A stretch of 64,000 nucleotides of DNA from Terasakiella brassicae (GCF_014641495.1 NZ_BMHV01000004.1:124001-188000), one strand, 5' to 3'; positions 1-64,000 are shown, counted from the first letter of the stretch. Notes: generated by a model not told the origin, from the sequence alone. A program made the numbers and translations.

Positions 1-202
1 TATTGAGGTTGAATTGTTCTGATTGACGTGCCAGATATTCAAGGTTAACCAACCGCTGAGACTGAGAGGCTAGGCCCGCGTATTTCTGCGTTTTCTTTTC
101 TGATGCGACTGCAATTTCTGCATCAAACAGATCGTTTTGCAGCTTGAATAAATGAGAGTTCAAAAATTGATGGTGAGCAAAGTTTGCAAGTCGATTTACC
201 AT
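1..202 (-). CDS. flgL: Flagellar hook-filament junction protein FlgL, N-terminal part (cut by window edge)
   Basis: The reading frame starts at the ATG at 200-202, with an AGGAG ribosome site 8-9 bases upstream, and stays open to the window edge (67 codons). The N-terminus is typical of flagellin/FlgL junction proteins: an MVNRLANFAHHQ start, then an amphipathic helix and a K-x-Q-x-YAGLASQSQRLVNLE stretch. Only 11 bases separate it from the flgK stop, so it is the last visible gene of the flgI-J-N-K-L operon. FlgL joins the last hook-associated ring to the filament and is exported by the flagellar type III system. The C-terminal helix that would confirm the family lies outside the window. Confidence 0.8.
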   Translation of the reverse strand, partial: MVNRLANFAHHQFLNSHLFKLQNDLFDAEIAVASEKKTQKYAGLASQSQRLVNLEYLARQSEQFNLN

Positions 203-213
203 CTTTTTATCTC

Positions 214-2373
214 CTATCTAACTGCGTTTTCAAGAGTTTCGAACATGCCTTGGATAACGCTGATGACGCGTGCAGCGGCAGAATAAGCTTGTTCATAAAG
301 AATCAATTGTGACAGTTCTTCGTCCAGATTGACACCTTTTTGTGTATCTGATCGGTTTTGTAGACTATTAACCAGAGACTCTTGGATTTCGACATCTAAT
401 TCGTTGTTTGAGGCTTGAGAGGCGTTAAGCGCGAGAATGGAGGAAGCGTATTGATGAATTGTTTCTGTAACCTCGCTCAAACCGCCTGCACTGGAAAAGC
501 TTTGTGCACTATTCAGAACCCCTGCTAATTCTCTGGCGATTGAGTTATCACCAGCACTAACATAATACTCCCCACCGGTACCAAGTGTAGCATCCCATTG
601 TAGAGTACCGCGAGAGATATTGCCAGGGGAGGATGTTAAATCACTTCGAACGATTAATGAGGACGCTGTTCGTACGTCTGCTACATCAAAGCCTGTATTG
701 GATGTGAAATTGCCATTTTCTTGCACCACTTCCATATTATTGCCAGCCTCGTTTGTAAAACGCAAACGTTGGCCGTCACCTTCTCCGATGACGGTTGCTC
801 TTACGCCGATATTTGCATCATTTACAAGCTTGGCCATGTTTTCCATTGTGCCGGAAAGCGGGATTGAACCTAGACTTGTTAGGCTTCCACTAGAGTCATC
901 ATAAAAAGTAAGAGTTGAGCCGCTTTCTGTATAATTAGAAGATAATATTCCTGTTTCCCAGATGTTTTGACCCAAGTCGTCTGTAAAGAAGTCATTGAGG
1001 CCCAGAAAATCAGAGAAACCTTCATGGGTGCGGGTTACAGATGTACCATTACCATAAAAGTTTATAGTCGCGTCGGCCATGTCGGAACCCGCTGTGGTAC
1101 CGGTTTCGTCACGGAAGCTTAAATAATTGGATGTGTTATCCATCGTGATTTGAAGTTTACCATCGACGAATTGTGCAGTACCGCCACCTGCATTGGCATC
1201 AAGCCAATTGTCAATTGTAGTTGCAACATCATCTAGTGTCCACGGCCCTGCACCATGATCTGCAGTGAGTTGAGTTGAAAGGGATACGGAAGCCACCTGA
1301 TTTCCAGTTCCGTCCATAACAACCATGCGAGTATCGCCGCTGCCAAAAGCAATTTGCTGTGTTGAGGAATCGACAAAAGAGGTGGACCCTTGCATGGCTT
1401 GTGAACCAGGGAAGGCCATTCCTCGGTTATGCACGGCATTGATGGTGTCACGCAACGTGGCGGCTAGATGGTCAATTTCAGCTTGCAATTCAACTAATTT
1501 GTCATCGCGCATTTCTACGAGGCCGGCCAATGTCCCCCCTTGAAGCTCGGTCGTGACATCATTGTATGTAACTGCACTACCTATGAAAATACCTGAAAAA
1601 TCACCCTCTTCATGAGTTGTCACGGCACTGACACTTGCGCCCAGGTTATGACTGATACCGGCTGATTCTTGATCAATTAAGACGCGACCACCTTTTGTAA
1701 AGACAGATATTTCCCCGTTGGCCCTCGGGAAATATGAGATATCGATAATCTGTGATAAGGCGTTTAAAGCAAGGTCGCGTTTATCTTCTAACGCCGAGGT
1801 GTCATTGTTCGCAACATCATTTCTTACGATCTTATGATTTAAGTCAGCAATTTCAGCGAGATAATTATCAGCTTCTTGTACCGTTTGATGAATATCGTTA
1901 TCAGCTTGCTTGCGTAGCCCTTGAATGGTTGTAGACATATCTTGAAGTTGTTGGGTTAGATTTTCTGCCCAACGGGTTACTTCACTTTGCTCAAGTGAGC
2001 GTTCCGGTGTTACGGAAAGCTGTTCTAAAGCACTGTTGAGTTCTGAAATTGTATGTGCAAGGGAGCTGTTGTCACCAGGGGCGCCGAATAATTCCTGCAT
2101 CCTGCTATAATAAGTAACTTGAGACTTAATTTTATAGAGTTGGCTGGCTTCATCACGCACATCACGCAACAATTCTTCGTCAACCGCTCGACTGACATCG
2201 GCGATATTCACGCCTGCGCCGACACCGGCGAGAACGTTCGTTTCGAAATTCACGATCTTGCGGGAATAGCCTTCGGTATTGGCATTGGCGACGTTGTCGG
2301 AAACGGTTCCCAGCGCGGATTGAGTGGCTAAAAGGCCACCGGCGGCAACGTGGAGGGCGTGTGTAATTGACAT
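214..2373 (-). CDS. flgK: Flagellar hook-associated protein 1, FlgK
   Basis: FlgK is an exported junction protein at the hook tip. The 719-residue product starts with the rod/hook-family motif (SITHALHVAAGGLLATQSALGTVSDNVANANTEGYSRK), where N-ANANTEGYSR is the signature of FlgK. It ends with the matching C-terminal helix (NLDEELSQLILYEQAYSAAARVISVIQGMFETLENAV). The two terminal helices pack together in the assembled axial protein. The middle 400+ residues are low-similarity beta-rich D2/D3-like insertions, making it longer than the about 550 residues of enterobacterial FlgK. It lies 33 bases behind the FlgN-like chaperone gene and directly before flgL, the usual order. Confidence 0.95.
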   Translation of the reverse strand: MSITHALHVAAGGLLATQSALGTVSDNVANANTEGYSRKIVNFETNVLAGVGAGVNIADVSRAVDEELLRDVRDEASQLYKIKSQVTYYSRMQELFGAPGDNSSLAHTISELNSALEQLSVTPERSLEQSEVTRWAENLTQQLQDMSTTIQGLRKQADNDIHQTVQEADNYLAEIADLNHKIVRNDVANNDTSALEDKRDLALNALSQIIDISYFPRANGEISVFTKGGRVLIDQESAGISHNLGASVSAVTTHEEGDFSGIFIGSAVTYNDVTTELQGGTLAGLVEMRDDKLVELQAEIDHLAATLRDTINAVHNRGMAFPGSQAMQGSTSFVDSSTQQIAFGSGDTRMVVMDGTGNQVASVSLSTQLTADHGAGPWTLDDVATTIDNWLDANAGGGTAQFVDGKLQITMDNTSNYLSFRDETGTTAGSDMADATINFYGNGTSVTRTHEGFSDFLGLNDFFTDDLGQNIWETGILSSNYTESGSTLTFYDDSSGSLTSLGSIPLSGTMENMAKLVNDANIGVRATVIGEGDGQRLRFTNEAGNNMEVVQENGNFTSNTGFDVADVRTASSLIVRSDLTSSPGNISRGTLQWDATLGTGGEYYVSAGDNSIARELAGVLNSAQSFSSAGGLSEVTETIHQYASSILALNASQASNNELDVEIQESLVNSLQNRSDTQKGVNLDEELSQLILYEQAYSAAARVISVIQGMFETLENAVR

Positions 2374-2406
2374 ATCTGATCTCCCTTGTTTTCTACAAGG
2401 CCTGTC

Positions 2407-2838
2407 TTACAAAGTTTCGTTCAAAGAAATCGGTGACGTGGCTTCTCCACGGGTACCGACATTCGCATCCTTGGCATAGGTACCTGAATGCGGGGTCATT
2501 TGTTTGGCGACATCTGCGAATTTCAGCAAAACACGCCGATTTGTATCGATGTTCAGTTTTAACATGCGTGCATTATGGGCGATGAGCTTGTCCATTTCCT
2601 GACTTAGCTCTTTCAAAGTCGCCCGTACATCTTCATCGACGGCTGCAAATCCGTTGACATCACGTTGAATGCCACGGGTATGGCGTTCATAAAGGCGGCT
2701 GAGTTTGTCTTTCTCAGTCACGGTTTCGGCGAGTACTTTTGGATTTTGGGCATCCAGCGCATCATTTTCCTTTTGCAGGATTTCGATCATACGCTCGCAG
2801 ATATAAATCAGTTCGTTAACGCGTTCTGACATTTCCAT
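2407..2838 (-). CDS. flgN: FlgN-like flagellar export chaperone
   Basis: A 143-residue helical protein with a heptad-rich N-terminal two thirds (residues 3-110: VNELIYICERMIEILQKEN, then a second long helix around LKELSQEMDKLIAHNARMLKLN), ending in a disordered Gly/Thr/Ser tail. Size, helical content and position directly before flgK and flgL fit FlgN, the export chaperone that holds FlgK and FlgL before secretion. Primary sequence similarity in this family is weak, so the call leans on context. The ATG is preceded by AGGAAGGA and lies 2 bases after the flgJ stop, which indicates translational coupling. An in-frame ATG two codons later is an alternative start. Confidence 0.7.
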   Translation of the reverse strand: MEMSERVNELIYICERMIEILQKENDALDAQNPKVLAETVTEKDKLSRLYERHTRGIQRDVNGFAAVDEDVRATLKELSQEMDKLIAHNARMLKLNIDTNRRVLLKFADVAKQMTPHSGTYAKDANVGTRGEATSPISLNETL

Positions 2839-2840
2839 AA

Positions 2841-3242
2841 TTATAATCCTTCCTGTGCGCGTAAGAGTTGGCGCTCGACGTGGTCGGCCAAGCCAATCCC
2901 GCCTGATTTTGCAAGCGATTTACCATATTCATTGACCAGCATGCTTTGCCACATTTTTTCAGCATGACCACCGCCAAAAGGTTCGCTTGCTTCGATCCCT
3001 TCGAACATCGGTTGCAGCATCTGACTGAGGAACTGTGCCTCGAAATCAACAGCCGTCTCATGGATTTTACGTTTTTGTAAAACATCGACTTGTGTCGGGT
3101 CTTTGAGCTGCTGTGCGTTCAGGGTTTCTGCAAAGGTTCTGCCTTGGTTGTTGGTGGTGTCAACAAGGCCGGCCAGTCCCCGTTTTGCCTGTGCATCCTG
3201 AAAGGCAACTTGTGCCTGACTGAGGAGGGAAAGATCGTTCAT
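2841..3242 (-). CDS. flgJ: Rod-binding protein FlgJ, rod-cap domain only
   Basis: A 133-residue protein matching the N-terminal rod-binding domain of FlgJ. The key segment is KIHETAVDFEAQFLSQMLQPMFEGI, then GGGHAEKMWQSMLVNEYGKSLAKSGGIGLADHVERQLL, the FEAxFLxxML ... M.ExY.k.la..GG.GLA pattern of the family. The C-terminal muramidase domain found in enterobacterial FlgJ is absent, as is common in alphaproteobacteria, so a separate lytic enzyme must open the peptidoglycan for the rod. The start codon overlaps the flgI stop by one base (TAATG), so the genes are translationally coupled. Confidence 0.9.
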   Translation of the reverse strand: MNDLSLLSQAQVAFQDAQAKRGLAGLVDTTNNQGRTFAETLNAQQLKDPTQVDVLQKRKIHETAVDFEAQFLSQMLQPMFEGIEASEPFGGGHAEKMWQSMLVNEYGKSLAKSGGIGLADHVERQLLRAQEGL

Positions 3243-4408
3243 TACATCACCTCGATTTCAGCTTGCAAGGCACCGGCGGATTTGATCGCCTGTAAAATGG
3301 TGATCAGGTCACGCGGGCCAATACCCAAGGCATTCAGGCCATTGACCAATTCTTGTAAGGAGACACCATCGTCCAGAACCGTCATTTTTTTGTCTTTACC
3401 TTCATCGGCCTCAATGGCCGTCCGGTCAACCGTTGTGGTGGTGCCTGTCTGTGCAAACGGTCCCGGTTGTGAGACTTGCGGTGTTTCGGTGATGCGAATG
3501 GTCAGGCTGCCTTGTGCAATCGCAACAGTGCTGATGCGGACGTTTTCACCCATAACGATGGTGCCGGTGGTTTCGTCAATGACGACACGGGCCATTTGAT
3601 CAGGGTCGACGCGCAATTGTTCAATATCGGTCAAGAGATTGACAACATTGCCATCGTAACTGTCCGGGATATCCAGTTGTACGGTACCAGGGTCGGTCGG
3701 GCGTGAGGAACTGCTGCCCAAAAAGGCGTTGATCGCCTGTGAAATGCGGCGGGCCGTGGTGAAATCAGGGTTACGCAAGGACAATTTTACATCATCCATT
3801 TGCGCCATTTCGAAATTCAGTTCGCGTTCGATAATGGCACCACTTGCAATCCGCCCCGATGTCGGCACACCTTTTGTAATGGTTTCGGCTGCACCTGCGG
3901 CGCTAAATCCGCCAACAGCCAATTGCCCTTGGGCGACCGCATAGACTTCGCCGTCCGCACCGATCAAGGGCGTTACCAGAAGGGTCCCGCCCAGCAGGCT
4001 GTCGGCGTCCCCAAGGGCGCTGACGGTTACATCAAGGCGGGAGCCTTGACGGGCAAAGGGTTTTAAAGATGCGGTCACCATAACGGCGGCCACGTTTTTG
4101 CTGTCCAGACCGTCTTCGGTCGATTTAACGCCGAGACGTTCCAGCATGGACAGCAGGCTTTGTTTTGTAAAGTGCCCGTCCGCCAGTCCATCGCCTGTGC
4201 CGTTGAGACCGACAACAAGGCCATACCCGACAAGCATGTTGTCGCGTACACCTTCAAAGGTGACGATGTCTTTAATCCGCGAAGAGGCGTGCGTATCAAC
4301 AGGACTTAACAAAAGACCCAAACCGACCAACAGGGCAAGGCCCAAGTGGAAGGTGCTGTCTTTCGCGCTCTTAAGCACTGTTATGGTTCTCTTTATGACG
4401 GCAGTCAT
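3242..4408 (-). CDS. flgI: Flagellar P-ring protein FlgI
   Basis: FlgI forms the P-ring around the rod in the peptidoglycan layer. The 388-residue product has a long N-terminal region, a signal peptide (hydrophobic HLGLALLVGLGLLLSPVD, cleavage near THAS-SRIKDI), and then the classic RIKDIVTFEGVRDNMLVGYGLVVGLNGTGD. Near the C-terminus it has the family's LQELVNGLNALGIGPRDLITILQAIKSAGALQAEIEVM. Length is close to the family norm. It is the first gene of the flgI-J-N-K-L operon, behind a sigma-54 promoter at 4483-4499. Its first ~17 codons before the hydrophobic core are longer than usual, so a later start is possible. Confidence 0.96.
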   Translation of the reverse strand: MTAVIKRTITVLKSAKDSTFHLGLALLVGLGLLLSPVDTHASSRIKDIVTFEGVRDNMLVGYGLVVGLNGTGDGLADGHFTKQSLLSMLERLGVKSTEDGLDSKNVAAVMVTASLKPFARQGSRLDVTVSALGDADSLLGGTLLVTPLIGADGEVYAVAQGQLAVGGFSAAGAAETITKGVPTSGRIASGAIIERELNFEMAQMDDVKLSLRNPDFTTARRISQAINAFLGSSSSRPTDPGTVQLDIPDSYDGNVVNLLTDIEQLRVDPDQMARVVIDETTGTIVMGENVRISTVAIAQGSLTIRITETPQVSQPGPFAQTGTTTTVDRTAIEADEGKDKKMTVLDDGVSLQELVNGLNALGIGPRDLITILQAIKSAGALQAEIEVM

Positions 4409-4482
4409 GGTTTTCTCATCTCTTAGCCGTTGTCATATTGTGACTTAACTTTATGTAAGTCGTCTTTGTTACGATTTAACTA

Positions 4483-4499
4483 AGCAATTTCGATGCCAG
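4483..4499 (-). promoter_or_regulatory. Sigma-54 promoter of the flgI operon
   Basis: On the minus strand the sequence reads CTGGCATCGAAATTGCT, with GG and GC exactly 10 bases apart. This matches the -24/-12 consensus YTGGCACGRNNNTTGCW at all but two positions. It ends about 75 bases before the flgI start. A TTGCCGGG element at 4601-4608 lies about 105 bases upstream, where an enhancer-binding protein could act. Confidence 0.75.
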
Positions 4500-4600
4500 A
4501 AAAGATGTTTTGTAAAACGTAATAAAAACATATGGTTAATTTGATTTCTGCGGACTGATTTTTTAAGTTTAACTGCAAAAAAGGTCTGATACGGAAAGAT

Positions 4601-4608
4601 TTGCCGGG
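4601..4608. promoter_or_regulatory. TTGCCGGG element, possible flagellar enhancer site
   Basis: TTGCCGGG about 105 bases upstream of the flgI sigma-54 promoter. The same core recurs upstream of the flgE and flgF promoters (6512-6540 and 13755-13785). The position resembles FlbD-type enhancer sites of polar flagellar genes, but binding is inferred only. Confidence 0.35.
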
Positions 4609-4610
4609 TG

Positions 4611-4647
4611 AAAAAAAAGCCGGCTTGTAAAAAGAACAAGCCGGCTT
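4611..4647 (-). terminator. Rho-independent terminator behind flgE
   Basis: A perfect 12-bp stem (AAGCCGGCTTGT paired with ACAAGCCGGCTT, 4617-4628 and 4636-4647) with a 7-base loop. On the minus strand it is followed by eight T residues (4611-4618), 30 bases after the flgE stop. It ends the flgE transcript before the flgI promoter. Confidence 0.9.
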
Positions 4648-4677
4648 GCTGTGTAAACTGAGGTGAAAAAAGAAAGA

Positions 4678-6366
4678 TTAACGTTTTAGGTCACGCGCGA
4701 CCTGACTCATTTCATCAATGGTTTTGAAGGATGTCGATCCGATATTGTAGGCTTTCTGCGTCAGAATCATCGAGGTGAATTCATCCGCCATATCCACGTT
4801 GGAAATTTCGCGTGCATTGGGAACGAATTGCCCTGCACCTTGTCCGCCTGCCGTTCGAATGACCGGTTCGCTGGTCGTGCCCGACAGGCGATAGACGTTG
4901 CCGTTAATCGGGTCCAGCGAATTGGGGTTGGTGAAGGTGGCCAGTGGCAACTTGTAAATCGGTCGGGTGGTGGCATCGGCAAAATGTCCGATAATTTCCC
5001 CTGCATCATTAAAGGTGACATGATCCAGACGGGCGTTGGAACGACCATTGAAATCGTAATGCTTTTCGACCAACTGACCGGAGGCATAATTGGTGACGTT
5101 GGAAATATCCAATGTAAAGGTCGGGCCTGTCCCTGCACTGGCAATTTCCAGATTGAGCGGAGATTGCAAACGGCCACTCCCGTCAAAGTTTACGGTTAAA
5201 ACGGTGGGTGTTCCATCAGCCGATGCGGCATCAATAGACAGAGGAACGCCGTTTTCCAGAACCTCCAGTGAATATTTGTTTTCTTGTGCAGAAGCCACTG
5301 TGCCGTCATTGGCGATAGAGGTCTGGGTAATAGCACCAACTGCAGCGGCAACTTCTGTCATTGATCCCAGATCAAAGCTAAAGGCTTCGTCATAACTGCC
5401 GCTACCTTGTATGGTGACGGATGTCGGGGTGCTGGTAATGGCGCCGGTGAGCGGGTCAAACGTAACGGTTAAACTGGTGGGGGTGCCATCGCCGGACCCA
5501 TCAATGCTTTGTGCATCGGCCCCTTCCAGAACCTGCAATTCCCATTCATTTGGGTTGGCCCCTTTTGTCCAGGTGACATTGAAGTCTTTTTCATAACCAC
5601 GGTTGTTATAGGCCGTTACCGCATTGGTTTCTGTGAAACCGGCGGGTTCCCCACCGGGTAAGGCCCAGGTCGGTGTCATGGTTTGGGTATGTCCGCCCAG
5701 CACGATATTGGACCAGCGCAATTGGAACGATGTGGAATTCCCATCGGCATCAAAGGTTTTGATAAAGGTCGACTCGTTATATCCGACAGCAGCGTCAGAT
5801 GGAACGTTCAGGCCGATTTCAGCCGTGGTGGTGGCTTCCCCGTTGGATGTAAAGGTTTCCGGGTCAATGCGGATGGGACCAAGGGAACCTTCATCGGTCG
5901 GGAAGGTGGATTGATCGGCATTGACCGGCCAGCCCTGCACGTAATACCCGTTCTTGTCGACCAGATATCCTTCACGTGTGGTGACCGTGTTGCCGTTGAT
6001 TGTTGTCGAAATTTCATCGCCCAGGGCCATGCCCAACATGCCATCACGACCATAATAGGTTGGTCCACTGCCATCAAGTTGGGTATTGAGCACGAAAAAG
6101 CCGTTGCCATTAATGGCGACATCCAGATTGCTGTCGCTTCCAAGCAATTGGCCTTGTTGATCGACGAGTGTCCGGGTTATGCCGTTCACCCCACCGATAT
6201 CGCGGTTGCTGCCATAGGTTTGCGCGACCATTGTATAGAAATTGGTTTCGCTGCGCTTATAGCCCCCTGTATTCAGGTTGGCTAAGTTCACGCCTATGGT
6301 CTCCATAGCCTTGCTCTGGGCCATCATCGCACCGACAGGCGCGGCGAATAATCCAAGCAAACTCAT
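4678..6366 (-). CDS. flgE: Flagellar hook protein FlgE
   Basis: The main subunit of the hook, the universal joint between rod and filament. The 562-residue protein begins with the axial motif (SLLGLFAAPVGAMMAQSKAMETIGVNLANLNTGGYKR), has LDVAINGNGFFVL around residues 81-93, and ends with the C-terminal helix VDMADEFTSMILTQKAYNIGSTSFKTIDEMSQVARDLKR. The GYKR-xxxNFYTMV region and length distinguish it from FlgF and FlgG. Residues about 275-333 and 365-424 look like an internal duplication (WELQVLEG...DGTPTSLTVTFD versus YSLEVLENG...DGTPTVLTVNFD), making the surface domain longer than in enterobacteria. It is transcribed alone from a sigma-54 promoter and has its own terminator. Confidence 0.93.
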   Translation of the reverse strand: MSLLGLFAAPVGAMMAQSKAMETIGVNLANLNTGGYKRSETNFYTMVAQTYGSNRDIGGVNGITRTLVDQQGQLLGSDSNLDVAINGNGFFVLNTQLDGSGPTYYGRDGMLGMALGDEISTTINGNTVTTREGYLVDKNGYYVQGWPVNADQSTFPTDEGSLGPIRIDPETFTSNGEATTTAEIGLNVPSDAAVGYNESTFIKTFDADGNSTSFQLRWSNIVLGGHTQTMTPTWALPGGEPAGFTETNAVTAYNNRGYEKDFNVTWTKGANPNEWELQVLEGADAQSIDGSGDGTPTSLTVTFDPLTGAITSTPTSVTIQGSGSYDEAFSFDLGSMTEVAAAVGAITQTSIANDGTVASAQENKYSLEVLENGVPLSIDAASADGTPTVLTVNFDGSGRLQSPLNLEIASAGTGPTFTLDISNVTNYASGQLVEKHYDFNGRSNARLDHVTFNDAGEIIGHFADATTRPIYKLPLATFTNPNSLDPINGNVYRLSGTTSEPVIRTAGGQGAGQFVPNAREISNVDMADEFTSMILTQKAYNIGSTSFKTIDEMSQVARDLKR

Positions 6367-6424
6367 TTCAAGTCTCTTTTCATTTTCAATTTACACAGTG
6401 GGTACAATAACCCATAAATTTATA

Positions 6425-6441
6425 AGCAAAGGCTGTGCCAT
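6425..6441 (-). promoter_or_regulatory. Sigma-54 promoter of flgE
   Basis: The minus strand reads ATGGCACAGCCTTTGCT: a full TGGCAC -24 element, a full TTGCT -12 element, and GG-N10-GC spacing. It lies about 60 bases upstream of the flgE start, leaving a leader of roughly 50 bases. This is the best sigma-54 match in the window. Confidence 0.85.
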
Positions 6442-6511
6442 TATCTAAGAGACTGATAAATAACTGGAAACATGATTTGAATAAGGGCGAAGATGTACAA
6501 GAGGGCAAGAG

Positions 6512-6540
6512 TTGCCGGGCAGACTTTCCCCACTTGCCGG
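6512..6540. promoter_or_regulatory. Paired TTGCCGG elements between flgE and fliX
   Basis: Two direct TTGCCGG copies (6512-6518 and 6534-6540), 22 bases apart, sit 70-100 bases upstream of the flgE sigma-54 promoter and just upstream of the divergent fliX gene. They could be binding sites for a flagellar enhancer-binding protein acting on both directions. This is inferred from position and recurrence. Confidence 0.35.
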
Positions 6541-6618
6541 AAGGGGCGGAAATAAGTTATCGAGGTAAGAGAAAATAGGCTATACTCCACAGGCTAAAGC
6601 AATGAACAGGATGCCAAG

Positions 6619-7053
6619 ATGAAGATTTCCAATGTCGGGTCGAGCAAACCGACCCAGAAAGGACAGAAAAAAGGCAGTGTCGGCAAGTCGAGTGAATTTT
6701 CCTCGCATCTTGGCCGCACGAGTAGTGCAAGTAGCTCTCATGTCGAACTGTCTGAGGTCAATCCGGTTGCCTCTATGGATTCTATCCTGTCCATTCAGGA
6801 AGTCGGGGACGCAACGGAAGAAGACAACCGCCGGGCCTTGTACCAACGTGGTGAGGATATCCTTGACCGCCTTGCTGAAATTCAGCGCGAGATCCTGTCC
6901 GGTGCGATCTCGGTTGATCGATTGCAGAACCTTGCACAGATGTTGCGCAACAGGCGCCAAAGCGTTGATGACCCGCAATTGCAGCAAATAATTGATGAAA
7001 TTGAATTGCGTGCAGAGGTCGAAATCGCCAAATGGGGCCGGGCTAAAAAATAG
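6619..7053 (+). CDS. fliX: Flagellar assembly regulator FliX
   Basis: A 144-residue protein with a polar, Ser/Lys-rich first 40 residues and a conserved helical C-terminal half (RRALYQRGEDILDRLAEIQREILSGAISVDRLQNLAQMLRNRR, then DDPQLQQIIDEIELRAEVEIAKW). This matches FliX of alphaproteobacteria. In Caulobacter FliX couples early basal-body assembly to the sigma-54 activator FlbD. Its location divergent from flgE fits a control role, and the window has three sigma-54 hook/ring promoters. No FlbD gene is present here. A TATACT -10-like hexamer lies at 6581-6586 but no good -35 was seen. Confidence 0.85.
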   Translation: MKISNVGSSKPTQKGQKKGSVGKSSEFSSHLGRTSSASSSHVELSEVNPVASMDSILSIQEVGDATEEDNRRALYQRGEDILDRLAEIQREILSGAISVDRLQNLAQMLRNRRQSVDDPQLQQIIDEIELRAEVEIAKWGRAKK

Positions 7054-7129
7054 GCGGCATGAAATCGTATTTCCTAACTCATTATAATTGCAGGTAAAAA
7101 TAAACTTGCAACTCATCGAAGAAAATTGC

Positions 7130-7158
7130 TTGCGATATTGTGAGAGTCTTTCTATATT
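7130..7158 (+). promoter_or_regulatory. Sigma-70-type promoter of dksA
   Basis: TTGCGA (7130-7135), a 17-base spacer, and TATATT (7153-7158), about 45 bases before the dksA start. It also contains a GC-rich run just after the -10 (GCGCGC), reminiscent of stringent-type discriminators, but this last point is speculative. Confidence 0.55.
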
Positions 7159-7203
7159 GCGCGCAATTTAGCAGGATGCCTACGTAAGTTAGGGGGTAAC
7201 GGG

Positions 7204-7620
7204 ATGACCGTCGCTTTGGCAAAAGATTACAAGCCGTCTGATGACGAAGAGTTTATGAATGAAAACATGAAAGAGTATTTTCGTCAGAAGCTCTTGTCAT
7301 GGAAAGAAGAACTCATTCGTGAATCGAATGAGACGTTGGAACACCTTCAACACGAAAACAATCAAGCGCCGGATTTGGCTGATCGTGCCTCAATGGAAAC
7401 GGATCGTGCCTTGGAACTGCGTACCCGGGATCGTGCACGTAAGTTGATCAACAAGATTGATGCGGCGCTGGATCGTATTGCCGATGGCAGTTATGGGTAT
7501 TGCGAAGAAACGGATGAACCGATCGGTATTCGCCGTCTGGAAGCCCGTCCGATTGCGACCTTGAGCATCGAAGCGCAAGAACGTCACGAGCGTATGGAAA
7601 AAACACATCGCGACGATTAA
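7204..7620 (+). CDS. dksA: RNA polymerase-binding transcription factor DksA, zinc-ligand-poor form
   Basis: DksA enters the secondary channel of RNA polymerase and works with ppGpp. The 138-residue protein aligns along its length with E. coli DksA: EEFMNENMKEYFRQKLLSWKEEL, a coiled coil with DLADRASMETDRALELRTRDRARKLINKI (carrying the D-x-x-DRA tip), then the globular end GYCEETDEPIGIRRLEARPIATLSIEAQERHE. Only the first of the four zinc cysteines is kept (C-x2-T ... S-x2-A in place of C-x2-C ... C-x2-C), which is typical of alphaproteobacterial DksA and of Pseudomonas DksA2. It should therefore fold without zinc. It is a single-gene unit with its own promoter and a strong terminator. Confidence 0.93.
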   Translation: MTVALAKDYKPSDDEEFMNENMKEYFRQKLLSWKEELIRESNETLEHLQHENNQAPDLADRASMETDRALELRTRDRARKLINKIDAALDRIADGSYGYCEETDEPIGIRRLEARPIATLSIEAQERHERMEKTHRDD

Positions 7621-7705
7621 GCGTAACGATATGGAATTTATAAAAGGGGATGCCGGGTTGGTATGAATTCTATGATTGAGGAAGTGATTTTTTAATTTCA
7701 ATTAT

Positions 7706-7754
7706 AGAAAAGCTGTTTTGCCTTTTCTGTTGAGAATGGCAAAACAGCTTTTCT
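7706..7754. terminator. Bidirectional terminator, dksA / EcsC-like gene
   Basis: A perfect 17-bp stem (AGAAAAGCTGTTTTGCC at 7706-7722 with its complement at 7738-7754) and a 15-base loop. It sits between the convergent dksA and the gene at 7777-8463 and can end transcription from both sides. Confidence 0.85.
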
Positions 7755-7776
7755 GTAACGTTTTTGCAACTTAGAG

Positions 7777-8463
7777 TTATCTCTCTGTTGTGAAGAAATC
7801 TCGAGCTTTTGATCCTACATACCAAGTAAGACCTTTGTTAGCTGAAAAACCAATTATTATTCCAATACCAAAGGGTATAGATTTTTCAACTGCTTTGCGT
7901 GTAAATGTAATTCCAACTTTTTTAAAAATTTCTTTCACTGCCTGTAGTGTAGCACCTTTAAGGTGCTGTTGAACTAGTTTCGAAAATGCTTTTTTCCCTA
8001 TAGTGTTGCCACCGCTTTTAGCGGCTTGGCTTATAGAACCCAGCCCTGCAATTATATAACAAAGCCGTCTTTTCTCTTCGTCTAAAATATCGTGACCGTA
8101 AACTGTTGCAAGGGCCATAGTCATTTCGATTTGAAATTTAATGCAAGCAATGGCATCTGCTGCGGCTCCCCCGGTGATTGCAACGGCAGTCCCGATACCT
8201 GGAATAATGCTTGTTACTGCAGTCGTACCACCTGAGAACGCGGAATAATAACTGTAGTTTGAAATAATTTTATCTGAAACAAGTTTCCGAATTTCATTTT
8301 CTGTTTTATCAGGTTTATCTTTTTTAAATTTTTCCAATAAATTTACAGTTTCTTGTTTTATGTCTTCAGGCTTTGCGAGTACCATTTCTACGGCTTGGAG
8401 AAATTTCGGTTTGTTGTGGTTGGCTTCGGTATTTATATGGTCGACTTGAGTATTCATGTTCAT
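7777..8463 (-). CDS. EcsC/DUF697-like membrane-associated protein
   Basis: A 228-residue protein of unknown role. It has a polar, Lys-rich first 75 residues, then a Gly/Ala-rich hydrophobic segment (TSIIPGIGTAVAITGGAAADAIACI, about 80-110) leading into an amphipathic helix (KFQIEMTMALATVYGHDI). A second hydrophobic glycine-rich segment lies near the C-terminus (IPFGIGIIIGFSANKG), before a WYVGSKARDFF end. The pattern of a glycine-rich hairpin followed by a ...YG.D(I/L) helix and a C-terminal GA..G...N segment resembles EcsC and DUF697 families, but the match is by eye. The gene is clearly richer in AT than its neighbours and sits in an AT-rich island, which suggests acquisition by transfer. 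It stands alone, convergent to dksA. Confidence 0.5.
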   Translation of the reverse strand: MNMNTQVDHINTEANHNKPKFLQAVEMVLAKPEDIKQETVNLLEKFKKDKPDKTENEIRKLVSDKIISNYSYYSAFSGGTTAVTSIIPGIGTAVAITGGAAADAIACIKFQIEMTMALATVYGHDILDEEKRRLCYIIAGLGSISQAAKSGGNTIGKKAFSKLVQQHLKGATLQAVKEIFKKVGITFTRKAVEKSIPFGIGIIIGFSANKGLTWYVGSKARDFFTTER

Positions 8464-8988
8464 ATCTTTATTTTATGTTGCCTAGATGTGAGTGTATAAT
8501 ATTATAATGCTCGACGCCTATTAAGTTGTTCTATTCTCTGCCTTTAAGGTGCAGCCAAAGAAAATTTGGTACAAGTTCTACGACTGCATTCCAATGATCA
8601 GGTTTATTTGTGGAGCATCCTAAAGATGCCTGCATTACTTCAATTCTACTATTAATTATAAACTATGGTAAAGTGAAAAATAGTAAGGATATTCACTTTT
8701 TAAGATGTACCATCATATAAGCCAGCATTTCACAGTTTTGGCATTCGATTTAAAAATTAAAACAGTTAATTTATTTTCTTAAATCGCGGCTTCATCGTAA
8801 AAAGTGGGCTAGTAACTTATTTTAAATGAGGCATCCTCGGAATTGAAAATTACTTCGACAAGGGCTGGAGTGCTTGTGTTTTTCGTTTGGGAAACGGGGC
8901 GTTTTCTAAATAGGCATTGATCTTTACGTTTAATTCGGTCTTATTTTTAATTGTTTATGTGATCTGTTCAGCATGGGGGCCGTAAGTC
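8464..8988. other. AT-rich gene-free stretch
   Basis: About 525 bases between the EcsC-like gene and pseC. It is strongly AT-rich and no frame has a convincing ribosome site or family motif. It must carry the promoters of both flanking divergent genes, but no sigma-54 site and no clear -35/-10 pair could be assigned. Together with the EcsC-like gene it looks like a small acquired or decaying segment. Confidence 0.5.
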
Positions 8989-10128
8989 ATGGCACTGAAA
9001 CCATATGCGCGCCCGGACGTGCGCAAAGAAGATATTGCCGCTGTTTGTGAGGTTCTGACAAGCCAATTCCTGACGACTGGTCCCAAGGTGCCTGAACTGG
9101 AAGACCTGTTTGCCCAAAAGATTGCGGTAAAGCAGGCGGTGGCCTGTTCCAATGGGACAACGGCGTTGCATTTGGCCTCAATGGCGATTGGGTTGCAGCC
9201 GGGGGACAAGGTGATCGTTCCGGCTCTGACTTTTTTAGCCACGGCAAATGCGGTGCGTATGTGCGGGGCTGATGTTGTTTTCTGCGATGTGGATAGCGAA
9301 ACCGGACTTATGACGCTGGATCATATCCGCGAGGCAGAAGCGCGTGGCGGTGCGGGGATTGTTGCGGTTTATCCCGTCCATATCGGGGGACATTGCGCGG
9401 ATATGCAAAAAATCAGCACCTATGCGCGTACAAAGGGATGGAAAATCGTCGAAGATGCCTGCCATGCCTTAGGGAGCCTTCATCACGGACATCCGGTCGG
9501 GTCTTGTGCCTATAGCGACCTCGCCTGTTTTTCACTTCATGCGACCAAAAGCTTTACCGCTGCGGAAGGCGGGATGGTTACAACGAATGACCTTGAGATT
9601 GCTCAGCGTATGCGAAGGTTGCGCAGTCACGGTATGGAAGCTGACCCCGCAACAGGGCCGTGGGCCTATGAAATGAAAGAGTTGGGTTATAATTACCGTC
9701 TAACGGACCTTCAGGCGGTATTGGCGATCAGTCAACTGACGCGTATGGAGGAAGTTGCCCGCATTCGATCCGATATTGTTGCGCGTTATCGGGCGGCGCT
9801 GGATGGTGTGTCCCCTTTTGTCAAAAGTGTTTTACCCGGCGGAAAGGATGTTCCGCTGTTACACCTTTTTCAAATCCTGATTGATTACAAGGGACTGGGG
9901 AAAGATCGTGCACAGGTGATGACTGAATTGTCTGCGCGCGGTGTGGGGACGCAGGTGCATTATATCCCTGTTTCGGACCAGCCCTATTATCAAAATCTTT
10001 ATGGGGTGCAAAATTTACCCGGTGCCCGTCAGTTCTATGAACGTGTTCTGGCTTTGCCGCTTTATTGCGGGCTAACGGATCGGGATATTGAAGATATTCT
10101 TGAGGCTGTCCGGGATGTTGTGCTTTGA
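8989..10128 (+). CDS. pseC: PseC-like sugar aminotransferase (DegT/DnrJ/EryC1/StrS family)
   Basis: A 379-residue PLP-dependent enzyme. Visible family marks are SNGTTALHLA (about 54-63, phosphate binding), VEDACHALG (154-162), FSLHATKSFTAAEGG with the PLP lysine at K187, LRSHGM, and ELGYNYRLTDLQAVLAISQL. The GVQVHY-type GTQVHYIPV and overall order fit PseC, the UDP-4-keto-6-deoxy-AltNAc transaminase of pseudaminic acid synthesis, used for O-glycosylation of flagellin. Other StrS-family sugar transaminases cannot be excluded. It lies within flagellar genes, which supports a glycosylation role, but no other pse gene is present. The start has only a G-rich, weak ribosome site. Confidence 0.72.
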   Translation: MALKPYARPDVRKEDIAAVCEVLTSQFLTTGPKVPELEDLFAQKIAVKQAVACSNGTTALHLASMAIGLQPGDKVIVPALTFLATANAVRMCGADVVFCDVDSETGLMTLDHIREAEARGGAGIVAVYPVHIGGHCADMQKISTYARTKGWKIVEDACHALGSLHHGHPVGSCAYSDLACFSLHATKSFTAAEGGMVTTNDLEIAQRMRRLRSHGMEADPATGPWAYEMKELGYNYRLTDLQAVLAISQLTRMEEVARIRSDIVARYRAALDGVSPFVKSVLPGGKDVPLLHLFQILIDYKGLGKDRAQVMTELSARGVGTQVHYIPVSDQPYYQNLYGVQNLPGARQFYERVLALPLYCGLTDRDIEDILEAVRDVVL

Positions 10129-10130
10129 TA

Positions 10131-10163
10131 AAAAAAAGGCCGAAGTCGGATGACCTCGGCCTT
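10131..10163. terminator. Bidirectional terminator, pseC / flgH
   Basis: Arms AAGGCCGA (10136-10143) and TCGGCCTT (10156-10163) around a 12-base loop. On the minus strand a T-run follows (from the A-run at 10131-10137), and a shorter T-run follows on the plus strand. It sits between convergent genes. Confidence 0.75.
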
Positions 10164-10211
10164 GAGTTTTCCTTGCGTCTTAGAGCGATAAGAGCCAGGG
10201 CATTAAAAGAG

Positions 10212-10967
10212 TTAGAACGGTGAGACAATATCCAGAATTTGCATACCCCAACGCGGTTGTTGCAATTCGGAAACGTTGCCGCGACCACCGTATGTGACGC
10301 GCATCTCAGCGATCTTTGTATGATCAATTGTATTGGATGAAGAAATATCTTCGCGGCGGATGATGCCGGTGATGTTCAATTCCCGTAGTTCATAGTTGAC
10401 CAATGTTTCCTGACGGCCATTAATCACCAAATTTCCGTTCGGTAAAATTTGCGTAATAACGGCAGCAACGGTCAGGGTGATGGTTTCATCGCGGGCAATT
10501 TTACCTTCACCTGTGGTGGTGTGATCGGTATCAAGGCTGACGGTTGATGTGTTGAGAACATTTGAGGAAACCACCTTGCTGAGACCCGCTTCAAAGCCGA
10601 ACAGGTTGGTAATGTTGCTATCTTCGCCGTCATCGCGGGTGCGCTCTGTCTTGTTGTTGATGGTTGCTTTATCTGAAATAGCGATGCTGACGGTCAAAAT
10701 ATCACCAACCGAATTGGCGCGATTATCTTTAAAGAAGGCCCGCGCACCGCTGCGCCATAAGGAATTCGGGTTGACTGTCGCGACTTCAGGGGCCGGCATA
10801 GGCATGCTGATCGGGCGATAATCCGGGCGCTTGGTCGGATTGACGATTTCGGTTGTTTTCGGGCCGTCACCGACTTGGGAAAGACGTGTGAAAAGGTTGC
10901 AGGCCGAAAGGGATGACATCAAAAGAATGATGGCTGAAATACGGAGAATATTTCTAAATTTAAACAT
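10212..10967 (-). CDS. flgH: Flagellar L-ring lipoprotein FlgH
   Basis: FlgH forms the L-ring in the outer membrane. The chosen ATG (10965-10967) has AGGAG 8 bases upstream and gives a short lipoprotein signal (MFKFRNILRISAIILLMSSLSAC), with the lipobox LSAC and acylated Cys about residue 23. A farther upstream in-frame ATG lacks these features. The mature part has the family pattern: SLWRSGARAFFKDNRANSVGDILTVSIAISDKATINNKT, then GEGKIARDETITLTVAAVITQILPNGNLVINGRQE and VNYELRELNITGIIRREDISSSNTI. It is the last gene of flgF-G-A-H. Confidence 0.96.
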   Translation of the reverse strand: MFKFRNILRISAIILLMSSLSACNLFTRLSQVGDGPKTTEIVNPTKRPDYRPISMPMPAPEVATVNPNSLWRSGARAFFKDNRANSVGDILTVSIAISDKATINNKTERTRDDGEDSNITNLFGFEAGLSKVVSSNVLNTSTVSLDTDHTTTGEGKIARDETITLTVAAVITQILPNGNLVINGRQETLVNYELRELNITGIIRREDISSSNTIDHTKIAEMRVTYGGRGNVSELQQPRWGMQILDIVSPF

Positions 10968-11019
10968 GTCTAGTCTCCTGTAACTATGCTCTAAGACTGA
11001 ACTCAACGCGCGATATGAT

Positions 11020-12021
11020 TTATTGATTTAGGGCGAGTTGAGCGTGTTTGGCCGAAAGAGGGACGACCGTAACGGTTGAACTGCTCAGCACAATGGCATC
11101 GATAGTCCGTTTTGTTTTGGTGTTGATAACGCGAATGGTTTCGCCATCCGATCCGTTTTCCATTGCTTTGCCTTTGGAGGTCAGGGTCATACCGGGCATT
11201 TGTAAAACGATCGTGACAAGACTGCCTTTCGGAACGACGATGGGGCGTTGTACATCGCGGGCGCGGATGGGACGTTCGGCATGCAAAAGACGTTTCGGGG
11301 TCATGCCGAGAATGTCTTGCGCATCAATCACGATATCGCGTTGCGTTTGATCGGCACGAACCTTGATCCAGGTAATGTCGTTTTGTGAAATCACATCGCC
11401 TTTGCTCAAACGGTGCGTCAGGGTCGGTATTTCCAACATGGAATGAACTTCTCCGGTAACGCGGATCTGTTGGACCGGGTTCATGCCTTTTTCACCAATA
11501 CTGACCATTGCGGCAAAACGGTTTGTGCGACGACTATAACTGACATCATTGACTTGAACTTCGGCCATCAGGTCGCTGGGTACGTGCACACGTAAGTTTT
11601 TATTGCTCAGTTCCACTTCCGGGTTGCTGGGTAGGTCGTATCTGCCCAGTGCCTTTGCGATGGCATCGCGAATTTCGTCTTTTTCAATAATGGCGCTCTC
11701 GCGATTGACGATGGTGCGCAGATCGGCGGACAGGGGACGCCATTGCAGGCCATAGGCCCGTGCAACACGATAAAGCCAACGCGCGTCAAAACTGGCGCGA
11801 CGGCCCGGTTTGGGGGCGTAGGCAATTTTTGTATCGGCCTTGTCCAGCGGAACGTTCGTGAAAAAATCACCAAGGCGAATGTAATTACTGGATACAGAAA
11901 TGTTTTCACGCAAGGAAACCGGATCGGCCTCACCAACAGCGAGCTTGTCTGTTTCCGCTTGTGCTTGCCACGCAAAAAACAGAACGCCGAGCAAACTTAG
12001 AAAAAAGATAAAGCGTTTCAT
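11020..12021 (-). CDS. flgA: Flagellar basal body P-ring assembly chaperone FlgA
   Basis: A 333-residue periplasmic protein with a clean Sec signal (KRFIFFLSLLGVLFFAWQAQA). The C-terminal half carries the SAF-type domain of FlgA: LTHRLSKGDVISQNDITWIKV, then DILGMTPKRLLHAERPIRARDVQRPIVVPKGSLVTIVLQMPGMTLTSKGKAMENGSDGETIRVIN. FlgA helps FlgI assemble into the P-ring. It is longer than enterobacterial FlgA (about 220) because of an N-terminal domain of roughly 110 residues, as is usual in alphaproteobacteria. It lies 15 bases after flgG and 52 bases before the chosen flgH start. Confidence 0.93.
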   Translation of the reverse strand: MKRFIFFLSLLGVLFFAWQAQAETDKLAVGEADPVSLRENISVSSNYIRLGDFFTNVPLDKADTKIAYAPKPGRRASFDARWLYRVARAYGLQWRPLSADLRTIVNRESAIIEKDEIRDAIAKALGRYDLPSNPEVELSNKNLRVHVPSDLMAEVQVNDVSYSRRTNRFAAMVSIGEKGMNPVQQIRVTGEVHSMLEIPTLTHRLSKGDVISQNDITWIKVRADQTQRDIVIDAQDILGMTPKRLLHAERPIRARDVQRPIVVPKGSLVTIVLQMPGMTLTSKGKAMENGSDGETIRVINTKTKRTIDAIVLSSSTVTVVPLSAKHAQLALNQ

Positions 12022-12036
12022 GGTTTTAGCCCTCCG

Positions 12037-12822
12037 TTATCGCATGTTGGACAGGGTGCCCATCATTTCATCGGACGTGGAAATGACCTTGGAATTCATT
12101 TCGTAGGCACGCTGTGCTGAAATCAGGTTGGTGACTTCGGAAACCGCATTGACGTTTGATGTTTCCAGAAAACCTTGCAGAATGGATCCGTAACCCGTGG
12201 TCGCCGGTGCGGCGGTGGAGGCCTGACCGGAAGCCGGTGTTTCTAGGTAATAGTTGGACCCTTCGGCGCTAAGGCCCGCCGGGTTGGGGAAGTTTGCCAA
12301 GGTCAATTGACCAACGTTTTGCAGTTGGATCTGACCATCAATTTTGGCGAGCACTTCACCACTGGCGTTGATGGTGACATCAACGGCGTTTGCGGGAATG
12401 GTGATACCCGGTTGCACCTGATACCCATCGTGGGTGACCAGTTCACCGTCACCGTTTAACTGGAAGGTGCCATCGCGTGTATAGGCCGTTTGACCGTCCG
12501 GCAATGTGATTTGGAAAAAACCATTGCCTTGAATGGCAAGGTCGAATGTGTTGTCGGTTGCTGACAGGTTACCTTGTTCGTGGATACGGTACACAGAGGC
12601 CAGTTTTACACCAAGACCCAGTTGAACACCGGTCGGGACAACATCACCATTGTCTGCGGAGGTTGAGCCGGCACGACGCAGGTTTTGATACAGAAGATCG
12701 TGAAATTCTGTCCGGCGGCGTTGAAAGGCCGTTGTGTTCATGTTGGCAAGGTTGTTGGAAATCACTTCAACATTTTGTTGTTGTGCCATCATGCCTGTCG
12801 CGCCGATGCTTAATGATCTCAT
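12037..12822 (-). CDS. flgG: Flagellar distal rod protein FlgG
   Basis: A 261-residue axial protein, the usual FlgG size. It starts MRSLSIGATGMMAQQQNVEVISNNLANMNTTAFQRRRTEFHDLLYQ, which is the FlgG hallmark, has FDLAIQGNGFFQITLPDGQTAYTRDGTFQLN in the middle, and ends SNVNAVSEVTNLISAQRAYEMNSKVISTSDEMMGTLSNMR. The distal rod passes through the P and L rings encoded nearby. It is the second gene of the sigma-54-driven flgF-G-A-H operon. Confidence 0.97.
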   Translation of the reverse strand: MRSLSIGATGMMAQQQNVEVISNNLANMNTTAFQRRRTEFHDLLYQNLRRAGSTSADNGDVVPTGVQLGLGVKLASVYRIHEQGNLSATDNTFDLAIQGNGFFQITLPDGQTAYTRDGTFQLNGDGELVTHDGYQVQPGITIPANAVDVTINASGEVLAKIDGQIQLQNVGQLTLANFPNPAGLSAEGSNYYLETPASGQASTAAPATTGYGSILQGFLETSNVNAVSEVTNLISAQRAYEMNSKVISTSDEMMGTLSNMR

Positions 12823-12874
12823 TTTCTTACTCCTAAACTTATTCGCTCTGGTTCAGCCGTTTGATCGGCGCTCT

Positions 12875-13606
12875 TTATCTATCTGAAATCAGGGTGAGGG
12901 CTTTTTTGATCCGCTCATCTTCTTTACCGACCAGATCTTTTGCTTTTTCATAACTGCGGTGGACATCAATCATGCGTGTCATTTCGATGATCGGCTGAAC
13001 ATTGGACAGTTCCAGCTTGCCTTGAATGACATGGGGTTGTTCAATCTGCGTGCCCGGTGTGTCGGAGCTGTACATCGTGCTGGATACTTTGTTCAAAAAC
13101 TGCGGGTTTTCGAAATTTACGATGCTCAGTTTACCGATTTCACCGCCATCCGTATAAATCTGGCCGGTCCGGCTGATTTCGATACGGCTGTCATTGGCCT
13201 GAATGGAAACTTGATCGCCTTCTGCGGTTAAAACCGGATGCCCGTCACTTGTCACAACAATACCTTCATTGTTGAGTTGGAAGTGACCGTTACGGGTGTA
13301 ACGATTGCCTTGTGGTGTTTCCACGACAAAATAGCCGTCCCCATGAATGGCAACATCCAAGGAGTTTCCGGTTTCTTCCAGATTGCCTTCGGACAGGTCA
13401 CGGTATTGCGAGACATCGCGCACAAATTTGAGCTTGTCGCCCATAATCGCTTCGCCGCCCTTGCTGCGCATCAGAAAATCATCGAACATCATGCTTTCAC
13501 GTTTGTACGCATGTGTATTCATGTTGGCGATGTTGTTTGCCACAGAAGTCATTTCACGACGCAAAGTCGTCTGTCTGGACAGTGCGATGAGTAATGTATT
13601 TTCCAT
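12875..13606 (-). CDS. flgF: Flagellar proximal rod protein FlgF
   Basis: A 243-residue rod protein: ENTLLIALSRQTTLRREMTSVANNIANMNTHAYKRESMMFDDFL at the start, LDVAIHGDGYFVVETPQGNRYTRNGHFQLN in the middle, and SNVQPIIEMTRMIDVHRSYEKAKDLVGKEDERIKKALTLIS at the end. The IEMTRMIDVHRSYE segment separates FlgF from FlgG. It is the first gene of its operon, with a sigma-54 promoter about 70-90 bases upstream. Confidence 0.95.
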   Translation of the reverse strand: MENTLLIALSRQTTLRREMTSVANNIANMNTHAYKRESMMFDDFLMRSKGGEAIMGDKLKFVRDVSQYRDLSEGNLEETGNSLDVAIHGDGYFVVETPQGNRYTRNGHFQLNNEGIVVTSDGHPVLTAEGDQVSIQANDSRIEISRTGQIYTDGGEIGKLSIVNFENPQFLNKVSSTMYSSDTPGTQIEQPHVIQGKLELSNVQPIIEMTRMIDVHRSYEKAKDLVGKEDERIKKALTLISDR

Positions 13607-13676
13607 TTGGCTAAGCCTCTAAACTTTTTTCGCTCTAGATGGTGCGACATTTTGCCGCGTTGTTGGTAAACCTATA

Positions 13677-13693
13677 TGCACACACTGTGCCAG
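13677..13693 (-). promoter_or_regulatory. Sigma-54 promoter of flgF-G-A-H
   Basis: The minus strand reads CTGGCACAGTGTGTGCA, with a full CTGGCAC -24 element, a TGCA -12 core, and GG-N10-GC spacing. It matches the consensus at all but two positions. A TTGCCGG/CCGCAA pair lies 60-90 bases upstream. Confidence 0.8.
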
Positions 13694-13754
13694 TCTAGAA
13701 ATATATTTAAAAACAAATAGTTGATTATTTTATATCAGGGGGGCTATTCAAAAT

Positions 13755-13785
13755 TTGCCGGACAAGATTGCGGGAGTGCGGCAAT
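13755..13785. promoter_or_regulatory. TTGCCGG inverted pair between flgF and fliL
   Basis: TTGCCGG (13755-13761) and, in inverse orientation, GCGGCAA (13778-13784), with another ATTGCGGG between them. It sits 60-90 bases upstream of the flgF sigma-54 promoter and 135-165 bases before the fliL leader region. A shared enhancer for the divergent operons is a reasonable but unproven reading. Confidence 0.4.
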
Positions 13786-13918
13786 AAATGCCTTGCTGTG
13801 AATGAATAAACCTGTCTGCATTTTTGTGTTTTTTTGCGTCAGGTAAAAAAACGGATTAAACCAGTTGTTAACTACTTGCTTATTATGGTGTAAATAAGGG
13901 TAGCTTTAGGAGACTGTT

Positions 13919-13975
13919 ATGCGCATCTTTAAAAGGTGCAATATCAGTTGCAAGGCTGAAGCAGATGGAATTTGA
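13919..13975 (+). CDS. Possible 18-residue leader peptide before fliL
   Basis: An ATG with AGGAG seven bases upstream opens an 18-codon frame (MRIFKRCNISCKAEADGI) ending at TGA 13973-13975, 19 bases before fliL. The ribosome site is better than that of fliL itself, so it may couple translation into fliL. No homologue is recognised and it may be chance. Confidence 0.3.
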   Translation: MRIFKRCNISCKAEADGI

Positions 13976-13994
13976 ATCGAAGTGAGTGAACGAT

Positions 13995-14534
13995 ATGGCT
14001 AATGACGATCTCGACGACGACATGGGTGACGACGACGATCTGGACGGTAGCGAAGAAGGGGGTTCGGGCGGTGGTAAGAAAAAGATATTGCTGCTTGCCA
14101 TTCCGCTGGTCTTGATTATCGGCGGGGCGGCCGGCGCTTATTTTACCGGTTTGCTTGATCCGTTGCTGGGTGTGGAAGAGACCGTCGATGGTGAAGGCGG
14201 GGAAGGGGGCAATGCTGCGCCTGCCGGTCCGGTTGCGTTTACCGATTTGCCCGAAATTCTGGTCAACCTGAATACCACGGGGCGTAAATCCAGCTTCCTG
14301 AAAATCCGTGTCAGTCTTGAACTGCCCAATGTGGAAGATGTGGTCAAGGTTGAAGCCGTGCAGGACCGTGTCGTTGATGCTTTTCAGGTCTATTTGCGTG
14401 AATTGCGCGTGGAGGATTTAAAAGGATCGGCCGGAATGTATCGCTTACGTGAAGAATTGTTGGCGCGTGTAAACGCCGCCGTTGCACCTGTGAAGGTGAA
14501 TGATGTGCTTTTTAAGGAAATGCTGGTACAATAG
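13995..14534 (+). CDS. fliL: Flagellar stator-associated protein FliL
   Basis: FliL surrounds or supports stator units. The 179-residue protein has a strongly acidic N-terminus (DDLDDDMGDDDDLDGSEE), a Gly-rich stretch and KKK, one transmembrane helix (ILLLAIPLVLIIGGAAGAYF), and a periplasmic domain with VAFTDLPEILVNLNTTGRKSSFLKIRVSLELP and the end RLREELLARVNAAVAPVKVNDVLFKEMLVQ, which is the FliL signature. A GTG three codons upstream is an alternative start. It is the first gene of fliL-fliM-DUF6468-motE. Confidence 0.93.
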   Translation: MANDDLDDDMGDDDDLDGSEEGGSGGGKKKILLLAIPLVLIIGGAAGAYFTGLLDPLLGVEETVDGEGGEGGNAAPAGPVAFTDLPEILVNLNTTGRKSSFLKIRVSLELPNVEDVVKVEAVQDRVVDAFQVYLRELRVEDLKGSAGMYRLREELLARVNAAVAPVKVNDVLFKEMLVQ

Positions 14535-14581
14535 CGTATTGGTAGAAGACGAATGATTGATCGAAGTAAAGGACCGCACGC

Positions 14582-15712
14582 ATGACTGTCGCCGACGACG
14601 ATGGCGAAGATCTCGCCGCCGAATGGGAAGCCGCCCTCGGTGATGACGATGACGAGGCCGATGACGATCTCGCCGCCGAATGGGAGTCTATGGTCGGCGA
14701 CGATGGTGGTGGCGGCGCCGATTTGCTGGGTGCGGTCGGCGGGCGTGAATCCACGCGGGTTCTAAACCAGGACGAAATCGACAGCCTTCTCGGTTTTGAT
14801 GAAGATCACGATGACGATACAGGGCAGTCCGGTATTCAGGCTATCCTGAATTCGGCGCTGGTTTCATATGAACGTCTGCCGATGCTGGAGGTCGTTTTTG
14901 ACCGTCTGGTGCGGATGATGTCCACATCGATGCGGAACTTTACATCCGATAACGTCGAAGTGTCGCTGGATAACATTGTCTCTATCCGTTTTGGTGATTA
15001 TCTGAACTCTATCCCCTTGCCGGCGATGTTAGGTGTTTTCAAGGCGGAAGAATGGGATAACTTCGGTTTGCTGACGATCGACAGTTCCATGATTTATTCT
15101 ATCGTGGACGTTTTGCTGGGCGGGCGGCGCGGAACGGCTGCCATGCGGATTGAAGGCCGTCCCTATACCACCATTGAACGTAATCTGGTGGAACGGATGG
15201 TGCACGTTGTTTTGAATGACTTGTCCGCTGCGTTTGATCCGCTGAGCCCGGTGACGTTCCGTTTTGATCGTTTGGAAACCAACCCGCGTTTTGCGACGAT
15301 TTCGCGGCCCAGCAACGCGGCCATTGTCGCCAAGCTGCGTATTGATATGGAAGATCGCGGCGGGCGCGTGGAAATGCTGCTGCCCTATGCGACTTTGGAA
15401 CCGGTTCGTGAACTTCTGTTGCAGATGTTCATGGGGGAAAAATTCGGTCGCGATAGTATTTGGGAAACACACCTGGCGCGGGAGCTTTGGCAAACGGATG
15501 TGGATCTTGAAGCCGTGCTGGATGAACAATATATGGAATTGACCGATATTATTAATCTGAAAATCGGTTCACAGATCATGTTTAATGCCACCCCGGATTC
15601 AGACGTTGAAATTCGTTGTGGCGGTGTCTCCATGTATGTGGGTAAAATGGGTCGTAAAGGTAACAATATCGCCGTGCGTATCGACGACGAAATTACGAAG
15701 ACGAAAGGATAA
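14582..15712 (+). CDS. fliM: Flagellar motor switch protein FliM with acidic N-terminal extension
   Basis: FliM is the C-ring subunit that binds CheY-P. The 376-residue protein has the CheY-binding peptide VLNQDEIDSLLGF, but at about residues 60-72 instead of the extreme N-terminus. The first ~58 residues are acidic and contain two copies of DLAAEWE (around 10-16 and 29-35). The CheC-like middle domain (SVSLDNI-type VEVSLDNIVSIRFGDYLNSIP, GLLTIDSSMIYSIVDVLLGG) and a SpoA domain at the C-terminus (EAVLDEQYMELTDIINLKIGSQIMF ... VRIDDEI) follow. Other alphaproteobacterial FliMs also carry such acidic extensions, as far as I know. Confidence 0.95.
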   Translation: MTVADDDGEDLAAEWEAALGDDDDEADDDLAAEWESMVGDDGGGGADLLGAVGGRESTRVLNQDEIDSLLGFDEDHDDDTGQSGIQAILNSALVSYERLPMLEVVFDRLVRMMSTSMRNFTSDNVEVSLDNIVSIRFGDYLNSIPLPAMLGVFKAEEWDNFGLLTIDSSMIYSIVDVLLGGRRGTAAMRIEGRPYTTIERNLVERMVHVVLNDLSAAFDPLSPVTFRFDRLETNPRFATISRPSNAAIVAKLRIDMEDRGGRVEMLLPYATLEPVRELLLQMFMGEKFGRDSIWETHLARELWQTDVDLEAVLDEQYMELTDIINLKIGSQIMFNATPDSDVEIRCGGVSMYVGKMGRKGNNIAVRIDDEITKTKG

Positions 15713-15716
15713 GCCT

Positions 15717-16208
15717 GTGCCGTTTGCCTTGCTCTTGGACATTTTGATTGCGATCTTGCTGATTGCGACCATTGCTTATGCGGTTATGTTAAACCGTCGC
15801 CTTTCCCAGTTGCGTCAGGACCAGTCTGAATTGGAAACGCTGGCCAATCAATTTAATGATGCGACTTTGCGGGCCGAAGAAAGTATCCATAAACTGACCG
15901 GGTCTGCCGATGATATGAAACGCGATGTGCAGGATACCTTGCGTAAGGCCGAAGCCTTGCGCGATGATTTGAATTTCCTGATTGAACGTGCGGGCGTGTC
16001 GGCGGATAAGCTGGAAGAAAAAGTCCGCAATAATCGGCCCGAGCCCCCGGCCTATTCCGGGAAAAAAGTGAAAGATACGGTTGTTCCACCGGGCAAGGAT
16101 AAGCCTCAAGCCTCTGTACAACAAGCGGAAAAAGAGGACGAAGAAGAATTTAAACCGAAAACAGATGCCGAGCGGGAGCTTTTGAAAGCTCTTGAATCAG
16201 TGCGCTGA
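15717..16208 (+). CDS. DUF6468-type membrane/coiled-coil motility protein
   Basis: A 163-residue protein, most likely starting at the GTG at 15717, 4 bases after the fliM stop with AAGGAT upstream. It has one N-terminal membrane helix (FALLLDILIAILLIATIAYAVML), then a long coiled coil (residues about 25-105: RLSQLRQDQSELETLANQFNDATLRAEESIHKLTGSADDMKRDVQDTLRKAEALRDDL), a Pro/Lys-rich linker and an acidic C-terminal patch. Position between fliM and motE and this architecture match the DUF6468 family found in alphaproteobacterial flagellar clusters. The function is not established; by context it may act at the motor or stator. Confidence 0.65.
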   Translation: MPFALLLDILIAILLIATIAYAVMLNRRLSQLRQDQSELETLANQFNDATLRAEESIHKLTGSADDMKRDVQDTLRKAEALRDDLNFLIERAGVSADKLEEKVRNNRPEPPAYSGKKVKDTVVPPGKDKPQASVQQAEKEDEEEFKPKTDAERELLKALESVR

Positions 16209-16225
16209 AGACCGGGAGATAACAC

Positions 16226-17011
16226 ATGATGACCTTCCTGAATAGATTGAGAGTCCTGCCGGTTACAATTTTTGTGGCTGTGTTTTTGCTGACGATCAAG
16301 GTGAATGCGATCTGGGAAGGGGTTGGCGACTGGATGGGTGCCGTGAGCGTTACTCAGGCTGGGGCTGAACAAAAAGCCGCGCAGGATCGCCCGAAAGAAG
16401 CCAAAGATATTTTGAATGATCGCCATCCCGCCCCGCCGCGTGTTCTGGAACTGGCGCAAGCCAATACCGAAGAATTGAGCGACGAGGAAAAAAAAGCAAT
16501 GGCCCAAGAAGATGCAGCCATTGCAGCGGAGGAAGCCGCCAATGATCAGCGCGATACCGGGATCGGTGATGATCCGACATTCTATACGCAGGCAGAGGTG
16601 GATTTGCTGCAAAAGCTGGCGGAACGTCGGGAAGAGATTGAAGCCCATGCCCGTGAACTGGATGTTCGCGAAAACCTGTTGAAGGCTGCGGAGGCACGTA
16701 TTGATAAAAAAGTTCAGTCGTTGAAGGCCTTGCAACAGACGATTGAAGATAAAATGGTTAAATATGATGAGCAACAAGCCAACAAGTTGGTGAATTTGGT
16801 CAAAATCTATGAAAATATGAAGCCTAAGGATGCCGGGCGAATCTTTGAAGAGCTTGAAATGGATGTCTTGCTTGAAGTTGCTGAAAAAATGAACAAGCGG
16901 CGGCTTGCTCCTATTCTTGCAAAAATGGACCCGAAAAAAGCACGTGATGTAACAGAAGAACTGTTTAAACTACGTAGTTTACCGCAGCCGGGCGAGTTGA
17001 CAGGGGGCTGA
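16226..17011 (+). CDS. motE: MotE-like motility protein (MgtE-N-type C-terminal domain)
   Basis: A 261-residue protein with an N-terminal membrane anchor or signal (LPVTIFVAVFLLTIKVNAI). A long charged region and coiled coil follow (AERREEIEAHARELDVRENLLKAAEARIDKKVQSLKALQQTIEDKM), and a C-terminal MgtE-N-like helical domain (LVKIYENMKPKDAGRIFEELEMDVLLEVAEKMNKRRLAPILAKMDPKKARDVTEEL). This is the MotE architecture; in rhizobia MotE is a periplasmic chaperone for the stator protein MotC. It ends the fliL-M operon. GGGAG lies upstream of the ATGATG start and either Met could be used. Confidence 0.75.
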   Translation: MMTFLNRLRVLPVTIFVAVFLLTIKVNAIWEGVGDWMGAVSVTQAGAEQKAAQDRPKEAKDILNDRHPAPPRVLELAQANTEELSDEEKKAMAQEDAAIAAEEAANDQRDTGIGDDPTFYTQAEVDLLQKLAERREEIEAHARELDVRENLLKAAEARIDKKVQSLKALQQTIEDKMVKYDEQQANKLVNLVKIYENMKPKDAGRIFEELEMDVLLEVAEKMNKRRLAPILAKMDPKKARDVTEELFKLRSLPQPGELTGG

Positions 17012-17182
17012 TTTATCCCTTTGTGTAAAAAAAATGAGCTAATGCGTTGGTTTCCTTTTTAAAAAGGTTGCGTCATAGGCTAAGCTCAAGTACTAAATTT
17101 AATAGATACCTTTTTTATATGTTTTTTTGGAAAAGGTACAAGCCGATTGAAAAGATACTTTTATCTGGGAGTGGAGTGCTAA

Positions 17183-17569
17183 ATGGCTGTCAATCCTAAT
17201 ATGCCGATCCTTATTGTGGATGATTATAAAACAATGTTGCGTATCATCCGCAACTTGCTGCGTCAGTTGGGGTTTACCAACATTGATGAAGCAACTGATG
17301 GAAGTCAGGCGTTACAAAAACTTCGCCAAGCCAATTTTGACTTGATTATCTCCGACTGGAACATGGAACCGATGACGGGCCTGCAATTGTTGCGCGAAGT
17401 CCGTGCCGATGCGAAGTTGAAGCACATTCCGTTCATCATGGTGACTGCGGAAAGTAAGTCTGAAAACGTTATCGCAGCGAAGGAAGCCGGTGTATCCAAC
17501 TACATCGTAAAACCGTTCAACGCGGAAACGCTAAAAGGTAAAATGGTTAGTGTCATCGGTGATTTCTAA
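17183..17569 (+). CDS. cheY: Chemotaxis response regulator CheY
   Basis: A single receiver domain of 128 residues. The acidic pocket is D13/D14, the phospho-acceptor is D58 (FDLIISDWNMEPMTG), the switch residues are T88 and Y107, and the invariant lysine is K110 (NYIVKPF). These match E. coli CheY (D12/D13, D57, T87, Y106, K109) with an offset of one. CheY-P binds FliM to change rotation. A cheZ-like phosphatase gene follows directly, so signal and reset are encoded together. The 170 bases upstream are AT-rich and have no sigma-54 site. Confidence 0.95.
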   Translation: MAVNPNMPILIVDDYKTMLRIIRNLLRQLGFTNIDEATDGSQALQKLRQANFDLIISDWNMEPMTGLQLLREVRADAKLKHIPFIMVTAESKSENVIAAKEAGVSNYIVKPFNAETLKGKMVSVIGDF

Positions 17570-17609
17570 GTCATTCGATGTCTAGTCATTTCTGGTTTAT
17601 GGAGTTTTC

Positions 17610-18272
17610 ATGTCAGTTTCTTCTAAAGTAGACCCCGATTTGGGTGCACGTCTTGATGAATTGCGCGACACTTATGGTGATACCGTGCAAGTAGAAGAAG
17701 TGGTCGAAGTTGTGGATAGTCTTCTTTCAACGATGAAAGGCGATGTTACGTCTGCTGACATGGAACTCTATAACGAGCTGGAATCTCTGGCTGAGTATAT
17801 CCATAGTGCCAAGGCCGAGATTGCTCAGCTCCGTCCCGACGATGTGAAGGAAAAATACCTTTCTTCCGCCAGTGATGAACTGGATGCTATTGTCGAGGCG
17901 ACTGCGGATGCGACCAACAATATTATGGACGCAACCGAAATTGTCGAAGAGGTTATGGCGGGGTTGGAACCGGAAATCAGTGATAAACTGATGGAAGCGA
18001 CAACTAAAATTTATGAAGCCTGTACTTTTCAGGACATTACAGGGCAACGCATTACAAAAGTGGTGAATGCCCTGAAACATATTGAAGAAAAAATCGATGC
18101 CTTGGTCGATGCGTTTGGTTCGGAAATTGATAAATTCAAAGCTGAGAACCCCGATCCTGTTGAGGATGGACCGAAGGAAATAACCGACGAAGACTTACTG
18201 GAAGGTCCGCAGCTTGAAGGTCAGGGCAGAAGTCAGGAAGACATCGATGCTCTGCTGGCCAGTTTCGATTAA
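17610..18272 (+). CDS. cheZ: CheY-P phosphatase CheZ
   Basis: A 220-residue, almost entirely helical acidic protein. The catalytic region is IYEACTFQDITGQRITKVVNAL, where D142 and Q146 correspond to D143 and Q147 of E. coli CheZ. The preceding helix DELDAIVEATADATNNIMDATE is the other half of the dimeric hairpin. The last residues, SQEDIDALLASFD, resemble the CheY-tethering tail of CheZ. It should remove phosphate from CheY-P encoded 40 bases upstream. CheZ is best known from beta- and gammaproteobacteria, so its presence here is worth noting. Confidence 0.88.
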   Translation: MSVSSKVDPDLGARLDELRDTYGDTVQVEEVVEVVDSLLSTMKGDVTSADMELYNELESLAEYIHSAKAEIAQLRPDDVKEKYLSSASDELDAIVEATADATNNIMDATEIVEEVMAGLEPEISDKLMEATTKIYEACTFQDITGQRITKVVNALKHIEEKIDALVDAFGSEIDKFKAENPDPVEDGPKEITDEDLLEGPQLEGQGRSQEDIDALLASFD

Positions 18273-18293
18273 CCCATGACATAATAGAAGGCG

Positions 18294-19202
18294 ATGGACC
18301 GAATTCAGGTAAACTTTGGTGGGGGCAAAAGACCCGAAAGTGACGCCGGACGGACAATTACGCTTTTTTTGTCGCTTTATCTGCTCGTCTTAGCCTTTTT
18401 TATTCTGCTTGTGAGTATCTCTTCGACGGAAGAGGTGAAATCGAAAGCCTTAATGGAAAGTCTGACCTCGACTTTTTCCTCCGTTTTACCCCCACGTATG
18501 GATCTAACCGCTTTTAATGCGACGACAGGTGATTTTCTGGCTGCGGATGATTTTCAGCGTCAGGTGACCGGGCTGTTTTCGACGGTTATCGGCGTGGTAA
18601 AAGTGGATACCATTCAGCCCGGGCGATTGATGCGGGTTGAAATTGACGGGGATAGCTTGTTTGAACTGGATAAAGATACTATCCGCGAAGGGCAATACGG
18701 GTTTATGGACCGTCTTGTGGCAGCCCTCAGTGCCAATCCGCCGGGTTTGCGTTTTGAAATGGAATTTGTTGTGCCGGCCCCTTGGTCCGGTATTCGGACA
18801 TTGCCGACGAAACAAAGTTTACCTGTGCGCCGTGCTGGTGCTTTTGCCCGTGAACTCTTGACGCGCGGTGCCCCGCCGGGGTCGGTTTCCATTGGGGTGA
18901 AGGGCAGTGATGAAACCGCATTGGAAATTTGGTTTCATATCCGCGCCCAAGACGAAAACCGTATTCGGTTTGAAGAGTCTCCTTTGATTTCCAGTGAAGT
19001 GATTAAACCGGCTGAGGTTGAACAAGCCCGCCCGGAACCAGTGACATTATCACCGCAAAACTCTCAGGCTTCCAATGGAAACAGGGCGGTTGTGCTTCCT
19101 TTGCCCCTTACCCCGCCTGCGCAGGAGGTAGTCCCCGCGCCGGAAGAGGCAAATGCCCCGATATCATTGCGCCCGCCACGATTAGGGGAGGGCGGGCAAT
19201 GA
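18294..19202 (+). CDS. MotB-like membrane protein without the stator aspartate
   Basis: A 302-residue protein with one N-terminal membrane helix (TITLFLSLYLLVLAFFILLVSISS, about 21-44) and a periplasmic domain that follows the OmpA/MotB-C plan (LMRVEIDGDSLFELDKDTIREGQYGFMDRLVAALS) but has lost the usual GHTD-type peptidoglycan-binding motif. The membrane helix has no Asp where MotB has its proton-binding residue. The last ~70 residues are Pro/Ala-rich. It overlaps the true motB by 4 bases (ATGA). It could be a structural partner of the stator or a MotB paralogue that lost ion binding. No motA is in the window. Confidence 0.6.
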   Translation: MDRIQVNFGGGKRPESDAGRTITLFLSLYLLVLAFFILLVSISSTEEVKSKALMESLTSTFSSVLPPRMDLTAFNATTGDFLAADDFQRQVTGLFSTVIGVVKVDTIQPGRLMRVEIDGDSLFELDKDTIREGQYGFMDRLVAALSANPPGLRFEMEFVVPAPWSGIRTLPTKQSLPVRRAGAFARELLTRGAPPGSVSIGVKGSDETALEIWFHIRAQDENRIRFEESPLISSEVIKPAEVEQARPEPVTLSPQNSQASNGNRAVVLPLPLTPPAQEVVPAPEEANAPISLRPPRLGEGGQ

Positions 19203-19936
19203 TCCGACAGGGCAGAAAAGTCGGCATGACATCGTTCGGCGTTTCCGGGAAAGAGGACGGTGAAAAGACGGGGGCGTGGATGTTGACATTCACCGACTTG
19301 GTCTCTTTGCTTTTGACCTTTTTTGTCATGCTTTTTTCCATGTCTACGGTGCAAATTGATAAATGGGATGCGATTACAGACTCCTTATCAACTACCTTGA
19401 ATCCAGAAAAGAACGAAACTGTCGCAACAGCAACGGCGGATTATAATATTTCAACTGTTTTTCGTCAGCGTGCGATCAATTTGGAGTATTTGCAGGCTGT
19501 TTTGACGGAAAAGGTCGAAAAAGACGACATTTTGGGGCGCTCTATGATCCAGCTTTTAGATGATCGTTTATTGATTTCATTGCCGGGAGATCTGCTTTTT
19601 GCCAGTGGAAGCAAAAACTTAAGTCCGCATGCGCAAGAAACTATGCTAAAACTTGGCGATGTTTTACGACATGTTAGTAATCAGATTGTTATAACTGGAC
19701 ATACGGACCCAAAACCGGCTGAAGGGCTGGATTATGCGTCCAACTGGGAATTATCACTTTTTAGGGCCATTGCTGTGGGAAATGCATTAAGAAAGTCTGG
19801 CTTCACACAAGATTTCTTGGCATATGGTTATGGGGACAGTGGTTACGGGCAATTGCCCGATATCGCACCTGCTAAAAAAGAGGCATTAGCCCGGCGTGTG
19901 GACATACTGGTGTTGCAGACCGGTGTGTTGAAGTAA
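19199..19936 (+). CDS. motB: Flagellar stator protein MotB (OmpA domain)
   Basis: A 245-residue stator subunit. The single membrane helix follows the MotB pattern GAWMLTFTDLVSLLLTFFVMLFSMS, with D33 in the place of the ion-carrying D32 of E. coli MotB. The periplasmic OmpA-like domain has RLLISLPGDLLFASGSKNLSPHAQETMLKLGDVL, VITGHTDPKP (peptidoglycan contact), WELSLFRAIAVGNALRKSG and ARRVDILVL. It anchors the stator to the cell wall. The start overlaps the upstream MotB-like gene, so the two are translationally coupled. Its MotA partner must be elsewhere. Confidence 0.88.
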   Translation: MIRQGRKVGMTSFGVSGKEDGEKTGAWMLTFTDLVSLLLTFFVMLFSMSTVQIDKWDAITDSLSTTLNPEKNETVATATADYNISTVFRQRAINLEYLQAVLTEKVEKDDILGRSMIQLLDDRLLISLPGDLLFASGSKNLSPHAQETMLKLGDVLRHVSNQIVITGHTDPKPAEGLDYASNWELSLFRAIAVGNALRKSGFTQDFLAYGYGDSGYGQLPDIAPAKKEALARRVDILVLQTGVLK

Positions 19937-19954
19937 TTAGGGACGAACGGCATT

Positions 19955-22900
19955 TTGAGACAAGGGCGCTCACTCATAGCCATTTTGGCGTTTATGATCG
20001 GCATATTTGCCCTCAGCGGACAAGTCTGGGCCGAACGTATTGCCGTGCGTGCCGGTGCGCATCCCGGTTATGGGCGGATGGTCTTTAAATGGTCTTTGCC
20101 GGTTCGTTACGAAGCCAATATTGAAAATGGCGTTTTGAATCTGAGTTTTGGCGAACCTGCCGAAACCTCCTATAATGAAGTCCGTCGAAATCTGAAGAAA
20201 TATATTTCCAATGTAACGCCGTCTAATGGCGGGCGTAATGTGACGATCAATCTGACGGGCGATTACGGTTTACGTCATTTCTATACTGGCAGTTATCTGG
20301 TTGTTGATGTTTTGGGCGAACCCGCCCCGGCACAACCCGCTCCCAAACAGACGAGTGCGCCTGTACCACGTGCGGCGAGCCCCGCTCCAGCCCCGACACC
20401 TGCACCTGTGCAAGCGACACCTGTTCAAACGCAAGCTTCTGTCGTTCCGGCAAATGGGCCGTCCATTCGTGTACGCAAAGGTGAAAAGGGAACTTATACC
20501 CGGATCGTGTTCGACTGGGCGAAAAAGGTTGGCTATACGATCGGGGACTATCAGGGGAAAACCGTTGTACAGTTCAATGAACCTGCACAGTATGACTTGT
20601 CACGTGCCCAACGTGGATTAACGGGGCAGGTACGCGGCATTCGCCAAAATGGCAATGATGTCGAACTGGACGTGACGGCAGGGGCACGGATTAAAGATTT
20701 TTATGTCGGGACAAAAGTTGTTGTGGATGTGTATCCCGATAATTTGGCCAACAAGCCACAAGCCCCGACAGCAGAAGAAGCAACGCAGGTTGCAACAGCG
20801 CCCGCACCGCCCCCTGCACCCGCACCGGAACCTACAAAACCGCAAGCGATCCAGCAACCTGCTCCTGTTGCAGAGCCTACTGTCGAAGCACCCGCGAAGG
20901 CCCCTGCACCGCGTGCGGCTCCGGTGGAAAAAGTCACCGCACCGCAGGCACTGGATGAACCTGCAACCGATGGCACGTCTGCTTTGGCAGCCGCGTTTTC
21001 TTTACGCTTTGAATTTGGCGAACCCGTGGCAGCGGCAGCGTTTCGTCGTGGCGGTTCGGTCTGGCTGGTGTTTGACAAGCAAACCCAGCAGGATTTGAAC
21101 GCATTGAAGACGGCCTCAAACGGTGGAATTTCCCAAATTGAACAAATTGCCATTCCTCGTGCCACTGTTTTACGTATGGTAACAGCCGAAGGGTTTAATC
21201 CGCGACCCAAGCGCGAAGGTTTAGCATGGGTGTTTGAGTTTGGGAAATTGCCGTTGTTGGCGACACAAGAAATTGAAGTTCAGCCACAACCTCATTCACC
21301 AGCAGGTTCGCGCCTGTTTATGTCTGTCCAGGAAGGTGGCTTGCCAGTGCCTGTGCAAGACCCTGTGATCGGGGATAATCTGGTCGTTGTTCCGGTGATC
21401 CCATTGGGGCATGGTGTGAATACGGCGCGAAATTATCCTCAGTTTGAATTGTTAGCCAGTGCGCAAGGGGCGGTTTATCGCCCACTGAGTGACGATTTAC
21501 GTATTCGCACGCTGAAATCCGGTATTGAAATGACATCTACCGCCAGCTTGAAATTGTCTGATACAGGCACAAAGGCTGTGGCACAGGCAAAACTGGGCGG
21601 GTTGCGCGGCGTTAGCCGTCTGTTTGATTTTGACAAATGGAAAATCGGCAGTATCGATCATTACCGTGTCAACCGTCAGGACCTTGAAAAAGCGGTTGCC
21701 GGTCTGAAAGGACCGCGCCGTGATATCGCCCGTACAAAATTGGCGCAATATTATCTTGCCCATGCAATGGGGCCGGAAGCGTTGGGCGTTTTGAACGTGA
21801 TGGCAAAATCTAATCCTGAAAAAGAAAAAGATCCTGAATTCAGGGCGATGCGCGGGGTTGCCCGTTATGTGATGGGCCGACTGGACGAGGCAGCAAAAGA
21901 TCTTGAGGGAGATGAAGTTGCTGCCAAGGATGAAGGCGCGTTCTGGCAAGCGGCCGTGACGGCTGCCGGGGGCGATTTCAGTGAAAGCGCGTTTGCTTTG
22001 AAACGTCTGGGTGGTGTGATCCGAAATTATCCGCCCCGTCTTAAATTCCCGCTTGCTTTGTTGTTGACAGAAGCGGCCTTGTCGACCGGCGATGTCCGTC
22101 AGGCTGAATCCTACCTTGAAGTGCTTGAGTCAGAACAATTGAATAACCGTCAGGTTGATGCGGTAAAATATCTGCGCGGACGCAGCAAAGAAATCAGCGG
22201 TGATCCTGACGGGGCCGTGGTGATGTATGAGCAGGTCGAAAATGGCAATCACCGCCCATCGCGGGCACGTGTAGCCCTGTCCAAGTCCGAGTTGTTATAT
22301 AAAAACGAACGGATTGATGCCAAGCAGTTGATTGAGGCATTGGAGAAACTGCGTTTTGCATGGCGCGGGGATGATTTTGAATTCAAGCTGCTGCGGCGTT
22401 TAGGCGATCTGTACGTTCAGACCGGAAATTACCGCGATGGCTTGCGCACCTTACGTCAAGCGGCAACCTATTTCCGTGAACATCCGCAGGCCGAAGCCGT
22501 GACACAGGAAATGATCCGTATCTTTGAAGAATTGTATCTCGAAAGCAAGGCGGATGAGTTACCGCCAGTGACGGCGATTGCCCTTTATGATGAATTCCGC
22601 GAATTGACGCCAGCCGGGGAAAAAGGGGACGAGATGATCCGCAAGTTGGCCGATCGTCTGGCAGCGGTAGATCTTCTACGTGAAGCGGCAGAATTATTGG
22701 AAAATCAGGTGCAGTTCCGTTTAAGCGGTCAGAAAAAGGCACAAGTCGGGACACGTTTGGCCGTGGTGTATTTAGCCGCAAACAATCCAGAACGTGCCAT
22801 TCGTGCACTTAAGAAAAGTGCCCAACCCACCATGACAGCGGAAGAGATTGTTCAACGTCGTCATCTGGAAGCGCGTGCCCTGATTGATATGGGAAAAACG

Positions 22901-23335
22901 GATCAGGCCTTGAAATTGCTGGATGATGCCGAAGATGAAACGGTTGCTGCTGATATTTTGCGCTCAGAAGTGTACTGGAACGCATCCGATTGGCGTAATT
23001 CCGCTGTGACCATTAAACGTCTGGCGTTGGCGAAGGGGGCGCGCCGTGCCAAGCCGCTGGATGAAGAACAGGCCCGGTTGATTTTGAATTTGGCGGTTGC
23101 TTACACGTTGGGGGCAAATGAACGTGGTGTGGCGCGTATTCGTGCCGATTACGGCGCGGCGATGGAACAAACGACTCTGCGTGATGCTTTCCGTCTGATT
23201 GCATCGCGTGAAAATGCAGGCATGCTGGATCCGCGCACCATTACCCAATTGGTGAAACCGGCGGAAAACTTCTCCAGCTTTATGACGGAATATCAGGAAC
23301 GGCTGAAAGCAGGGCAACTCAGTGCCATCAATTGA
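19955..23335 (+). CDS. Large periplasmic AMIN-like/TPR protein of the motility operon
   Basis: A 1126-residue protein of unknown exact role. The TTG start gives a good Sec signal (LIAILAFMIGIFALSGQVWA); an ATG 13 codons on is the alternative. Three AMIN-like beta domains appear to follow: about 28-120 (GYGRMVFKWSLPVRYEANIENGVLNLSF), about 152-245 (YTRIVFDWAKKVGYTIGDYQGKTVVQF), and about 340-430 (FSLRFEFGEPVAAAAFRRGGSVWLVF). They are joined by Pro/Ala-rich linkers. Residues about 530-1110 are helical TPR-like repeats (for example GALKRL/ALKRLGGVIRNYPP, AESYLEVLE, DGLRTLRQAATYF, RAIRALKKSAQ, QALKLLDDAEDE). AMIN domains bind peptidoglycan or polar envelope parts. Being 18 bases after motB, it may organise the motor or pole. 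Confidence 0.6.
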   Translation: MRQGRSLIAILAFMIGIFALSGQVWAERIAVRAGAHPGYGRMVFKWSLPVRYEANIENGVLNLSFGEPAETSYNEVRRNLKKYISNVTPSNGGRNVTINLTGDYGLRHFYTGSYLVVDVLGEPAPAQPAPKQTSAPVPRAASPAPAPTPAPVQATPVQTQASVVPANGPSIRVRKGEKGTYTRIVFDWAKKVGYTIGDYQGKTVVQFNEPAQYDLSRAQRGLTGQVRGIRQNGNDVELDVTAGARIKDFYVGTKVVVDVYPDNLANKPQAPTAEEATQVATAPAPPPAPAPEPTKPQAIQQPAPVAEPTVEAPAKAPAPRAAPVEKVTAPQALDEPATDGTSALAAAFSLRFEFGEPVAAAAFRRGGSVWLVFDKQTQQDLNALKTASNGGISQIEQIAIPRATVLRMVTAEGFNPRPKREGLAWVFEFGKLPLLATQEIEVQPQPHSPAGSRLFMSVQEGGLPVPVQDPVIGDNLVVVPVIPLGHGVNTARNYPQFELLASAQGAVYRPLSDDLRIRTLKSGIEMTSTASLKLSDTGTKAVAQAKLGGLRGVSRLFDFDKWKIGSIDHYRVNRQDLEKAVAGLKGPRRDIARTKLAQYYLAHAMGPEALGVLNVMAKSNPEKEKDPEFRAMRGVARYVMGRLDEAAKDLEGDEVAAKDEGAFWQAAVTAAGGDFSESAFALKRLGGVIRNYPPRLKFPLALLLTEAALSTGDVRQAESYLEVLESEQLNNRQVDAVKYLRGRSKEISGDPDGAVVMYEQVENGNHRPSRARVALSKSELLYKNERIDAKQLIEALEKLRFAWRGDDFEFKLLRRLGDLYVQTGNYRDGLRTLRQAATYFREHPQAEAVTQEMIRIFEELYLESKADELPPVTAIALYDEFRELTPAGEKGDEMIRKLADRLAAVDLLREAAELLENQVQFRLSGQKKAQVGTRLAVVYLAANNPERAIRALKKSAQPTMTAEEIVQRRHLEARALIDMGKTDQALKLLDDAEDETVAADILRSEVYWNASDWRNSAVTIKRLALAKGARRAKPLDEEQARLILNLAVAYTLGANERGVARIRADYGAAMEQTTLRDAFRLIASRENAGMLDPRTITQLVKPAENFSSFMTEYQERLKAGQLSAIN

Positions 23336-23421
23336 TCCAATGACTTGGCGTATGTTGTCTCTGAAAAACGTAAAAGCAACGCTGTTTCAAAAAAAATTAA
23401 TAATGTTGAAAATTTCACTTG

Positions 23422-23481
23422 TGTTTGCCTCTAATCTCAGGCAAACACTGCGTCCTTATCCGCATATAAGTTTTTGCGGAT
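23422..23481 (+). promoter_or_regulatory. Two stem-loops in the speD leader
   Basis: TGTTTGCCT (23422-23430) pairs with AGGCAAACA (23439-23447), and ATCCGCA (23458-23464) pairs with TGCGGAT (23475-23481). Both lie just before speD. Neither is followed by a T-run, so they are more likely leader or processing structures than terminators. No known riboswitch could be assigned. Confidence 0.35.
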
Positions 23482-23512
23482 CATCTATCTACTGGTTTGG
23501 AAAGGGTTTGGA

Positions 23513-24001
23513 ATGGCCAAGACTGCTGCTCTTGCCGAACTGGGGATGGACTCGGTACAAGTACCGGGCGAGACCCAGATCCGCGAAAATGTTGATCAAC
23601 AATCCGGTTTTGCTGTGATTGAAAACAACAAAGACTATTTCATCGAACGCAATGGTATCCGCTACGCAGGCACACACCTGTTGATTGATTTATGGGGTGC
23701 CAGCAAGTTGGATGATATCAATTTGATCGAACGTACCTTGCGTGCGGGTGCTGATGAGGCCGGTGCAACAATTTTGCACTGTCATTTGCACCACTTTGAA
23801 CCTAACGGTGGCGTGTCCGGCGTTTTGGTTTTGGCTGAGTCTCATATTTCGATCCATACATGGCCGGAAGCGTCTTTTGCGGCGCTTGATGTCTTTATGT
23901 GTGGCGATTGTGATCCGCATAAGGCAATTCCGTTCTTACAGGATGCCTTCAGCCCGAACCGTATTGACGTGGACGAGCAACTGCGGGGCAAGGACGTATG
24001 A
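23513..24001 (+). CDS. speD: S-adenosylmethionine decarboxylase proenzyme SpeD
   Basis: SpeD makes decarboxylated SAM for spermidine synthesis. It is a pyruvoyl enzyme that cleaves itself at E109-S110 in [14 protein letters not shown]110 becomes the pyruvoyl group. The conserved [10 protein letters not shown] and CGDCDP are present. The ATG at 23513 has AAAGG upstream and gives 162 residues. About 47 residues precede the part equivalent to small bacterial SpeD. The stop overlaps the speE start (ATGA), so the two enzymes are coupled. Lying between motility operons is probably incidental, though polyamines can affect motility. Confidence 0.93.
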
Positions 24002-24843
24002 GCCGCTGGATTGGCGAAACGCTCTATCCGTTCTATCAGCAACGCTTCAGCGCAACGGAAGTTCTGTTTGAAGAAAAAACAGAACATCAGGACCTTGTGA
24101 TTTTCGAGAACGACTTTTTTGGTCGTGTCATGTTGTTGGACGGGGTGACCCAAACAACCGATCGTGACGAGTTCGTGTATCACGAGATGATCGCTCACGT
24201 GCCGATTTTTGCTCATGGCAATGCGAAAAAAGTATTGATCATCGGCGGCGGCGATGGCGGTGTGTTGCGCGAAGTGCTGCGTCATAAAAACGTTGAATGC
24301 ACGATGGTGGAAATTGATGCCTCTGTGGTGGAAATGTCCAAAAAATATTTCCCGGAACATAGCGATGGCGCATTTGATGATCCACGGTGCAATCTGGTTA
24401 TCGCGGACGGCTTGAAATTCGTTAAGGAAACGCAAGATCGTTTTGACGTGATCATTGTCGATTCAACCGACCCGATCGGTCCGGGGGAAGTTCTGTTCAC
24501 CAGCGAATTTTACAGTGATTGCCATGATTGCCTGACACAGGGCGGTATCCTTGTGACGCAAAACGGTGTGCCGTTTTTCCAAGAAGACGAAGTGACAACC
24601 ACACAAGGCCGTATGGCCCCTCATTTTAAAGATATGTCTTTTTATGTGGTGGCGGTGCCGACCTATATCGGTGGTTTTATGACTTTGGCTTGGGCAACGG
24701 ATGATGTGAACAAGCGTCAACAATCCATTGCGGACATTCAGGCGCGTTTTGATCAAGCCGGTTTTGAGACCAACTATTACACACCGGGTGTGCATGTCGG
24801 GGCGTTTTCATTGCCGCGTTATATCGAAAAGCTACTGAAATAA
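23998..24843 (+). CDS. speE: Spermidine synthase SpeE
   Basis: An aminopropyltransferase of 281 residues that joins decarboxylated SAM to putrescine. Visible marks are the N-terminal beta part ([38 protein letters not shown]), the SAM-type nucleotide loop [35 protein letters not shown], and the catalytic region [22 protein letters not shown]. It overlaps speD by 4 bases. Length and motifs match the bacterial family. Confidence 0.96.
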
Positions 24844-24870
24844 AATAAAGTTTCAGAGAACTGCATTTTT

Positions 24871-24909
24871 AAAAGCGGCACTTTCATTTAATGAAGTGCC
24901 GCTTTTTTT
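24871..24909. terminator. Terminator between speE and fliP
   Basis: Arms AAAAGCGGCACTT (24871-24883) and AAGTGCCGCTTTT (24894-24906), then a T-run to 24909 on the plus strand. A shorter T-run on the minus strand suggests use by fliP as well. The fliP stop codon touches its edge. Confidence 0.88.
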
Positions 24910-25700
24910 CATTCCAATATACCTGTGCCGAAACTTTTCACCAGCGAGCCGACCAGCATATACCAGCCATCGACCAGCACGAAGAAGATGATCTTGAAGG
25001 GCAGGGCGATAATAACCGGGGGTAGCATCATCATCCCCATAGACATAAGTACCGAGGCAACGATCATATCGATGACAAGGAAGGGGATAAACAACAGGAA
25101 ACCGATTTCAAAGGCGCGGCGGATTTCAGAAATCATAAAGGCGGGGATCAGTGCCTTTAAGGGGACATCGTCGGCTTTAACATTTATGTCTGCTTTGGCA
25201 ATTCCCATAAACAGGTCCAAATCCTTGCTGCGCACATGCTGCATCATAAATCGTTGAAAGGGTTGGACCGTTTTTTCAAATGCGGTGATTTCTTCAAGGT
25301 CGCCATCCATATAGGGTTTAATCCCTTGTTGGTAGGCGGCGTCAAAGGTCGGCATCATAATGAAAAAGGTTAAAAAAAGTGCAAGCGATACCATCACCTG
25401 GTTGGGAGGAGCTTGCTGCGTTCCCATCGCGGTTCGCAGGAAACCGAAAACGATAATCAGGCGGGTGAACGATGTCACCATAATCAGGATGCTGGGGGCC
25501 AGCGACAGCACGGTTGTCAGGGCGATCAACTGGATGATGCGCGATGTGGTGCTTTCAGGACCACCAACATTCGGGTCGCCGAAATCCAGCGTGAAGCTTT
25601 GGGCAAGAACATCGGAATTGAAGACGGCTAAAATCATAAAGCTCAAGCCAAAGAAAAGGCTACCGCTTAGGGAGAGTTTCAAGATTTGTTTTTTTGTCAT
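24909..25700 (-). CDS. fliP: Flagellar export gate protein FliP
   Basis: FliP is a core subunit of the type III export gate. The 263-residue protein has a signal-like N-terminus, LAPSILIMVTSFTRLIIVFGFLRTAMGTQQAPPNQVMVSLALFLTFFIMMP (the FliP signature), and the C-terminal pair of helices with LIPAFMISEIRRAFEIGFLLFIPFLVIDMIVASVLMSMGMMMLPPVIIALPFKIIFFVLVDGW. It overlaps fliO by 4 bases (ATGA). It is the last gene of the minus-strand flhX-hypothetical-fliO-fliP unit. Confidence 0.97.
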   Translation of the reverse strand: MTKKQILKLSLSGSLFFGLSFMILAVFNSDVLAQSFTLDFGDPNVGGPESTTSRIIQLIALTTVLSLAPSILIMVTSFTRLIIVFGFLRTAMGTQQAPPNQVMVSLALFLTFFIMMPTFDAAYQQGIKPYMDGDLEEITAFEKTVQPFQRFMMQHVRSKDLDLFMGIAKADINVKADDVPLKALIPAFMISEIRRAFEIGFLLFIPFLVIDMIVASVLMSMGMMMLPPVIIALPFKIIFFVLVDGWYMLVGSLVKSFGTGILE

Positions 25701-26041
25701 TGCGGGTCCCCTTCATCCATCTTGTTTTTATCGGTGATGTGTGATGTTGCGGCAAGATGTTCGCTGAAGTTGAAGGCGTCTTCCATGATGTTTGTTTCAA
25801 CAACCAGATCGTTTGTACCGCCGATAACCAGAAGGTGTTCGCGGCCATCACGTTTGACAAGGACGAGGCGGCGTTTACCATCTATCGGCATGATTTCAGA
25901 AATGCTCAGGCGTTTTTTAGCTGTTCTTGGTGCGTGGCGATAGCCCATACCATAACGTTTGGCAATAAATGCCAAAATGCCAATGAGCGAGATAACAAAG
26001 GCCAGCGCGAACACAAATCGCAAATAATCGGAGATATCCAT
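25697..26041 (-). CDS. fliO: Flagellar biosynthesis protein FliO
   Basis: A 114-residue protein with one N-terminal membrane helix (YLRFVFALAFVISLIGILAFIA) and a small cytoplasmic domain (RLSISEIMPIDGKRRLVLVKRDGREHLLVIGGTNDLVVETNI), which is the FliO pattern. FliO helps FliP complex assembly. The stop overlaps the fliP start. Confidence 0.88.
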   Translation of the reverse strand: MDISDYLRFVFALAFVISLIGILAFIAKRYGMGYRHAPRTAKKRLSISEIMPIDGKRRLVLVKRDGREHLLVIGGTNDLVVETNIMEDAFNFSEHLAATSHITDKNKMDEGDPQ

Positions 26042-26066
26042 CGTTTATATCTGTGCCTTGTCTATC

Positions 26067-26399
26067 TTATGTTTCATTGTCATCGTCACTGATTTCCTGC
26101 GCCATAAGAGGATTGACACGTCCGCCGCTGAACTTCAAGCGTTCTGTTAATTCGTCATGCTGAAGGTTGACGTCTTTTTCCAGACGTTCCAATGCCTCAA
26201 ACAAGGTGTTCAGGTCTGTAAGGTACGTGCGCGCTTCGGCCTGCGGGCGTTTTTGGATATCTTGGCACAGGTGGTTGATGTGGCCTTGAAGGGCTGCGAT
26301 ATCCACCATTTTTCCATCATAGATCAAACGTTCGGCCGTCTCGATAAAAGAGAGGATCTGTTCAATTTTGTTCTTAATATCACGCACCGTTTCAGTCAT
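26067..26399 (-). CDS. Small coiled-coil protein coupled to FlhX
   Basis: A 110-residue protein of unknown function. The ATG at 26397-26399 overlaps the end of the FlhB-like gene by 8 bases. The frame is helical and charged (TETVRDIKNKIEQILSFIETAERLIYDGKMVDIAALQGHINHLCQDIQ, then TLFEALERLEKDVNLQHDELTERLKF) and ends in an acidic tail. Size and helix content resemble flagellar export chaperones such as FlgN or FliT, but no family signature is clear. Tight coupling to FlhX and fliO suggests an export role. Confidence 0.5.
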   Translation of the reverse strand: MTETVRDIKNKIEQILSFIETAERLIYDGKMVDIAALQGHINHLCQDIQKRPQAEARTYLTDLNTLFEALERLEKDVNLQHDELTERLKFSGGRVNPLMAQEISDDDNET

Positions 26400-26775
26400 T
26401 ACGTTTTTTCGGTTTTTGGGTTGAAGAGGGATTATTTTGTGGTTTTTCAAGGGGAACGTCAATGCCGGGCATCGGTTGACGATTGGCCTGATAGACATAG
26501 GTCAAAATCTCTGCAACGGCACTGAAAGCCTCGACCGGAATTTCACGCCCCACATCCAGAAGACTGAGGATTTGTGCAAGGTCGGCATCTTCGCGTACTT
26601 TAACGCCCTCATCAAAGGCGATCTGCAAAATTTGCTCTGCAACGGCGCCGCGCCCAGACGCCACAATTTCCGGTGCCTTGCCTTCAACACCTTCATAGGA
26701 GAGGGCAACCGCAATCTGATCGGGCTTAACAGGTTTTGCAGGTTTGTTTTTGGGCTCGTTCACGGCGGGGTCCAA
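26392..26775 (-). CDS. FlhB C-terminal-domain homologue (FlhX type)
   Basis: A 127-residue soluble protein. Its core (IAVALSYEGVEGKAPEIVASGRGAVAEQILQIAFDEGVKVREDADLAQILSLLDVGREIPVEAFSAVAEILTYVYQAN) matches the cytoplasmic domain of FlhB after the cleavage site, without the NPTH motif and without membrane helices. Such genes (often called flhX or fhlB) occur in several proteobacteria and can partly replace the FlhB C-terminal domain. A complete flhB is at 29277-30344. The Lys/Pro-rich ends flank the domain. Confidence 0.82.
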   Translation of the reverse strand: MDPAVNEPKNKPAKPVKPDQIAVALSYEGVEGKAPEIVASGRGAVAEQILQIAFDEGVKVREDADLAQILSLLDVGREIPVEAFSAVAEILTYVYQANRQPMPGIDVPLEKPQNNPSSTQKPKKRND

Positions 26776-26992
26776 TGGTAGTTTCTAACGAGAATATCTT
26801 ATTTCAAACTGTTTTAAAAAACCTTAAGGCAAGTGTTTGCATAAAAAGGCTGACATAAGGCTTTACTATTTGTTAATATGGGTGTTGCATAGTAGAACTG
26901 TGCCCCTAGGTATTATTTGCGGGCATGGTTTGACGATGTGCTGATTTTTGTTCTTGGGAGGTCGAGGGCATAATTCAGGTTAGGAGTTCGAA

Positions 26993-27394
26993 ATGGACTT
27001 AGGCAAAATGTCGTTGTTCGCTGTTTTGAAAAAGCGAATGGACTACATTGGTAACAGGCAGGAAGTGTTGGCAGAAAATATTGCCAATGCGGATACGCCT
27101 AAATATATCGCCAAGGATTTGAAGCCGTTCAATTTTAAAGATTTGATGCGGCGTCAGGCGATGCATGTCAGCCCGGTTGGTACCGACTCGAAACATATCG
27201 GGACGGAGCCTGCGCGTATGCGCGAATATGCGGTGGATGATCCCAAGCCTTATGAATCGACGATTAACGGCAACCAGGTTGTTCTGGAAGAACAGATGAC
27301 CAAGATGTCGGAGTCGCAAGTCGATCACGAACTGACCACGGAAGTTTACAAAAAGAATATGCGGCTTTTCAAAATTGCTTTAGGCAAGCAGTAA
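26993..27394 (+). CDS. flgB: Flagellar proximal rod protein FlgB
   Basis: A 133-residue rod protein: KMSLFAVLKKRMDYIGNRQEVLAENIANADTPKYIAKDLKPFNF at the start (the ENIANADTP motif) and ESQVDHELTTEVYKKNMRLFKIALGKQ at the end. AGGAG precedes the ATG. It is the first gene of flgB-flgC-fliE-fliQ-fliR-flhB-cckA. The ~215 bases upstream show no sigma-54 site; a TTAA-N6-TTAA-like repeat there is one base short of a CtrA box. Confidence 0.95.
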   Translation: MDLGKMSLFAVLKKRMDYIGNRQEVLAENIANADTPKYIAKDLKPFNFKDLMRRQAMHVSPVGTDSKHIGTEPARMREYAVDDPKPYESTINGNQVVLEEQMTKMSESQVDHELTTEVYKKNMRLFKIALGKQ

Positions 27395-27447
27395 GTTGTT
27401 TTTTGTTTTTCTGTTGGATGAGAGTCAAAGAGGTATAGAGGTTCACA

Positions 27448-27861
27448 ATGGATGACCTATTTAAAAGTATGCGGATTTCCACGGCTGGTATGAAAGTACA
27501 GGGGGCACGTTTGCGGGTCATTTCCGAGAACGTTGCCAACGCGGATTCCTTGCCAACGAAGCCGGGCGAAATCCCCTATCGTCGTAAAAAAATCCTGTTT
27601 AAAAACGAACTTGATAAAGAGATGGACGTGAACCTTGTGCATGTTCATAAGGTCAAGGAAGACAGTAAAGCGAATTTTAAGAAATTTTTTGATCCGGCAC
27701 ATCCGGCAGCGGACGAAAATGGGTATGTTCTACGTCCCAATGTCAGTTCGTTGATTGAAATGATGGATATGCGCGAGGCACAACGTTCCTATGAAGCGAA
27801 CGTGAATACGATTAAGGCCAGTAAAAAGATGCTGCAACAAAGCATCGGTATTTTGCGTTAA
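27448..27861 (+). CDS. flgC: Flagellar proximal rod protein FlgC
   Basis: A 137-residue rod protein: FKSMRISTAGMKVQGARLRVISENVANADS at the start, the family's FDPAHPAADENGYVLRPNVSSLIEMMDMREAQRSYEANVNTIKASKKMLQQSIGILR at the end. It matches FlgC in length and motifs. GAGG lies upstream of the ATG. Confidence 0.97.
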   Translation: MDDLFKSMRISTAGMKVQGARLRVISENVANADSLPTKPGEIPYRRKKILFKNELDKEMDVNLVHVHKVKEDSKANFKKFFDPAHPAADENGYVLRPNVSSLIEMMDMREAQRSYEANVNTIKASKKMLQQSIGILR

Positions 27862-27885
27862 GGTTTGGAGAAGGACAAAAGGTAA

Positions 27886-28203
27886 ATGGCTGACAATATG
27901 ATGGCATCTGCGGCGGCTGCCTATGCCCGCCAGGCTGACTCGATCAACAAACTTCCGTCATTGAACGAGACGAAAGAAACTGGTGGTGAAGATTTTTCCG
28001 ACCTGTTGAAACAGGCGGTTCGTGAAGCGGCCGATATCGGTTATAGAAGTGAAACCATGTCTTTGAAAGCGGCGGCAGGTCAAGCCGATGTCAACGAGGT
28101 TGTGACAGCGGTTGCAGAGGCCGAAGTGACCCTGCAGGCGGTAACCACGGTGCGTGATAAGGTGATCCAAGCCTATCAAGAAATTATAAAAATGCCGATT
28201 TAA
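27886..28203 (+). CDS. fliE: Flagellar hook-basal body protein FliE
   Basis: A 105-residue protein linking the MS ring to the rod. The conserved C-terminal half is present: FSDLLKQAVREAADIGYRSETMSLKAAAGQADVNEVVTAVAEAEVTLQAVTTVRDKVIQAYQEIIKMPI. Position after flgC and before fliQ is usual in alphaproteobacteria. GGAG and AAAGG precede the start. Confidence 0.93.
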   Translation: MADNMMASAAAAYARQADSINKLPSLNETKETGGEDFSDLLKQAVREAADIGYRSETMSLKAAAGQADVNEVVTAVAEAEVTLQAVTTVRDKVIQAYQEIIKMPI

Positions 28204-28216
28204 GTGATTTGATGAG

Positions 28217-28483
28217 ATGAACGAAATTGGGGTTATAGAAATTGGACGTGAGGCATTCTGGATGATCCTGATCACAGGTGGCCCCATTTTGATGGCCGGC
28301 TTGGTCATCGGTCTGTTGATTGCATTGTTTCAGGCCTTAACGTCCATTCAGGAAATGACGCTTGTTTTTGTTCCCAAGATTATTGTGATCTTTGTCGCGT
28401 TGGTGTTGATGTTGCCTTATATGATTAATCACATGACGGATTTTGGGGAAGAAATTTTTGACAAGATCATCGCCCTTGGATAA
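28217..28483 (+). CDS. fliQ: Flagellar export gate protein FliQ
   Basis: An 88-residue protein with two membrane helices. The signature GGPILMAGLVIGLLIALFQALTSIQEMTLVFVPKIIVIFVALVLMLPYM is intact. Four copies of FliQ join FliP and FliR in the export gate. Confidence 0.96.
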   Translation: MNEIGVIEIGREAFWMILITGGPILMAGLVIGLLIALFQALTSIQEMTLVFVPKIIVIFVALVLMLPYMINHMTDFGEEIFDKIIALG

Positions 28484-28495
28484 AGGGCATTTTTT

Positions 28496-29257
28496 ATGTT
28501 AAGCGACATCTTTACTTTTAATATTTTTCATTTCGGATTGATTTTTGCGCGTATGAGCGGTGCATTTATTGTGATGCCCGGGATCAGCGCGAGTTTTGTG
28601 CCCGTACGCATTCGTTTGTTATTTGCTTTGATGTTGGCGCTTATACTTGTCCCTGTTGTGTCCCATAATTTCCCTCCTTTTCCTATTCATCCGCTGGAAC
28701 TGCTAATGTTGTTGGGGGGGGAAATCTTAATCGGTTTTTTCTTCGGGGCGTTGATGATGATTATGCTGAGTGCAATGCAGGTTTTGGGGATGATTATTGC
28801 CTTTGTTGCATCGCTGTCCAACGCCTTTTCTTTTGATGCGGTTTCGCAATCACAAAGTTCAGTTATTTCAACTTTTTTTGTTAATCTTGCTATGGTTACC
28901 ATTTTCGTAACTGATCTGCATCACTTGATGTTATCTGCCGTGGTGGATAGTTATACTTTGTTTGCGCCCGGGCAGTTGCCGCCTATTGGTGATTTTGCGG
29001 AATTTATGTCACGAACAGTGGCGGGGTCTTTTAAGATTGGTGTTGAATTGGCAGCACCTTTTATCCTGTTATCGTTTGGTTTTCAGCTTGCTATGGGTTT
29101 GATCAGTCGATTAAACCCGCAATTCCAGATTTATTTCGTTGCCATGCCTGCGCAGATTATGGTGACGATTGTTATGCTGACGTTTACAATTTCAGCCATT
29201 ATGATGGTATTCTTGCAGTATTATCAAAAAGGCCTCATCGGTTTTTTGGAACCATAA
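28496..29257 (+). CDS. fliR: Flagellar export gate protein FliR
   Basis: A 253-residue, highly hydrophobic protein with about six membrane segments. ARMSGAFIVMPGISASFVPVRIRLLFALMLALILVPV near the N-terminus and GGEILIGFFFGALMMIMLSAMQVLGMIIAF in the middle match FliR. It follows fliQ and precedes flhB as in most flagellar systems. Confidence 0.96.
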   Translation: MLSDIFTFNIFHFGLIFARMSGAFIVMPGISASFVPVRIRLLFALMLALILVPVVSHNFPPFPIHPLELLMLLGGEILIGFFFGALMMIMLSAMQVLGMIIAFVASLSNAFSFDAVSQSQSSVISTFFVNLAMVTIFVTDLHHLMLSAVVDSYTLFAPGQLPPIGDFAEFMSRTVAGSFKIGVELAAPFILLSFGFQLAMGLISRLNPQFQIYFVAMPAQIMVTIVMLTFTISAIMMVFLQYYQKGLIGFLEP

Positions 29258-29276
29258 GGGGCGTTGAGAGGATCGC

Positions 29277-30344
29277 ATGGCTGAAGAAGACGACGCTTCA
29301 AAAACAGAAGAGCCAACGGACAAAAAACTATCCAAGGCACGCGAAGAAGGTCAGGTTTCGCAATCTCAGGAGATTAAAAGCTGGGCCTCCTTTTTTGCTG
29401 CAGCCATTTTCGTTCTGTTTTTAGGGCCGTTCTTTGCCAAAAGTGTTGTCGAGCCGATTGTTTATTTTTGGCGTGACGGCTATCAATTGTCTCTGGACCG
29501 TAATTCTTTGAGCGTGATGTTTGAACGGTTGGTCGGAGATATGGGCTTGCGGGTTTTGCCGCTGCTGTTTGTTTTTATGCTGACGGCTGTGATGTCCGGC
29601 ATTTTCCAAACGGGCCTTATTTGGGCACCTAAAAAAATACAACCCAAACTGTCCAACCTTTCTTTAAAAAAAGGTTTGAAAAAAGTTGCCTCGACACGAG
29701 CAGTGGTTGAGCTGATTAAAACAATTTTCAAAATGACCCTGGTCGGTGGTGCGGCTTTTTTGGTTGTTCTGCCGATTTACATGAATGTAGAACTGCTGCC
29801 TGAACATGATATCTTCGCGCTCTTATCCTTAATGTATGATGTTGCTGTTTACATTCTGATTTCGGTTACCGCTTTAATGACGCTGATTGCGGGAATGGAT
29901 TTTGCCTATCAACGTTATACGTTTATGAAGCAAATGCGAATGACGAAGCAGGAAGTCAAAGACGAACATAAACAGTCCGAAGGGGACCCGCAGGTCAAAG
30001 CCAAAATCCGCCAACTCCGGATGGAGCGGGCACGCCAACGTATGATGACAGCCGTTCCGACAGCGGATGTCATCGTGACAAACCCGACTCATTACGCCTG
30101 TGCCCTGGAATATAAACAAGACTTAATGGCGGCCCCTAAATTGGTGGCGAAAGGCATGGATAATCTTGCCTTTCGTATCCGTGAAGTTGCCGAAGAACAC
30201 GAGGTGCCGATCGTTGAAAACCCACCCTTGGCGCGTGCCCTTTACGCGTCTGTTGAAATTGATCAGGAAATCCCGGCGGAACATTACGCCGCTGTGGCCG
30301 AGGTCATCGGCTATGTCATGCGTCTGAAGGGGCAGATGAATTGA
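29277..30344 (+). CDS. flhB: Flagellar export switch protein FlhB
   Basis: FlhB controls the switch from rod/hook to filament export. The 355-residue protein starts with EDDASKTEEPTDKKLSKAREEGQVSQSQEIKSW, has four membrane helices, the KQE-VKDEHKQSEGDPQVKAKIR linker, and the self-cleavage motif N269-P270-T271-H272 (the same numbering as E. coli). The C-terminal domain ends with VAEVIGYVMRLKG. The stop overlaps the cckA start (TGATG). A second copy of the C-terminal domain is encoded at 26392-26775. Confidence 0.97.
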   Translation: MAEEDDASKTEEPTDKKLSKAREEGQVSQSQEIKSWASFFAAAIFVLFLGPFFAKSVVEPIVYFWRDGYQLSLDRNSLSVMFERLVGDMGLRVLPLLFVFMLTAVMSGIFQTGLIWAPKKIQPKLSNLSLKKGLKKVASTRAVVELIKTIFKMTLVGGAAFLVVLPIYMNVELLPEHDIFALLSLMYDVAVYILISVTALMTLIAGMDFAYQRYTFMKQMRMTKQEVKDEHKQSEGDPQVKAKIRQLRMERARQRMMTAVPTADVIVTNPTHYACALEYKQDLMAAPKLVAKGMDNLAFRIREVAEEHEVPIVENPPLARALYASVEIDQEIPAEHYAAVAEVIGYVMRLKGQMN

Positions 30345-32833
30345 TGCTGGCGCTGTCTTTTTCCATGCGATTACATCGTCGATTAAAACGTGTCGTCCGT
30401 CAACCCATCAGCTGGGCCGTTGTGGGATGGGTGGCGTTTTTGGTGACGATAATCAATCATTTTTTGCTTCAGGCAGACAGTATGGTGACATATGTCAGTC
30501 TGGTCATCGGGATTGGTTGTATGGGCATGTTTGGCTGGGCGGTGGGCTCGGCCGGAAATGCCGGGGCGTTTGGTGATCTGTTGCGCCAAGCCATTGATGT
30601 TTTACCCGAGGCCCGATTAATCACGGCGCGTGATGGCTCCACCGTCTATGCCAATCCGGGCTTTAAACGACTGATGCCGATTATGCCGGGAAAACCGGAA
30701 ATCACAGGTATGGTGGATTTACTGGACGGTGAAGGCGCACAGGCGGAATTTAAGCGTCTGCGCGGGAATGCCCGTAATGGCGTTGGTGATTATTGTGAAG
30801 TCCCGGTCCGTTTAAGTGACGGTAGCCGCGAATGGCGGCGGATTTCTGTGACACCATTGGGAAAACCTGTGGGCTTTACGTTGTGGTTGGTGCGTGATGT
30901 CAGTGCACGGCGCGAAATGGAAACAGCGCAACGCAAAGAATTTCGCCAAATGTTCGATTTCCTCGATAATTTACCGGTGGGTTTTTTCAGTTCCGACCAA
31001 CAAGGGCGCTTTCGATTTGTCAATCAAACCTTGGGCGATTGGCTGGGGGTCTCACCGGAAATGGTACGTGCAACCGGATTGGGCTTGGCGGACTTTGTTC
31101 TGGATTTACGCGATGGTCCCAATGGGGTGATGAGCTTGAAAGGCGCAGATGGTCGCCCCTTTGACGTTTATGTCCGTCAAACCGAACTCTATGACGATCA
31201 AGGTAATTTTGTCCATAACCGTTGCCTTGTATTGCGCGATGGGATTGAACAGGGCCAAGTCGCCCAACACAGACCGGAACGTAGCTCAAGCAAAGCCTCG
31301 CTCGGCTATGATCCGCGTGTGCGTTGGTTGTTTAAGGAAGCACCGGTCGGCATTGCCGTGCTGGATCTGGAACGTAATGTTGTGGATTGTAACCGCGCTT
31401 TCCTTAAAATGCTGGGTCGCCATCAGGATGCGATTGTCGGTCGTTCGCTTTTTGATCAGATCAAGTCTGAATATCACGACGATGCGAGCCGACAGCTCGG
31501 CAAAGTCGCGATGGGGACAATGGCTGCTGTGCGCTTTGACGTGCAAATGCCGACAGCGCGTGCGCGTATGCTGACGGTCAGTGTGTTTGCAGGCCACATG
31601 GAAGATGAAACCGGGCAAATCAGCGGCCTTGTCTTGCACTTTATCGATGCGACGGAACAACGGGATCTGGAACTGCAATTTACACAAGCTCAAAAAATGC
31701 AGGCCATCGGTCAACTGGCCGGTGGGGTTGCGCATGACTTCAATAACGTTTTGACTGCGTTGACGGGCTTTTGTGAAATTTTGCTGGAACGCCACCCCAA
31801 GGGCGACCCGGACCATCAGGAACTGCAACAAATTTATCAAAGCGGAAACCGGGCAACGGATCTGGTGCGTCAATTACTCGCTTTTTCACGCAAGCAGACT
31901 TTGCGGCCGAAAATTGTCGATATTTCAGAAGTTATTTCCGATCTTTCAGCCATGCTGAACCGTTCGTTGGGGGAAACGGTTGTCTTGCGTATTGATCATG
32001 GGCGCGACCTGAAACAAATCCGTGTGGATACGGGGCAACTGGAACAAGTCATTGTCAATTTGGCGGTGAATGCCGGGCATGCGATGAATGGGGACGGCGA
32101 GGTAATGATCCGTACCAATAATGCGCTTGTCCACGACCCGGTGGAACAAGCCCACGATATTATGCCGCCGGGATCCTACGTTTGTATCGAGGTTTCCGAT
32201 ACAGGTTGCGGGATTGCACCGGAAAACCTGACCAAGATTTTTGAGCCTTTCTTTACAACCAAGGATGTGGACAAAGGAACGGGTCTTGGCCTATCGACCG
32301 TTTACGGGATTGTCCGTCAAACCGATGGCTATATCTTCGTTGACAGCGTGGTTGGCAAGGGAACGACCTTCTCGATCTATTTCCCGGCAGTGGAGGAAGA
32401 GGCGGTTGCGAAGAAAGTGGAGAAAAAACAACCGGACCTGTTTGACCATGCCGATTTGACCGGGACCGCAACCATCTTGCTGGTTGAAGATGAAGACCCG
32501 GTCCGCCTGTTTGGCGCACGTGCCCTAAGCGCCAAGGGATACGAAGTGATCGAAGCGCCCAGTGGCGATGCAGCGTGGGATATCTTTAAATCTCAAGCCA
32601 ATAAGATTGACCTGATTATTACTGATGTGGTTATGCCCGGCATGAAGGGCCCGGACCTCGTTGAACTGGTCCGGGCGAGCCAACCGGATATGAAAGTTAT
32701 TTTCATGTCCGGATATGCCGAAGACGTAATCCCCGACGGGATCGAAAATGACCCGACGATCCATTTCCTACCCAAGCCCTTCAAGCTCAAAGACCTCGCC
32801 TATAAAGTCAAAGAAGTCTTGGGTGAGGCTTAG
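30344..32833 (+). CDS. cckA: Cell-cycle hybrid histidine kinase CckA
   Basis: An 829-residue hybrid kinase. Two N-terminal membrane helices ([21 protein letters not shown] and [18 protein letters not shown]) are followed by about three PAS-type regions (about 85-180, 200-300, 320-440). A HisKA domain carries H464 in [17 protein letters not shown], then an ATPase domain ([32 protein letters not shown]) and a receiver with D761 ([14 protein letters not shown]) and SGYAEDVI. This order and the HDFNN/SGYAE motifs are typical of CckA. It normally feeds phosphate through ChpT to CtrA and controls flagellar and cell-cycle genes. Start overlaps flhB. A transposon lies directly behind the stop codon. 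Confidence 0.9.
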
Positions 32834-32840
32834 GTGTGTT
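32833..32840 (+). repeat. Target-site duplication, left copy
   Basis: GGTGTGTT directly outside the left terminal repeat, identical to 38717-38724 outside the right repeat. Its first G is the last base of the cckA TAG stop. Confidence 0.85.
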
Positions 32841-32863
32841 CGGTATTATGTAGCAAACACACC
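32841..32863 (+). repeat. Left inverted terminal repeat
   Basis: Begins CGGTATTATG and ends ACACACC. It is identical over 23 of 23 bases to the reverse complement of 38694-38716. Weaker similarity continues inward for about 11 more bases (7 of 11 matches). Confidence 0.93.
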
Positions 32864-32963
32864 TAAACCAAATTAGAAGGAATTGTTGCTCCAGAGAATG
32901 AGACTTGATATGGTTCACATACAAGAGAGAGGCGTCTTGCCCTTTCCTGTTCGGAGTTTAGAG

Positions 32964-32998
32964 GAAGATCATCGTGTGAGCGGTGATCTTCTTTTTTT
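32964..32998 (+). terminator. Inward-facing terminator at the left transposon end
   Basis: GAAGATCATCG (32964-32974) pairs with CGGTGATCTTC (32981-32991, one mismatch), followed by seven T residues (32992-32998). It acts on plus-strand transcripts, so it would stop cckA read-through before it runs antisense into the ATPase gene. Confidence 0.8.
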
Positions 32999-34703
32999 AT
33001 GACTGTCTCAAAATAAGTGTTTCGATCAAAAATGATAAAAGATTATATGTATCTGTTCTAACCGTCTTAACTTTTCCACTGTCAGTTAAATCACCTTCGT
33101 GAACTACACCATTCATGTGTTTTAGATGACTTTTGAAGTTCCCTAAGCCTCTTTTGCAATCACGAAGATGATCTTCATAGAAGATTATTTCTTCATTTGC
33201 TGTCATCCAATCTAACAAGTTGGCTAAGGTTGGCTTGAAGTTCTTTTTAGCGGCTTCAGAAAAGGTTCTCCCTTGCTTTTCCTGCTCGTCAATCACCATC
33301 TTCTTTACTGCGCCATAATACCCTTCTTGGCGAATACGAACAGTAACAGCCCGTTCAAATACAGTGCGATATAACATGAGGCATGCATAAGGGTGCTTAA
33401 TTTGAATATTTTGAGCTTCGTGAATTAACGCACTTAACTTCTTATCATTAAGCAACACATTCATTGCTGGAAGCAAAGTGTCCCAATTTTCATTGTGATC
33501 CTGTGATGATGTCGTAGGTTTTGTCGCTGTTGCTGTAGGTTTGGGTGGGATCTTTATAGGGGCCGAAGTAGGCCCATTTTTGCCACCTTTCCCGCCTTTC
33601 GGACCCGGACGAGTTGGGGAAGATGCTGGTTGACCATATTTAAAGTTTCGGTTTGTTGAGCGATAAGTATCAGAGAGCGCCTTTAACGCCTTTGCAGCTT
33701 CTCTTTGTGATACTTTCTCTAAACTAATATCTGTTTTTTTGCTGTCCCAAGGAAGTAGGTCTGCATCATCCGAAGTAAAGAAAACCCACCCTAAAATTCC
33801 ATTGTATTCACTATGCCAAGTAGACGTCCAACCCACTTTAACTGTACGGTCTGCTGTTAATACAATTCGATCATTGCACACTACATACCAACCACATTCT
33901 GGGATTACATCGCTATTTGCCCGTTGAGACCAACCTTCTTCTCCCTTGAAGATATATTTCTCATGTGCGCCGATTTGAACATTTACATCAACACCATTTG
34001 ATGTTCTGAACTGAGTTCCACCTTTTAATTCTTTAACATCCTCTCTTATTTGAGGGCCAAACTCAGGAATAACGTATTTCCCCACTTGAATTTTCAAACC
34101 TTTTCGAATGCAGAGGCCATAAACCCGACGAATTCGATCAATTAGCTTGTTGTACCACTCTTTATCTTCGAGGTCGTAAGCCGCGTCCAAAGTTAACCTA
34201 TCAATGATGAATTTGTTTGACCTTTTCCCAGAAGAAATCGTTCGATCCGCAAATAGAGTCGTTTCATTTTCTTCTAAGTCTGATTTATTAAAATGTAAGG
34301 AAAAGGCTTCTTCACCATTATCAGTTATAAGCGTACCTTCATTACCTAACTTCCAGAATGCACGGATTAAGCCTACTCCATAAATGCCGATACTAAAGTT
34401 CTGATTGTGTCTCGCACCTAACCGAAAAGCTGTACCCTCAAGTAGATTTGTTTCCATCCCCCGACAATTATCTTCAATGATAATTTTATCATCGTCTAAC
34501 GACAGCTTAATTTCATAACCTTCATACGTTTCTGGTAAACCATTCACCATGGCTTTTTTCTTATCGACAATATCTCTCCGTGCTGCATCAATTGAGTTAT
34601 CAATCAAATCTAAAAGAGAATCTGTCGTAGAGATATCTGAGGTCAAGGCATTGAAAACGAACTTACGTTCCATGCCGAAATCGACGGGCAGTTGGTCTGA
34701 CAC
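32997..34703 (-). CDS. GHKL (MORC/HgiDII-like) ATPase with helical C-terminal domain
   Basis: A 568-residue protein of unknown function. Residues about 10-160 form a GHKL ATP-binding domain: SLLDLIDNSIDAARRD (N-box with N36, D39), IIEDNCRGMETNLLEGTAFRLG (G1 box), and SIGIYGVGLIRAFWKLG (G2 box). The usual catalytic Glu of the N-box is Asp (D32). An S5-like transducer region follows (about 200-345; WVFFTSDDADLLPWDSKKTDISLE), then a Pro/Gly/Thr-rich linker (about 350-400) and a helical C-terminal domain (YACLMLYRTVFERAVTVRIRQEG ... SHLKHMNGVVHEGD) that recalls DUF4145/HEPN-like folds. Such ATPases are found beside DNA methylases in restriction-like loci. It lies 46 bases after the methyltransferase gene. 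No nuclease motif is seen. Confidence 0.7.
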   Translation of the reverse strand: MSDQLPVDFGMERKFVFNALTSDISTTDSLLDLIDNSIDAARRDIVDKKKAMVNGLPETYEGYEIKLSLDDDKIIIEDNCRGMETNLLEGTAFRLGARHNQNFSIGIYGVGLIRAFWKLGNEGTLITDNGEEAFSLHFNKSDLEENETTLFADRTISSGKRSNKFIIDRLTLDAAYDLEDKEWYNKLIDRIRRVYGLCIRKGLKIQVGKYVIPEFGPQIREDVKELKGGTQFRTSNGVDVNVQIGAHEKYIFKGEEGWSQRANSDVIPECGWYVVCNDRIVLTADRTVKVGWTSTWHSEYNGILGWVFFTSDDADLLPWDSKKTDISLEKVSQREAAKALKALSDTYRSTNRNFKYGQPASSPTRPGPKGGKGGKNGPTSAPIKIPPKPTATATKPTTSSQDHNENWDTLLPAMNVLLNDKKLSALIHEAQNIQIKHPYACLMLYRTVFERAVTVRIRQEGYYGAVKKMVIDEQEKQGRTFSEAAKKNFKPTLANLLDWMTANEEIIFYEDHLRDCKRGLGNFKSHLKHMNGVVHEGDLTDSGKVKTVRTDTYNLLSFLIETLILRQS

Positions 34704-34749
34704 TATGCAACATCCAGAAAAATTAATTACTGGATAACAAGCTATAAGG

Positions 34750-35892
34750 TTACGCTGCGCATTGCAACTTTAAGGAGTCGATTTTGCTAAGAATTTGTTT
34801 TAGGAGAAATTCTGAGACTTTTGGCGATACACTATTGCCGATCATTCGGAAGCTTGTCCATTTAGTATGGTGGAATGCAAACCAATCAGGGAAACCCTGT
34901 AATCGTGCTGCTTCACGTACAGTAATCACCCGGCCTTCATCTGGGTGAATTGGACGAACAGCTTGATGACTTCCTTTTTCAGCACCAGTACCAGCACGTA
35001 GAGTTGGACATAGTCCGTCCCATTTCAGCTTTGTACTTTTGCTGACAGGATCAACCTTACCCGGAATTAAGGCCGCATATCGGGCTGCAACTTTCTCTGT
35101 ATGAATTGTAGTTTCATGGCCCGAACTATAACGATCCATCAATCTATCAACTGACACGTCCCATCCCATATTTTTGGGTGGCAATTTACGAGCGGCTCTC
35201 GCGTACTCAGACAGAGATTTTAGCTCTATACTTGGATATTTTGCCCACGAATAATCGCCCTTTTTCCTAGAAGACAGGACTGGCATCGGTAAATCAGCGA
35301 TCGCATCTTTGACTGTTATAGGCTTAATGTCAGATGTTGGCAAGAAATCCGCTAATGATAGTGCATCCATTTTGTTTGGGTTGTATCCAACAACGATTAC
35401 CCGTGTTCTTGTAGTAGGTGCTCCATAATCAGAAGCTTTAATGATCATCGGATCTAAGACACGGAACCTTGGAGTAATCTGTTGGATAGCACTCATTAAA
35501 ACATCAACTGTTCCTTCATCCAACAAGCCTTCAACGTTCTCCATAATGAAGAACTTCGGATCAAGCAAAGCAACTTGCCTAAAGAAATGTCCAATTAATG
35601 AGTTTCTTGGGTCTTCTGCGTCCCTTTTGCCAATACGACTAAAACCTTGGCAAGGTGGGCCACCAATTACACCATCAGGTTTGCGATCTCTTAATAGGAA
35701 ACGCCATGCAGAATTTTCAAGTTTTCCAATATCAGCTTGAATGGCTTGTGTCTGGGGAAAGTTAAGACGATAAGCTGATTGCAGGGTTTCATCAATATCA
35801 ACGGCTACACGACAATCAAAACCTGCCAATTTAGCACCTAACCCAAATCCTCCGCAGCCGGAGAATAAATCTACAATTATAGGCTTATCCAT
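34750..35892 (-). CDS. DNA (cytosine-5-)-methyltransferase
   Basis: A 380-residue C5 methylase with the ordered motifs: I DLFSGCGGFGLG (8-19), IV GGPPCQGFS with catalytic C81, VI MENVEG (117-122), VIII TRTRVIVVG, then a target-recognition region (about 190-300) and IX/X REAARLQGFPDWF and GNSVSP. It transfers methyl from SAM to cytosine in a sequence that cannot be predicted here. It precedes the GHKL ATPase gene in the same direction and is AT-richer than the core genes. It may protect the host from an activity of the ATPase, or act alone in silencing or protection of the element. Confidence 0.93.
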   Translation of the reverse strand: MDKPIIVDLFSGCGGFGLGAKLAGFDCRVAVDIDETLQSAYRLNFPQTQAIQADIGKLENSAWRFLLRDRKPDGVIGGPPCQGFSRIGKRDAEDPRNSLIGHFFRQVALLDPKFFIMENVEGLLDEGTVDVLMSAIQQITPRFRVLDPMIIKASDYGAPTTRTRVIVVGYNPNKMDALSLADFLPTSDIKPITVKDAIADLPMPVLSSRKKGDYSWAKYPSIELKSLSEYARAARKLPPKNMGWDVSVDRLMDRYSSGHETTIHTEKVAARYAALIPGKVDPVSKSTKLKWDGLCPTLRAGTGAEKGSHQAVRPIHPDEGRVITVREAARLQGFPDWFAFHHTKWTSFRMIGNSVSPKVSEFLLKQILSKIDSLKLQCAA

Positions 35893-35986
35893 GATGAGTT
35901 ATTCCATCCAGTATACTACAATAGATTGATTCTAACAGAATGAATTATGAAAAGCGATCGTTAATTTTAGATGAATTTGGGCAATT

Positions 35987-36211
35987 TTATATGTCTTCCA
36001 AATGTATATTGCTACTGCCTATGGCATGTAGCACCTGAAGCATAAAAGTCGCGCTGAAACTGCCCCGTGCGATCTTGTTACTTATGTTCTGGGGGCTTTC
36101 GTCTATTCCCAGTGCTTTCAAGCGCTCTGACACTTCTACGTAGTTCAAATCTTTGCGCGTTATCTCCGTTCTGAGCAACGTTTTAGCGTATTGCTTCCAG
36201 TCTTGGCCCAT
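35987..36211 (-). CDS. DUF6471-like small regulator
   Basis: A 74-residue protein: DWKQYAKTLLRTEITRKDLNYVEVSERLKALGIDESPQNISNKIARGSFSATFMLQVLHAIGSSNIHLEDI. The pattern of helices, with L-KALGI-E-x-NISNKIARGxFSAxFxLQxLxAIG, is that of DUF6471 and looks like a lambda-repressor-like helix-turn-helix. AAGGGATG precedes the ATG. It is divergent from the transposase and shares a compact promoter region with it that contains a palindrome, so control of the transposase is likely (inferred). Confidence 0.72.
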   Translation of the reverse strand: MGQDWKQYAKTLLRTEITRKDLNYVEVSERLKALGIDESPQNISNKIARGSFSATFMLQVLHAIGSSNIHLEDI

Positions 36212-36240
36212 TAGTTCATCCCTTAAAAATATGATTAATC

Positions 36241-36269
36241 ACTATATATGATGATTTTTCATTTGACAA
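36241..36269 (-). promoter_or_regulatory. Promoter of the DUF6471 gene
   Basis: On the minus strand TTGTCA (complement of 36264-36269), a 17-base spacer, and TATAGT (complement of 36241-36246), 30 bases before the start codon. The spacer contains the half-site TCATCATA found in the nearby palindrome. Confidence 0.65.
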
Positions 36270-36291
36270 GGTGGCCTGCAGTGGAGATAAT
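36263..36291 (+). promoter_or_regulatory. Promoter of the IS1595 transposase
   Basis: TTGACA (36263-36268), a 17-base spacer and GATAAT (36286-36291), one base from a perfect sigma-70 promoter. Its -35 overlaps that of the divergent DUF6471 gene almost completely, so the two promoters probably compete. Confidence 0.75.
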
Positions 36292-36307
36292 TCATCATAT
36301 TTGATGA
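36292..36307. promoter_or_regulatory. Palindromic operator at the transposase start site
   Basis: TCATCA-TATT-TGATGA is a perfect 6-4-6 inverted repeat placed directly after the -10 of the transposase promoter. Related half-sites (TGATGATT) occur at 36248-36255 and 36302-36309. A repressor bound here would block the transposase; the adjacent DUF6471 protein is the obvious candidate. Confidence 0.6.
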
Positions 36308-36323
36308 TTAATGATGAAAAACG

Positions 36324-37319
36324 ATGAGCCAACACTTTCTCCTCTCTTCTAAAGCAAAGACGTTATCCGTCGCCAAGGTGGCGCGGATGGCGGAAGAAGA
36401 GGCGTATGAGTTGTTCAAAGAGGTTCGTTGGTCCGTTAATGATGGCGATCCAGTTTGTCCTCATTGTGGTTCGGTTGAATGCTGGACATTCAAAAGTCGT
36501 CGTATCTTCAAATGCAAACATTGCAATAAGCAATTCTCAGTCACCAGCGGTACAATCTTTTCTGGTCGTAAATTGCAGCACCGTGATTATCTGCTGGCCA
36601 TTGCGATCTTTGTAAACTCCTGTAAAGGCGTGTCTGCGCTGCAACTGTCTCGCGATCTGGGCATCCAATATAAAACAGCCTTCGTTCTGGCGCACAAACT
36701 GCGAGAAGTAACTGGTGATGAAATGCAGGATGCGGTTCTGACGGGTGAAGTCGAAGTGGATGGCGCTTACTTTGGCGGCTATCTCAAACCTCGCAACTGG
36801 AAAGAAAACCGTGTCGACCGTCGTTTGCGTCGTCACCAGAACGGCAAGCGCCGCTGTGTCTTTGCGATAAGAGAACGCGAAGGTCGCGTTGTTCCCGTCG
36901 TTATCAAGTCTGAGACTTCGGAAGCCGTCACAACGGCCATTCGCAAACATATCGACAGCCAAGCCAGCATTCACGCAGACGAAAACGCTGCATATGATGC
37001 TTTGCATGCGCAATACCAGATGTTCCGCATCAATCACTCTCGCGTTTATAGCGATGGCGAAGCTTGCACCAATGGGGCTGAGGGTTGGTTTTCCCGTCTG
37101 CGTCGTGCCGAGATCGGGCAGCATCACCATATCGCTGGCAAATACCTTCATTCCTATGCCAATGAAATGGCCTATAAAGAAAACCGTCGTCGCCAAGACA
37201 ACGGCTCTTTGTTTGGTGATCTTCTGTTTAAATCTCTAAACCGTCCAATGTCACGCAATTGGGCCGGATACTGGCAAGGTAACAACCAACCGGGCGAAGT
37301 TTTGCTGTACCCGCACTAA
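36324..37319 (+). CDS. IS1595-family (ISXO2-like) transposase
   Basis: A 331-residue transposase. An N-terminal zinc ribbon (CPHCGSVECWTFKSRRIFKCKHCNKQFSVTSGTIF, about 46-82) is followed by a helix-turn-helix-like segment (GVSALQLSRDLGIQYKTAFVLAHKLRE). The catalytic core has VEVDGAYFGG (first Asp), HADENAAYDAL (second Asp), and TNGAEGWFSRLRRAEIGQHHHIAGKYLHSYANEMAYKENRRR (the N/E and K-rich third region). This order is typical of IS1595. The frame is intact. No strong ribosome site precedes the ATG, which could keep expression low. It is the only transposition gene in the element. Confidence 0.94.
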   Translation: MSQHFLLSSKAKTLSVAKVARMAEEEAYELFKEVRWSVNDGDPVCPHCGSVECWTFKSRRIFKCKHCNKQFSVTSGTIFSGRKLQHRDYLLAIAIFVNSCKGVSALQLSRDLGIQYKTAFVLAHKLREVTGDEMQDAVLTGEVEVDGAYFGGYLKPRNWKENRVDRRLRRHQNGKRRCVFAIREREGRVVPVVIKSETSEAVTTAIRKHIDSQASIHADENAAYDALHAQYQMFRINHSRVYSDGEACTNGAEGWFSRLRRAEIGQHHHIAGKYLHSYANEMAYKENRRRQDNGSLFGDLLFKSLNRPMSRNWAGYWQGNNQPGEVLLYPH

Positions 37320-37322
37320 ACC

Positions 37323-38084
37323 TTATTTAACGCGATCTAGCGCTTCACGATCAAAAATTGCCCGAGCTTTCCAATAATCATTTCTAGTGATTTTGTTTCC
37401 CATACCGTCAATGATCATTTGGGCACGTTTCAGGTGGTCGTTCGTCCCTATTCTAGCCAAATCCGTCGTAAGCTTGAGGTCTGGGCGTTGAGCGTCTTTT
37501 GCAAGGAACTGTTGCGCTTCTTTTAGTTTGTCACTGACCTCTACCGTAAAGAACGGCATGAGGACCATGTCAAACCATGCCTGAGAGCTTACACTGTCAT
37601 CTGTTTCTTTCTTCAACATCATAAACGGCATTTGGTTTTTGATGTTCAAATGACCTATGTACTTAACTTCACCGGGGGCAATGTCAAAACTCATATAGGT
37701 ATAGTCCTGCGTACCGATATCCATCCCTTCGTGTCTGGGGTAGCTTTGAATTTGACCGTTTCCAACTGCTAAACCAAGCCAGATTTGAGCTAAATGGTAA
37801 GTCCCAGGATCAACAACAGTGGCACTATAGTAAGATTTACCATAGTACTCGCTTAACCAAGCTCTAAATTGAGAATTTGGAGAACGAGTAATATCTTTAT
37901 CTTTGGCAAACCTTAAGTCACTGATTTGCTCACCACTCATTACAACAACAGCTTTCTTTGGCGGTATTTGATCGTAGAGGCGCAATGGCGCCTTCTGTAA
38001 TTCGCTGTGGGCCATGTAAGCGATACCACCAGCACAGGCATTTAACATAAAAAGCAAAGCCACTGATGCGATAATTCTAATCAT
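37323..38084 (-). CDS. Transposon-borne lipoprotein of unknown function
   Basis: A 253-residue protein with a lipoprotein signal (RIIASVALLFMLNAC, lipobox LNAC, acylated C17; Ala at +2 points to the outer membrane). The mature part has no recognised domain; it includes ATVVDPGTYHLAQIWLGLAVGNG, a DYTYMSFDIAPGEVKYIGHLNIK stretch that suggests a beta-sandwich, and a helical end (LKEAQQFLAKDAQRPDLKL). It ends 4 bases from the convergent transposase stop and lies inside the terminal repeats, so it is cargo. Role unknown; surface or envelope function is a guess. Confidence 0.6.
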   Translation of the reverse strand: MIRIIASVALLFMLNACAGGIAYMAHSELQKAPLRLYDQIPPKKAVVVMSGEQISDLRFAKDKDITRSPNSQFRAWLSEYYGKSYYSATVVDPGTYHLAQIWLGLAVGNGQIQSYPRHEGMDIGTQDYTYMSFDIAPGEVKYIGHLNIKNQMPFMMLKKETDDSVSSQAWFDMVLMPFFTVEVSDKLKEAQQFLAKDAQRPDLKLTTDLARIGTNDHLKRAQMIIDGMGNKITRNDYWKARAIFDREALDRVK

Positions 38085-38186
38085 TGTTTCTATTCCTTGT
38101 TTTCTCGACTTAGAGCGTCGAAAATTTATACATTAACGAGAACATGTACAATCATTAATTGCCGAAATGACGTTGTCTTTATGGTA

Positions 38187-38633
38187 CTAACCTACGCGAT
38201 CCAACTCCCATAAGGCCATGCTCTTTGGCCCTATGGACGCAATGCGTTTTACCGTGCCTTGTGACTGTAGGCGATCAATGGTGCCTTCTACGCGCTTCTT
38301 AAGGTTCTCTCTGTCGTTTGTATCCAACGGAACAATCAGCTTATCACTGAGCATTGCCGTAATATCAGACACGGTAAGCGGCTTTCTGGAATCTCTGAGG
38401 ATTTCCAGTGTCATTTTGTTGGTGTCGCCGTTCTTAAGGCCGGGAATGCGTTTGACCTTTTTCTTAGGCTTTATTTGGCTTATCGGGTAGTGAGGATCAA
38501 AAATCTTAATTGTAGAAGCGATATGCGCCAAGTCGCCTTCCAAGGTGCGAACCTGCTTACGCATCTCGTCAAGCTCACCAGCCAGTTCGGAATATTTGGA
38601 AATCAAACCAGAAAGAACAAAGGAATTAGACAT
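38187..38633 (-). CDS. Coiled-coil/winged-helix cargo protein
   Basis: A 148-residue protein. Residues 1-45 form a coiled coil (SFVLSGLISKYSELAGELDEMRKQVRTLEGDLAHIASTIKIFDPHY), then a basic linker (IKPKKKVKRIPG) and a winged-helix-like domain (NKMTLEILRDSRKPLTVSDITAM ... NLKKRVEGTIDRLQSQGTVKRIASIGPKSMALWEL). Small proteins of this plan are common in mobile regions of proteobacteria; their role is not known to me. Its ribosome site (GGTGAGG) lies within a hairpin at 38640-38663. It is the cargo gene closest to the right end. Confidence 0.6.
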   Translation of the reverse strand: MSNSFVLSGLISKYSELAGELDEMRKQVRTLEGDLAHIASTIKIFDPHYPISQIKPKKKVKRIPGLKNGDTNKMTLEILRDSRKPLTVSDITAMLSDKLIVPLDTNDRENLKKRVEGTIDRLQSQGTVKRIASIGPKSMALWELDRVG

Positions 38634-38634
38634 G

Positions 38635-38663
38635 AAAAAGCCTCACCACTTATTACGTGAGGC
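38635..38663 (-). promoter_or_regulatory. Hairpin sequestering the ribosome site at the right transposon end
   Basis: GCCTCAC (38640-38646) pairs with GTGAGGC (38657-38663) around a 10-base loop. On the minus strand the 3' arm carries the ribosome site of the next gene and is followed by TTTTT. It could stop, or make untranslatable, transcripts entering the element from outside, as fold-back structures do in some other insertion elements. Confidence 0.55.
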
Positions 38664-38693
38664 CATTTTACTGAAATGGTTCAATTAAATCTG

Positions 38694-38716
38694 GGTGTGT
38701 TTGCTACATAATACCG
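38694..38716 (-). repeat. Right inverted terminal repeat
   Basis: Begins GGTGTGTTTG and ends AATACCG on the plus strand. It is the exact reverse complement of 32841-32863. An identical 23-bp copy follows immediately in tandem. Confidence 0.93.
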
Positions 38717-38739
38717 GGTGTGTTTGCTACATAATACCG
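38717..38739 (-). repeat. Extra tandem copy of the terminal repeat (pre-existing target) with right target duplication
   Basis: A second, identical 23-bp copy directly outside the right end. Its first eight bases (38717-38724, GGTGTGTT) are the right target duplication, matching 32833-32840. So the transposon inserted into a sequence identical to its own end, already present behind cckA, rather than duplicating its end. Confidence 0.8.
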
Positions 38740-38759
38740 GAGCGATTCGTTCCGGTATT
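38733..38759. terminator. Hairpin, probably the displaced cckA terminator
   Basis: AATACCGGA (38733-38741) pairs perfectly with TCCGGTATT (38751-38759) around 9 bases. No long T-run follows. Before the insertion it would have lain about 25 bases behind the cckA stop, so it may have ended the flgB-cckA transcript. Confidence 0.5.
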
Positions 38760-38772
38760 TGCGATTCGGTTG

Positions 38773-38787
38773 GAACTTTAAGAGAAC
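38773..38787. promoter_or_regulatory. LexA (SOS) box of recA
   Basis: GAAC-N7-GAAC (GAAC at 38773-38776 and 38784-38787), the alphaproteobacterial LexA direct-repeat motif, about 120 bases before recA. GTTC repeats at 38818-38831 have a 6-base spacer and are less convincing. Confidence 0.75.
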
Positions 38788-38908
38788 ATAGTTTATAAAA
38801 TCATTTAAAAACAATAAGTTCGCAAATGTTCTTGTTAATGAGAACATTTCATGTACTTTTAAATGAATTGCAACGGCCCCGTTACTTGTGGAATAAGGGA
38901 GCATAGAT

Positions 38909-39982
38909 ATGTCTCAAACGGCACTCAAGCTTGTGGATAAGGATACGATGGATAAAAATAAGGCATTGGAAGCGGCAGTCGCGCAGATTGAACGCGCGTT
39001 CGGTAAAGGCTCCATTATGAAACTGGGCCAGCGCGAAAATGCGGTGGATACGGACGTTATTTCAACTGGGTCTCTCGGGTTGGATATCGGTTTGGGGATC
39101 GGTGGGATGCCGCGTGGTCGTGTTGTTGAAATCTATGGCCCGGAAAGTTCAGGTAAAACAACGCTTGCCCTGCATGTGGTTGCCGAAGCCCAGAAAATGG
39201 GGGGCACGTGTGCGTTTGTGGATGCTGAACATGCGCTGGATCCGGTTTATGCCCAAAAATTGGGATGTAATGTCGATGAACTGTTGATCTCGCAACCGGA
39301 TGCCGGGGAACAGGCCCTTGAAATTACCGATACTTTGGTGCGCAGTGGGGCCGTGGATGTTTTGATCGTTGATAGTGTGGCCGCTCTTGTTCCACGGGCC
39401 GAACTGGAAGGTGAAATGGGCGATACCCACGTGGGCTTGCAGGCCCGGTTGATGTCTCAGGCTTTACGTAAGCTGACGTCTTCGGTGTCGCGCTCCAATA
39501 CCTTGGTGATCTTTATCAACCAAATTCGTATGAAAATCGGGGTGATGTTTGGAAACCCGGAAACCACAACGGGCGGTAACGCTTTAAAGTTTTACTCTTC
39601 CATCCGTTTGGAAATTCGCCGGATTGGTCAAATCAAGGACCGCGACGAAATCGTTGGTAACCAGACCCGCGTTAAAGTCGTGAAAAACAAGATGGCGCCG
39701 CCGTTCCGTACGGTTGAATTCGACATTATGTATGGTGAAGGTGTTTCCAAAATGGGGGAACTGCTGGATCTTGGGGTCAAGGCCGGTGTGGTTGAAAAAT
39801 CCGGTTCCTGGTTCTCGTATAATTCCACACGTGTGGGACAGGGGCGCGAAAATGCCAAGCAGTTCCTGCGGGAGAATGAAGCCATCGCCCAAGAAATCGA
39901 ACGTGCCATTCGTGAAAACGCCGGTTTGATTTCCGATGCAATGACCACAGGTGATTCTGCGGTTTCAACAGAAGATGAATGA
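38909..39982 (+). CDS. recA: Recombinase RecA
   Basis: RecA promotes strand exchange and LexA self-cleavage. The 357-residue protein has [23 protein letters not shown], the Walker [25 protein letters not shown], Walker [13 protein letters not shown], the L2 loop region [27 protein letters not shown], and an acidic C-terminus. Length and order match the family. It has an SOS box upstream and a terminator downstream. The transposon lies 190 bases upstream but does not break the box. Confidence 0.98.
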
Positions 39983-40047
39983 TCACTCGAAACGTTTTTT
40001 AAATGCTTTTTCTTTGGGAAAAGGGATTTGAAAAGGTAGTCATTGAA

Positions 40048-40085
40048 GCGCCATCTTCCAGCAGAGCAGGGAGGTGGCGTCTTTG
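40048..40085 (+). terminator. Probable recA terminator
   Basis: GCGCCATCTTCC (40048-40059) pairs over 12 positions (with G-U pairs) with GGGAGGTGGCGT (40069-40080), followed by CTTTGTCT. Two further small hairpins (TCTGAAA/TTTCAGA at 40085-40103, AAGGT/ACCTT near 40153-40169) lie in the alaS leader. Confidence 0.6.
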
Positions 40086-40189
40086 TCTGAAAGAATATTT
40101 CAGACAGGGCGGGGACTTCCGCTAGACATGAACCAAAAGGCAAGGTAAAACCTACCTTCTTGACGTGATAAACAAACGAAGTGAAGCCC

Positions 40190-42829
40190 ATGCAAAGCGC
40201 GAATGATATTCGTAAAACGTTTTTGGAATATTTTGGTAAGAATGGTCACGAAATTGTGGACTCTTCACCCTTGGTTCCGCGAAACGACCCTACACTGATG
40301 TTTACAAATGCGGGGATGGTTCAGTTTAAAAACGTATTTACAGGTCTGGAACACCGTGATTACAGCCGTGCGACCACATCGCAAAAATGTGTGCGCGCCG
40401 GCGGAAAACACAATGACCTTGAAAATGTCGGCTTTACAGCACGTCACCATACGTTCTTTGAAATGCTGGGAAATTTCTCGTTTGGTGATTATTTCAAAGA
40501 CATGGCGATTGAGCTTGCGTGGAATTTGATTACCAAGGAATTCGGCCTGCCCAAAGATAAATTGCTGGTTACCGTCTACCATGAAGATGATGAAGCTTTT
40601 GATCTTTGGAAGAAAATTGCAGGGTTGCCGGACGAAAAAATCATCCGCATTCCGACCTCGGATAATTTTTGGGCAATGGGGGATACGGGACCGTGTGGCC
40701 CCTGTTCCGAGATTTTTTATGATCATGGCGACCATATCTGGGGCGGGCCTCCGGGTTCAGCGGAAGAAGATGGCGACCGATTTATCGAGATCTGGAACTT
40801 GGTCTTCATGCAATATGAACAGACCCTTGAAGATCGACTTGAACTGCCCAAACCGTCTATTGATACCGGCATGGGACTGGAACGGATTGCGGCGGTTTTA
40901 CAAGGTACGCATGATAACTATAACGTTGATTTGTTGCGTAAGCTGATTGAGGCATCTGCGGATAAAACGTCAACAGACCCGGATGGTGATTTCAATACAT
41001 CGCACCGCGTCATCGCGGACCATTTACGGTCTTGTTCCTTCCTTCTGGCCGATGGTGTTCTGCCGTCTAATGAAGGCCGGGGATATGTTTTGCGCCGCAT
41101 TATGCGCCGCGCTATGCGTCATGCCCATATTATCGGGGCGAAAGATCCGTTGATGCACAAACTGGTTCCGACCCTGACCGGGTTGATGGGACAAGCCTTC
41201 CCTGAACTTCTGCGTGCACAAGCCTTAATCACGGAAACATTGGAACTGGAAGAAGCGCGTTTCAAAAAATTATTGGACCGTGGCTTATCTTTGCTGGATG
41301 CGGAAACGGCAACCCTTTGTGAAGGGGATGAGCTGGCGGGTGATGTGGCCTTCAAGCTTTATGACACATACGGTTTTCCAGTCGATTTGACGCAAGATGC
41401 TCTGAAATCCAAAGGGATTAATGTGGATATGGACGGTTTTGATGCCGCCATGTCCAGACAACGTGAAGAAGCACGTAAAAACTGGGCGGGTTCCGGTGAA
41501 GCCGCCGATGAAAGCGTCTGGTTTGATGTCCGTGATAAGGTCGGGGCGACAGATTTCCTTGGTTATGAAACCGAAGAGGCCGAAGGTCAGATCGTTGCCA
41601 TTATTCAAGATGGTCAAATGGTCAAACGGGCGGAACCCGGCACCGAAGTTGCTATCGTTTTGAACCAGACCCCGTTTTATGGGGAATCCGGTGGTCAGGT
41701 GGGCGATAGCGGCCTGCTGCGTGTCGGGGAGACAGCTACGATTGACGTGCGCGATACCGCCAAAAAACTGGGCGATTTACATATTCATCTGGGCAAGGTC
41801 AAAGGCTGTTCCATTGCCGTTGGTGAAGATGTCCATGCGATTGTTGATCCTGTTCGACGTGGGGCTGTACGGTCGAACCACTCAGCCACTCACCTTTTGC
41901 ACAAGGCTTTGCAGGAACGTCTAGGCGAGCATGTGACGCAAAAAGGGTCTTTGGTGGCCGAAGAACGTTTGCGTTTTGATATCGCGCATCCCAAAGGATT
42001 AAGCGCCGAAGAAATGGCGGATGTGGAAGCGCGTGTGAATGAACAAATTCGCGTCAACTCCGAAGTTGTGACCCGTTTGATGACGCCGGATGAAGCCATT
42101 GAACAAGGCGCAATGGCTCTGTTTGGGGAAAAATACGGTGATGAGGTTCGCGTTGTGACGATGGGGACCGACAAAGACAAAAACTTTTCTGTGGAACTGT
42201 GTGGTGGAACGCATGTCAAGCGAACCGGTGACATCGGCTTGTTTAAAGTCGTGAGCGAAGGTGCGGTTGCCGCAGGGGTTCGTCGGATTGAAGCCTTGAC
42301 CGGGGCGGCGGCTGTTGCTTATCTGGCAGAACAGGAAGAACGCTTAAATCAAGCAGCGGCTTTGTTGAAAGCCACACCGGCAAATGTGCCCGGGCGTGTG
42401 GAATCTTTGCTGGAAGAACGCAAAAAAATGGAGCGTGAAATTTCCGATTTGCGTAAAAAACTGGCCACAGGTGGCACAAGTGGTGGCGCTGCGGATATCA
42501 AAGACGTAAATGGCGTTAAATATCTGGGCAAGGTTCTTGAAGATATTCCGGGTAAAGAACTGAAATCGATGGTTGATGAAATGAAAAACCAAGTCGGTTC
42601 CGGTGTGTGTGTGGCAATCGCCATTAATGAGGGCAAAGCGTCCATTGTTGTTGGTGTGACGGATGATGTCAAAGATCAACACAGTGCCGTTGACCTGGTG
42701 CGTATCGGATCGGAAGCTTTAGGCGGCAAAGGCGGCGGCGGGCGTGCGGATATGGCACAAGCCGGTGGCCCGGATGGCACAAAAGCAAATGTTGCACTGG
42801 CTGCGATTGAAGCGGCACTCGCTGGTTAA
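40190..42829 (+). CDS. alaS: Alanyl-tRNA synthetase AlaS
   Basis: AlaS charges tRNA-Ala. The N-terminal class II core is complete ([83 protein letters not shown]). The editing domain has [11 protein letters not shown] and [13 protein letters not shown] zinc-site residues. The C-terminal domain ends [15 protein letters not shown]. The ATG at 40190 fits the family start; a GTG three codons upstream (40181) is possible. About 879 residues, the usual length. It follows recA, a common order in alphaproteobacteria. Confidence 0.97.
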
Positions 42830-42858
42830 AGTGAGTTTATTATAAAAGAGGCGTAACG

Positions 42859-43431
42859 ATGGAACTGGTCCTTCTCGGTCTAATTGTCTGGAGCGGCGTT
42901 CATTTCGTTCCTGTCGTTGCGCCTGATTTTCGTCAAAGCTTGATTGAGAAAGTCGGTGCGCTGCCTTATCGTGGGCTGTTTGCACTTGTTATTTTGGCAA
43001 GTGTCGCCCTGATGGTGGTGGGCTGGCGTTCCATTGAAAGCGTGACGGTTTTATACGATATTTACGATATCGTCGTGGGGCCTTGTTTGTTGTTGATTTT
43101 GGCGGGCTTCGTCTTGATGGCCGCCTCAAAATTGAAATCCAATTTTTCACGAACGGTTCGACATCCGCAATTGACGGGGTTTAGCCTGTGGGCGGTTGCG
43201 CATACCTTGATGAATGGGGATTTGCGCGCGGTGGTCTTGTTTGGCGGCTTGTCATTATGGGCCATCGCGACAATTGTACTGACAAATCGGCGTGACGGCG
43301 CGTTTCAGGTACCGGATAAACAGTTACCCCATCAGGGCGTTATTGTTTTTGCGGTTGGTATATGTGGGTTTATCGCGGCTGTACTGGGCCATGAATATTT
43401 GTCCGGTGTGGACTTAACCGTTAAACGCTAA
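42859..43431 (+). CDS. NnrU family membrane protein
   Basis: A 190-residue protein with about five membrane helices. The NnrU mark VRHPQLTGFSLWAVAHTLMNGDLRAVVLFGGLSLWAI is present, as are H15 and the RHP/H motif shared with isoprenylcysteine methyltransferase-like and 15-cis-zeta-carotene isomerase relatives. NnrU was named from denitrifying bacteria, but many members occur without nitrite reduction and the exact role here is unknown. Its stop overlaps the convergent AraC gene stop by three bases. Confidence 0.8.
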   Translation: MELVLLGLIVWSGVHFVPVVAPDFRQSLIEKVGALPYRGLFALVILASVALMVVGWRSIESVTVLYDIYDIVVGPCLLLILAGFVLMAASKLKSNFSRTVRHPQLTGFSLWAVAHTLMNGDLRAVVLFGGLSLWAIATIVLTNRRDGAFQVPDKQLPHQGVIVFAVGICGFIAAVLGHEYLSGVDLTVKR

Positions 43432-44261
43432 CCCGTTTTAAAATATTGCCCGGGTGTGATGCCCAGTGCTTTTTTAAACATGGCGCTAAAGGCACTTTGC
43501 GAGGAATAACCCAAATCCTGTGCGATATGGGCAATGGACTGCTGATCGGCCAGACGGCTCAGGGCCTCTAACAAGCGTGCTTGTTGGCGCCATTGACCAA
43601 AGGTCATGTCTGTTTGCTTTTTAAAATGGCGCGCTAAGGTACGTGATGTGGTGCCTAATTCCTGCGCCCAATCTTCCAGTGTTTTTTCATTATCGGGATT
43701 TTCTTTTAAAAAGTCTGCGATGGTTTTTATCATTCCTTGATCCGGGACCGGTAATTGCAGCGGGGTAGACGGGGTCGCTTTCAGGCAATCCAGCAGCACG
43801 CGCATTAAACGCCCTTCCGGCCCATCGGTGTCGTACAGAGGGGGAAAACGAACGGCTTCTGCAATAATTTCACGCAAAAGCGGACTGATATGCATGACCT
43901 GACAATGGACGGGTAAACCTTGCATGACGTTGGGGGAAATATAGACATTGCGCAGACGAACTTTATGGACAACCTTGATGGCATGTTCCACGTTTGGTGG
44001 AATCCAGACCGCGCGTTGTGGCGGAATAACCCAGATATGTCCTTGGGCCATAACCTGCATGACCCCTTGTGAGGCATAAAGAAGTTGTCCCCAGATGTGT
44101 TGATGGGGATGGATCTCATGGTCCGGCAGCCTCAGGACTTCCTTTAAATTGATGTCACGCGGGAGTTTGTCGAAATCATCAATTTCCACACCATCATGTG
44201 TGAGGAAGGGGCGAAGACCAAAAGCAGGTGTCTTTTTTGCGATATTTTTTGTCATAAACAT
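43428..44261 (-). CDS. AraC-family transcriptional regulator with cupin domain
   Basis: A 277-residue regulator. The N-terminal cupin-like sensor (about 45-115: HEIHPHQHIWGQLLYASQGVMQVMAQGHIWVIPPQRAVWIPPNVEHAI) resembles NimR-type regulators. The C-terminal AraC double helix-turn-helix (about 180-275) has LEDWAQELGTTSRTLARHFKKQTDMTFGQWRQQARLLEAL and IAHIAQDLGYSSQSAFSAMFKKALGITPGQYF. It is divergent from the MFS gene 70 bases away and probably controls it, as NimR does for NimT. Start could be the third codon (Met). Confidence 0.88.
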   Translation of the reverse strand: MFMTKNIAKKTPAFGLRPFLTHDGVEIDDFDKLPRDINLKEVLRLPDHEIHPHQHIWGQLLYASQGVMQVMAQGHIWVIPPQRAVWIPPNVEHAIKVVHKVRLRNVYISPNVMQGLPVHCQVMHISPLLREIIAEAVRFPPLYDTDGPEGRLMRVLLDCLKATPSTPLQLPVPDQGMIKTIADFLKENPDNEKTLEDWAQELGTTSRTLARHFKKQTDMTFGQWRQQARLLEALSRLADQQSIAHIAQDLGYSSQSAFSAMFKKALGITPGQYFKTG

Positions 44262-44331
44262 CTATATACGACATTTTCGTTTCATTATAAAGTATGAGAA
44301 TAATTATTAGATAAAGAATAAGGACTCTGAA

Positions 44332-45531
44332 ATGTCTTCCCCCCAAATATGGAAAAAACCGGAAAATCTGCTTTACGTTATGGCGATTGCAATGGCATTG
44401 GCTTTTGGTGTCTGGCAGGCTTTGTTAAACAATTTTGTGATTGAGCGTGCGAATTTCAGCGGTGTTGAAATCGGTATCCTTCAATCGTTGCGTGAAATTC
44501 CGGGCTTTTTGGCTTTTACGGCTGTGTTTTTGTTATTGATGATGCGCGAACAGACACTGGGATTGGTTTCCCTTGTCTTTCTTGGAATCGGTACGGCGAT
44601 TACGGGGCTCTTCCCGTCAGAAATTGGGCTTTATGCGACAACGGTTTTGATGTCGATCGGGTTTCATTATTATGAAACGGTTAATCAATCATTGTCTTTG
44701 CAATGGTTTGATAAAAAAACAGCCGCGCACAAGATGGGTAAAGTGATTGCGATGCGCTCTTTTGCCTCCTTGATTGCCTTTGGTCTGGTGTGGGCCATGC
44801 TGGATATGTTGAAGATTGACATGGAAGTGGTCTATGTACTGGGCGGCGGGGCTTGTGTGATTTTGGCGCTGTTCTGTTGGTGGGCTTTTCCGCATTTTAA
44901 TCAGGGGGTGGAACAGCACAAGCAGATCATTTTACGCAAACGCTATTGGTTGTTTTATGCTCTGACGTTTATGAGCGGGGCGCGCCGTCAAATCTTTGTC
45001 GTCTTTGCGGGCTTTTTAATGGTGGAAGAGTTCGGGTTTGATGCAGCGGCCATTTCCATTTTGTTTTTGGTAAATGGGGCGATGAATATGTTTTTTGCCC
45101 CGCGTATCGGCAAGTTGATTGGTCGGTTAGGTGAAAAAAGCGCGTTAGGGCTGGAATATGTTGGTCTGATTTTGGTTTTTGTCGGTTATGCCTTTGTTGA
45201 AAGCCCGTGGGTTGCTGTGGTTCTTTATGTGGCGGATCATTTGCTGTTTTCGATGGCGATTGCGATCAAAACCTATTTCCAGAAAATTGCCGATCCGAAA
45301 GATATTGCACCGACAGCAGGGGTATCTTTTACCATCAATCATATTGCCGCCGTGGTTTTACCTGCGCTTTATGGCTTGTTATGGATAGCTTCGCCTATGG
45401 CAGTTTTCCTAACCGGGGCGGGATTGGCGGTTTTGTCATTGATCTTATCCCGCCTCATTCCGGATAATCCAGAACCCGGTCTGGAAGTCGTCTGGAAACG
45501 TACCAGCGCAATTGTGGAACCCGCAGAATAG
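44332..45531 (+). CDS. MFS transporter
   Basis: A 399-residue protein with about 12 membrane helices in two groups of six (for example NLLYVMAIAMALAFGVWQALL, GFLAFTAVFLLLMM, SALGLEYVGLILVFVGYAFV, VFLTGAGLAVLSLILS). The cytoplasmic loop between halves is short and charged (FNQGVEQHKQIILRKRYW). It resembles major facilitator proteins that lack a named substrate. The divergent AraC regulator suggests an inducible efflux or uptake role; the substrate cannot be told. Confidence 0.82.
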   Translation: MSSPQIWKKPENLLYVMAIAMALAFGVWQALLNNFVIERANFSGVEIGILQSLREIPGFLAFTAVFLLLMMREQTLGLVSLVFLGIGTAITGLFPSEIGLYATTVLMSIGFHYYETVNQSLSLQWFDKKTAAHKMGKVIAMRSFASLIAFGLVWAMLDMLKIDMEVVYVLGGGACVILALFCWWAFPHFNQGVEQHKQIILRKRYWLFYALTFMSGARRQIFVVFAGFLMVEEFGFDAAAISILFLVNGAMNMFFAPRIGKLIGRLGEKSALGLEYVGLILVFVGYAFVESPWVAVVLYVADHLLFSMAIAIKTYFQKIADPKDIAPTAGVSFTINHIAAVVLPALYGLLWIASPMAVFLTGAGLAVLSLILSRLIPDNPEPGLEVVWKRTSAIVEPAE

Positions 45532-45554
45532 GTTTATGGTGAGGTGAAAGATTT

Positions 45555-45603
45555 AAACATAAGGGGCCGTAAACTCATATTTGGTTTACGGCCCCTTATG
45601 TTT
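45555..45603. terminator. Bidirectional terminator, MFS / DUF1127
   Basis: A perfect 20-bp stem (AAACATAAGGGGCCGTAAAC at 45555-45574 with its complement at 45584-45603) and a 9-base loop between convergent genes. Confidence 0.9.
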
Positions 45604-45630
45604 GACGTGGTCACCTGTTGGCTTTTGTTC

Positions 45631-45867
45631 TTAAGCCGCACGTGTGCCAGACAGGGCTGTTTTTGAAACGGGTAGAATGTCGGCGCGTGTCAGGCCGATA
45701 TCCATCAGTTCACGTTCGCTCAGTTTCTTCAGCGCATTATATGTGCGCACAGATGAAACAACATTTGCTGTTTTGGCAATAACGAAATTTTCGAATTTGT
45801 CCAAAGCACCACCGGTCAGATCAACATGGTGGCTGGCGTAAGAAGTAATCGGGTAAGGTAAGGACAT
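45631..45867 (-). CDS. DUF1127 (YjiS-like) small protein
   Basis: A 78-residue protein from the ATG at 45865-45867. The C-terminal YjiS-like domain is NALKKLSERELMDIGLTRADI, preceded by a short N-terminal region. DUF1127 proteins are small arginine-rich or related stress/metabolism regulators in alphaproteobacteria, some acting through RNA. An upstream in-frame ATG would add 23 residues unlike the family. AGAGAGAC precedes the chosen start. Confidence 0.8.
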   Translation of the reverse strand: MSLPYPITSYASHHVDLTGGALDKFENFVIAKTANVVSSVRTYNALKKLSERELMDIGLTRADILPVSKTALSGTRAA

Positions 45868-46142
45868 GATGTTTGTCTCTCTAAAGGGTTGTACGATATT
45901 TGCGCCCTCTTTACGCCTGCTTGATGGGGACAACAATTATTGTTTTTGCAGGTGTGATTTACAGAAAATGCATAGCTCATAATTTTTCTAAACTACATTT
46001 CTGACTTGAAGCTGTTCACCGGCACTATGTATGTGTTCTGTGAATGTATGTTTGGGCAAATTTTCAAAACCGGAATGACTTGAATGATCGTCCTGCGTAC
46101 CGTACCTTGGTTGTTAGGTATCCAATCATTTAGGTTTTGGGA

Positions 46143-46985
46143 ATGAGCTTTACAGGCACAGACAATTACGTTGCGACCGATGACCTGCGCGTTGCGGTAA
46201 ATGCGGCAATCAATTTAGAACGCCCTCTTTTGGTTAAAGGGGAACCGGGAACGGGTAAAACGGTTTTGGCCCATGAAATTTCAAAAGCGTTGAACGCGCC
46301 TTTGATCGAATGGCATGTTAAATCCACGACAAAGGCACAGCAGGGATTGTATGAATATGATGCGGTGTCTCGCTTGCGCGATTCCCAATTGGGGGATGAA
46401 CGTGTGCATGATATCGCCAATTACATCGTGCGTGGCAAATTGTGGGAAGCCTTTGAAAGCGAACAACGCCCGGTTTTGTTGATTGATGAAATTGACAAAG
46501 CCGATATTGAATTTCCAAACGATTTGTTGCTGGAACTTGATCGGATGCAGTTTCATGTCTACGAAACAAAAGAAACGATCAGTGCGCGCAATCGCCCGGT
46601 CATTGTGATTACATCCAATAACGAAAAAGAATTGCCGGATGCGTTTTTGCGCCGCTGTTTTTTCCATTACATCCGCTTTCCTGACAAGGAAACGATGGCG
46701 GAAATTGTTGATGTTCATTATCCGGGATTGCAAAAACGATTGGTGAGCGAAGCCCTGAACGCCTTTTATGATTTGCGTGATGTGCCGGGGTTGAAGAAAA
46801 AACCGTCCACGTCTGAATTGCTTGATTGGATCAAGCTGTTGATGGTGGAAGATATTCCGCCCGAAGCCTTGCGCAGTACGGATGGAAAAAAGGTTATTCC
46901 ACCGTTGCATGGTGCCTTATTGAAAAATGAACAGGATATTCATTTGTTTGAACGCCTTGCCTTTATGGCACGGCGTGACGCTTAG
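46143..46985 (+). CDS. MoxR-family AAA+ ATPase
   Basis: A 280-residue ATPase. Walker A GEPGTGKT (about 34-41), Walker B VLLIDEIDKAD, sensor region VIVITSNNEKELPDAFLRRCFFHYIRFP with the arginine finger. Such MoxR proteins act as chaperones that insert cofactors or activate partner enzymes, usually with a VWA protein. The VWA/CoxE-like gene is at 48560-49732, with a channel gene and a remnant between them. The ATG at 46143 follows AGG; a TTG two codons earlier is less likely. Confidence 0.92.
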   Translation: MSFTGTDNYVATDDLRVAVNAAINLERPLLVKGEPGTGKTVLAHEISKALNAPLIEWHVKSTTKAQQGLYEYDAVSRLRDSQLGDERVHDIANYIVRGKLWEAFESEQRPVLLIDEIDKADIEFPNDLLLELDRMQFHVYETKETISARNRPVIVITSNNEKELPDAFLRRCFFHYIRFPDKETMAEIVDVHYPGLQKRLVSEALNAFYDLRDVPGLKKKPSTSELLDWIKLLMVEDIPPEALRSTDGKKVIPPLHGALLKNEQDIHLFERLAFMARRDA

Positions 46986-47098
46986 ACAGCGCTTGATTGA
47001 TTTTTTTGATTGAGATGCTCTAACTTATTTATTTGGCGTAACTGCGTCGTTGCAATCTAAGTTTGGTTGCTCGGGATTTTCTAAGGGGACTTTCAACT

Positions 47099-48415
47099 GT
47101 GTGGGACAATATTCCATATCACGACCAGATATTCGCACTGATCGCTATGTTGCACCAGTGGGTCTTGGAAAATGTGCTGGTCTGGGATAATGCCAAGCAA
47201 ATTGCACTGCTGGTCGGTGTGTTTGTTGTTGGCAATCTGTTGCAGTCCAAGATGGTGCGTGGTGTTGAAGCCATCAGTTTACCCAACGCCATAAAACGTT
47301 TTGAACACCAGATGCATGAGGTTTTGCGCCCTCTTGTCGTCCCCTTGTTCTTTCTGATTGTTCTGTGGTTTAGCCTGTTTGCCTTGCGGACGTTGGGACA
47401 GGGGTTCCATATTATCAATCTGGTGGTCAGCCTGTTGAATGCATGGGTGGTTATTCGTTTTGCCTCTGCCTTTATCCATGATGAAGGTTGGTCACGTTTT
47501 GTCAGCGTTCTTGCATGGTCGGTTGCTGCACTTAACATTGTTGGTTTGCTGGATGTAACAACGGCCTTTTTGGATAGTTTGGCTTTCAGCTTCGGCGAGA
47601 TGAAATTTTCCGTGTTTGGGCTGGTGAAGGGCGGCATTGCCATTGCTATTCTGTTCTGGCTTTTTTCCTTGTTGGAAAGGGTACTGAAAAGACGGATTGA
47701 GCGACTGAATAATATTACGCCATCTGCCAAGGTTCTGCTGAAAAAATTCATGCGCATTATTCTGCTAATTCTGGCGGTTCTAATTGCCCTTGATGCAATG
47801 GGGATTGATTTGACGGCCTTGGCTGTTTTTTCCGGTGCGATCGGGATTGGTTTGGGGTTCGGTTTGCAAAAAGTTGCAGCAAATCTGGTCAGTGGTGTGA
47901 TTTTGTTGCTGGACCGATCTGTTAAACCCGGGGATGTGATTGCGCTTGGCAATACATATGGTCGTATTGACAAGTTAAGGGGGCGTTATGTCTCTGTTAT
48001 TACGCGTGATGGAACCGAACACCTTATTCCAAACGAAGAACTGATTACGCAGCGGGTGGAAAATTGGTCGTTTTCAGATACCAACGTGCGCCAACGCGCT
48101 TTGGTCGGGGTGGATTATTCCACTGACATTAAGCTGGCGATGCGATTATGTGAAGAAGCTGCTGATGAAACAGACCGGATTGTGAAAGAACCTGTTCCGC
48201 GCTGCCTATTGCGTGAATTTGCCGATAGTTCGGTCAATATTGAACTGCGTTATTGGGTAAATGATGCGCATAACGGTTTGGGCAGTGTGCGCTCAGAAGT
48301 TTTGTTGCGCATTTGGGACAAATTCCATGAACAAGGCGTGGTCTTTCCCTATCCGCAAAGCGATATCCACGTCAAAGGCGTTGTTCCCATCCGTTTGGAA
48401 AAAGAGAAAGACTAG
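47099..48415 (+). CDS. MscS-family mechanosensitive ion channel
   Basis: A 438-residue membrane protein from the GTG at 47099 (AAGGGG upstream). Several N-terminal helices precede the MscS pore and beta domain: LTALAVFSGAIGIGLGFGLQKVAANLVSGVILLLDRSVKPGDVI, then GRYVSVITRDGTEHLIPNEELITQRVENWS, and a C-terminal alpha/beta domain. It should open under osmotic down-shock. It lies between moxR and the VWA gene in the same direction. Confidence 0.9.
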   Translation: MWDNIPYHDQIFALIAMLHQWVLENVLVWDNAKQIALLVGVFVVGNLLQSKMVRGVEAISLPNAIKRFEHQMHEVLRPLVVPLFFLIVLWFSLFALRTLGQGFHIINLVVSLLNAWVVIRFASAFIHDEGWSRFVSVLAWSVAALNIVGLLDVTTAFLDSLAFSFGEMKFSVFGLVKGGIAIAILFWLFSLLERVLKRRIERLNNITPSAKVLLKKFMRIILLILAVLIALDAMGIDLTALAVFSGAIGIGLGFGLQKVAANLVSGVILLLDRSVKPGDVIALGNTYGRIDKLRGRYVSVITRDGTEHLIPNEELITQRVENWSFSDTNVRQRALVGVDYSTDIKLAMRLCEEAADETDRIVKEPVPRCLLREFADSSVNIELRYWVNDAHNGLGSVRSEVLLRIWDKFHEQGVVFPYPQSDIHVKGVVPIRLEKEKD

Positions 48416-48418
48416 ATC

Positions 48419-48556
48419 ATGTATGAAACCGGCGTGTCCCAACCCGAAGTCATTGGCCTTTATCGCAATGCCGGGTTTGTCGAAATTGGCCCGTTTGGGG
48501 AGTATCAACTCGATCCGCTCAGTCTTTTTATGGAAAAAGAACTGGTGAAAGATTAG
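48419..48556 (+). pseudogene. C-terminal remnant of a GNAT acetyltransferase
   Basis: A 45-codon frame (MYETGVSQPEVIGLYRNAG, then FVEIGPFGEYQLDPLSLFMEKELVKD) with the classic C-terminal end of GNAT proteins (LYETG-x-x-QPEAI-LYR-xxGF-x-x-I-PFG-Y-DPLS-FMEK). The N-terminal acetyl-CoA binding part (Q/R-x-x-G-x-G/A) is absent and no in-frame upstream part exists. It starts 3 bases after the MscS gene stop and ends 3 bases before the VWA gene. It is most likely a decayed gene. Confidence 0.75.
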
Positions 48557-48559
48557 GTC

Positions 48560-49732
48560 ATGTTTCTCAACCTCTTTTTCGAATTAAAACAAGCCAAGGT
48601 GCCGGTTTCGTTAAAAGAATATCTGTTGCTGATGGAGGCAATGGACAAAGGTGTAGCACAATATTCAATTGAGGATTTTTATTATCTGTCACGCGCGGCC
48701 CTGATAAAGGATGAACGCCATTTAGACAAATTTGACCGGGTTTTTGGCCATGTGTTTAAAGGGCTGGAACCTGTTGAGGGGGAGACCCACGACATCCCGG
48801 AAGAATGGTTGCGCAAGCTGGCGGAGAAAATCCTCAGCGCAGAGGAAAAGCAGCTTATTCAATCGTTAGGTGGTTGGGATAAGTTGATGGAGACGTTGAA
48901 AAAACGTCTGGAAGAACAAAAAGAACGCCATCAAGGCGGTAATAAATGGATTGGGACGGCAGGTACTTCGCCGTTTGGCGCCTATGGCTATAACCCGGAA
49001 GGGGTGCGCATCGGTCAAAAAGAATCGCGCCATCGTCGTGCAGTCAAGGTGTGGGATAAACGGGAATTTAAAAATCTGGATGATCAGGTTGAACTGGGGA
49101 CCCGTAATATCAAAGTTGCTTTGCGCCGTTTGCGCAAATTTGCACGCACCGGGGCGCAAACCCAACTTGATCTGGATGATACCATAAAATCCACGGCCCA
49201 TAAGGGGTTTTTGGATATCAAGATGGTTGCAGAACGTCACAATGCGGTGAAAGTGCTCCTTTTCTTTGATGTCGGTGGGTCGATGGATGACCATATCAAG
49301 GTTTGTGAGGAAATGTTTTCAGCCTGTCGGTCTGAATTCAAACATTTGGAATATTTTTATTTTCATAACTGTGTTTATGAAGGCGTGTGGAAAGATAATC
49401 GACGGCGCCACAATGATACAATCGCCTTGTGGGACGTGCTGCATACCTATCCCAGCGATTACAAGGTGATCTTTGTTGGGGATGCCTCGATGAGTCCCTA
49501 TGAAATTTCCTACCCCGGCGGGGCGGTGGAATATTGGAACGAAGAAGCCGGTGCCGTTTGGATGCAACGCATTTTAGATGTGTATCCCCATGCCGTCTGG
49601 ATTAACCCGGTGCCGCAAAACTGGTGGCGACACACCATGTCCATTCAAATGATGAAACAGTTGATGTCTGATCGTATGTATGGCCTGACCTTGGAAGGGA
49701 TTGATCAGGCCATACAGGAATTGAATAAATAA
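48560..49732 (+). CDS. VWA domain protein (CoxE-like)
   Basis: A 390-residue protein. The N-terminal half is helical and charged. The VWA domain begins about residue 230 with VLLFFDVGGSMDDHIKVCEEMFSACRSEFKHLEYFYFHNCVYEGVW; FDVGGS is the metal-site motif (D-x-G-x-S). It ends with DVYPHAVWINPVPQNWWRHTMSIQMMKQLMSDRMYGLTLEGI. It is the usual partner of MoxR-type ATPases such as that at 46143. The substrate enzyme of the pair is not in the window. Confidence 0.85.
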   Translation: MFLNLFFELKQAKVPVSLKEYLLLMEAMDKGVAQYSIEDFYYLSRAALIKDERHLDKFDRVFGHVFKGLEPVEGETHDIPEEWLRKLAEKILSAEEKQLIQSLGGWDKLMETLKKRLEEQKERHQGGNKWIGTAGTSPFGAYGYNPEGVRIGQKESRHRRAVKVWDKREFKNLDDQVELGTRNIKVALRRLRKFARTGAQTQLDLDDTIKSTAHKGFLDIKMVAERHNAVKVLLFFDVGGSMDDHIKVCEEMFSACRSEFKHLEYFYFHNCVYEGVWKDNRRRHNDTIALWDVLHTYPSDYKVIFVGDASMSPYEISYPGGAVEYWNEEAGAVWMQRILDVYPHAVWINPVPQNWWRHTMSIQMMKQLMSDRMYGLTLEGIDQAIQELNK

Positions 49733-49756
49733 AGGCTACTTTTTAAGGATAGCAAA

Positions 49757-50194
49757 ATGTCAGAAATTCAACTTATATATGTGTCGCAAATATCACCGGG
49801 TTTTGATCTATGCGATCTTGAAAGTATACTGGCAACGGCGGTCGAAAATAATAAAAAGCACAATATAACGGGAGTGCTTACAGTCCTGAATGATGTCTTT
49901 ATTCAGGTATTGGAAGGTGAGTCAGTCAAAGTCGAGCAACTTGTTGCAAAGATTGAAAAGGATAAGCGAAATTTTGGCTTGATTGTCTTGCAGTCCAACC
50001 CGATAGAGCACCGTTTATTCCCTGACTGGTCGATGGGATATGTTGATGAAAGTCACTATAAAGTTAGAGATATCGGTTATTTTCAAGAGATTCTTTCATT
50101 AGAAGAAACGTTGAAAAAAATGACGGATGATACATCATGGGTCGCGGATTTTCTGCGAAACTGTGTGGAACATTATAGTCAGAGAAAAACTTAG
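49757..50194 (+). CDS. BLUF-domain blue-light photoreceptor
   Basis: A 145-residue single-domain sensor that binds FAD. The key residues sit exactly at BLUF spacing: Y8, N32, Q50 and W91/M93 (in AppA Y21, N45, Q63, W104, M106). FIQVLEGE and FPDWSMG are visible. About 45 C-terminal residues form two helices (SLEETLKKMTDDTSWVADFLRNCVEH), a capping or output region. No enzymatic output domain is attached, so it probably acts through a partner. It lies behind the VWA gene but is AT-richer and has its own terminator. Confidence 0.9.
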   Translation: MSEIQLIYVSQISPGFDLCDLESILATAVENNKKHNITGVLTVLNDVFIQVLEGESVKVEQLVAKIEKDKRNFGLIVLQSNPIEHRLFPDWSMGYVDESHYKVRDIGYFQEILSLEETLKKMTDDTSWVADFLRNCVEHYSQRKT

Positions 50195-50239
50195 AAATAG
50201 CCCGTTTTTGGAATTAGAAATGAAATAACGGGCTATTTC
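50194..50239. terminator. Bidirectional terminator, BLUF / der
   Basis: GAAATAGCCCGTT (50194-50206) pairs with AACGGGCTATTTC (50227-50239); it begins at the BLUF stop codon and ends 2 bases from the convergent der stop. Confidence 0.85.
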
Positions 50240-50241
50240 GA

Positions 50242-51672
50242 TCACCGTTTTTTCTTTTTGCTTTCGTAAGGGTTTTCGCCTTTACGCATCATGACCCGGA
50301 TGGGAACGCCATCAATGCCGAAATCTTCGCGAATGCCATTGGCGATGTAACGCAGATATGACCCGGGCAAGTCACCGGGTTTGTTGGCGAAAATCACAAA
50401 GGTTGGCGGACGTGTCTTGGCCTGTGTCATATAACGCAAACGCAGGCGACGACCCTGGGCCAAGGGCGGCGGGTGTGCTTCTGTCATTTGTTCCAGCCAA
50501 CGGTTTAATTTACCAGTGGGTACGCGAATGTTCCAGTTTTCATAAAGCTGGAAAATGGCAGGGAACAATTTATCCGTGCCCCGTCCTGTTTTGGCCGAAA
50601 GCGTTACAATCGGAATACCGCGAACCTGTGGCATGGAAGTTTCCATACGGTCGGCGAGCTTTTGTAACTGTTCTTTACGGTCTTTGACAGCGTCCCATTT
50701 ATTACACACAATAATAAGGGCGCGGCCTTCATCAATGGTCTCTTTGGCAATGGTCAGGTCTTGTTTTTCCAGCATGAGGGAAGAATCAAGAACCAGACAA
50801 ACCACCTGTGCAAAACGAATGGCACGGCGCGAGTCCGCAGCCGATAGGGTTTCGACTTTTTCATTTACTTTTGTGCGCCGGCGCATACCTGCCGTATCAA
50901 TCAGTTTGATTTTACGACCATCGACTTCAAAATCCAGTGCAATGGAATCGCGTGTGATCCCGGCTTCCGGCCCGGTCAAGAGACGCTCTGTTCCCAAGAA
51001 ATGATTGATCAAGGTTGATTTACCGACATTTGGGCGACCAACAATGGCAATCTGCAAAGGCGATTTGGAGGTATCGATCTCTTCGATTTCCTCCCCTTCC
51101 TCATTGATGATCGTGCGGGTTTGCACTTGGGCCAGCAGTTTTTCTTCTTCGATCAGGGCAGCGTTTTCTTCCATCCATTTGTCATAGGCCGGTTGAATGG
51201 CATCATAGACATTGTTCATGCCAACGCCATGTTCGGCTGAAAATGGAAAGGGTTCCCCGAGGCCAAGACCGTAAGATTCGTAAATCCCGTTATCAGCCGC
51301 GCTGCCTTCGCATTTATTAGCAAGCAAGATCACCGGATTATCGCGTCCGCGCAGCCAATCGGCAAAGTGACTGTCCAGCGGTGTAATGCCGGCACGCGCA
51401 TCAATCATAAACAATGTGATGTCGGCTTCGTCCAATGCGTGTTCGGTTTGTTCGCGCATGCGGGCTTCCAATGAATCATCGAAAGCTTCTTCCAGGCCGG
51501 CGGTGTCAATGACTTTGAATTCAAGGTCACCAATACGACCTGTTCCTTCGCGTCGGTCACGGGTAACGCCGGGTGTATCGTCTACAATTGCCAGTTTTTT
51601 GCCGACAAGACGGTTGAAAAGGGTCGATTTCCCAACATTGGGTCGACCAACGATTGCCACGGTAAAGGGCAT
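50242..51672 (-). CDS. der: Ribosome biogenesis GTPase Der (EngA)
   Basis: A 476-residue double GTPase. Two G domains each have GRPNVGKST (residues 8-16 and about 211-219), DTPG/DTAG switch II motifs (DDTPGVTRDR, IDTAGM), and N/TKxD motifs (NKCEG, NKWDA). A C-terminal KH-like domain follows (KLNRWLEQMTEAHPPPLAQGRRLRLRYMTQAKTRPPTFVIFANKP) and a basic tail. It acts in 50S subunit assembly. It is followed downstream by a terminator and preceded by bamB in the same direction. Confidence 0.97.
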   Translation of the reverse strand: MPFTVAIVGRPNVGKSTLFNRLVGKKLAIVDDTPGVTRDRREGTGRIGDLEFKVIDTAGLEEAFDDSLEARMREQTEHALDEADITLFMIDARAGITPLDSHFADWLRGRDNPVILLANKCEGSAADNGIYESYGLGLGEPFPFSAEHGVGMNNVYDAIQPAYDKWMEENAALIEEEKLLAQVQTRTIINEEGEEIEEIDTSKSPLQIAIVGRPNVGKSTLINHFLGTERLLTGPEAGITRDSIALDFEVDGRKIKLIDTAGMRRRTKVNEKVETLSAADSRRAIRFAQVVCLVLDSSLMLEKQDLTIAKETIDEGRALIIVCNKWDAVKDRKEQLQKLADRMETSMPQVRGIPIVTLSAKTGRGTDKLFPAIFQLYENWNIRVPTGKLNRWLEQMTEAHPPPLAQGRRLRLRYMTQAKTRPPTFVIFANKPGDLPGSYLRYIANGIREDFGIDGVPIRVMMRKGENPYESKKKKR

Positions 51673-51711
51673 TTCTTTCTATCCTAAATGAGCCAAACGT
51701 TTCGCAACGTT

Positions 51712-53028
51712 TTAGCGGTAAGCAACCAGATCCGCGTCATCCGACAGGAAATACAAGGCCCCGTTGGCTGCCAGTGGCGGAACAATAATTTTATCCGGCA
51801 TATCCACCTTGCCTAAAATTTCACCTGTGTAGGGGGAAACGGAATAGGCTTCTTCGTTGCTGCCGGCAACGATCAGTCGGTTGGAAACCAGAATCGGTGC
51901 ACTCCACGTCAGGTTTCCTGTGCGCTCTTCCGGGTCTTGCCAACGCGGCAGTTGTGTGACCCAGTGAATGCGCCCATTGTAACGGCTGACACAGACAAGT
52001 TCGGAGTCCGGTGTAACAACATAAAGATAGTCACCGGCAATCCAAGGTGTTTCCTGACTGGAGAGTTCCTTGGACCAATAGCGCCGTCCGCTTGTCAAGT
52101 CAATGGCGGTGAAGCTACCAGAGTTGGAAATCGCGTAAACCCGTCCCCGGTCAATGACAGGACGCCCGCGAATGGCTGTTAAGGCAGAGACCGCATCAAG
52201 ACGTTTGCCACCTGTGAGGCTGTCCGTCCAAACCTGAGTGCCATTTTCAACTTTCAGGGCAACAATGTCACCGGATGAAAATGCGGCAACGACCACGCCT
52301 TGATCCACGGCGGGACTGGCCCCACCCAGAATGCTGGCTGTTTCGCTGATGCCCTTATAGTTCCAAATTTTTTCGCCGTTGCGACCATCAAAGGCGATGA
52401 GTTCGTTGTTTAATGTGATTACAAACAAACGGTTGCCCCGTGCGGTCGGTGCTGCGCGCATCGGTGCATCTGCCTTGGAAACCCAGATGGTTTTTCCTGT
52501 ATTGGCTTCAATACCGAAAACAAGGGCAAATCCGGTGGCGACATAAAGACGCCCATTTTCATAGGCTAAGCCGCCACTGATATGACCATCGTCTTCATAT
52601 TCGGGGGTCAGTTCCAATTCCCAAAGGCGTTGGCCCGTTTCAGCGTTAAAGGCACTGACAAGGTTTTCTGAATCCACGGTAAAGATTTTGCCGTCTGCCA
52701 CAATCGGTTGGGCAACAATGCGTTCAGAATCATCAGACCCGGACCCGATGCTAGTTCGCCAAATCCGGTGCAGGTTTGGGGCCACTTCGATATGGTGCAT
52801 GGCGTGATTGGCAAAACCACCGGCTTGTGGCCATTCCATATTGGGCGATGGTGGGGGCAGCAAAATTTCTTTTGCGGCTGTTTCCGGGTCCGGATCAAGG
52901 GTACGTTCGTGCAACAAAACGGAGATTCGTTCACCCGGCAGGGGCGAGGCTTCTTTCTCACCCAGCCAGGTGTCACAAGCACTGAGGGAGAGGACACAAA
53001 GTCCAGCCATCAAAAAACGGCGCATCAT
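51712..53028 (-). CDS. bamB: Outer membrane protein assembly factor BamB
   Basis: A 438-residue lipoprotein from the ATG at 53026-53028, with GGAGA 9 bases upstream; it gives a signal ending LSLSAC. An ATG nine codons upstream is less good. The mature part is an eight-bladed PQQ-like beta-propeller with W-motifs (GQRLWELELTPEYEDDG, GKTIWVSKADAPMRAAP, GEKIWNYKG, GTQVWTDSL, GRRYWSKEL, GRIHWVTQL). BamB is part of the BAM complex that inserts outer-membrane proteins. It is next to the TPR gene and der, the usual alphaproteobacterial order. Confidence 0.92.
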   Translation of the reverse strand: MMRRFLMAGLCVLSLSACDTWLGEKEASPLPGERISVLLHERTLDPDPETAAKEILLPPPSPNMEWPQAGGFANHAMHHIEVAPNLHRIWRTSIGSGSDDSERIVAQPIVADGKIFTVDSENLVSAFNAETGQRLWELELTPEYEDDGHISGGLAYENGRLYVATGFALVFGIEANTGKTIWVSKADAPMRAAPTARGNRLFVITLNNELIAFDGRNGEKIWNYKGISETASILGGASPAVDQGVVVAAFSSGDIVALKVENGTQVWTDSLTGGKRLDAVSALTAIRGRPVIDRGRVYAISNSGSFTAIDLTSGRRYWSKELSSQETPWIAGDYLYVVTPDSELVCVSRYNGRIHWVTQLPRWQDPEERTGNLTWSAPILVSNRLIVAGSNEEAYSVSPYTGEILGKVDMPDKIIVPPLAANGALYFLSDDADLVAYR

Positions 53029-53076
53029 GTTCGGTGTCTCCGGTTGTTTCATCACATCTCGATCCGTGGGCTTTAA

Positions 53077-53742
53077 TTAGTCAGCGTAGGCTTTGGCAAA
53101 TTCTGCCGCGCGTTGGCGCATCCCGGCTGGTGCGCTTGCATCGTCTGCCAGATTCTTCACCAACTCAAGGGCTTTTGCCTTGTTGCCCGCTTTGGCTTCG
53201 GCAAAGGCTTGCAATTCCGTTGCGCTGTGGCGCCAAGGGTTTGTTCCCCCGATCAAGGGTTGCAGGCGGCGAGAAATCTCGGCACCATCCATGCTGTCCA
53301 GACCGTTCATCGCCCCCAGAATCAAAGCCATATCGCGAAAGACCGAGTCCAGCTCGCCATTTTGTGCAATCAGGAAATACTGTTCAGCAGCTTCTTGATG
53401 TTTGCCTTGATCGGCGAGCAAAGCAGCTTCCTGCATGCGTGCCAATGTGGCGTAACCGCTGCCACTTTGTGAAGATAAAGCTTTGAAGGCTTTTTCGGCT
53501 TCTGTGAAGTTTTGTTGCTGGACAAGATCAAGTGCGTTTGCGTATTTTGCACTTATTTCTTCGCGTTTGCTTAGGTCATAAGCTTTCCAGCCTTCATAAC
53601 CTGCAACACAGATAACAACGGCAACAATTGCGCCGATTAATGTATTGCCATATTGTTTCCAAAGCCTTGTCGCTTTGTCCTGACGCAATTCTTCGTCAAT
53701 TTCTTTAAACAGATTGCTTACGGAAGCATCATCTTCAGCCAC
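53077..53742 (-). CDS. YfgM-like TPR membrane protein
   Basis: A 221-residue protein with an N-terminal cytoplasmic stretch (FKEIDEELRQDKATRLWKQYG), one membrane helix (NTLIGAIVAVVICVAGYEGW), and a periplasmic TPR-like helical domain (AEKAFKALSSQSGSGYATLARMQEAALLADQGKHQEAAEQYFLIAQNG). It resembles the YfgM/TPR_21 family that works with SecYEG or BamB. The GTG at 53740-53742 (GGGAA upstream) is preferred over a TTG five codons earlier. It is directly upstream of bamB. Confidence 0.8.
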   Translation of the reverse strand: MAEDDASVSNLFKEIDEELRQDKATRLWKQYGNTLIGAIVAVVICVAGYEGWKAYDLSKREEISAKYANALDLVQQQNFTEAEKAFKALSSQSGSGYATLARMQEAALLADQGKHQEAAEQYFLIAQNGELDSVFRDMALILGAMNGLDSMDGAEISRRLQPLIGGTNPWRHSATELQAFAEAKAGNKAKALELVKNLADDASAPAGMRQRAAEFAKAYAD

Positions 53743-53925
53743 GGCACATATTCCCAAAAAAAATCAAAATTGTTGCGCTAACATAGCTTTTCATTATCGC
53801 TATTGCAAACGCGCTTTCACTTTCATATGCCGATTTATCGTTTTTTTGTGACGAAAATGAGGACAAGTTGCTAAAAAGGAAAAAAGCTTTGATAAATAGT
53901 ATGGCTCAATAGGCGCACAAGACGG

Positions 53926-54525
53926 ATGAAACGGAATTTATATCTTTTTGCACTGCTTCTGACGATCATCACGGCTGTGGGGTACACGATCGGAAAAAAC
54001 TGGGAAAAAGAAGCCAAAATTACTCAGGTTGTCGTTGATCGTGGCGCACAGGTGCAAACCTGGCGCAAACAGGCCATGCAAGGGGATCCTGAAGCTCAAT
54101 ATCAACTGGGCATATATTATGAAAAAGACCGCACCGATTATTTAAATGCACAGAAGTGGTACCGTGTTGCAGCAACCAAAGGCCAGCACGCCGGGGCGCA
54201 ATATAAGCTTGCTCAACTGTATATGAATGGCTTGGGTGTGGAAAATAATCTGGCCGAAGCAATGAAATGGTTTCGTTTGTCATCCGCAAAAGGGGATGTG
54301 CGCGCACAATTTTTTATGGGGGTTTCCTATCGTGATGGTTGGGAACGCAAAGCGGACTTTATCGAGGCTTATAAATGGTTTTTGCTTGCCAATCGTGATG
54401 CGCCACTGGTTCGCGCGGAAAATGAAAGGTTCGATCCTTATGTTGCCTTGGTCGAGCTGGATCGACGCATGAGTAAATTTGACCGTGAACAAGCGGAGAA
54501 AATGGCGCAAGGTTGGGGTAAGTGA
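53926..54525 (+). CDS. SEL1-repeat protein
   Basis: A 199-residue protein with an N-terminal anchor or signal (NLYLFALLLTIITAVGYTIG) and about three SEL1-type repeats (GDPEAQYQLGIYYEKDRTDYLNAQKWYRVAATKGQHAGAQYKLAQLYMNGLGVENNLAEAMKWFRLSSAKGDVRAQFFMGVSY). Such repeats bind partner proteins. It is transcribed with a separate leader and followed by pyrD 74 bases later. Function unknown. Confidence 0.75.
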   Translation: MKRNLYLFALLLTIITAVGYTIGKNWEKEAKITQVVVDRGAQVQTWRKQAMQGDPEAQYQLGIYYEKDRTDYLNAQKWYRVAATKGQHAGAQYKLAQLYMNGLGVENNLAEAMKWFRLSSAKGDVRAQFFMGVSYRDGWERKADFIEAYKWFLLANRDAPLVRAENERFDPYVALVELDRRMSKFDREQAEKMAQGWGK

Positions 54526-54599
54526 TAAGCATTGCTCTTCTGTGCGGATTTAGATAAGTTCCCGCAGGTAAATTCATGCTCACCGAGGGGGAGACGAAA

Positions 54600-55652
54600 A
54601 TGGGTCTTTACAAACTTTGCGCACCGATGCTGTACAAATTGTCACCGGAGACATTGCACGGTATTGCCATTAAAGCATTAAAAAGCGGTTTGATGCCGAA
54701 AACATCGCCTGTGAGCGACCCGATCCTCAATCAAACCATTTGGGGGCTGGATTTTTATAATCCGATCGGACTGGCCGCAGGGTTTGATAAAAATGCAGAA
54801 GTGCCGGATGCGATTTTGAAGCAAGGATTCGGCTTTACGGAAATCGGTTCCGTCACACCGCGTGCCCAGCCCGGCAATCCACAACCCCGTTTGTTCCGCC
54901 TGTTGGAAGACAAGGCGGTGATTAACCGTATGGGATTTAATAATCAGGGTCTTTATGCGGTTGCCGAGCGCCTTAAAAAACGTCAACGCAAAGGCATTGT
55001 TGGGGCAAACCTCGGTAAAAACAAAACGCAGGAAGATGCGGTTTCTGATTATGTTGTCGGGACGCGTGCGCTGGCACCCCTTTCTGATTATCTGGTGGTT
55101 AATGTTTCCTCACCCAACACACCGGGTCTGCGCGCCTTGCAAAGTAAAGATCAGTTAGCTGAATTGTTGAAGGCTGTTTTAATCGCACGAAATGAAGTTG
55201 TTGCGACAGGCAAAGCCCCGTTATTGTTGAAAGTTGCCCCGGACCTGACGGATGAAGACAAGGCCGATATCGTTGATGTGGCCTTGGAAACCGGCATTGA
55301 TGGGATGATCATTTCCAACACCACAATTGAACGCCCAGACAGTTTACGCAGTGAACATAAAGGTGAAGGTGGGGGATTAAGCGGTCAGCCTTTGTTTGAA
55401 CCTTCAACGCAGGTTTTGAAAGAAATCGCCAAAATTGTAGATGGTCGTATTCCGTTGATCGGGGTCGGCGGGATTTCAAACGCCGATCAGGCTTATGAAA
55501 AAATTCGGGCGGGCGCATCGTTGGTCCAGCTTTATTCCGCTTTGATTTATGATGGGCTGGAATTGGTTGGAGAGATTAACCGGGGGCTGGTCGAACGTTT
55601 GATGGTTGATGGATATACCAATATTACGCAGGCCATCGGCGCTGATCTTTAG
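54600..55652 (+). CDS. pyrD: Dihydroorotate dehydrogenase (quinone), PyrD class 2
   Basis: It oxidises dihydroorotate to orotate in pyrimidine synthesis, at the membrane with quinone. The 350-residue protein starts at the ATG at 54600 with GGGGAGAC upstream. It has the class 2 N-terminal helix (YKLCAPMLYKLSPETLHGIAIKAL), NPIGLAAGFDKNAEVPDAILKQGFGFTEIGSVTPRAQPGNPQPRLFRL, INRMGFNNQG, VNVSSPNTPGLRALQ with the catalytic Ser, and IGVGGISNADQAYEKIRAGASLVQLY for FMN. A terminator follows. Confidence 0.96.
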   Translation: MGLYKLCAPMLYKLSPETLHGIAIKALKSGLMPKTSPVSDPILNQTIWGLDFYNPIGLAAGFDKNAEVPDAILKQGFGFTEIGSVTPRAQPGNPQPRLFRLLEDKAVINRMGFNNQGLYAVAERLKKRQRKGIVGANLGKNKTQEDAVSDYVVGTRALAPLSDYLVVNVSSPNTPGLRALQSKDQLAELLKAVLIARNEVVATGKAPLLLKVAPDLTDEDKADIVDVALETGIDGMIISNTTIERPDSLRSEHKGEGGGLSGQPLFEPSTQVLKEIAKIVDGRIPLIGVGGISNADQAYEKIRAGASLVQLYSALIYDGLELVGEINRGLVERLMVDGYTNITQAIGADL

Positions 55653-55672
55653 GGACAGGACCTCGTCCAATA

Positions 55673-55710
55673 AAAAAGGCTTGAGCGGTTATATCCTCTC
55701 AAGCCTTTTT
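55673..55710. terminator. Bidirectional terminator, pyrD / accA
   Basis: AAAAAGGCTTGAG (55673-55685) pairs with CTCAAGCCTTTTT (55698-55710) around 12 bases; T-runs lie on both strands. Confidence 0.88.
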
Positions 55711-55731
55711 CTTTGTCTTCATGTTCTTGTC

Positions 55732-56691
55732 TTAAGCGGCGCTGAGGCGACCCATTGCCAGGAATTTCTCGCGGCGTTTTGCTTTTAGAACACCACCGTC
55801 ATGTTGCAGTTGTTCACGAATGGATTTTTCCAGAACGCTACGTACGGAGGCAAATGTCGTTTCATGGCTGCGATGTGCGCCACCCAAGGGTTCTGCGATC
55901 ACATCATCGATAACGCCAAGACGATGTAAATCCTGTGCTGTGATGTTCAGCGCATCAGCCGCCGATTCCGTATAATCGTTGGAACGCCATAAAATGGAGG
56001 CGCAGCCCTCAGGTGAAATGACGGAATAAACGGAATGTTCCAGCATGAAAACATCGTTGCCACAGGCAATGGCGATTGCCCCGCCGGACCCACCTTCACC
56101 GATGATGATGGAGGTAAAGGGCACTTTGACTTGCAGGCATTTCTCAATGGAACGGGCAATGGCTTCAGATTGTCCGCGTTCTTCGGCATCTGCACCGGGA
56201 AAGGCGCCCGCTGTATCGACGAATGTCACGATCGGCAGGTTAAAACGTTCCGCCATATCCATCAGGCGTTGGGCCTTGCGATAGCCTTCCGGTCTGGCCA
56301 TGCCAAAATTGTGTTTCACACGGGTTTCGGTGGTGTGGCCTTTTTCATGGCCCATGACGACAACGCTGTGACCTTCAAAACGTCCCAGACCGCCGATAAT
56401 GGCGCAATCTTCGCCATACAGTCGATCACCAGCCAGCGGTGTGAAATCTTCGATAAGATTTTCAATGTAATTAACGGTGTGGGGACGTTCCGGGTGGCGG
56501 GCCACCAGTGTCTTTTGCCACGGGGTCAGCTTGCTGTAGGTGTTTTGCAGGAGTCTTTCCACCTTGTTTTGCAGGCGGCCGATTTCATCGGCGATATTGA
56601 TTTCCTCGCCAGACGCGCTGACATGGCGCAATTCTTTTATTTTGCCTTCCAGTTCGGCAATCGGCTTTTCGAAATCGAGATAGGTATGCAT
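55732..56691 (-). CDS. accA: Acetyl-CoA carboxylase carboxyltransferase subunit alpha, AccA
   Basis: AccA with AccD transfers CO2 to acetyl-CoA. The 319-residue protein has [62 protein letters not shown], the CoA-binding [54 protein letters not shown], and [16 protein letters not shown] with [13 protein letters not shown]. The length is standard. It is monocistronic in this window. Confidence 0.97.
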
Positions 56692-56734
56692 GGAAACCCC
56701 AAAAACAGTTCATTTGTTCGGTGCTCAAACGGAC

Positions 56735-56769
56735 AAAACCGCCAGCGGTCTTTTTGCGCCAGCGGTTTT
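56735..56769 (-). terminator. Possible terminator behind the diguanylate cyclase gene
   Basis: AAAACCGC (56735-56742) pairs with GCGGTTTT (56762-56769), 25 bases after the stop at 56794. The T-run is short, so confidence is moderate. Confidence 0.5.
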
Positions 56770-56793
56770 GAGAATGCAAGCTTTTTAGTTCTT

Positions 56794-57981
56794 TTAGGCG
56801 GCGATAATATTTTCAAGATTGAGGTCCGGCTTTGGTCCAACGCTTTTATTGCGACCTGATTTTTTGGCCTCATACATCCGGTGATCCGCTTTTTCAACCA
56901 TTTCGATCCAGTCTTCGCAACGATCCAGAGACAGCTCGCTGATGCCGATACTGATGGTAATCGGGCGACCATCCGGGCGTTTTCCCAGTGTGATTTCGCT
57001 CAGTCGGTTCAAGATGGGTTTGATATATTCAGCGGATGTATTGGGCAGCAGAATAACAAATTCTTCCCCGCCCCAGCGAATGAGTTGATCGGAACGGCGC
57101 AAGCAACGTTGCAGTCTTTCTGCGACTTGCTTAAGGACCATATCGCCTTGTTCGTGGCCAAATTCATCATTGACGGATTTAAAATTATCCACGTCCATAA
57201 ACAGGATGCTGAAAGGAACTTCGGTGCGAGAGGCAATGCGGAATTGAAGATCGAGATATTCTTCGCCTGAACGGCGGGTAAACGCCCCCGTCAGTAAGTC
57301 TTTTGAGGCCTGATTAATCAGGGATATCATATAGTGTAACTGGCTCATGCCGGAAAAAATAGACACACCAATGACAAGAACCATCAACCAGATGGTTGTG
57401 ATGAAATCTTGCAGTTGAAACGCGGCTTGTTGGGCAGCGCCCAGCATGACAACAACCATGATGCCGCTGCCGGTAAATAAAACTTCCAGTGCGGTCAGGG
57501 GAAAGACGCTGAGACCAGCGACCACAATGAACGGAAGCAACGCATAGGCGCTGACAACAGCAGCCCCAAAGGCATTGGTTTCCACATTCATTAAGAAAGG
57601 TTGGGAAATCAGATAAAAGACCGGCGGAATGGCCATCATACCGCCCAAAAGGAGATAGGCATTGGGCAGGGTCTTACAGGAACTGTGTAAAATATATAAG
57701 ACGAAGAAAACGATAGCAGAGACAATACGCAGAACAGCTAAAATTGCCCAGGTCGGCCAGGAAAAGGCAAAATAATCAATCCCGATCCATAAAGGAATGA
57801 CGAGAGAAAACAGCAACGACATCAACCCGACTCGACTTGCGATGATTTTCGCACGATGACGGCGGATATGGGCAGAATGTGTAAAAGGAAGGATAAGTTC
57901 CCGGAACTCATGTATGCGCTTAAATTCTTTACGCAAAGAGTCTATCACAGACGTTTGGTTGCTACTGTTGGCCATTGTCAT
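56794..57981 (-). CDS. Membrane-bound diguanylate cyclase (GGDEF)
   Basis: A 395-residue protein with about six N-terminal membrane helices (residues about 45-220; for example VGLMSLLFSLVIPLWIGIDYFAF, VSAIVFFVLYIL) and a C-terminal GGDEF domain (about 230-380). The active site is GGEEF in LIRWGGEEFVILLPN. An RxxD inhibition site (RRSD) lies five residues before it, so product feedback is expected. DGRPITISIGISEL follows. It makes cyclic di-GMP, which often opposes motility. The stimulus sensed by the membrane part is unknown. Confidence 0.9.
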   Translation of the reverse strand: MTMANSSNQTSVIDSLRKEFKRIHEFRELILPFTHSAHIRRHRAKIIASRVGLMSLLFSLVIPLWIGIDYFAFSWPTWAILAVLRIVSAIVFFVLYILHSSCKTLPNAYLLLGGMMAIPPVFYLISQPFLMNVETNAFGAAVVSAYALLPFIVVAGLSVFPLTALEVLFTGSGIMVVVMLGAAQQAAFQLQDFITTIWLMVLVIGVSIFSGMSQLHYMISLINQASKDLLTGAFTRRSGEEYLDLQFRIASRTEVPFSILFMDVDNFKSVNDEFGHEQGDMVLKQVAERLQRCLRRSDQLIRWGGEEFVILLPNTSAEYIKPILNRLSEITLGKRPDGRPITISIGISELSLDRCEDWIEMVEKADHRMYEAKKSGRNKSVGPKPDLNLENIIAA

Positions 57982-58070
57982 GTCCCGCTAAAAATACTGT
58001 TTTAGATTTATTATTATTGTGTGCGTCAAATAGCACAATTAAATTGTGGTTATCAACCAAAAGGAATCAA

Positions 58071-58104
58071 AAAGGCTCAAAAGTTGCTGTACTTTTGAGC
58101 CTTT
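58071..58104 (-). terminator. Terminator behind the malyl-CoA lyase gene
   Basis: A perfect 14-bp stem (AAAGGCTCAAAAGT with ACTTTTGAGCCTTT) and a 6-base loop, 25 bases after the minus-strand stop. Confidence 0.8.
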
Positions 58105-58128
58105 CTAAGGTGTTGGTAACTTTAAGTT

Positions 58129-59175
58129 TTAAAGCCCGTAAGCTTTCGCCAGTTCAGGGTCTTTTTCGGCAACTTGTTTGGCAAGGTCAACAATCACCTT
58201 GGCCTGTTTCCATGTTGCATCATCCTGCATTTTACCATCAATCATAACAGCGCCGGTGCCATCGGGCATGGCTTCGATAATGCGCAGGGCAAATTTGGCT
58301 TCGTCGATATCCGGGGAGAAAACTTTCTTCGCGATATCAATTTGTTTGGGGTGCAGGGACCATGCCCCTACGCAACCGAGCAAGAAGGCATTACGGAACT
58401 GGGCTTCACAAGCTGCATCATCGGAGAAATCACCGAACGGACCGTAGAAGGCTTTAATGCCGTTGGATTGACAGGCATCGACCATTTTTGCAACGGTGAA
58501 ATGCCACAGATCTTGTTGGTAATGTGTGCGAACGGCCCCGTCTTCGGTGGCGTCGGACAAAACACCGTATGAGGGATGGCCACCGCCAACGCGTGTGGTT
58601 TTCATACCGCGTGAGGCTGCCAAATCAGCCGGGCCGAGGCTCATGCCATGCATGCGAGGGGACGCAGCCGCAATTTCAGAGACTTGTTCCACACCGAGGG
58701 CAGTTTCCAAAATTGCATGGATCATAATCGGTTTTTTCACGCCATGCTTGGCTTCCAACTGCGCCAAAAGCTGATCGACGTAATGGATATCCCACGGGCC
58801 TTCGACTTTGGGCAACATCAAAACATCCAGTTTATCACCGGCTTCTGCAACAATTTGCTGAACATCGTCAAGGAACCAAGGGGAGTTCAGGCAGTTGACG
58901 CGAGTCCATAAAGAAGTGGTGCCAAAATTGTTATTTTTGGCGACTTCGATGAAACCGGCGCGGGCTTCTTCCTTCATATCGGCAGGGATGGCATCTTCCA
59001 AATTACCAAGGATAACATCAACCTGCGAGATCATGTCGGGAACGCGGGCGCGCATTTTTTCAATATGGGGCGGGAAAAAGTGGATCATGCGTTCCAGCTT
59101 GACCGGAATTTCACGATAGGGTTGCGGGGCACCGATGGCCAATGGCTCGAAAAATTTCTTTGCAGGTTTTGTCAT
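58129..59175 (-). CDS. mcl1: Malyl-CoA / beta-methylmalyl-CoA lyase (HpcH/HpaI family)
   Basis: A 348-residue C-C lyase of the CitE-like family that splits malyl-CoA to acetyl-CoA and glyoxylate, or methylmalyl-CoA to propionyl-CoA and glyoxylate. Marks: [21 protein letters not shown] (metal-site acidic residue), [90 protein letters not shown]. The last two segments match Rhodobacter Mcl1 closely. It suggests an ethylmalonyl-CoA or related pathway elsewhere. Other CitE-like lyases are possible. Confidence 0.82.
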
Positions 59176-59323
59176 TTTTAAACGTTTCCATATGTTTTTT
59201 AACGAAAGCGATTGGTTCGCTTTTTAAATTCTGGCAGGGATTGTGCATTGCGAAATGGCATTGCACAAGTTTTTTCTGGCAAGAGAAAGAAAAAAGAGGT
59301 TACACTTGCAACTATATGTGTTT

Positions 59324-60247
59324 CTAATCGTCTTCGGGATTAAAAAGGGCGGCAAGCGGGTGTTTATTTAACACCAGTTGCTTTTCACGTTCGCCGATCA
59401 TATGGGTGTAAATTGTTGTGGTGGAGATATCGGCATGTCCCAGCATTTGTTGCAGGGACCGCAGATCAACATCATGGTCCAGCATGTGACTGGCGAAGGA
59501 ATGACGCAGCACGTGGGCTGATACTTTTTTTGTAATACCTGCACGGATGGCCAACTGGCGCAATTCTTTGTCGAAGGTTGCGCGTGTCATATGGCCTTCT
59601 TTTGCGCTGGGGGCGGGGAACAGCCACGGGCTTTCCTGTGCGCTGCGTAAAAACTCATGTCGAATGTTCAGGTATAAGTGTGTGGCATCAACAGCCTTTT
59701 GTGCAATGGGAACCATGCGTTCTTTATTACCTTTACCCGTGACAATCAGCATCCCGGACTGACGGGTAAAGGCTGCCAATGGCAGACTGACCAGTTCGGA
59801 CACCCGCAAGCCGCAAGCATATAAAATTTCCAGCATGGCCGTGAGACGAATATCTTTGGGCTGTTGCTTTGAACGCGATTGTTCCAGCAGTTGATTGACT
59901 TCTTCTTCGCTTAAGAACTTGGGTAAGGGGCGACCTTGTTTGGGGCTGTCCAGATTGGCAGCCGGGTCATCCGGGCGAATACGTTCCCCGTATAGAAATT
60001 TGAAAAATTGTTTGAGGGCGGAAAGTCGGCGTGCAGCGGTACGTGGTGCATATCCACTATCGTGAATTTTTTTGATGTAGCGCCGTAAATCTTCCGTTGA
60101 CGCTGTTTCCAAACGCTGCGCCAAGCTTTTAAGAAAGCTTTCCAATCCTTCAAGGTCACGTCGATAACTGTCCAATGTGTTTGGCGCTGCGCCGCGTTCA
60201 ACGGACATCATTTGTAAAAATGAAGTAATGTGACGCGATGGTTTCAT
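59324..60247 (-). CDS. xerD: Tyrosine recombinase XerD
   Basis: XerD resolves chromosome dimers at dif with XerC. The 307-residue protein has an N-terminal SAM-like core-binding domain (1-110) and the catalytic residues R148 (YACGLRVSELV), K172, H245 and R248 (HVLRHSFASHML), H271 (LGHADIST) and Y280. Length is normal. It ends before a 148-base gap with no gene. The upstream neighbour is a conserved secreted protein 20 bases away. Confidence 0.93.
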   Translation of the reverse strand: MKPSRHITSFLQMMSVERGAAPNTLDSYRRDLEGLESFLKSLAQRLETASTEDLRRYIKKIHDSGYAPRTAARRLSALKQFFKFLYGERIRPDDPAANLDSPKQGRPLPKFLSEEEVNQLLEQSRSKQQPKDIRLTAMLEILYACGLRVSELVSLPLAAFTRQSGMLIVTGKGNKERMVPIAQKAVDATHLYLNIRHEFLRSAQESPWLFPAPSAKEGHMTRATFDKELRQLAIRAGITKKVSAHVLRHSFASHMLDHDVDLRSLQQMLGHADISTTTIYTHMIGEREKQLVLNKHPLAALFNPEDD

Positions 60248-60267
60248 AAGCAGACCTTATTCAGTAT

Positions 60268-62007
60268 CTAGAACCCTGTTTGTAAAAGTGTTTCCACAGC
60301 AACAGCGCGCGCATCACGTTCCAGACCAACTGTGCGCAATGCCGCCAAGGTATCATGCAAGAAGGTGCTGTCCATTTCGCCGGCTTTGGCCCCGTCAAAG
60401 GCGAGTAAGGCTATCAGAACGGTTTCACCGAGACGGTTTTGGTTTGCCGCTTCATTCATCTTAACCCAAAGGCCTGTTTTGGGCGATTGTCCATTTGTCA
60501 GTTTTGGGCCTTGTATCATATCCAGCCACAAGGTGTTCGCAACGTTCAGCCCCATGCCATTGATGATGGAAAATAAAAGGGCAGCTTTTTGATAGCTTTG
60601 CGGGATTTTTTCTTGTGCGGCCCACCAGTCTGTCAAGGTCTGATGAACAGCTTCCTGTGCAACGTCAAATCCGGCTAAAACGGCCAAGGGGCGGATGGCA
60701 ATCCAGTGTTTTGCGGCCTCGTTATCGCTGAAGGCGGCGTTACGAAGCATGAGATACCAGGATTTTGCACTTTCCCAATCCCCTGCCCCTAACAGGGCGC
60801 GCATGGCTTGTGGGGCAAACCACAACATGTCGATGCCACGTGGCAACTGTGCAATCATCGGACTGTAAAGACGGGCAATGCTGAAAAAGTTACCATCGTT
60901 GTTGGCGAGTTCAAATGCCAAGGCGATGGTTTCGCTTTGAACAACAGGAAGTTGACCATCTTGCGAACTGACCTGATACAGCAAGGCCTGCGCTTTCAAG
61001 GTGTCGAGCTTTTCGGCGCTGTCCAGTGGATTGGCCAATTCGTCTGCACTAAATTTGACATGCAGAAAGGCTTCTTTCAGAAAATCGGCACTGGCAAGGT
61101 TAAGCTCAACCGCTTTTTGTGTGGCCTCGACGTCACCTGCTTTGGTCAGCATGCTTAAAACCAAAGGATCGTCACTGTTGCGAATGTCAGCGGACAAAAT
61201 AGCCTGACTGGCTTTGATCAAGGCAATTTCCAACGGCTTTGGTGCGAGCAGGTTTTCAAGGGTCGGGCGTTCGCCGGCATTTAAGCCTTCCATTAATCGA
61301 TAAAAGATCGGGTCGTTATCCCCGCCGTCACGCAATAAATTCAAAGACAGCATGGCCCGGTCATTTTGTTTGGCGAGTAGACGGCAAAAGGCGAGTGTCT
61401 TGATCCAAAAAGGATCGCTGCTTTCTTGTGAACCTGTTGCCGCCAATGCGCAAGCCTCAGATACATTGTCATCCAGCAGGTGGGCTTGAGCCAATTGCAT
61501 TTGAAGCGCGTCCTGACGTTCGTTCTGTGGCGCGCTGCGGATTAAGGAAATGACATCCTTGACCTGCCCCATATCTGCTAATTTTTTAGCCCGCAAACCA
61601 AGCAGGGAAATATCTGTTTGGGACCCTTGTGGCGGTTGGGCCGCACTTAACAGCAGGCGGCGTTGCAGGATGCGCAAATAAGGAGCGGAGGGTTGTGTTG
61701 GTAAATCTGCGATTAAGGCTTCGACGAAGGTGCGCTCACTTTGTGACCACATATCCGCCGGGAAGGCTTGTGATCCGCTGAGCACGCCGAGAGCTTCTTT
61801 ATCAACGCTGTCCAGTGAACGCACATTGATCCCGCCGGATATGGTTTTTACCGGAACAGGGGTAACGTCCGGTACCTCTTGTTCTTCCTGCATGATGTTG
61901 CGCGGGGACAAGGTACGCGGGCTGTTGTCTTGCGCATATCCATTGGTCAGGGACCCCACGAGAATGGAAAGGCATACGGTAGCTTTGAGAAAGAAGCGCA
62001 TGTTCAT
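60268..62007 (-). CDS. Conserved secreted helical-repeat protein
   Basis: A 579-residue protein with a Sec signal (RFFLKATVCLSILVGSLTNGYA), a Pro-rich acidic linker, and a long all-helical part with TPR-like pattern (LRAKKLADMGQVKDVISLIRSA, LAQAHLLDDNVSEACALAATG, ...AARRA-type turns). I believe similar genes lie between xerD and aroK in other alphaproteobacteria, but no function is known to me. It should be periplasmic. A start at the third codon (ATG) is possible. It starts directly after the stop of the small membrane gene (TAAATG). Confidence 0.65.
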   Translation of the reverse strand: MNMRFFLKATVCLSILVGSLTNGYAQDNSPRTLSPRNIMQEEQEVPDVTPVPVKTISGGINVRSLDSVDKEALGVLSGSQAFPADMWSQSERTFVEALIADLPTQPSAPYLRILQRRLLLSAAQPPQGSQTDISLLGLRAKKLADMGQVKDVISLIRSAPQNERQDALQMQLAQAHLLDDNVSEACALAATGSQESSDPFWIKTLAFCRLLAKQNDRAMLSLNLLRDGGDNDPIFYRLMEGLNAGERPTLENLLAPKPLEIALIKASQAILSADIRNSDDPLVLSMLTKAGDVEATQKAVELNLASADFLKEAFLHVKFSADELANPLDSAEKLDTLKAQALLYQVSSQDGQLPVVQSETIALAFELANNDGNFFSIARLYSPMIAQLPRGIDMLWFAPQAMRALLGAGDWESAKSWYLMLRNAAFSDNEAAKHWIAIRPLAVLAGFDVAQEAVHQTLTDWWAAQEKIPQSYQKAALLFSIINGMGLNVANTLWLDMIQGPKLTNGQSPKTGLWVKMNEAANQNRLGETVLIALLAFDGAKAGEMDSTFLHDTLAALRTVGLERDARAVAVETLLQTGF

Positions 62008-62148
62008 TTAACGTGGAAAACGGTCATCGGGCAGGGTCTTGCTGACCGGGGAGGTCGGGGCCGGGATATCCCACGTTGCCAGAAAAACACCGGCACCACC
62101 AAGGACCAGCAGAATAAGGATGAGGAGAAATTTTGAAAATGCCTTCAT
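62008..62148 (-). CDS. Small conserved single-helix membrane protein
   Basis: A 46-residue protein from the ATG at 62146-62148: a short basic start, one membrane helix (FSKFLLILILLVLGGAGVFLATW) and a conserved tail (DIPAPTSPVSKTLPDDRFPR) that faces the periplasm by the positive-inside rule. The DIPAPT...PDDRFPR tail appears in other alphaproteobacterial genomes as I recall it. It is coupled to the secreted protein gene downstream (stop adjacent to its ATG). Function unknown. Confidence 0.7.
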   Translation of the reverse strand: MKAFSKFLLILILLVLGGAGVFLATWDIPAPTSPVSKTLPDDRFPR

Positions 62149-62320
62149 GGGAGGTTTTCGTCTTCTTTTCTTTTCGTGAATAACGATCTTTGCGCGCAGT
62201 CTAACCGTCTCTTTCAACAGTTTCAACGGTGCCGATGAAGAATTCTACTTACGAAAATATAAAATCTTAATTAAAGTAGGCTCAAATTTTGAAATTAATT
62301 CTACTTTGAAACGGAAAAAG

Positions 62321-62881
62321 GTGTCAGATCAACGAACGAAACTCAAGCTGCCCAAAGGTCGATCCCTTGTTCTTGTGGGGTTGATGGGCGCTGGCAAGTC
62401 CTGTATTGGGCGTAATCTCGCGCAACATTTCGATGTTCCTTTTATTGATGCGGATCGTGAAATCGAAGAAGCGGCAGGTTGTTGCGTTGCCGATATTTTT
62501 GAAATTTACGGTGAAGCAGCCTTTCGCGATGGCGAACGCCGCGTCATCAAGCGTATTCTGGAAGGCGAACCGTGCATTCTGGCAACAGGGGGGGGGGCCT
62601 TTATGAACAGGGAAACCCGTAAACTGATTGGCAAAACCGGAACGAGCCTTTGGCTGAAAGCGGATCTGGAGGTGCTGATCAAACGCACGACAGGGCGTAA
62701 ACATCGACCGTTGCTGAATCAGGGAAATCCTGCAAAAATCTTGCGCAAACTGGTCGAGGAACGCTATCCGGTTTATGCTGAAGCCGATATTACGGTTGAA
62801 ACCCGCGATGAAACACAAGACACCACGGTTGCCCGTGTGATTGCCACTTTGGATGAATTGAGCCGAACCTATGACGATTGA
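62321..62881 (+). CDS. aroK: Shikimate kinase AroK
   Basis: It phosphorylates shikimate in aromatic amino acid synthesis. Walker A GLMGAGKSCIGRNLA, DADREIEEAAGC, FRDGERRVI, CILATGGGAFMNRETR, and the lid RKHRPLL are all present. The GTG at 62321 has GGA a few bases upstream; a TTG five codons earlier (62306) is possible but has no ribosome site. It overlaps aroB by 11 bases, so the two are coupled. Confidence 0.93.
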   Translation: MSDQRTKLKLPKGRSLVLVGLMGAGKSCIGRNLAQHFDVPFIDADREIEEAAGCCVADIFEIYGEAAFRDGERRVIKRILEGEPCILATGGGAFMNRETRKLIGKTGTSLWLKADLEVLIKRTTGRKHRPLLNQGNPAKILRKLVEERYPVYAEADITVETRDETQDTTVARVIATLDELSRTYDD

Positions 62882-63998
62882 TAAAAAGACATTGCATGTC
62901 GCCCTTGATGAACGCAGCTACGATATTATTGCTGCCCCCGGTGTTTTGTCGGATGCGGGCCGCTATTTTTTACCGCTTTTAAAAACAAAGCGCGTGGTTA
63001 TTGTGACCGACAGCAATGTGGGGCCGCTTTATCTGGATCAATTGGGGCAGTCGCTGACAGATTCGGGCATTACATATGATGTTGTTACCTTACCCGCAGG
63101 TGAAGCCACCAAAAGTATGGCGCATTTTGAACAATTGCTGGAAGATATTTTGGCGATGGGGATTGAACGCGGCACAACGTTGATTGCACTCGGTGGCGGG
63201 GTAATTGGCGATATTACAGGCTTTGCCGCCAGTACGCTTTTGCGCGGAATTGATTTTATTCAGGTGCCGACGACTCTGTTATCACAGGTGGACAGTTCGG
63301 TCGGTGGCAAGACCGGGATCAATGCCAAGGCGGGAAAGAACCTGATAGGTGCGTTCCATCAGCCGCGACTGGTGTTAATTGATACGGAAAGTCTGAACAG
63401 TCTGCCCAAACGCGAACTTCTGGCCGGATATGCCGAGGTCGTGAAATATGGATTGCTGGGCGATGCAGACTTTTTTAATTGGCTGGAAGAAAACGGTCAA
63501 AAACTGATTGATGGCGATCAGGATGTACGCCGTGAAGCCATTTTGCGCAGTTGCGCGGCCAAGGCCGATGTTGTTGCACAGGATGAACGCGAAGGCGGGG
63601 TGCGCGCCTTGTTAAATCTGGGGCATACCTTCGGGCATGCGCTGGAAAAAGAATGCGGTTACGATGGGGGGCTGTTGCATGGGGAAGCGGTTGCCATCGG
63701 TATGGTCATGGCCTTTGAATACTGTGCCGCCCAAGGGCTGTGTCCGCAAGAAGATGTGGTGCGGGTGAAAGAACATCTTTTGTCTTTGGACATGCCGGTG
63801 GACTTAAGGGCTTTGCCCTGTGAGGATTGGACGGCTGAATTGTTAATGAAACATATGTTGAAAGACAAGAAGGTTAAAGACGGCAAGGTTATGTTCGTTC
63901 TTGTGCGCGGGATCGGTCAAGCTTATCTGAGCCGTGATGTTGAAGATCAAGCCTTGAAAGAATATCTCGACGATTTGTTGGTTCGATCAAAATCATAG
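62871..63998 (+). CDS. aroB: 3-dehydroquinate synthase AroB
   Basis: The second step of the shikimate pathway, NAD and metal dependent. The 375-residue protein has VVIVTDSNVGPLYLDQL, LPAGEATKSMAHFEQLLEDILAMGIERGTTLIALGGGVIGDITGFAASTLLRGIDFIQVPTTLLSQVDSSVGGKTGINAKAGKNLIGAFHQP (the AroB signature), and the metal ligands in YAEVVKYGLL, NLGHTFGHALE and LHGEAVAIGM. It ends two bases before the window edge. Confidence 0.97.
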   Translation: MTIDKKTLHVALDERSYDIIAAPGVLSDAGRYFLPLLKTKRVVIVTDSNVGPLYLDQLGQSLTDSGITYDVVTLPAGEATKSMAHFEQLLEDILAMGIERGTTLIALGGGVIGDITGFAASTLLRGIDFIQVPTTLLSQVDSSVGGKTGINAKAGKNLIGAFHQPRLVLIDTESLNSLPKRELLAGYAEVVKYGLLGDADFFNWLEENGQKLIDGDQDVRREAILRSCAAKADVVAQDEREGGVRALLNLGHTFGHALEKECGYDGGLLHGEAVAIGMVMAFEYCAAQGLCPQEDVVRVKEHLLSLDMPVDLRALPCEDWTAELLMKHMLKDKKVKDGKVMFVLVRGIGQAYLSRDVEDQALKEYLDDLLVRSKS

Positions 63999-64000
63999 GA

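Follow-up and report, generated by a model that had tools for sequence, protein, structure and literature searches.

A stretch of 64,000 nucleotides of Terasakiella brassicae DNA, referred to below as the window, contains a putative transposon that carries a C5-cytosine DNA methyltransferase and a GHKL ATPase. The question raised by this locus is whether the two genes form a mobile defence system, as was proposed in the first-pass annotation, and how they are related to the element that surrounds them.

The element and its insertion site

The transposon could be verified in all its parts, namely the ends, the target duplication and the intact transposase, and it contains six genes. The features are as follows:

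32833..32840: left copy of the target duplication, GGTGTGTT
32841..38716: complete IS1595-family transposon, 5,876 bp, delimited by ends, duplication and transposase
32841..32863, plus strand: left terminal inverted repeat, 23 bp, CGGTATTATGTAGCAAACACACC
32997..34703, minus strand: GHKL ATPase, 568 aa, cargo slot 1 (PF13589, 1.4e-9)
34750..35892, minus strand: C5-cytosine DNA methyltransferase, 380 aa, cargo slot 1 (PF00145, 3.5e-59; TIGR00675; PADLOC MTase_II, 1.2e-96)
35987..36211, minus strand: DUF6471 protein, 74 aa, conserved core gene and probable regulator (PF20075, 3.8e-26), adjoining the transposase in relatives
36212..36323: predicted regulatory region between the divergent DUF6471 and transposase genes; it contains a TTGACA box and repeats of the ATCATATNNGATG type, and its length is kept in the family
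36324..37319, plus strand: IS1595-family DDE transposase, 331 aa (PF12762, PF12760, NF033547)
37323..38084, minus strand: lipoprotein-like gene, 253 aa, cargo slot 2, with a homologue in congener G005
38187..38633, minus strand: 148-aa protein beside the right end, family core gene kept in relatives
38694..38716, minus strand: right terminal inverted repeat, perfect inverted partner of CGGTATTATGTAGCAAACACACC
38717..38724: right copy of the target duplication, GGTGTGTT
38717..38739: third perfect 23-bp copy of the terminal repeat, older and solitary, into which the element inserted

The perfect 23-bp ends, the 8-bp duplication, the intact IS1595 transposase and the methylase-GHKL pair were thus all found as initially described. 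The repeats and the duplication GGTGTGTT are those expected of an IS1595 member, and the transposase is a zinc-ribbon DDE enzyme of the IS1595 type, with matches to PF12762 (1e-44, over the whole domain), PF12760 (2e-13) and NF033547 (IS1595, 6.6e-47). Since a sibling element in a congener (G004; L022:2252-10225) has identical ends, those of the window element are not due to chance.

The 23-bp end sequence occurs three times in the assembly, twice as the ends of the element and once alone. With only one copy of the element in the assembly, recent transposition is without support. The solitary copy is the target itself, a fact that was missed in the first-pass annotation. It has a cckA-like kinase gene on one side and recA on the other, and its first 8 bp constitute the duplication GGTGTGTT. 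In two congeners, G004 and G005 (L082, L086), orthologous solo copies precede recA at the same distance from a conserved CGATTCG, 22 nt as counted by alignment. They show that the duplication is genuine and reject the option of a tandem-repeat artefact posing as one. It also follows from these copies that the site upstream of recA is an old scar, into the inner 8 bp of which the window element has inserted. A degenerate solo repeat is present at recA in G002 and possibly also in G001, and in G005 a homologue of the slot-2 gene of the window (61% identity) adjoins the solo repeat there. Congener G003 has a single solo left end at another location. The scar at recA is strikingly well kept.

We have also considered that these elements might prefer their own ends as targets. 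This was rejected as a trait of the family, since none of the 31 other elements shows it, and the apparent second case, L112, turned out to be an overlap artefact.

A constant shell with two cargo slots

A search for other elements with similar ends, as had been suggested, was made in the order, in the class (Alphaproteobacteria) and in plasmids. It delimited 32 related elements in Alphaproteobacteria, 29 of them with exact 8-bp duplications. The smallest (1.1 kb) consists of the transposase only, and the largest measures 11.4 kb. Ends and shell are largely kept, while the cargo differs. The parts common to the whole family are the end motif and the transposase; the 148-aa family is found in 30 of the 32 elements and DUF6471 in 19. 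Two positions are variable. Slot 1 is typically located between DUF6471 and one end, and slot 2 between the transposase and the 148-aa gene. The five genes that had been counted as cargo are indeed five besides the transposase, but two of them, the DUF6471 and 148-aa genes, belong to the conserved core of the transposon.

The comparison with the sibling in G004 demonstrates the exchange of cargo most directly. This element is 8 kb long and has the same ends as that of the window, with the duplication AAAAGAAA. Its transposase is 96% and its 148-aa protein 97% identical to the window proteins, and at the nucleotide level two blocks, one from the transposase to DUF6471 and the other comprising the 148-aa gene and the right end, are 89–92% identical. 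Despite this shell of about 90% identity, the cargo is unrelated in both slots. Slot 2 of the sibling holds Abi_alpha. In slot 1 are a 308-aa protein, a SprT-like protein, and a C5-methylase and a GHKL ATPase that differ from those of the window. The methylases of the two elements are only ca 30% identical and the ATPases are alike only over part of the GHKL domain, so that the likeness of their cargo does not come from descent of the element. In the first pass over genome contigs, the transposase retrieved the congener element as its only close relative and the ATPase retrieved none; the plasmid search with the methylase gave a single distant relative.

The DUF6471 and transposase genes are divergent and 108–133 bp apart in the 18 elements compared. 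Most of these have a TTGACA-like box in the gap, together with repeated ATCATATNCGATG-like motifs that are partly palindromic. In the order, 17 of 25 DUF6471 hits have an IS1595 transposase or a remnant of one within 1.5 kb. We infer that DUF6471 is a regulator of transposition, probably a repressor of the transposase that acts from the divergent promoter.

Among the 27 elements with cargo of at least 120 aa, five carry systems of restriction-modification (RM) type or CBASS, a share that comes from a small sample. Two of these are the methylase-GHKL sets of the window element and of the sibling in G004, the latter together with Abi_alpha. The others are a type II RM system consisting of a C5-methylase, a NotI-like enzyme and Vsr (L068), a type IIG-like enzyme with a specificity subunit (L063), and a type II CBASS consisting of a CD-NTase, an E1/E2 protein and a JAB-domain protein, with a weak Cap15-like match (L065). 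The initial description of a single-transposase element with exact ends and a defence-like set accordingly stands, and the defence link is not confined to this one element. At a threshold of 1e-10, 57 cargo proteins match 157 PADLOC families, compared to 5 families for 56 flanking proteins, a contrast that is real but inflated by many redundant methylase models among the 157. The link between the transposon clade and defence cargo stands. Defence is not the sole cargo: further elements carry Panacea (L107), a PemK-like domain, IrrE-like peptidases, ankyrin and pentapeptide proteins, an inositol phosphatase, membrane proteins and many unknowns, and many sister elements carry genes without recognised function.

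Taken further, we see about an even chance that this is an undescribed IS1595 clade, spread across Alphaproteobacteria, that acts as a general two-slot shuttle of immunity genes, with entire defence systems swapped as units whose borders coincide exactly with those of genes.

The methylase-ATPase pair

We now consider the cargo of slot 1. The methylase and GHKL genes form an operon in which the motifs of both are intact. PF00145 covers residues 6–368 of the full-length methyltransferase, the translation of which contains PPCQGFS, ENVEGL and GNSVSP; the C5 motifs I, IV (PCQ), VI (ENV), VIII and X are present.

Residues 10–360 of the predicted ATPase model (pLDDT 82) match MORC2/MORC3 with Z-scores of 22.9–22.7, the best match having 3.6 Å over 295 residues, which together with PF13589 corresponds to a GHKL-S5 module. 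The C-terminal domain was modelled separately (pLDDT 89.7). When this model was realigned to the Foldseek candidates, HEPN structures were in the lead, AF_0298, Csm6 and HEPN toxins among them; the leading matches are nearly all HEPN and lie above unrelated folds. The best has a Z-score of 10.8, moderate for a helical domain, and 3.0 Å over 119 residues. A Foldseek search limited to the C-terminal domain had no match below E = 0.5, the PDB sequence search with the ATPase no meaningful match, and Pfam on the C-terminal domain only DUF4145 at E 0.2, with no match to the Ymh model. According to the predicted models, the ATPase is thus a MORC-like module followed by a domain of HEPN fold. In five relatives the residues N531, H535, R446, H428 and E429 are conserved (alignment numbers plus 409). 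The catalytic Rx4-6H motif is incomplete, the N-x3-H part being kept and the arginine missing at its canonical place, which makes RNase activity uncertain. This motif is known to vary in some HEPN families (PMC3710099). Residues 388–495 also resemble PD-Lambda-5_A weakly (PADLOC, E 4.2e-5), a similarity confined to the C-terminal domain and not extending over the full length of that system; the sister element in G004 has a PD-Lambda-5_A match at 2e-27.

The most likely reading of the models and gene neighbourhoods is that the methylase is the self-marker and the ATPase-HEPN protein the effector in a defence that is RM-coupled and possibly abortive. The methylase would mark host cytosines at its target motif as a label of self, the ATPase clamp would sense foreign, unmarked DNA or a failing modification, and the HEPN-fold domain would then act as effector, most likely on RNA. 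We regard it as reasonably probable that the window element belongs to an IS1595 clade with a constant shell and two variable cargo slots that have repeatedly taken up anti-phage systems, and that its slot-1 pair is such an RM-coupled abortive defence.

The pair is not specific to the transposon. A C5-methylase lies near a relative of the ATPase at 78 of 80 loci in viral contigs, neighbourhoods of RM type, and in one genome of the class (G976; L135) relatives of both proteins are neighbours with no IS1595. The pair is therefore an old unit of its own, and its joining with IS1595 is one capture among many. The first-pass annotation, which had tied the pair to IS1595, had itself named the occurrence of the pair at many sites without IS1595 ends as evidence of an accidental link, and in this respect its proposal is not supported.

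Another option is that the system restricts by cutting DNA: the MORC-like ATPase would hold unmethylated DNA in its clamp, and the cleavage would be performed by its C-terminal domain or by a nuclease encoded elsewhere, such as a Vsr-like enzyme. A Vsr homologue does adjoin some relatives of the ATPase (L166, L210, L212, L223), as well as being part of the RM element L068, and DNA looping with separate endonucleases was proposed by Iyer et al. 2008 (PMC2292703). However, no endonuclease domain was found in any gene of the element with Pfam, NCBIfam or PADLOC, such that the cognate nuclease of a type II RM system is missing, and the HEPN superfamily, to which the C-terminal domain is related by fold, is known for RNases. 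Because a DNA nuclease is absent from the element, abortive RNA damage is likelier than DNA cutting, which we consider unlikely.

RM-type modules can also behave as addiction modules. Loss of the element would in that case remove the methylation, upon which the ATPase-HEPN protein would kill the cell, and the transposon would thereby be fixed. The toxin-antitoxin-like cargo of sister elements (Panacea, the PemK-like domain) is in line with such self-maintenance, but cargo is swapped between elements and many sisters do without a module of this kind, making this scenario quite improbable. That the genes are accidental passengers, trapped by chance and merely riding along, would agree with the very mixed cargo of the family, but it is hard to reconcile with the recurrence of whole, intact defence systems in independent elements and with the intact methylase and GHKL motifs, and we give it very little weight. 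An RM-coupled defence remains the preferred reading.

Relation to known systems and significance

Both general premises of the initial description are found in the literature, namely that some IS1595 members carry passengers (PMC5704250) and that methylase-GHKL/MORC loci exist (PMC2292703). The tIS elements MTnSag1/tISSag10 and tISCpe8 are passenger carriers with 25-bp terminal inverted repeats; tISCpe8 carries lincomycin resistance, and conjugation can mobilize either of them (PMC5704250). They share with the window element the IS1595 DDE transposase, repeats of similar length and passengers in one single-transposase unit, whereas the present clade adds DUF6471, the 148-aa protein, the two slots and recurrent defence cargo in Alphaproteobacteria.

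Neighbourhoods of cytosine methylases with MORC/paraMORC GHKL proteins were first described by Iyer et al. 2008 (PMC2292703). As in these, the gene of a GHKL-S5 ATPase adjoins that of a cytosine methylase in an RM-like setting, but the window pair has no helicase or recognised endonuclease gene and is enclosed in an IS1595 element. Fusions of paraMORC with HEPN (Ymh) in RM neighbourhoods have been predicted to be analogues of PrrC/RloC (Anantharaman et al. 2013, PMC3710099). The window ATPase resembles them in the HEPN fold at the C-terminus of a MORC-like ATPase and in the RM-like operon, and differs in lacking the canonical Rx4-6H and a Ymh match in Pfam. PD-lambda-5, a compacted RM and abortive infection system from a prophage (Vassallo et al. 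2022, PMC9519451), is prophage-borne and similar to the window ATPase in the C-terminal domain only.

The IS1595 passengers, the methylase-paraMORC pairs and the paraMORC-HEPN fusions are thus already known. Apparently new are the shell, in which two slots are accompanied by DUF6471 and the 148-aa protein, and the repeated uptake of defence systems into it. This is provisional: no paper in the literature searched mentions DUF6471 and none links IS1595, defence systems and cargo, but the key IS1595 review (Siguier et al. 2009) lies outside the literature covered and may already note such passengers.

Apart from this, attention in the field has mostly been on prophages, plasmids and large islands, while defence systems as such spread fast among bacteria. 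To our knowledge, small carriers of such systems are poorly known. If the present interpretation is true, they would include this single-transposase element of 3–11 kb, in whose constant shell complete RM or CBASS systems are exchanged, and its end motif would make it easy to find. The unknown cargo of the sister elements would then be a direct route to new defence genes. The window pair itself would link DNA marking with an ATPase of MORC type that has a HEPN-fold domain, and it is from a bacterial setting of this kind that the eukaryotic MORC chromatin proteins have been proposed to descend (PMC2292703).

Solo copies of the transposon end

Three Terasakiella species have a solo copy of the 23-bp transposon end upstream of recA, with equal spacing to recA and zero mismatches:

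window 38717-38739, solo end upstream of recA
L082:17384-17406, solo end upstream of recA, congener G004
L086:1008-1030, solo end upstream of recA, congener locus

The surrounding intergenic DNA has diverged between the species, whereas the repeat itself is unchanged; a degenerate version is present in congener G002. In G004, the cckA-like and flagellar genes upstream of recA (L082:11422-17406) lie on the opposite strand compared with the other species. In congener G003, a left end of this transposon stands alone, without any attached element (L250:6266-6288).

Cargo of related elements

One member of the family (L065:6398-17772), 11.4 kb long, has two IS1595 transposase genes and carries a type II CBASS operon as cargo. 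Another element (L066:7127-10244), in which a left end but no right end was found, contains a C5-methylase gene (L066:7905-9032) adjoining a truncated transposase.

Putative membrane proteins

Many sister elements encode proteins of 250-360 aa with apparent membrane segments, often adjoining the core gene DUF6471 and mostly without recognised domains, for instance:

L065:11690-12769, apparent membrane-segment protein
L071:7619-8545, the same
L115:7838-8890, the same
L117:7742-8665, the same

These proteins are candidates for uncharacterised defence or regulatory proteins.
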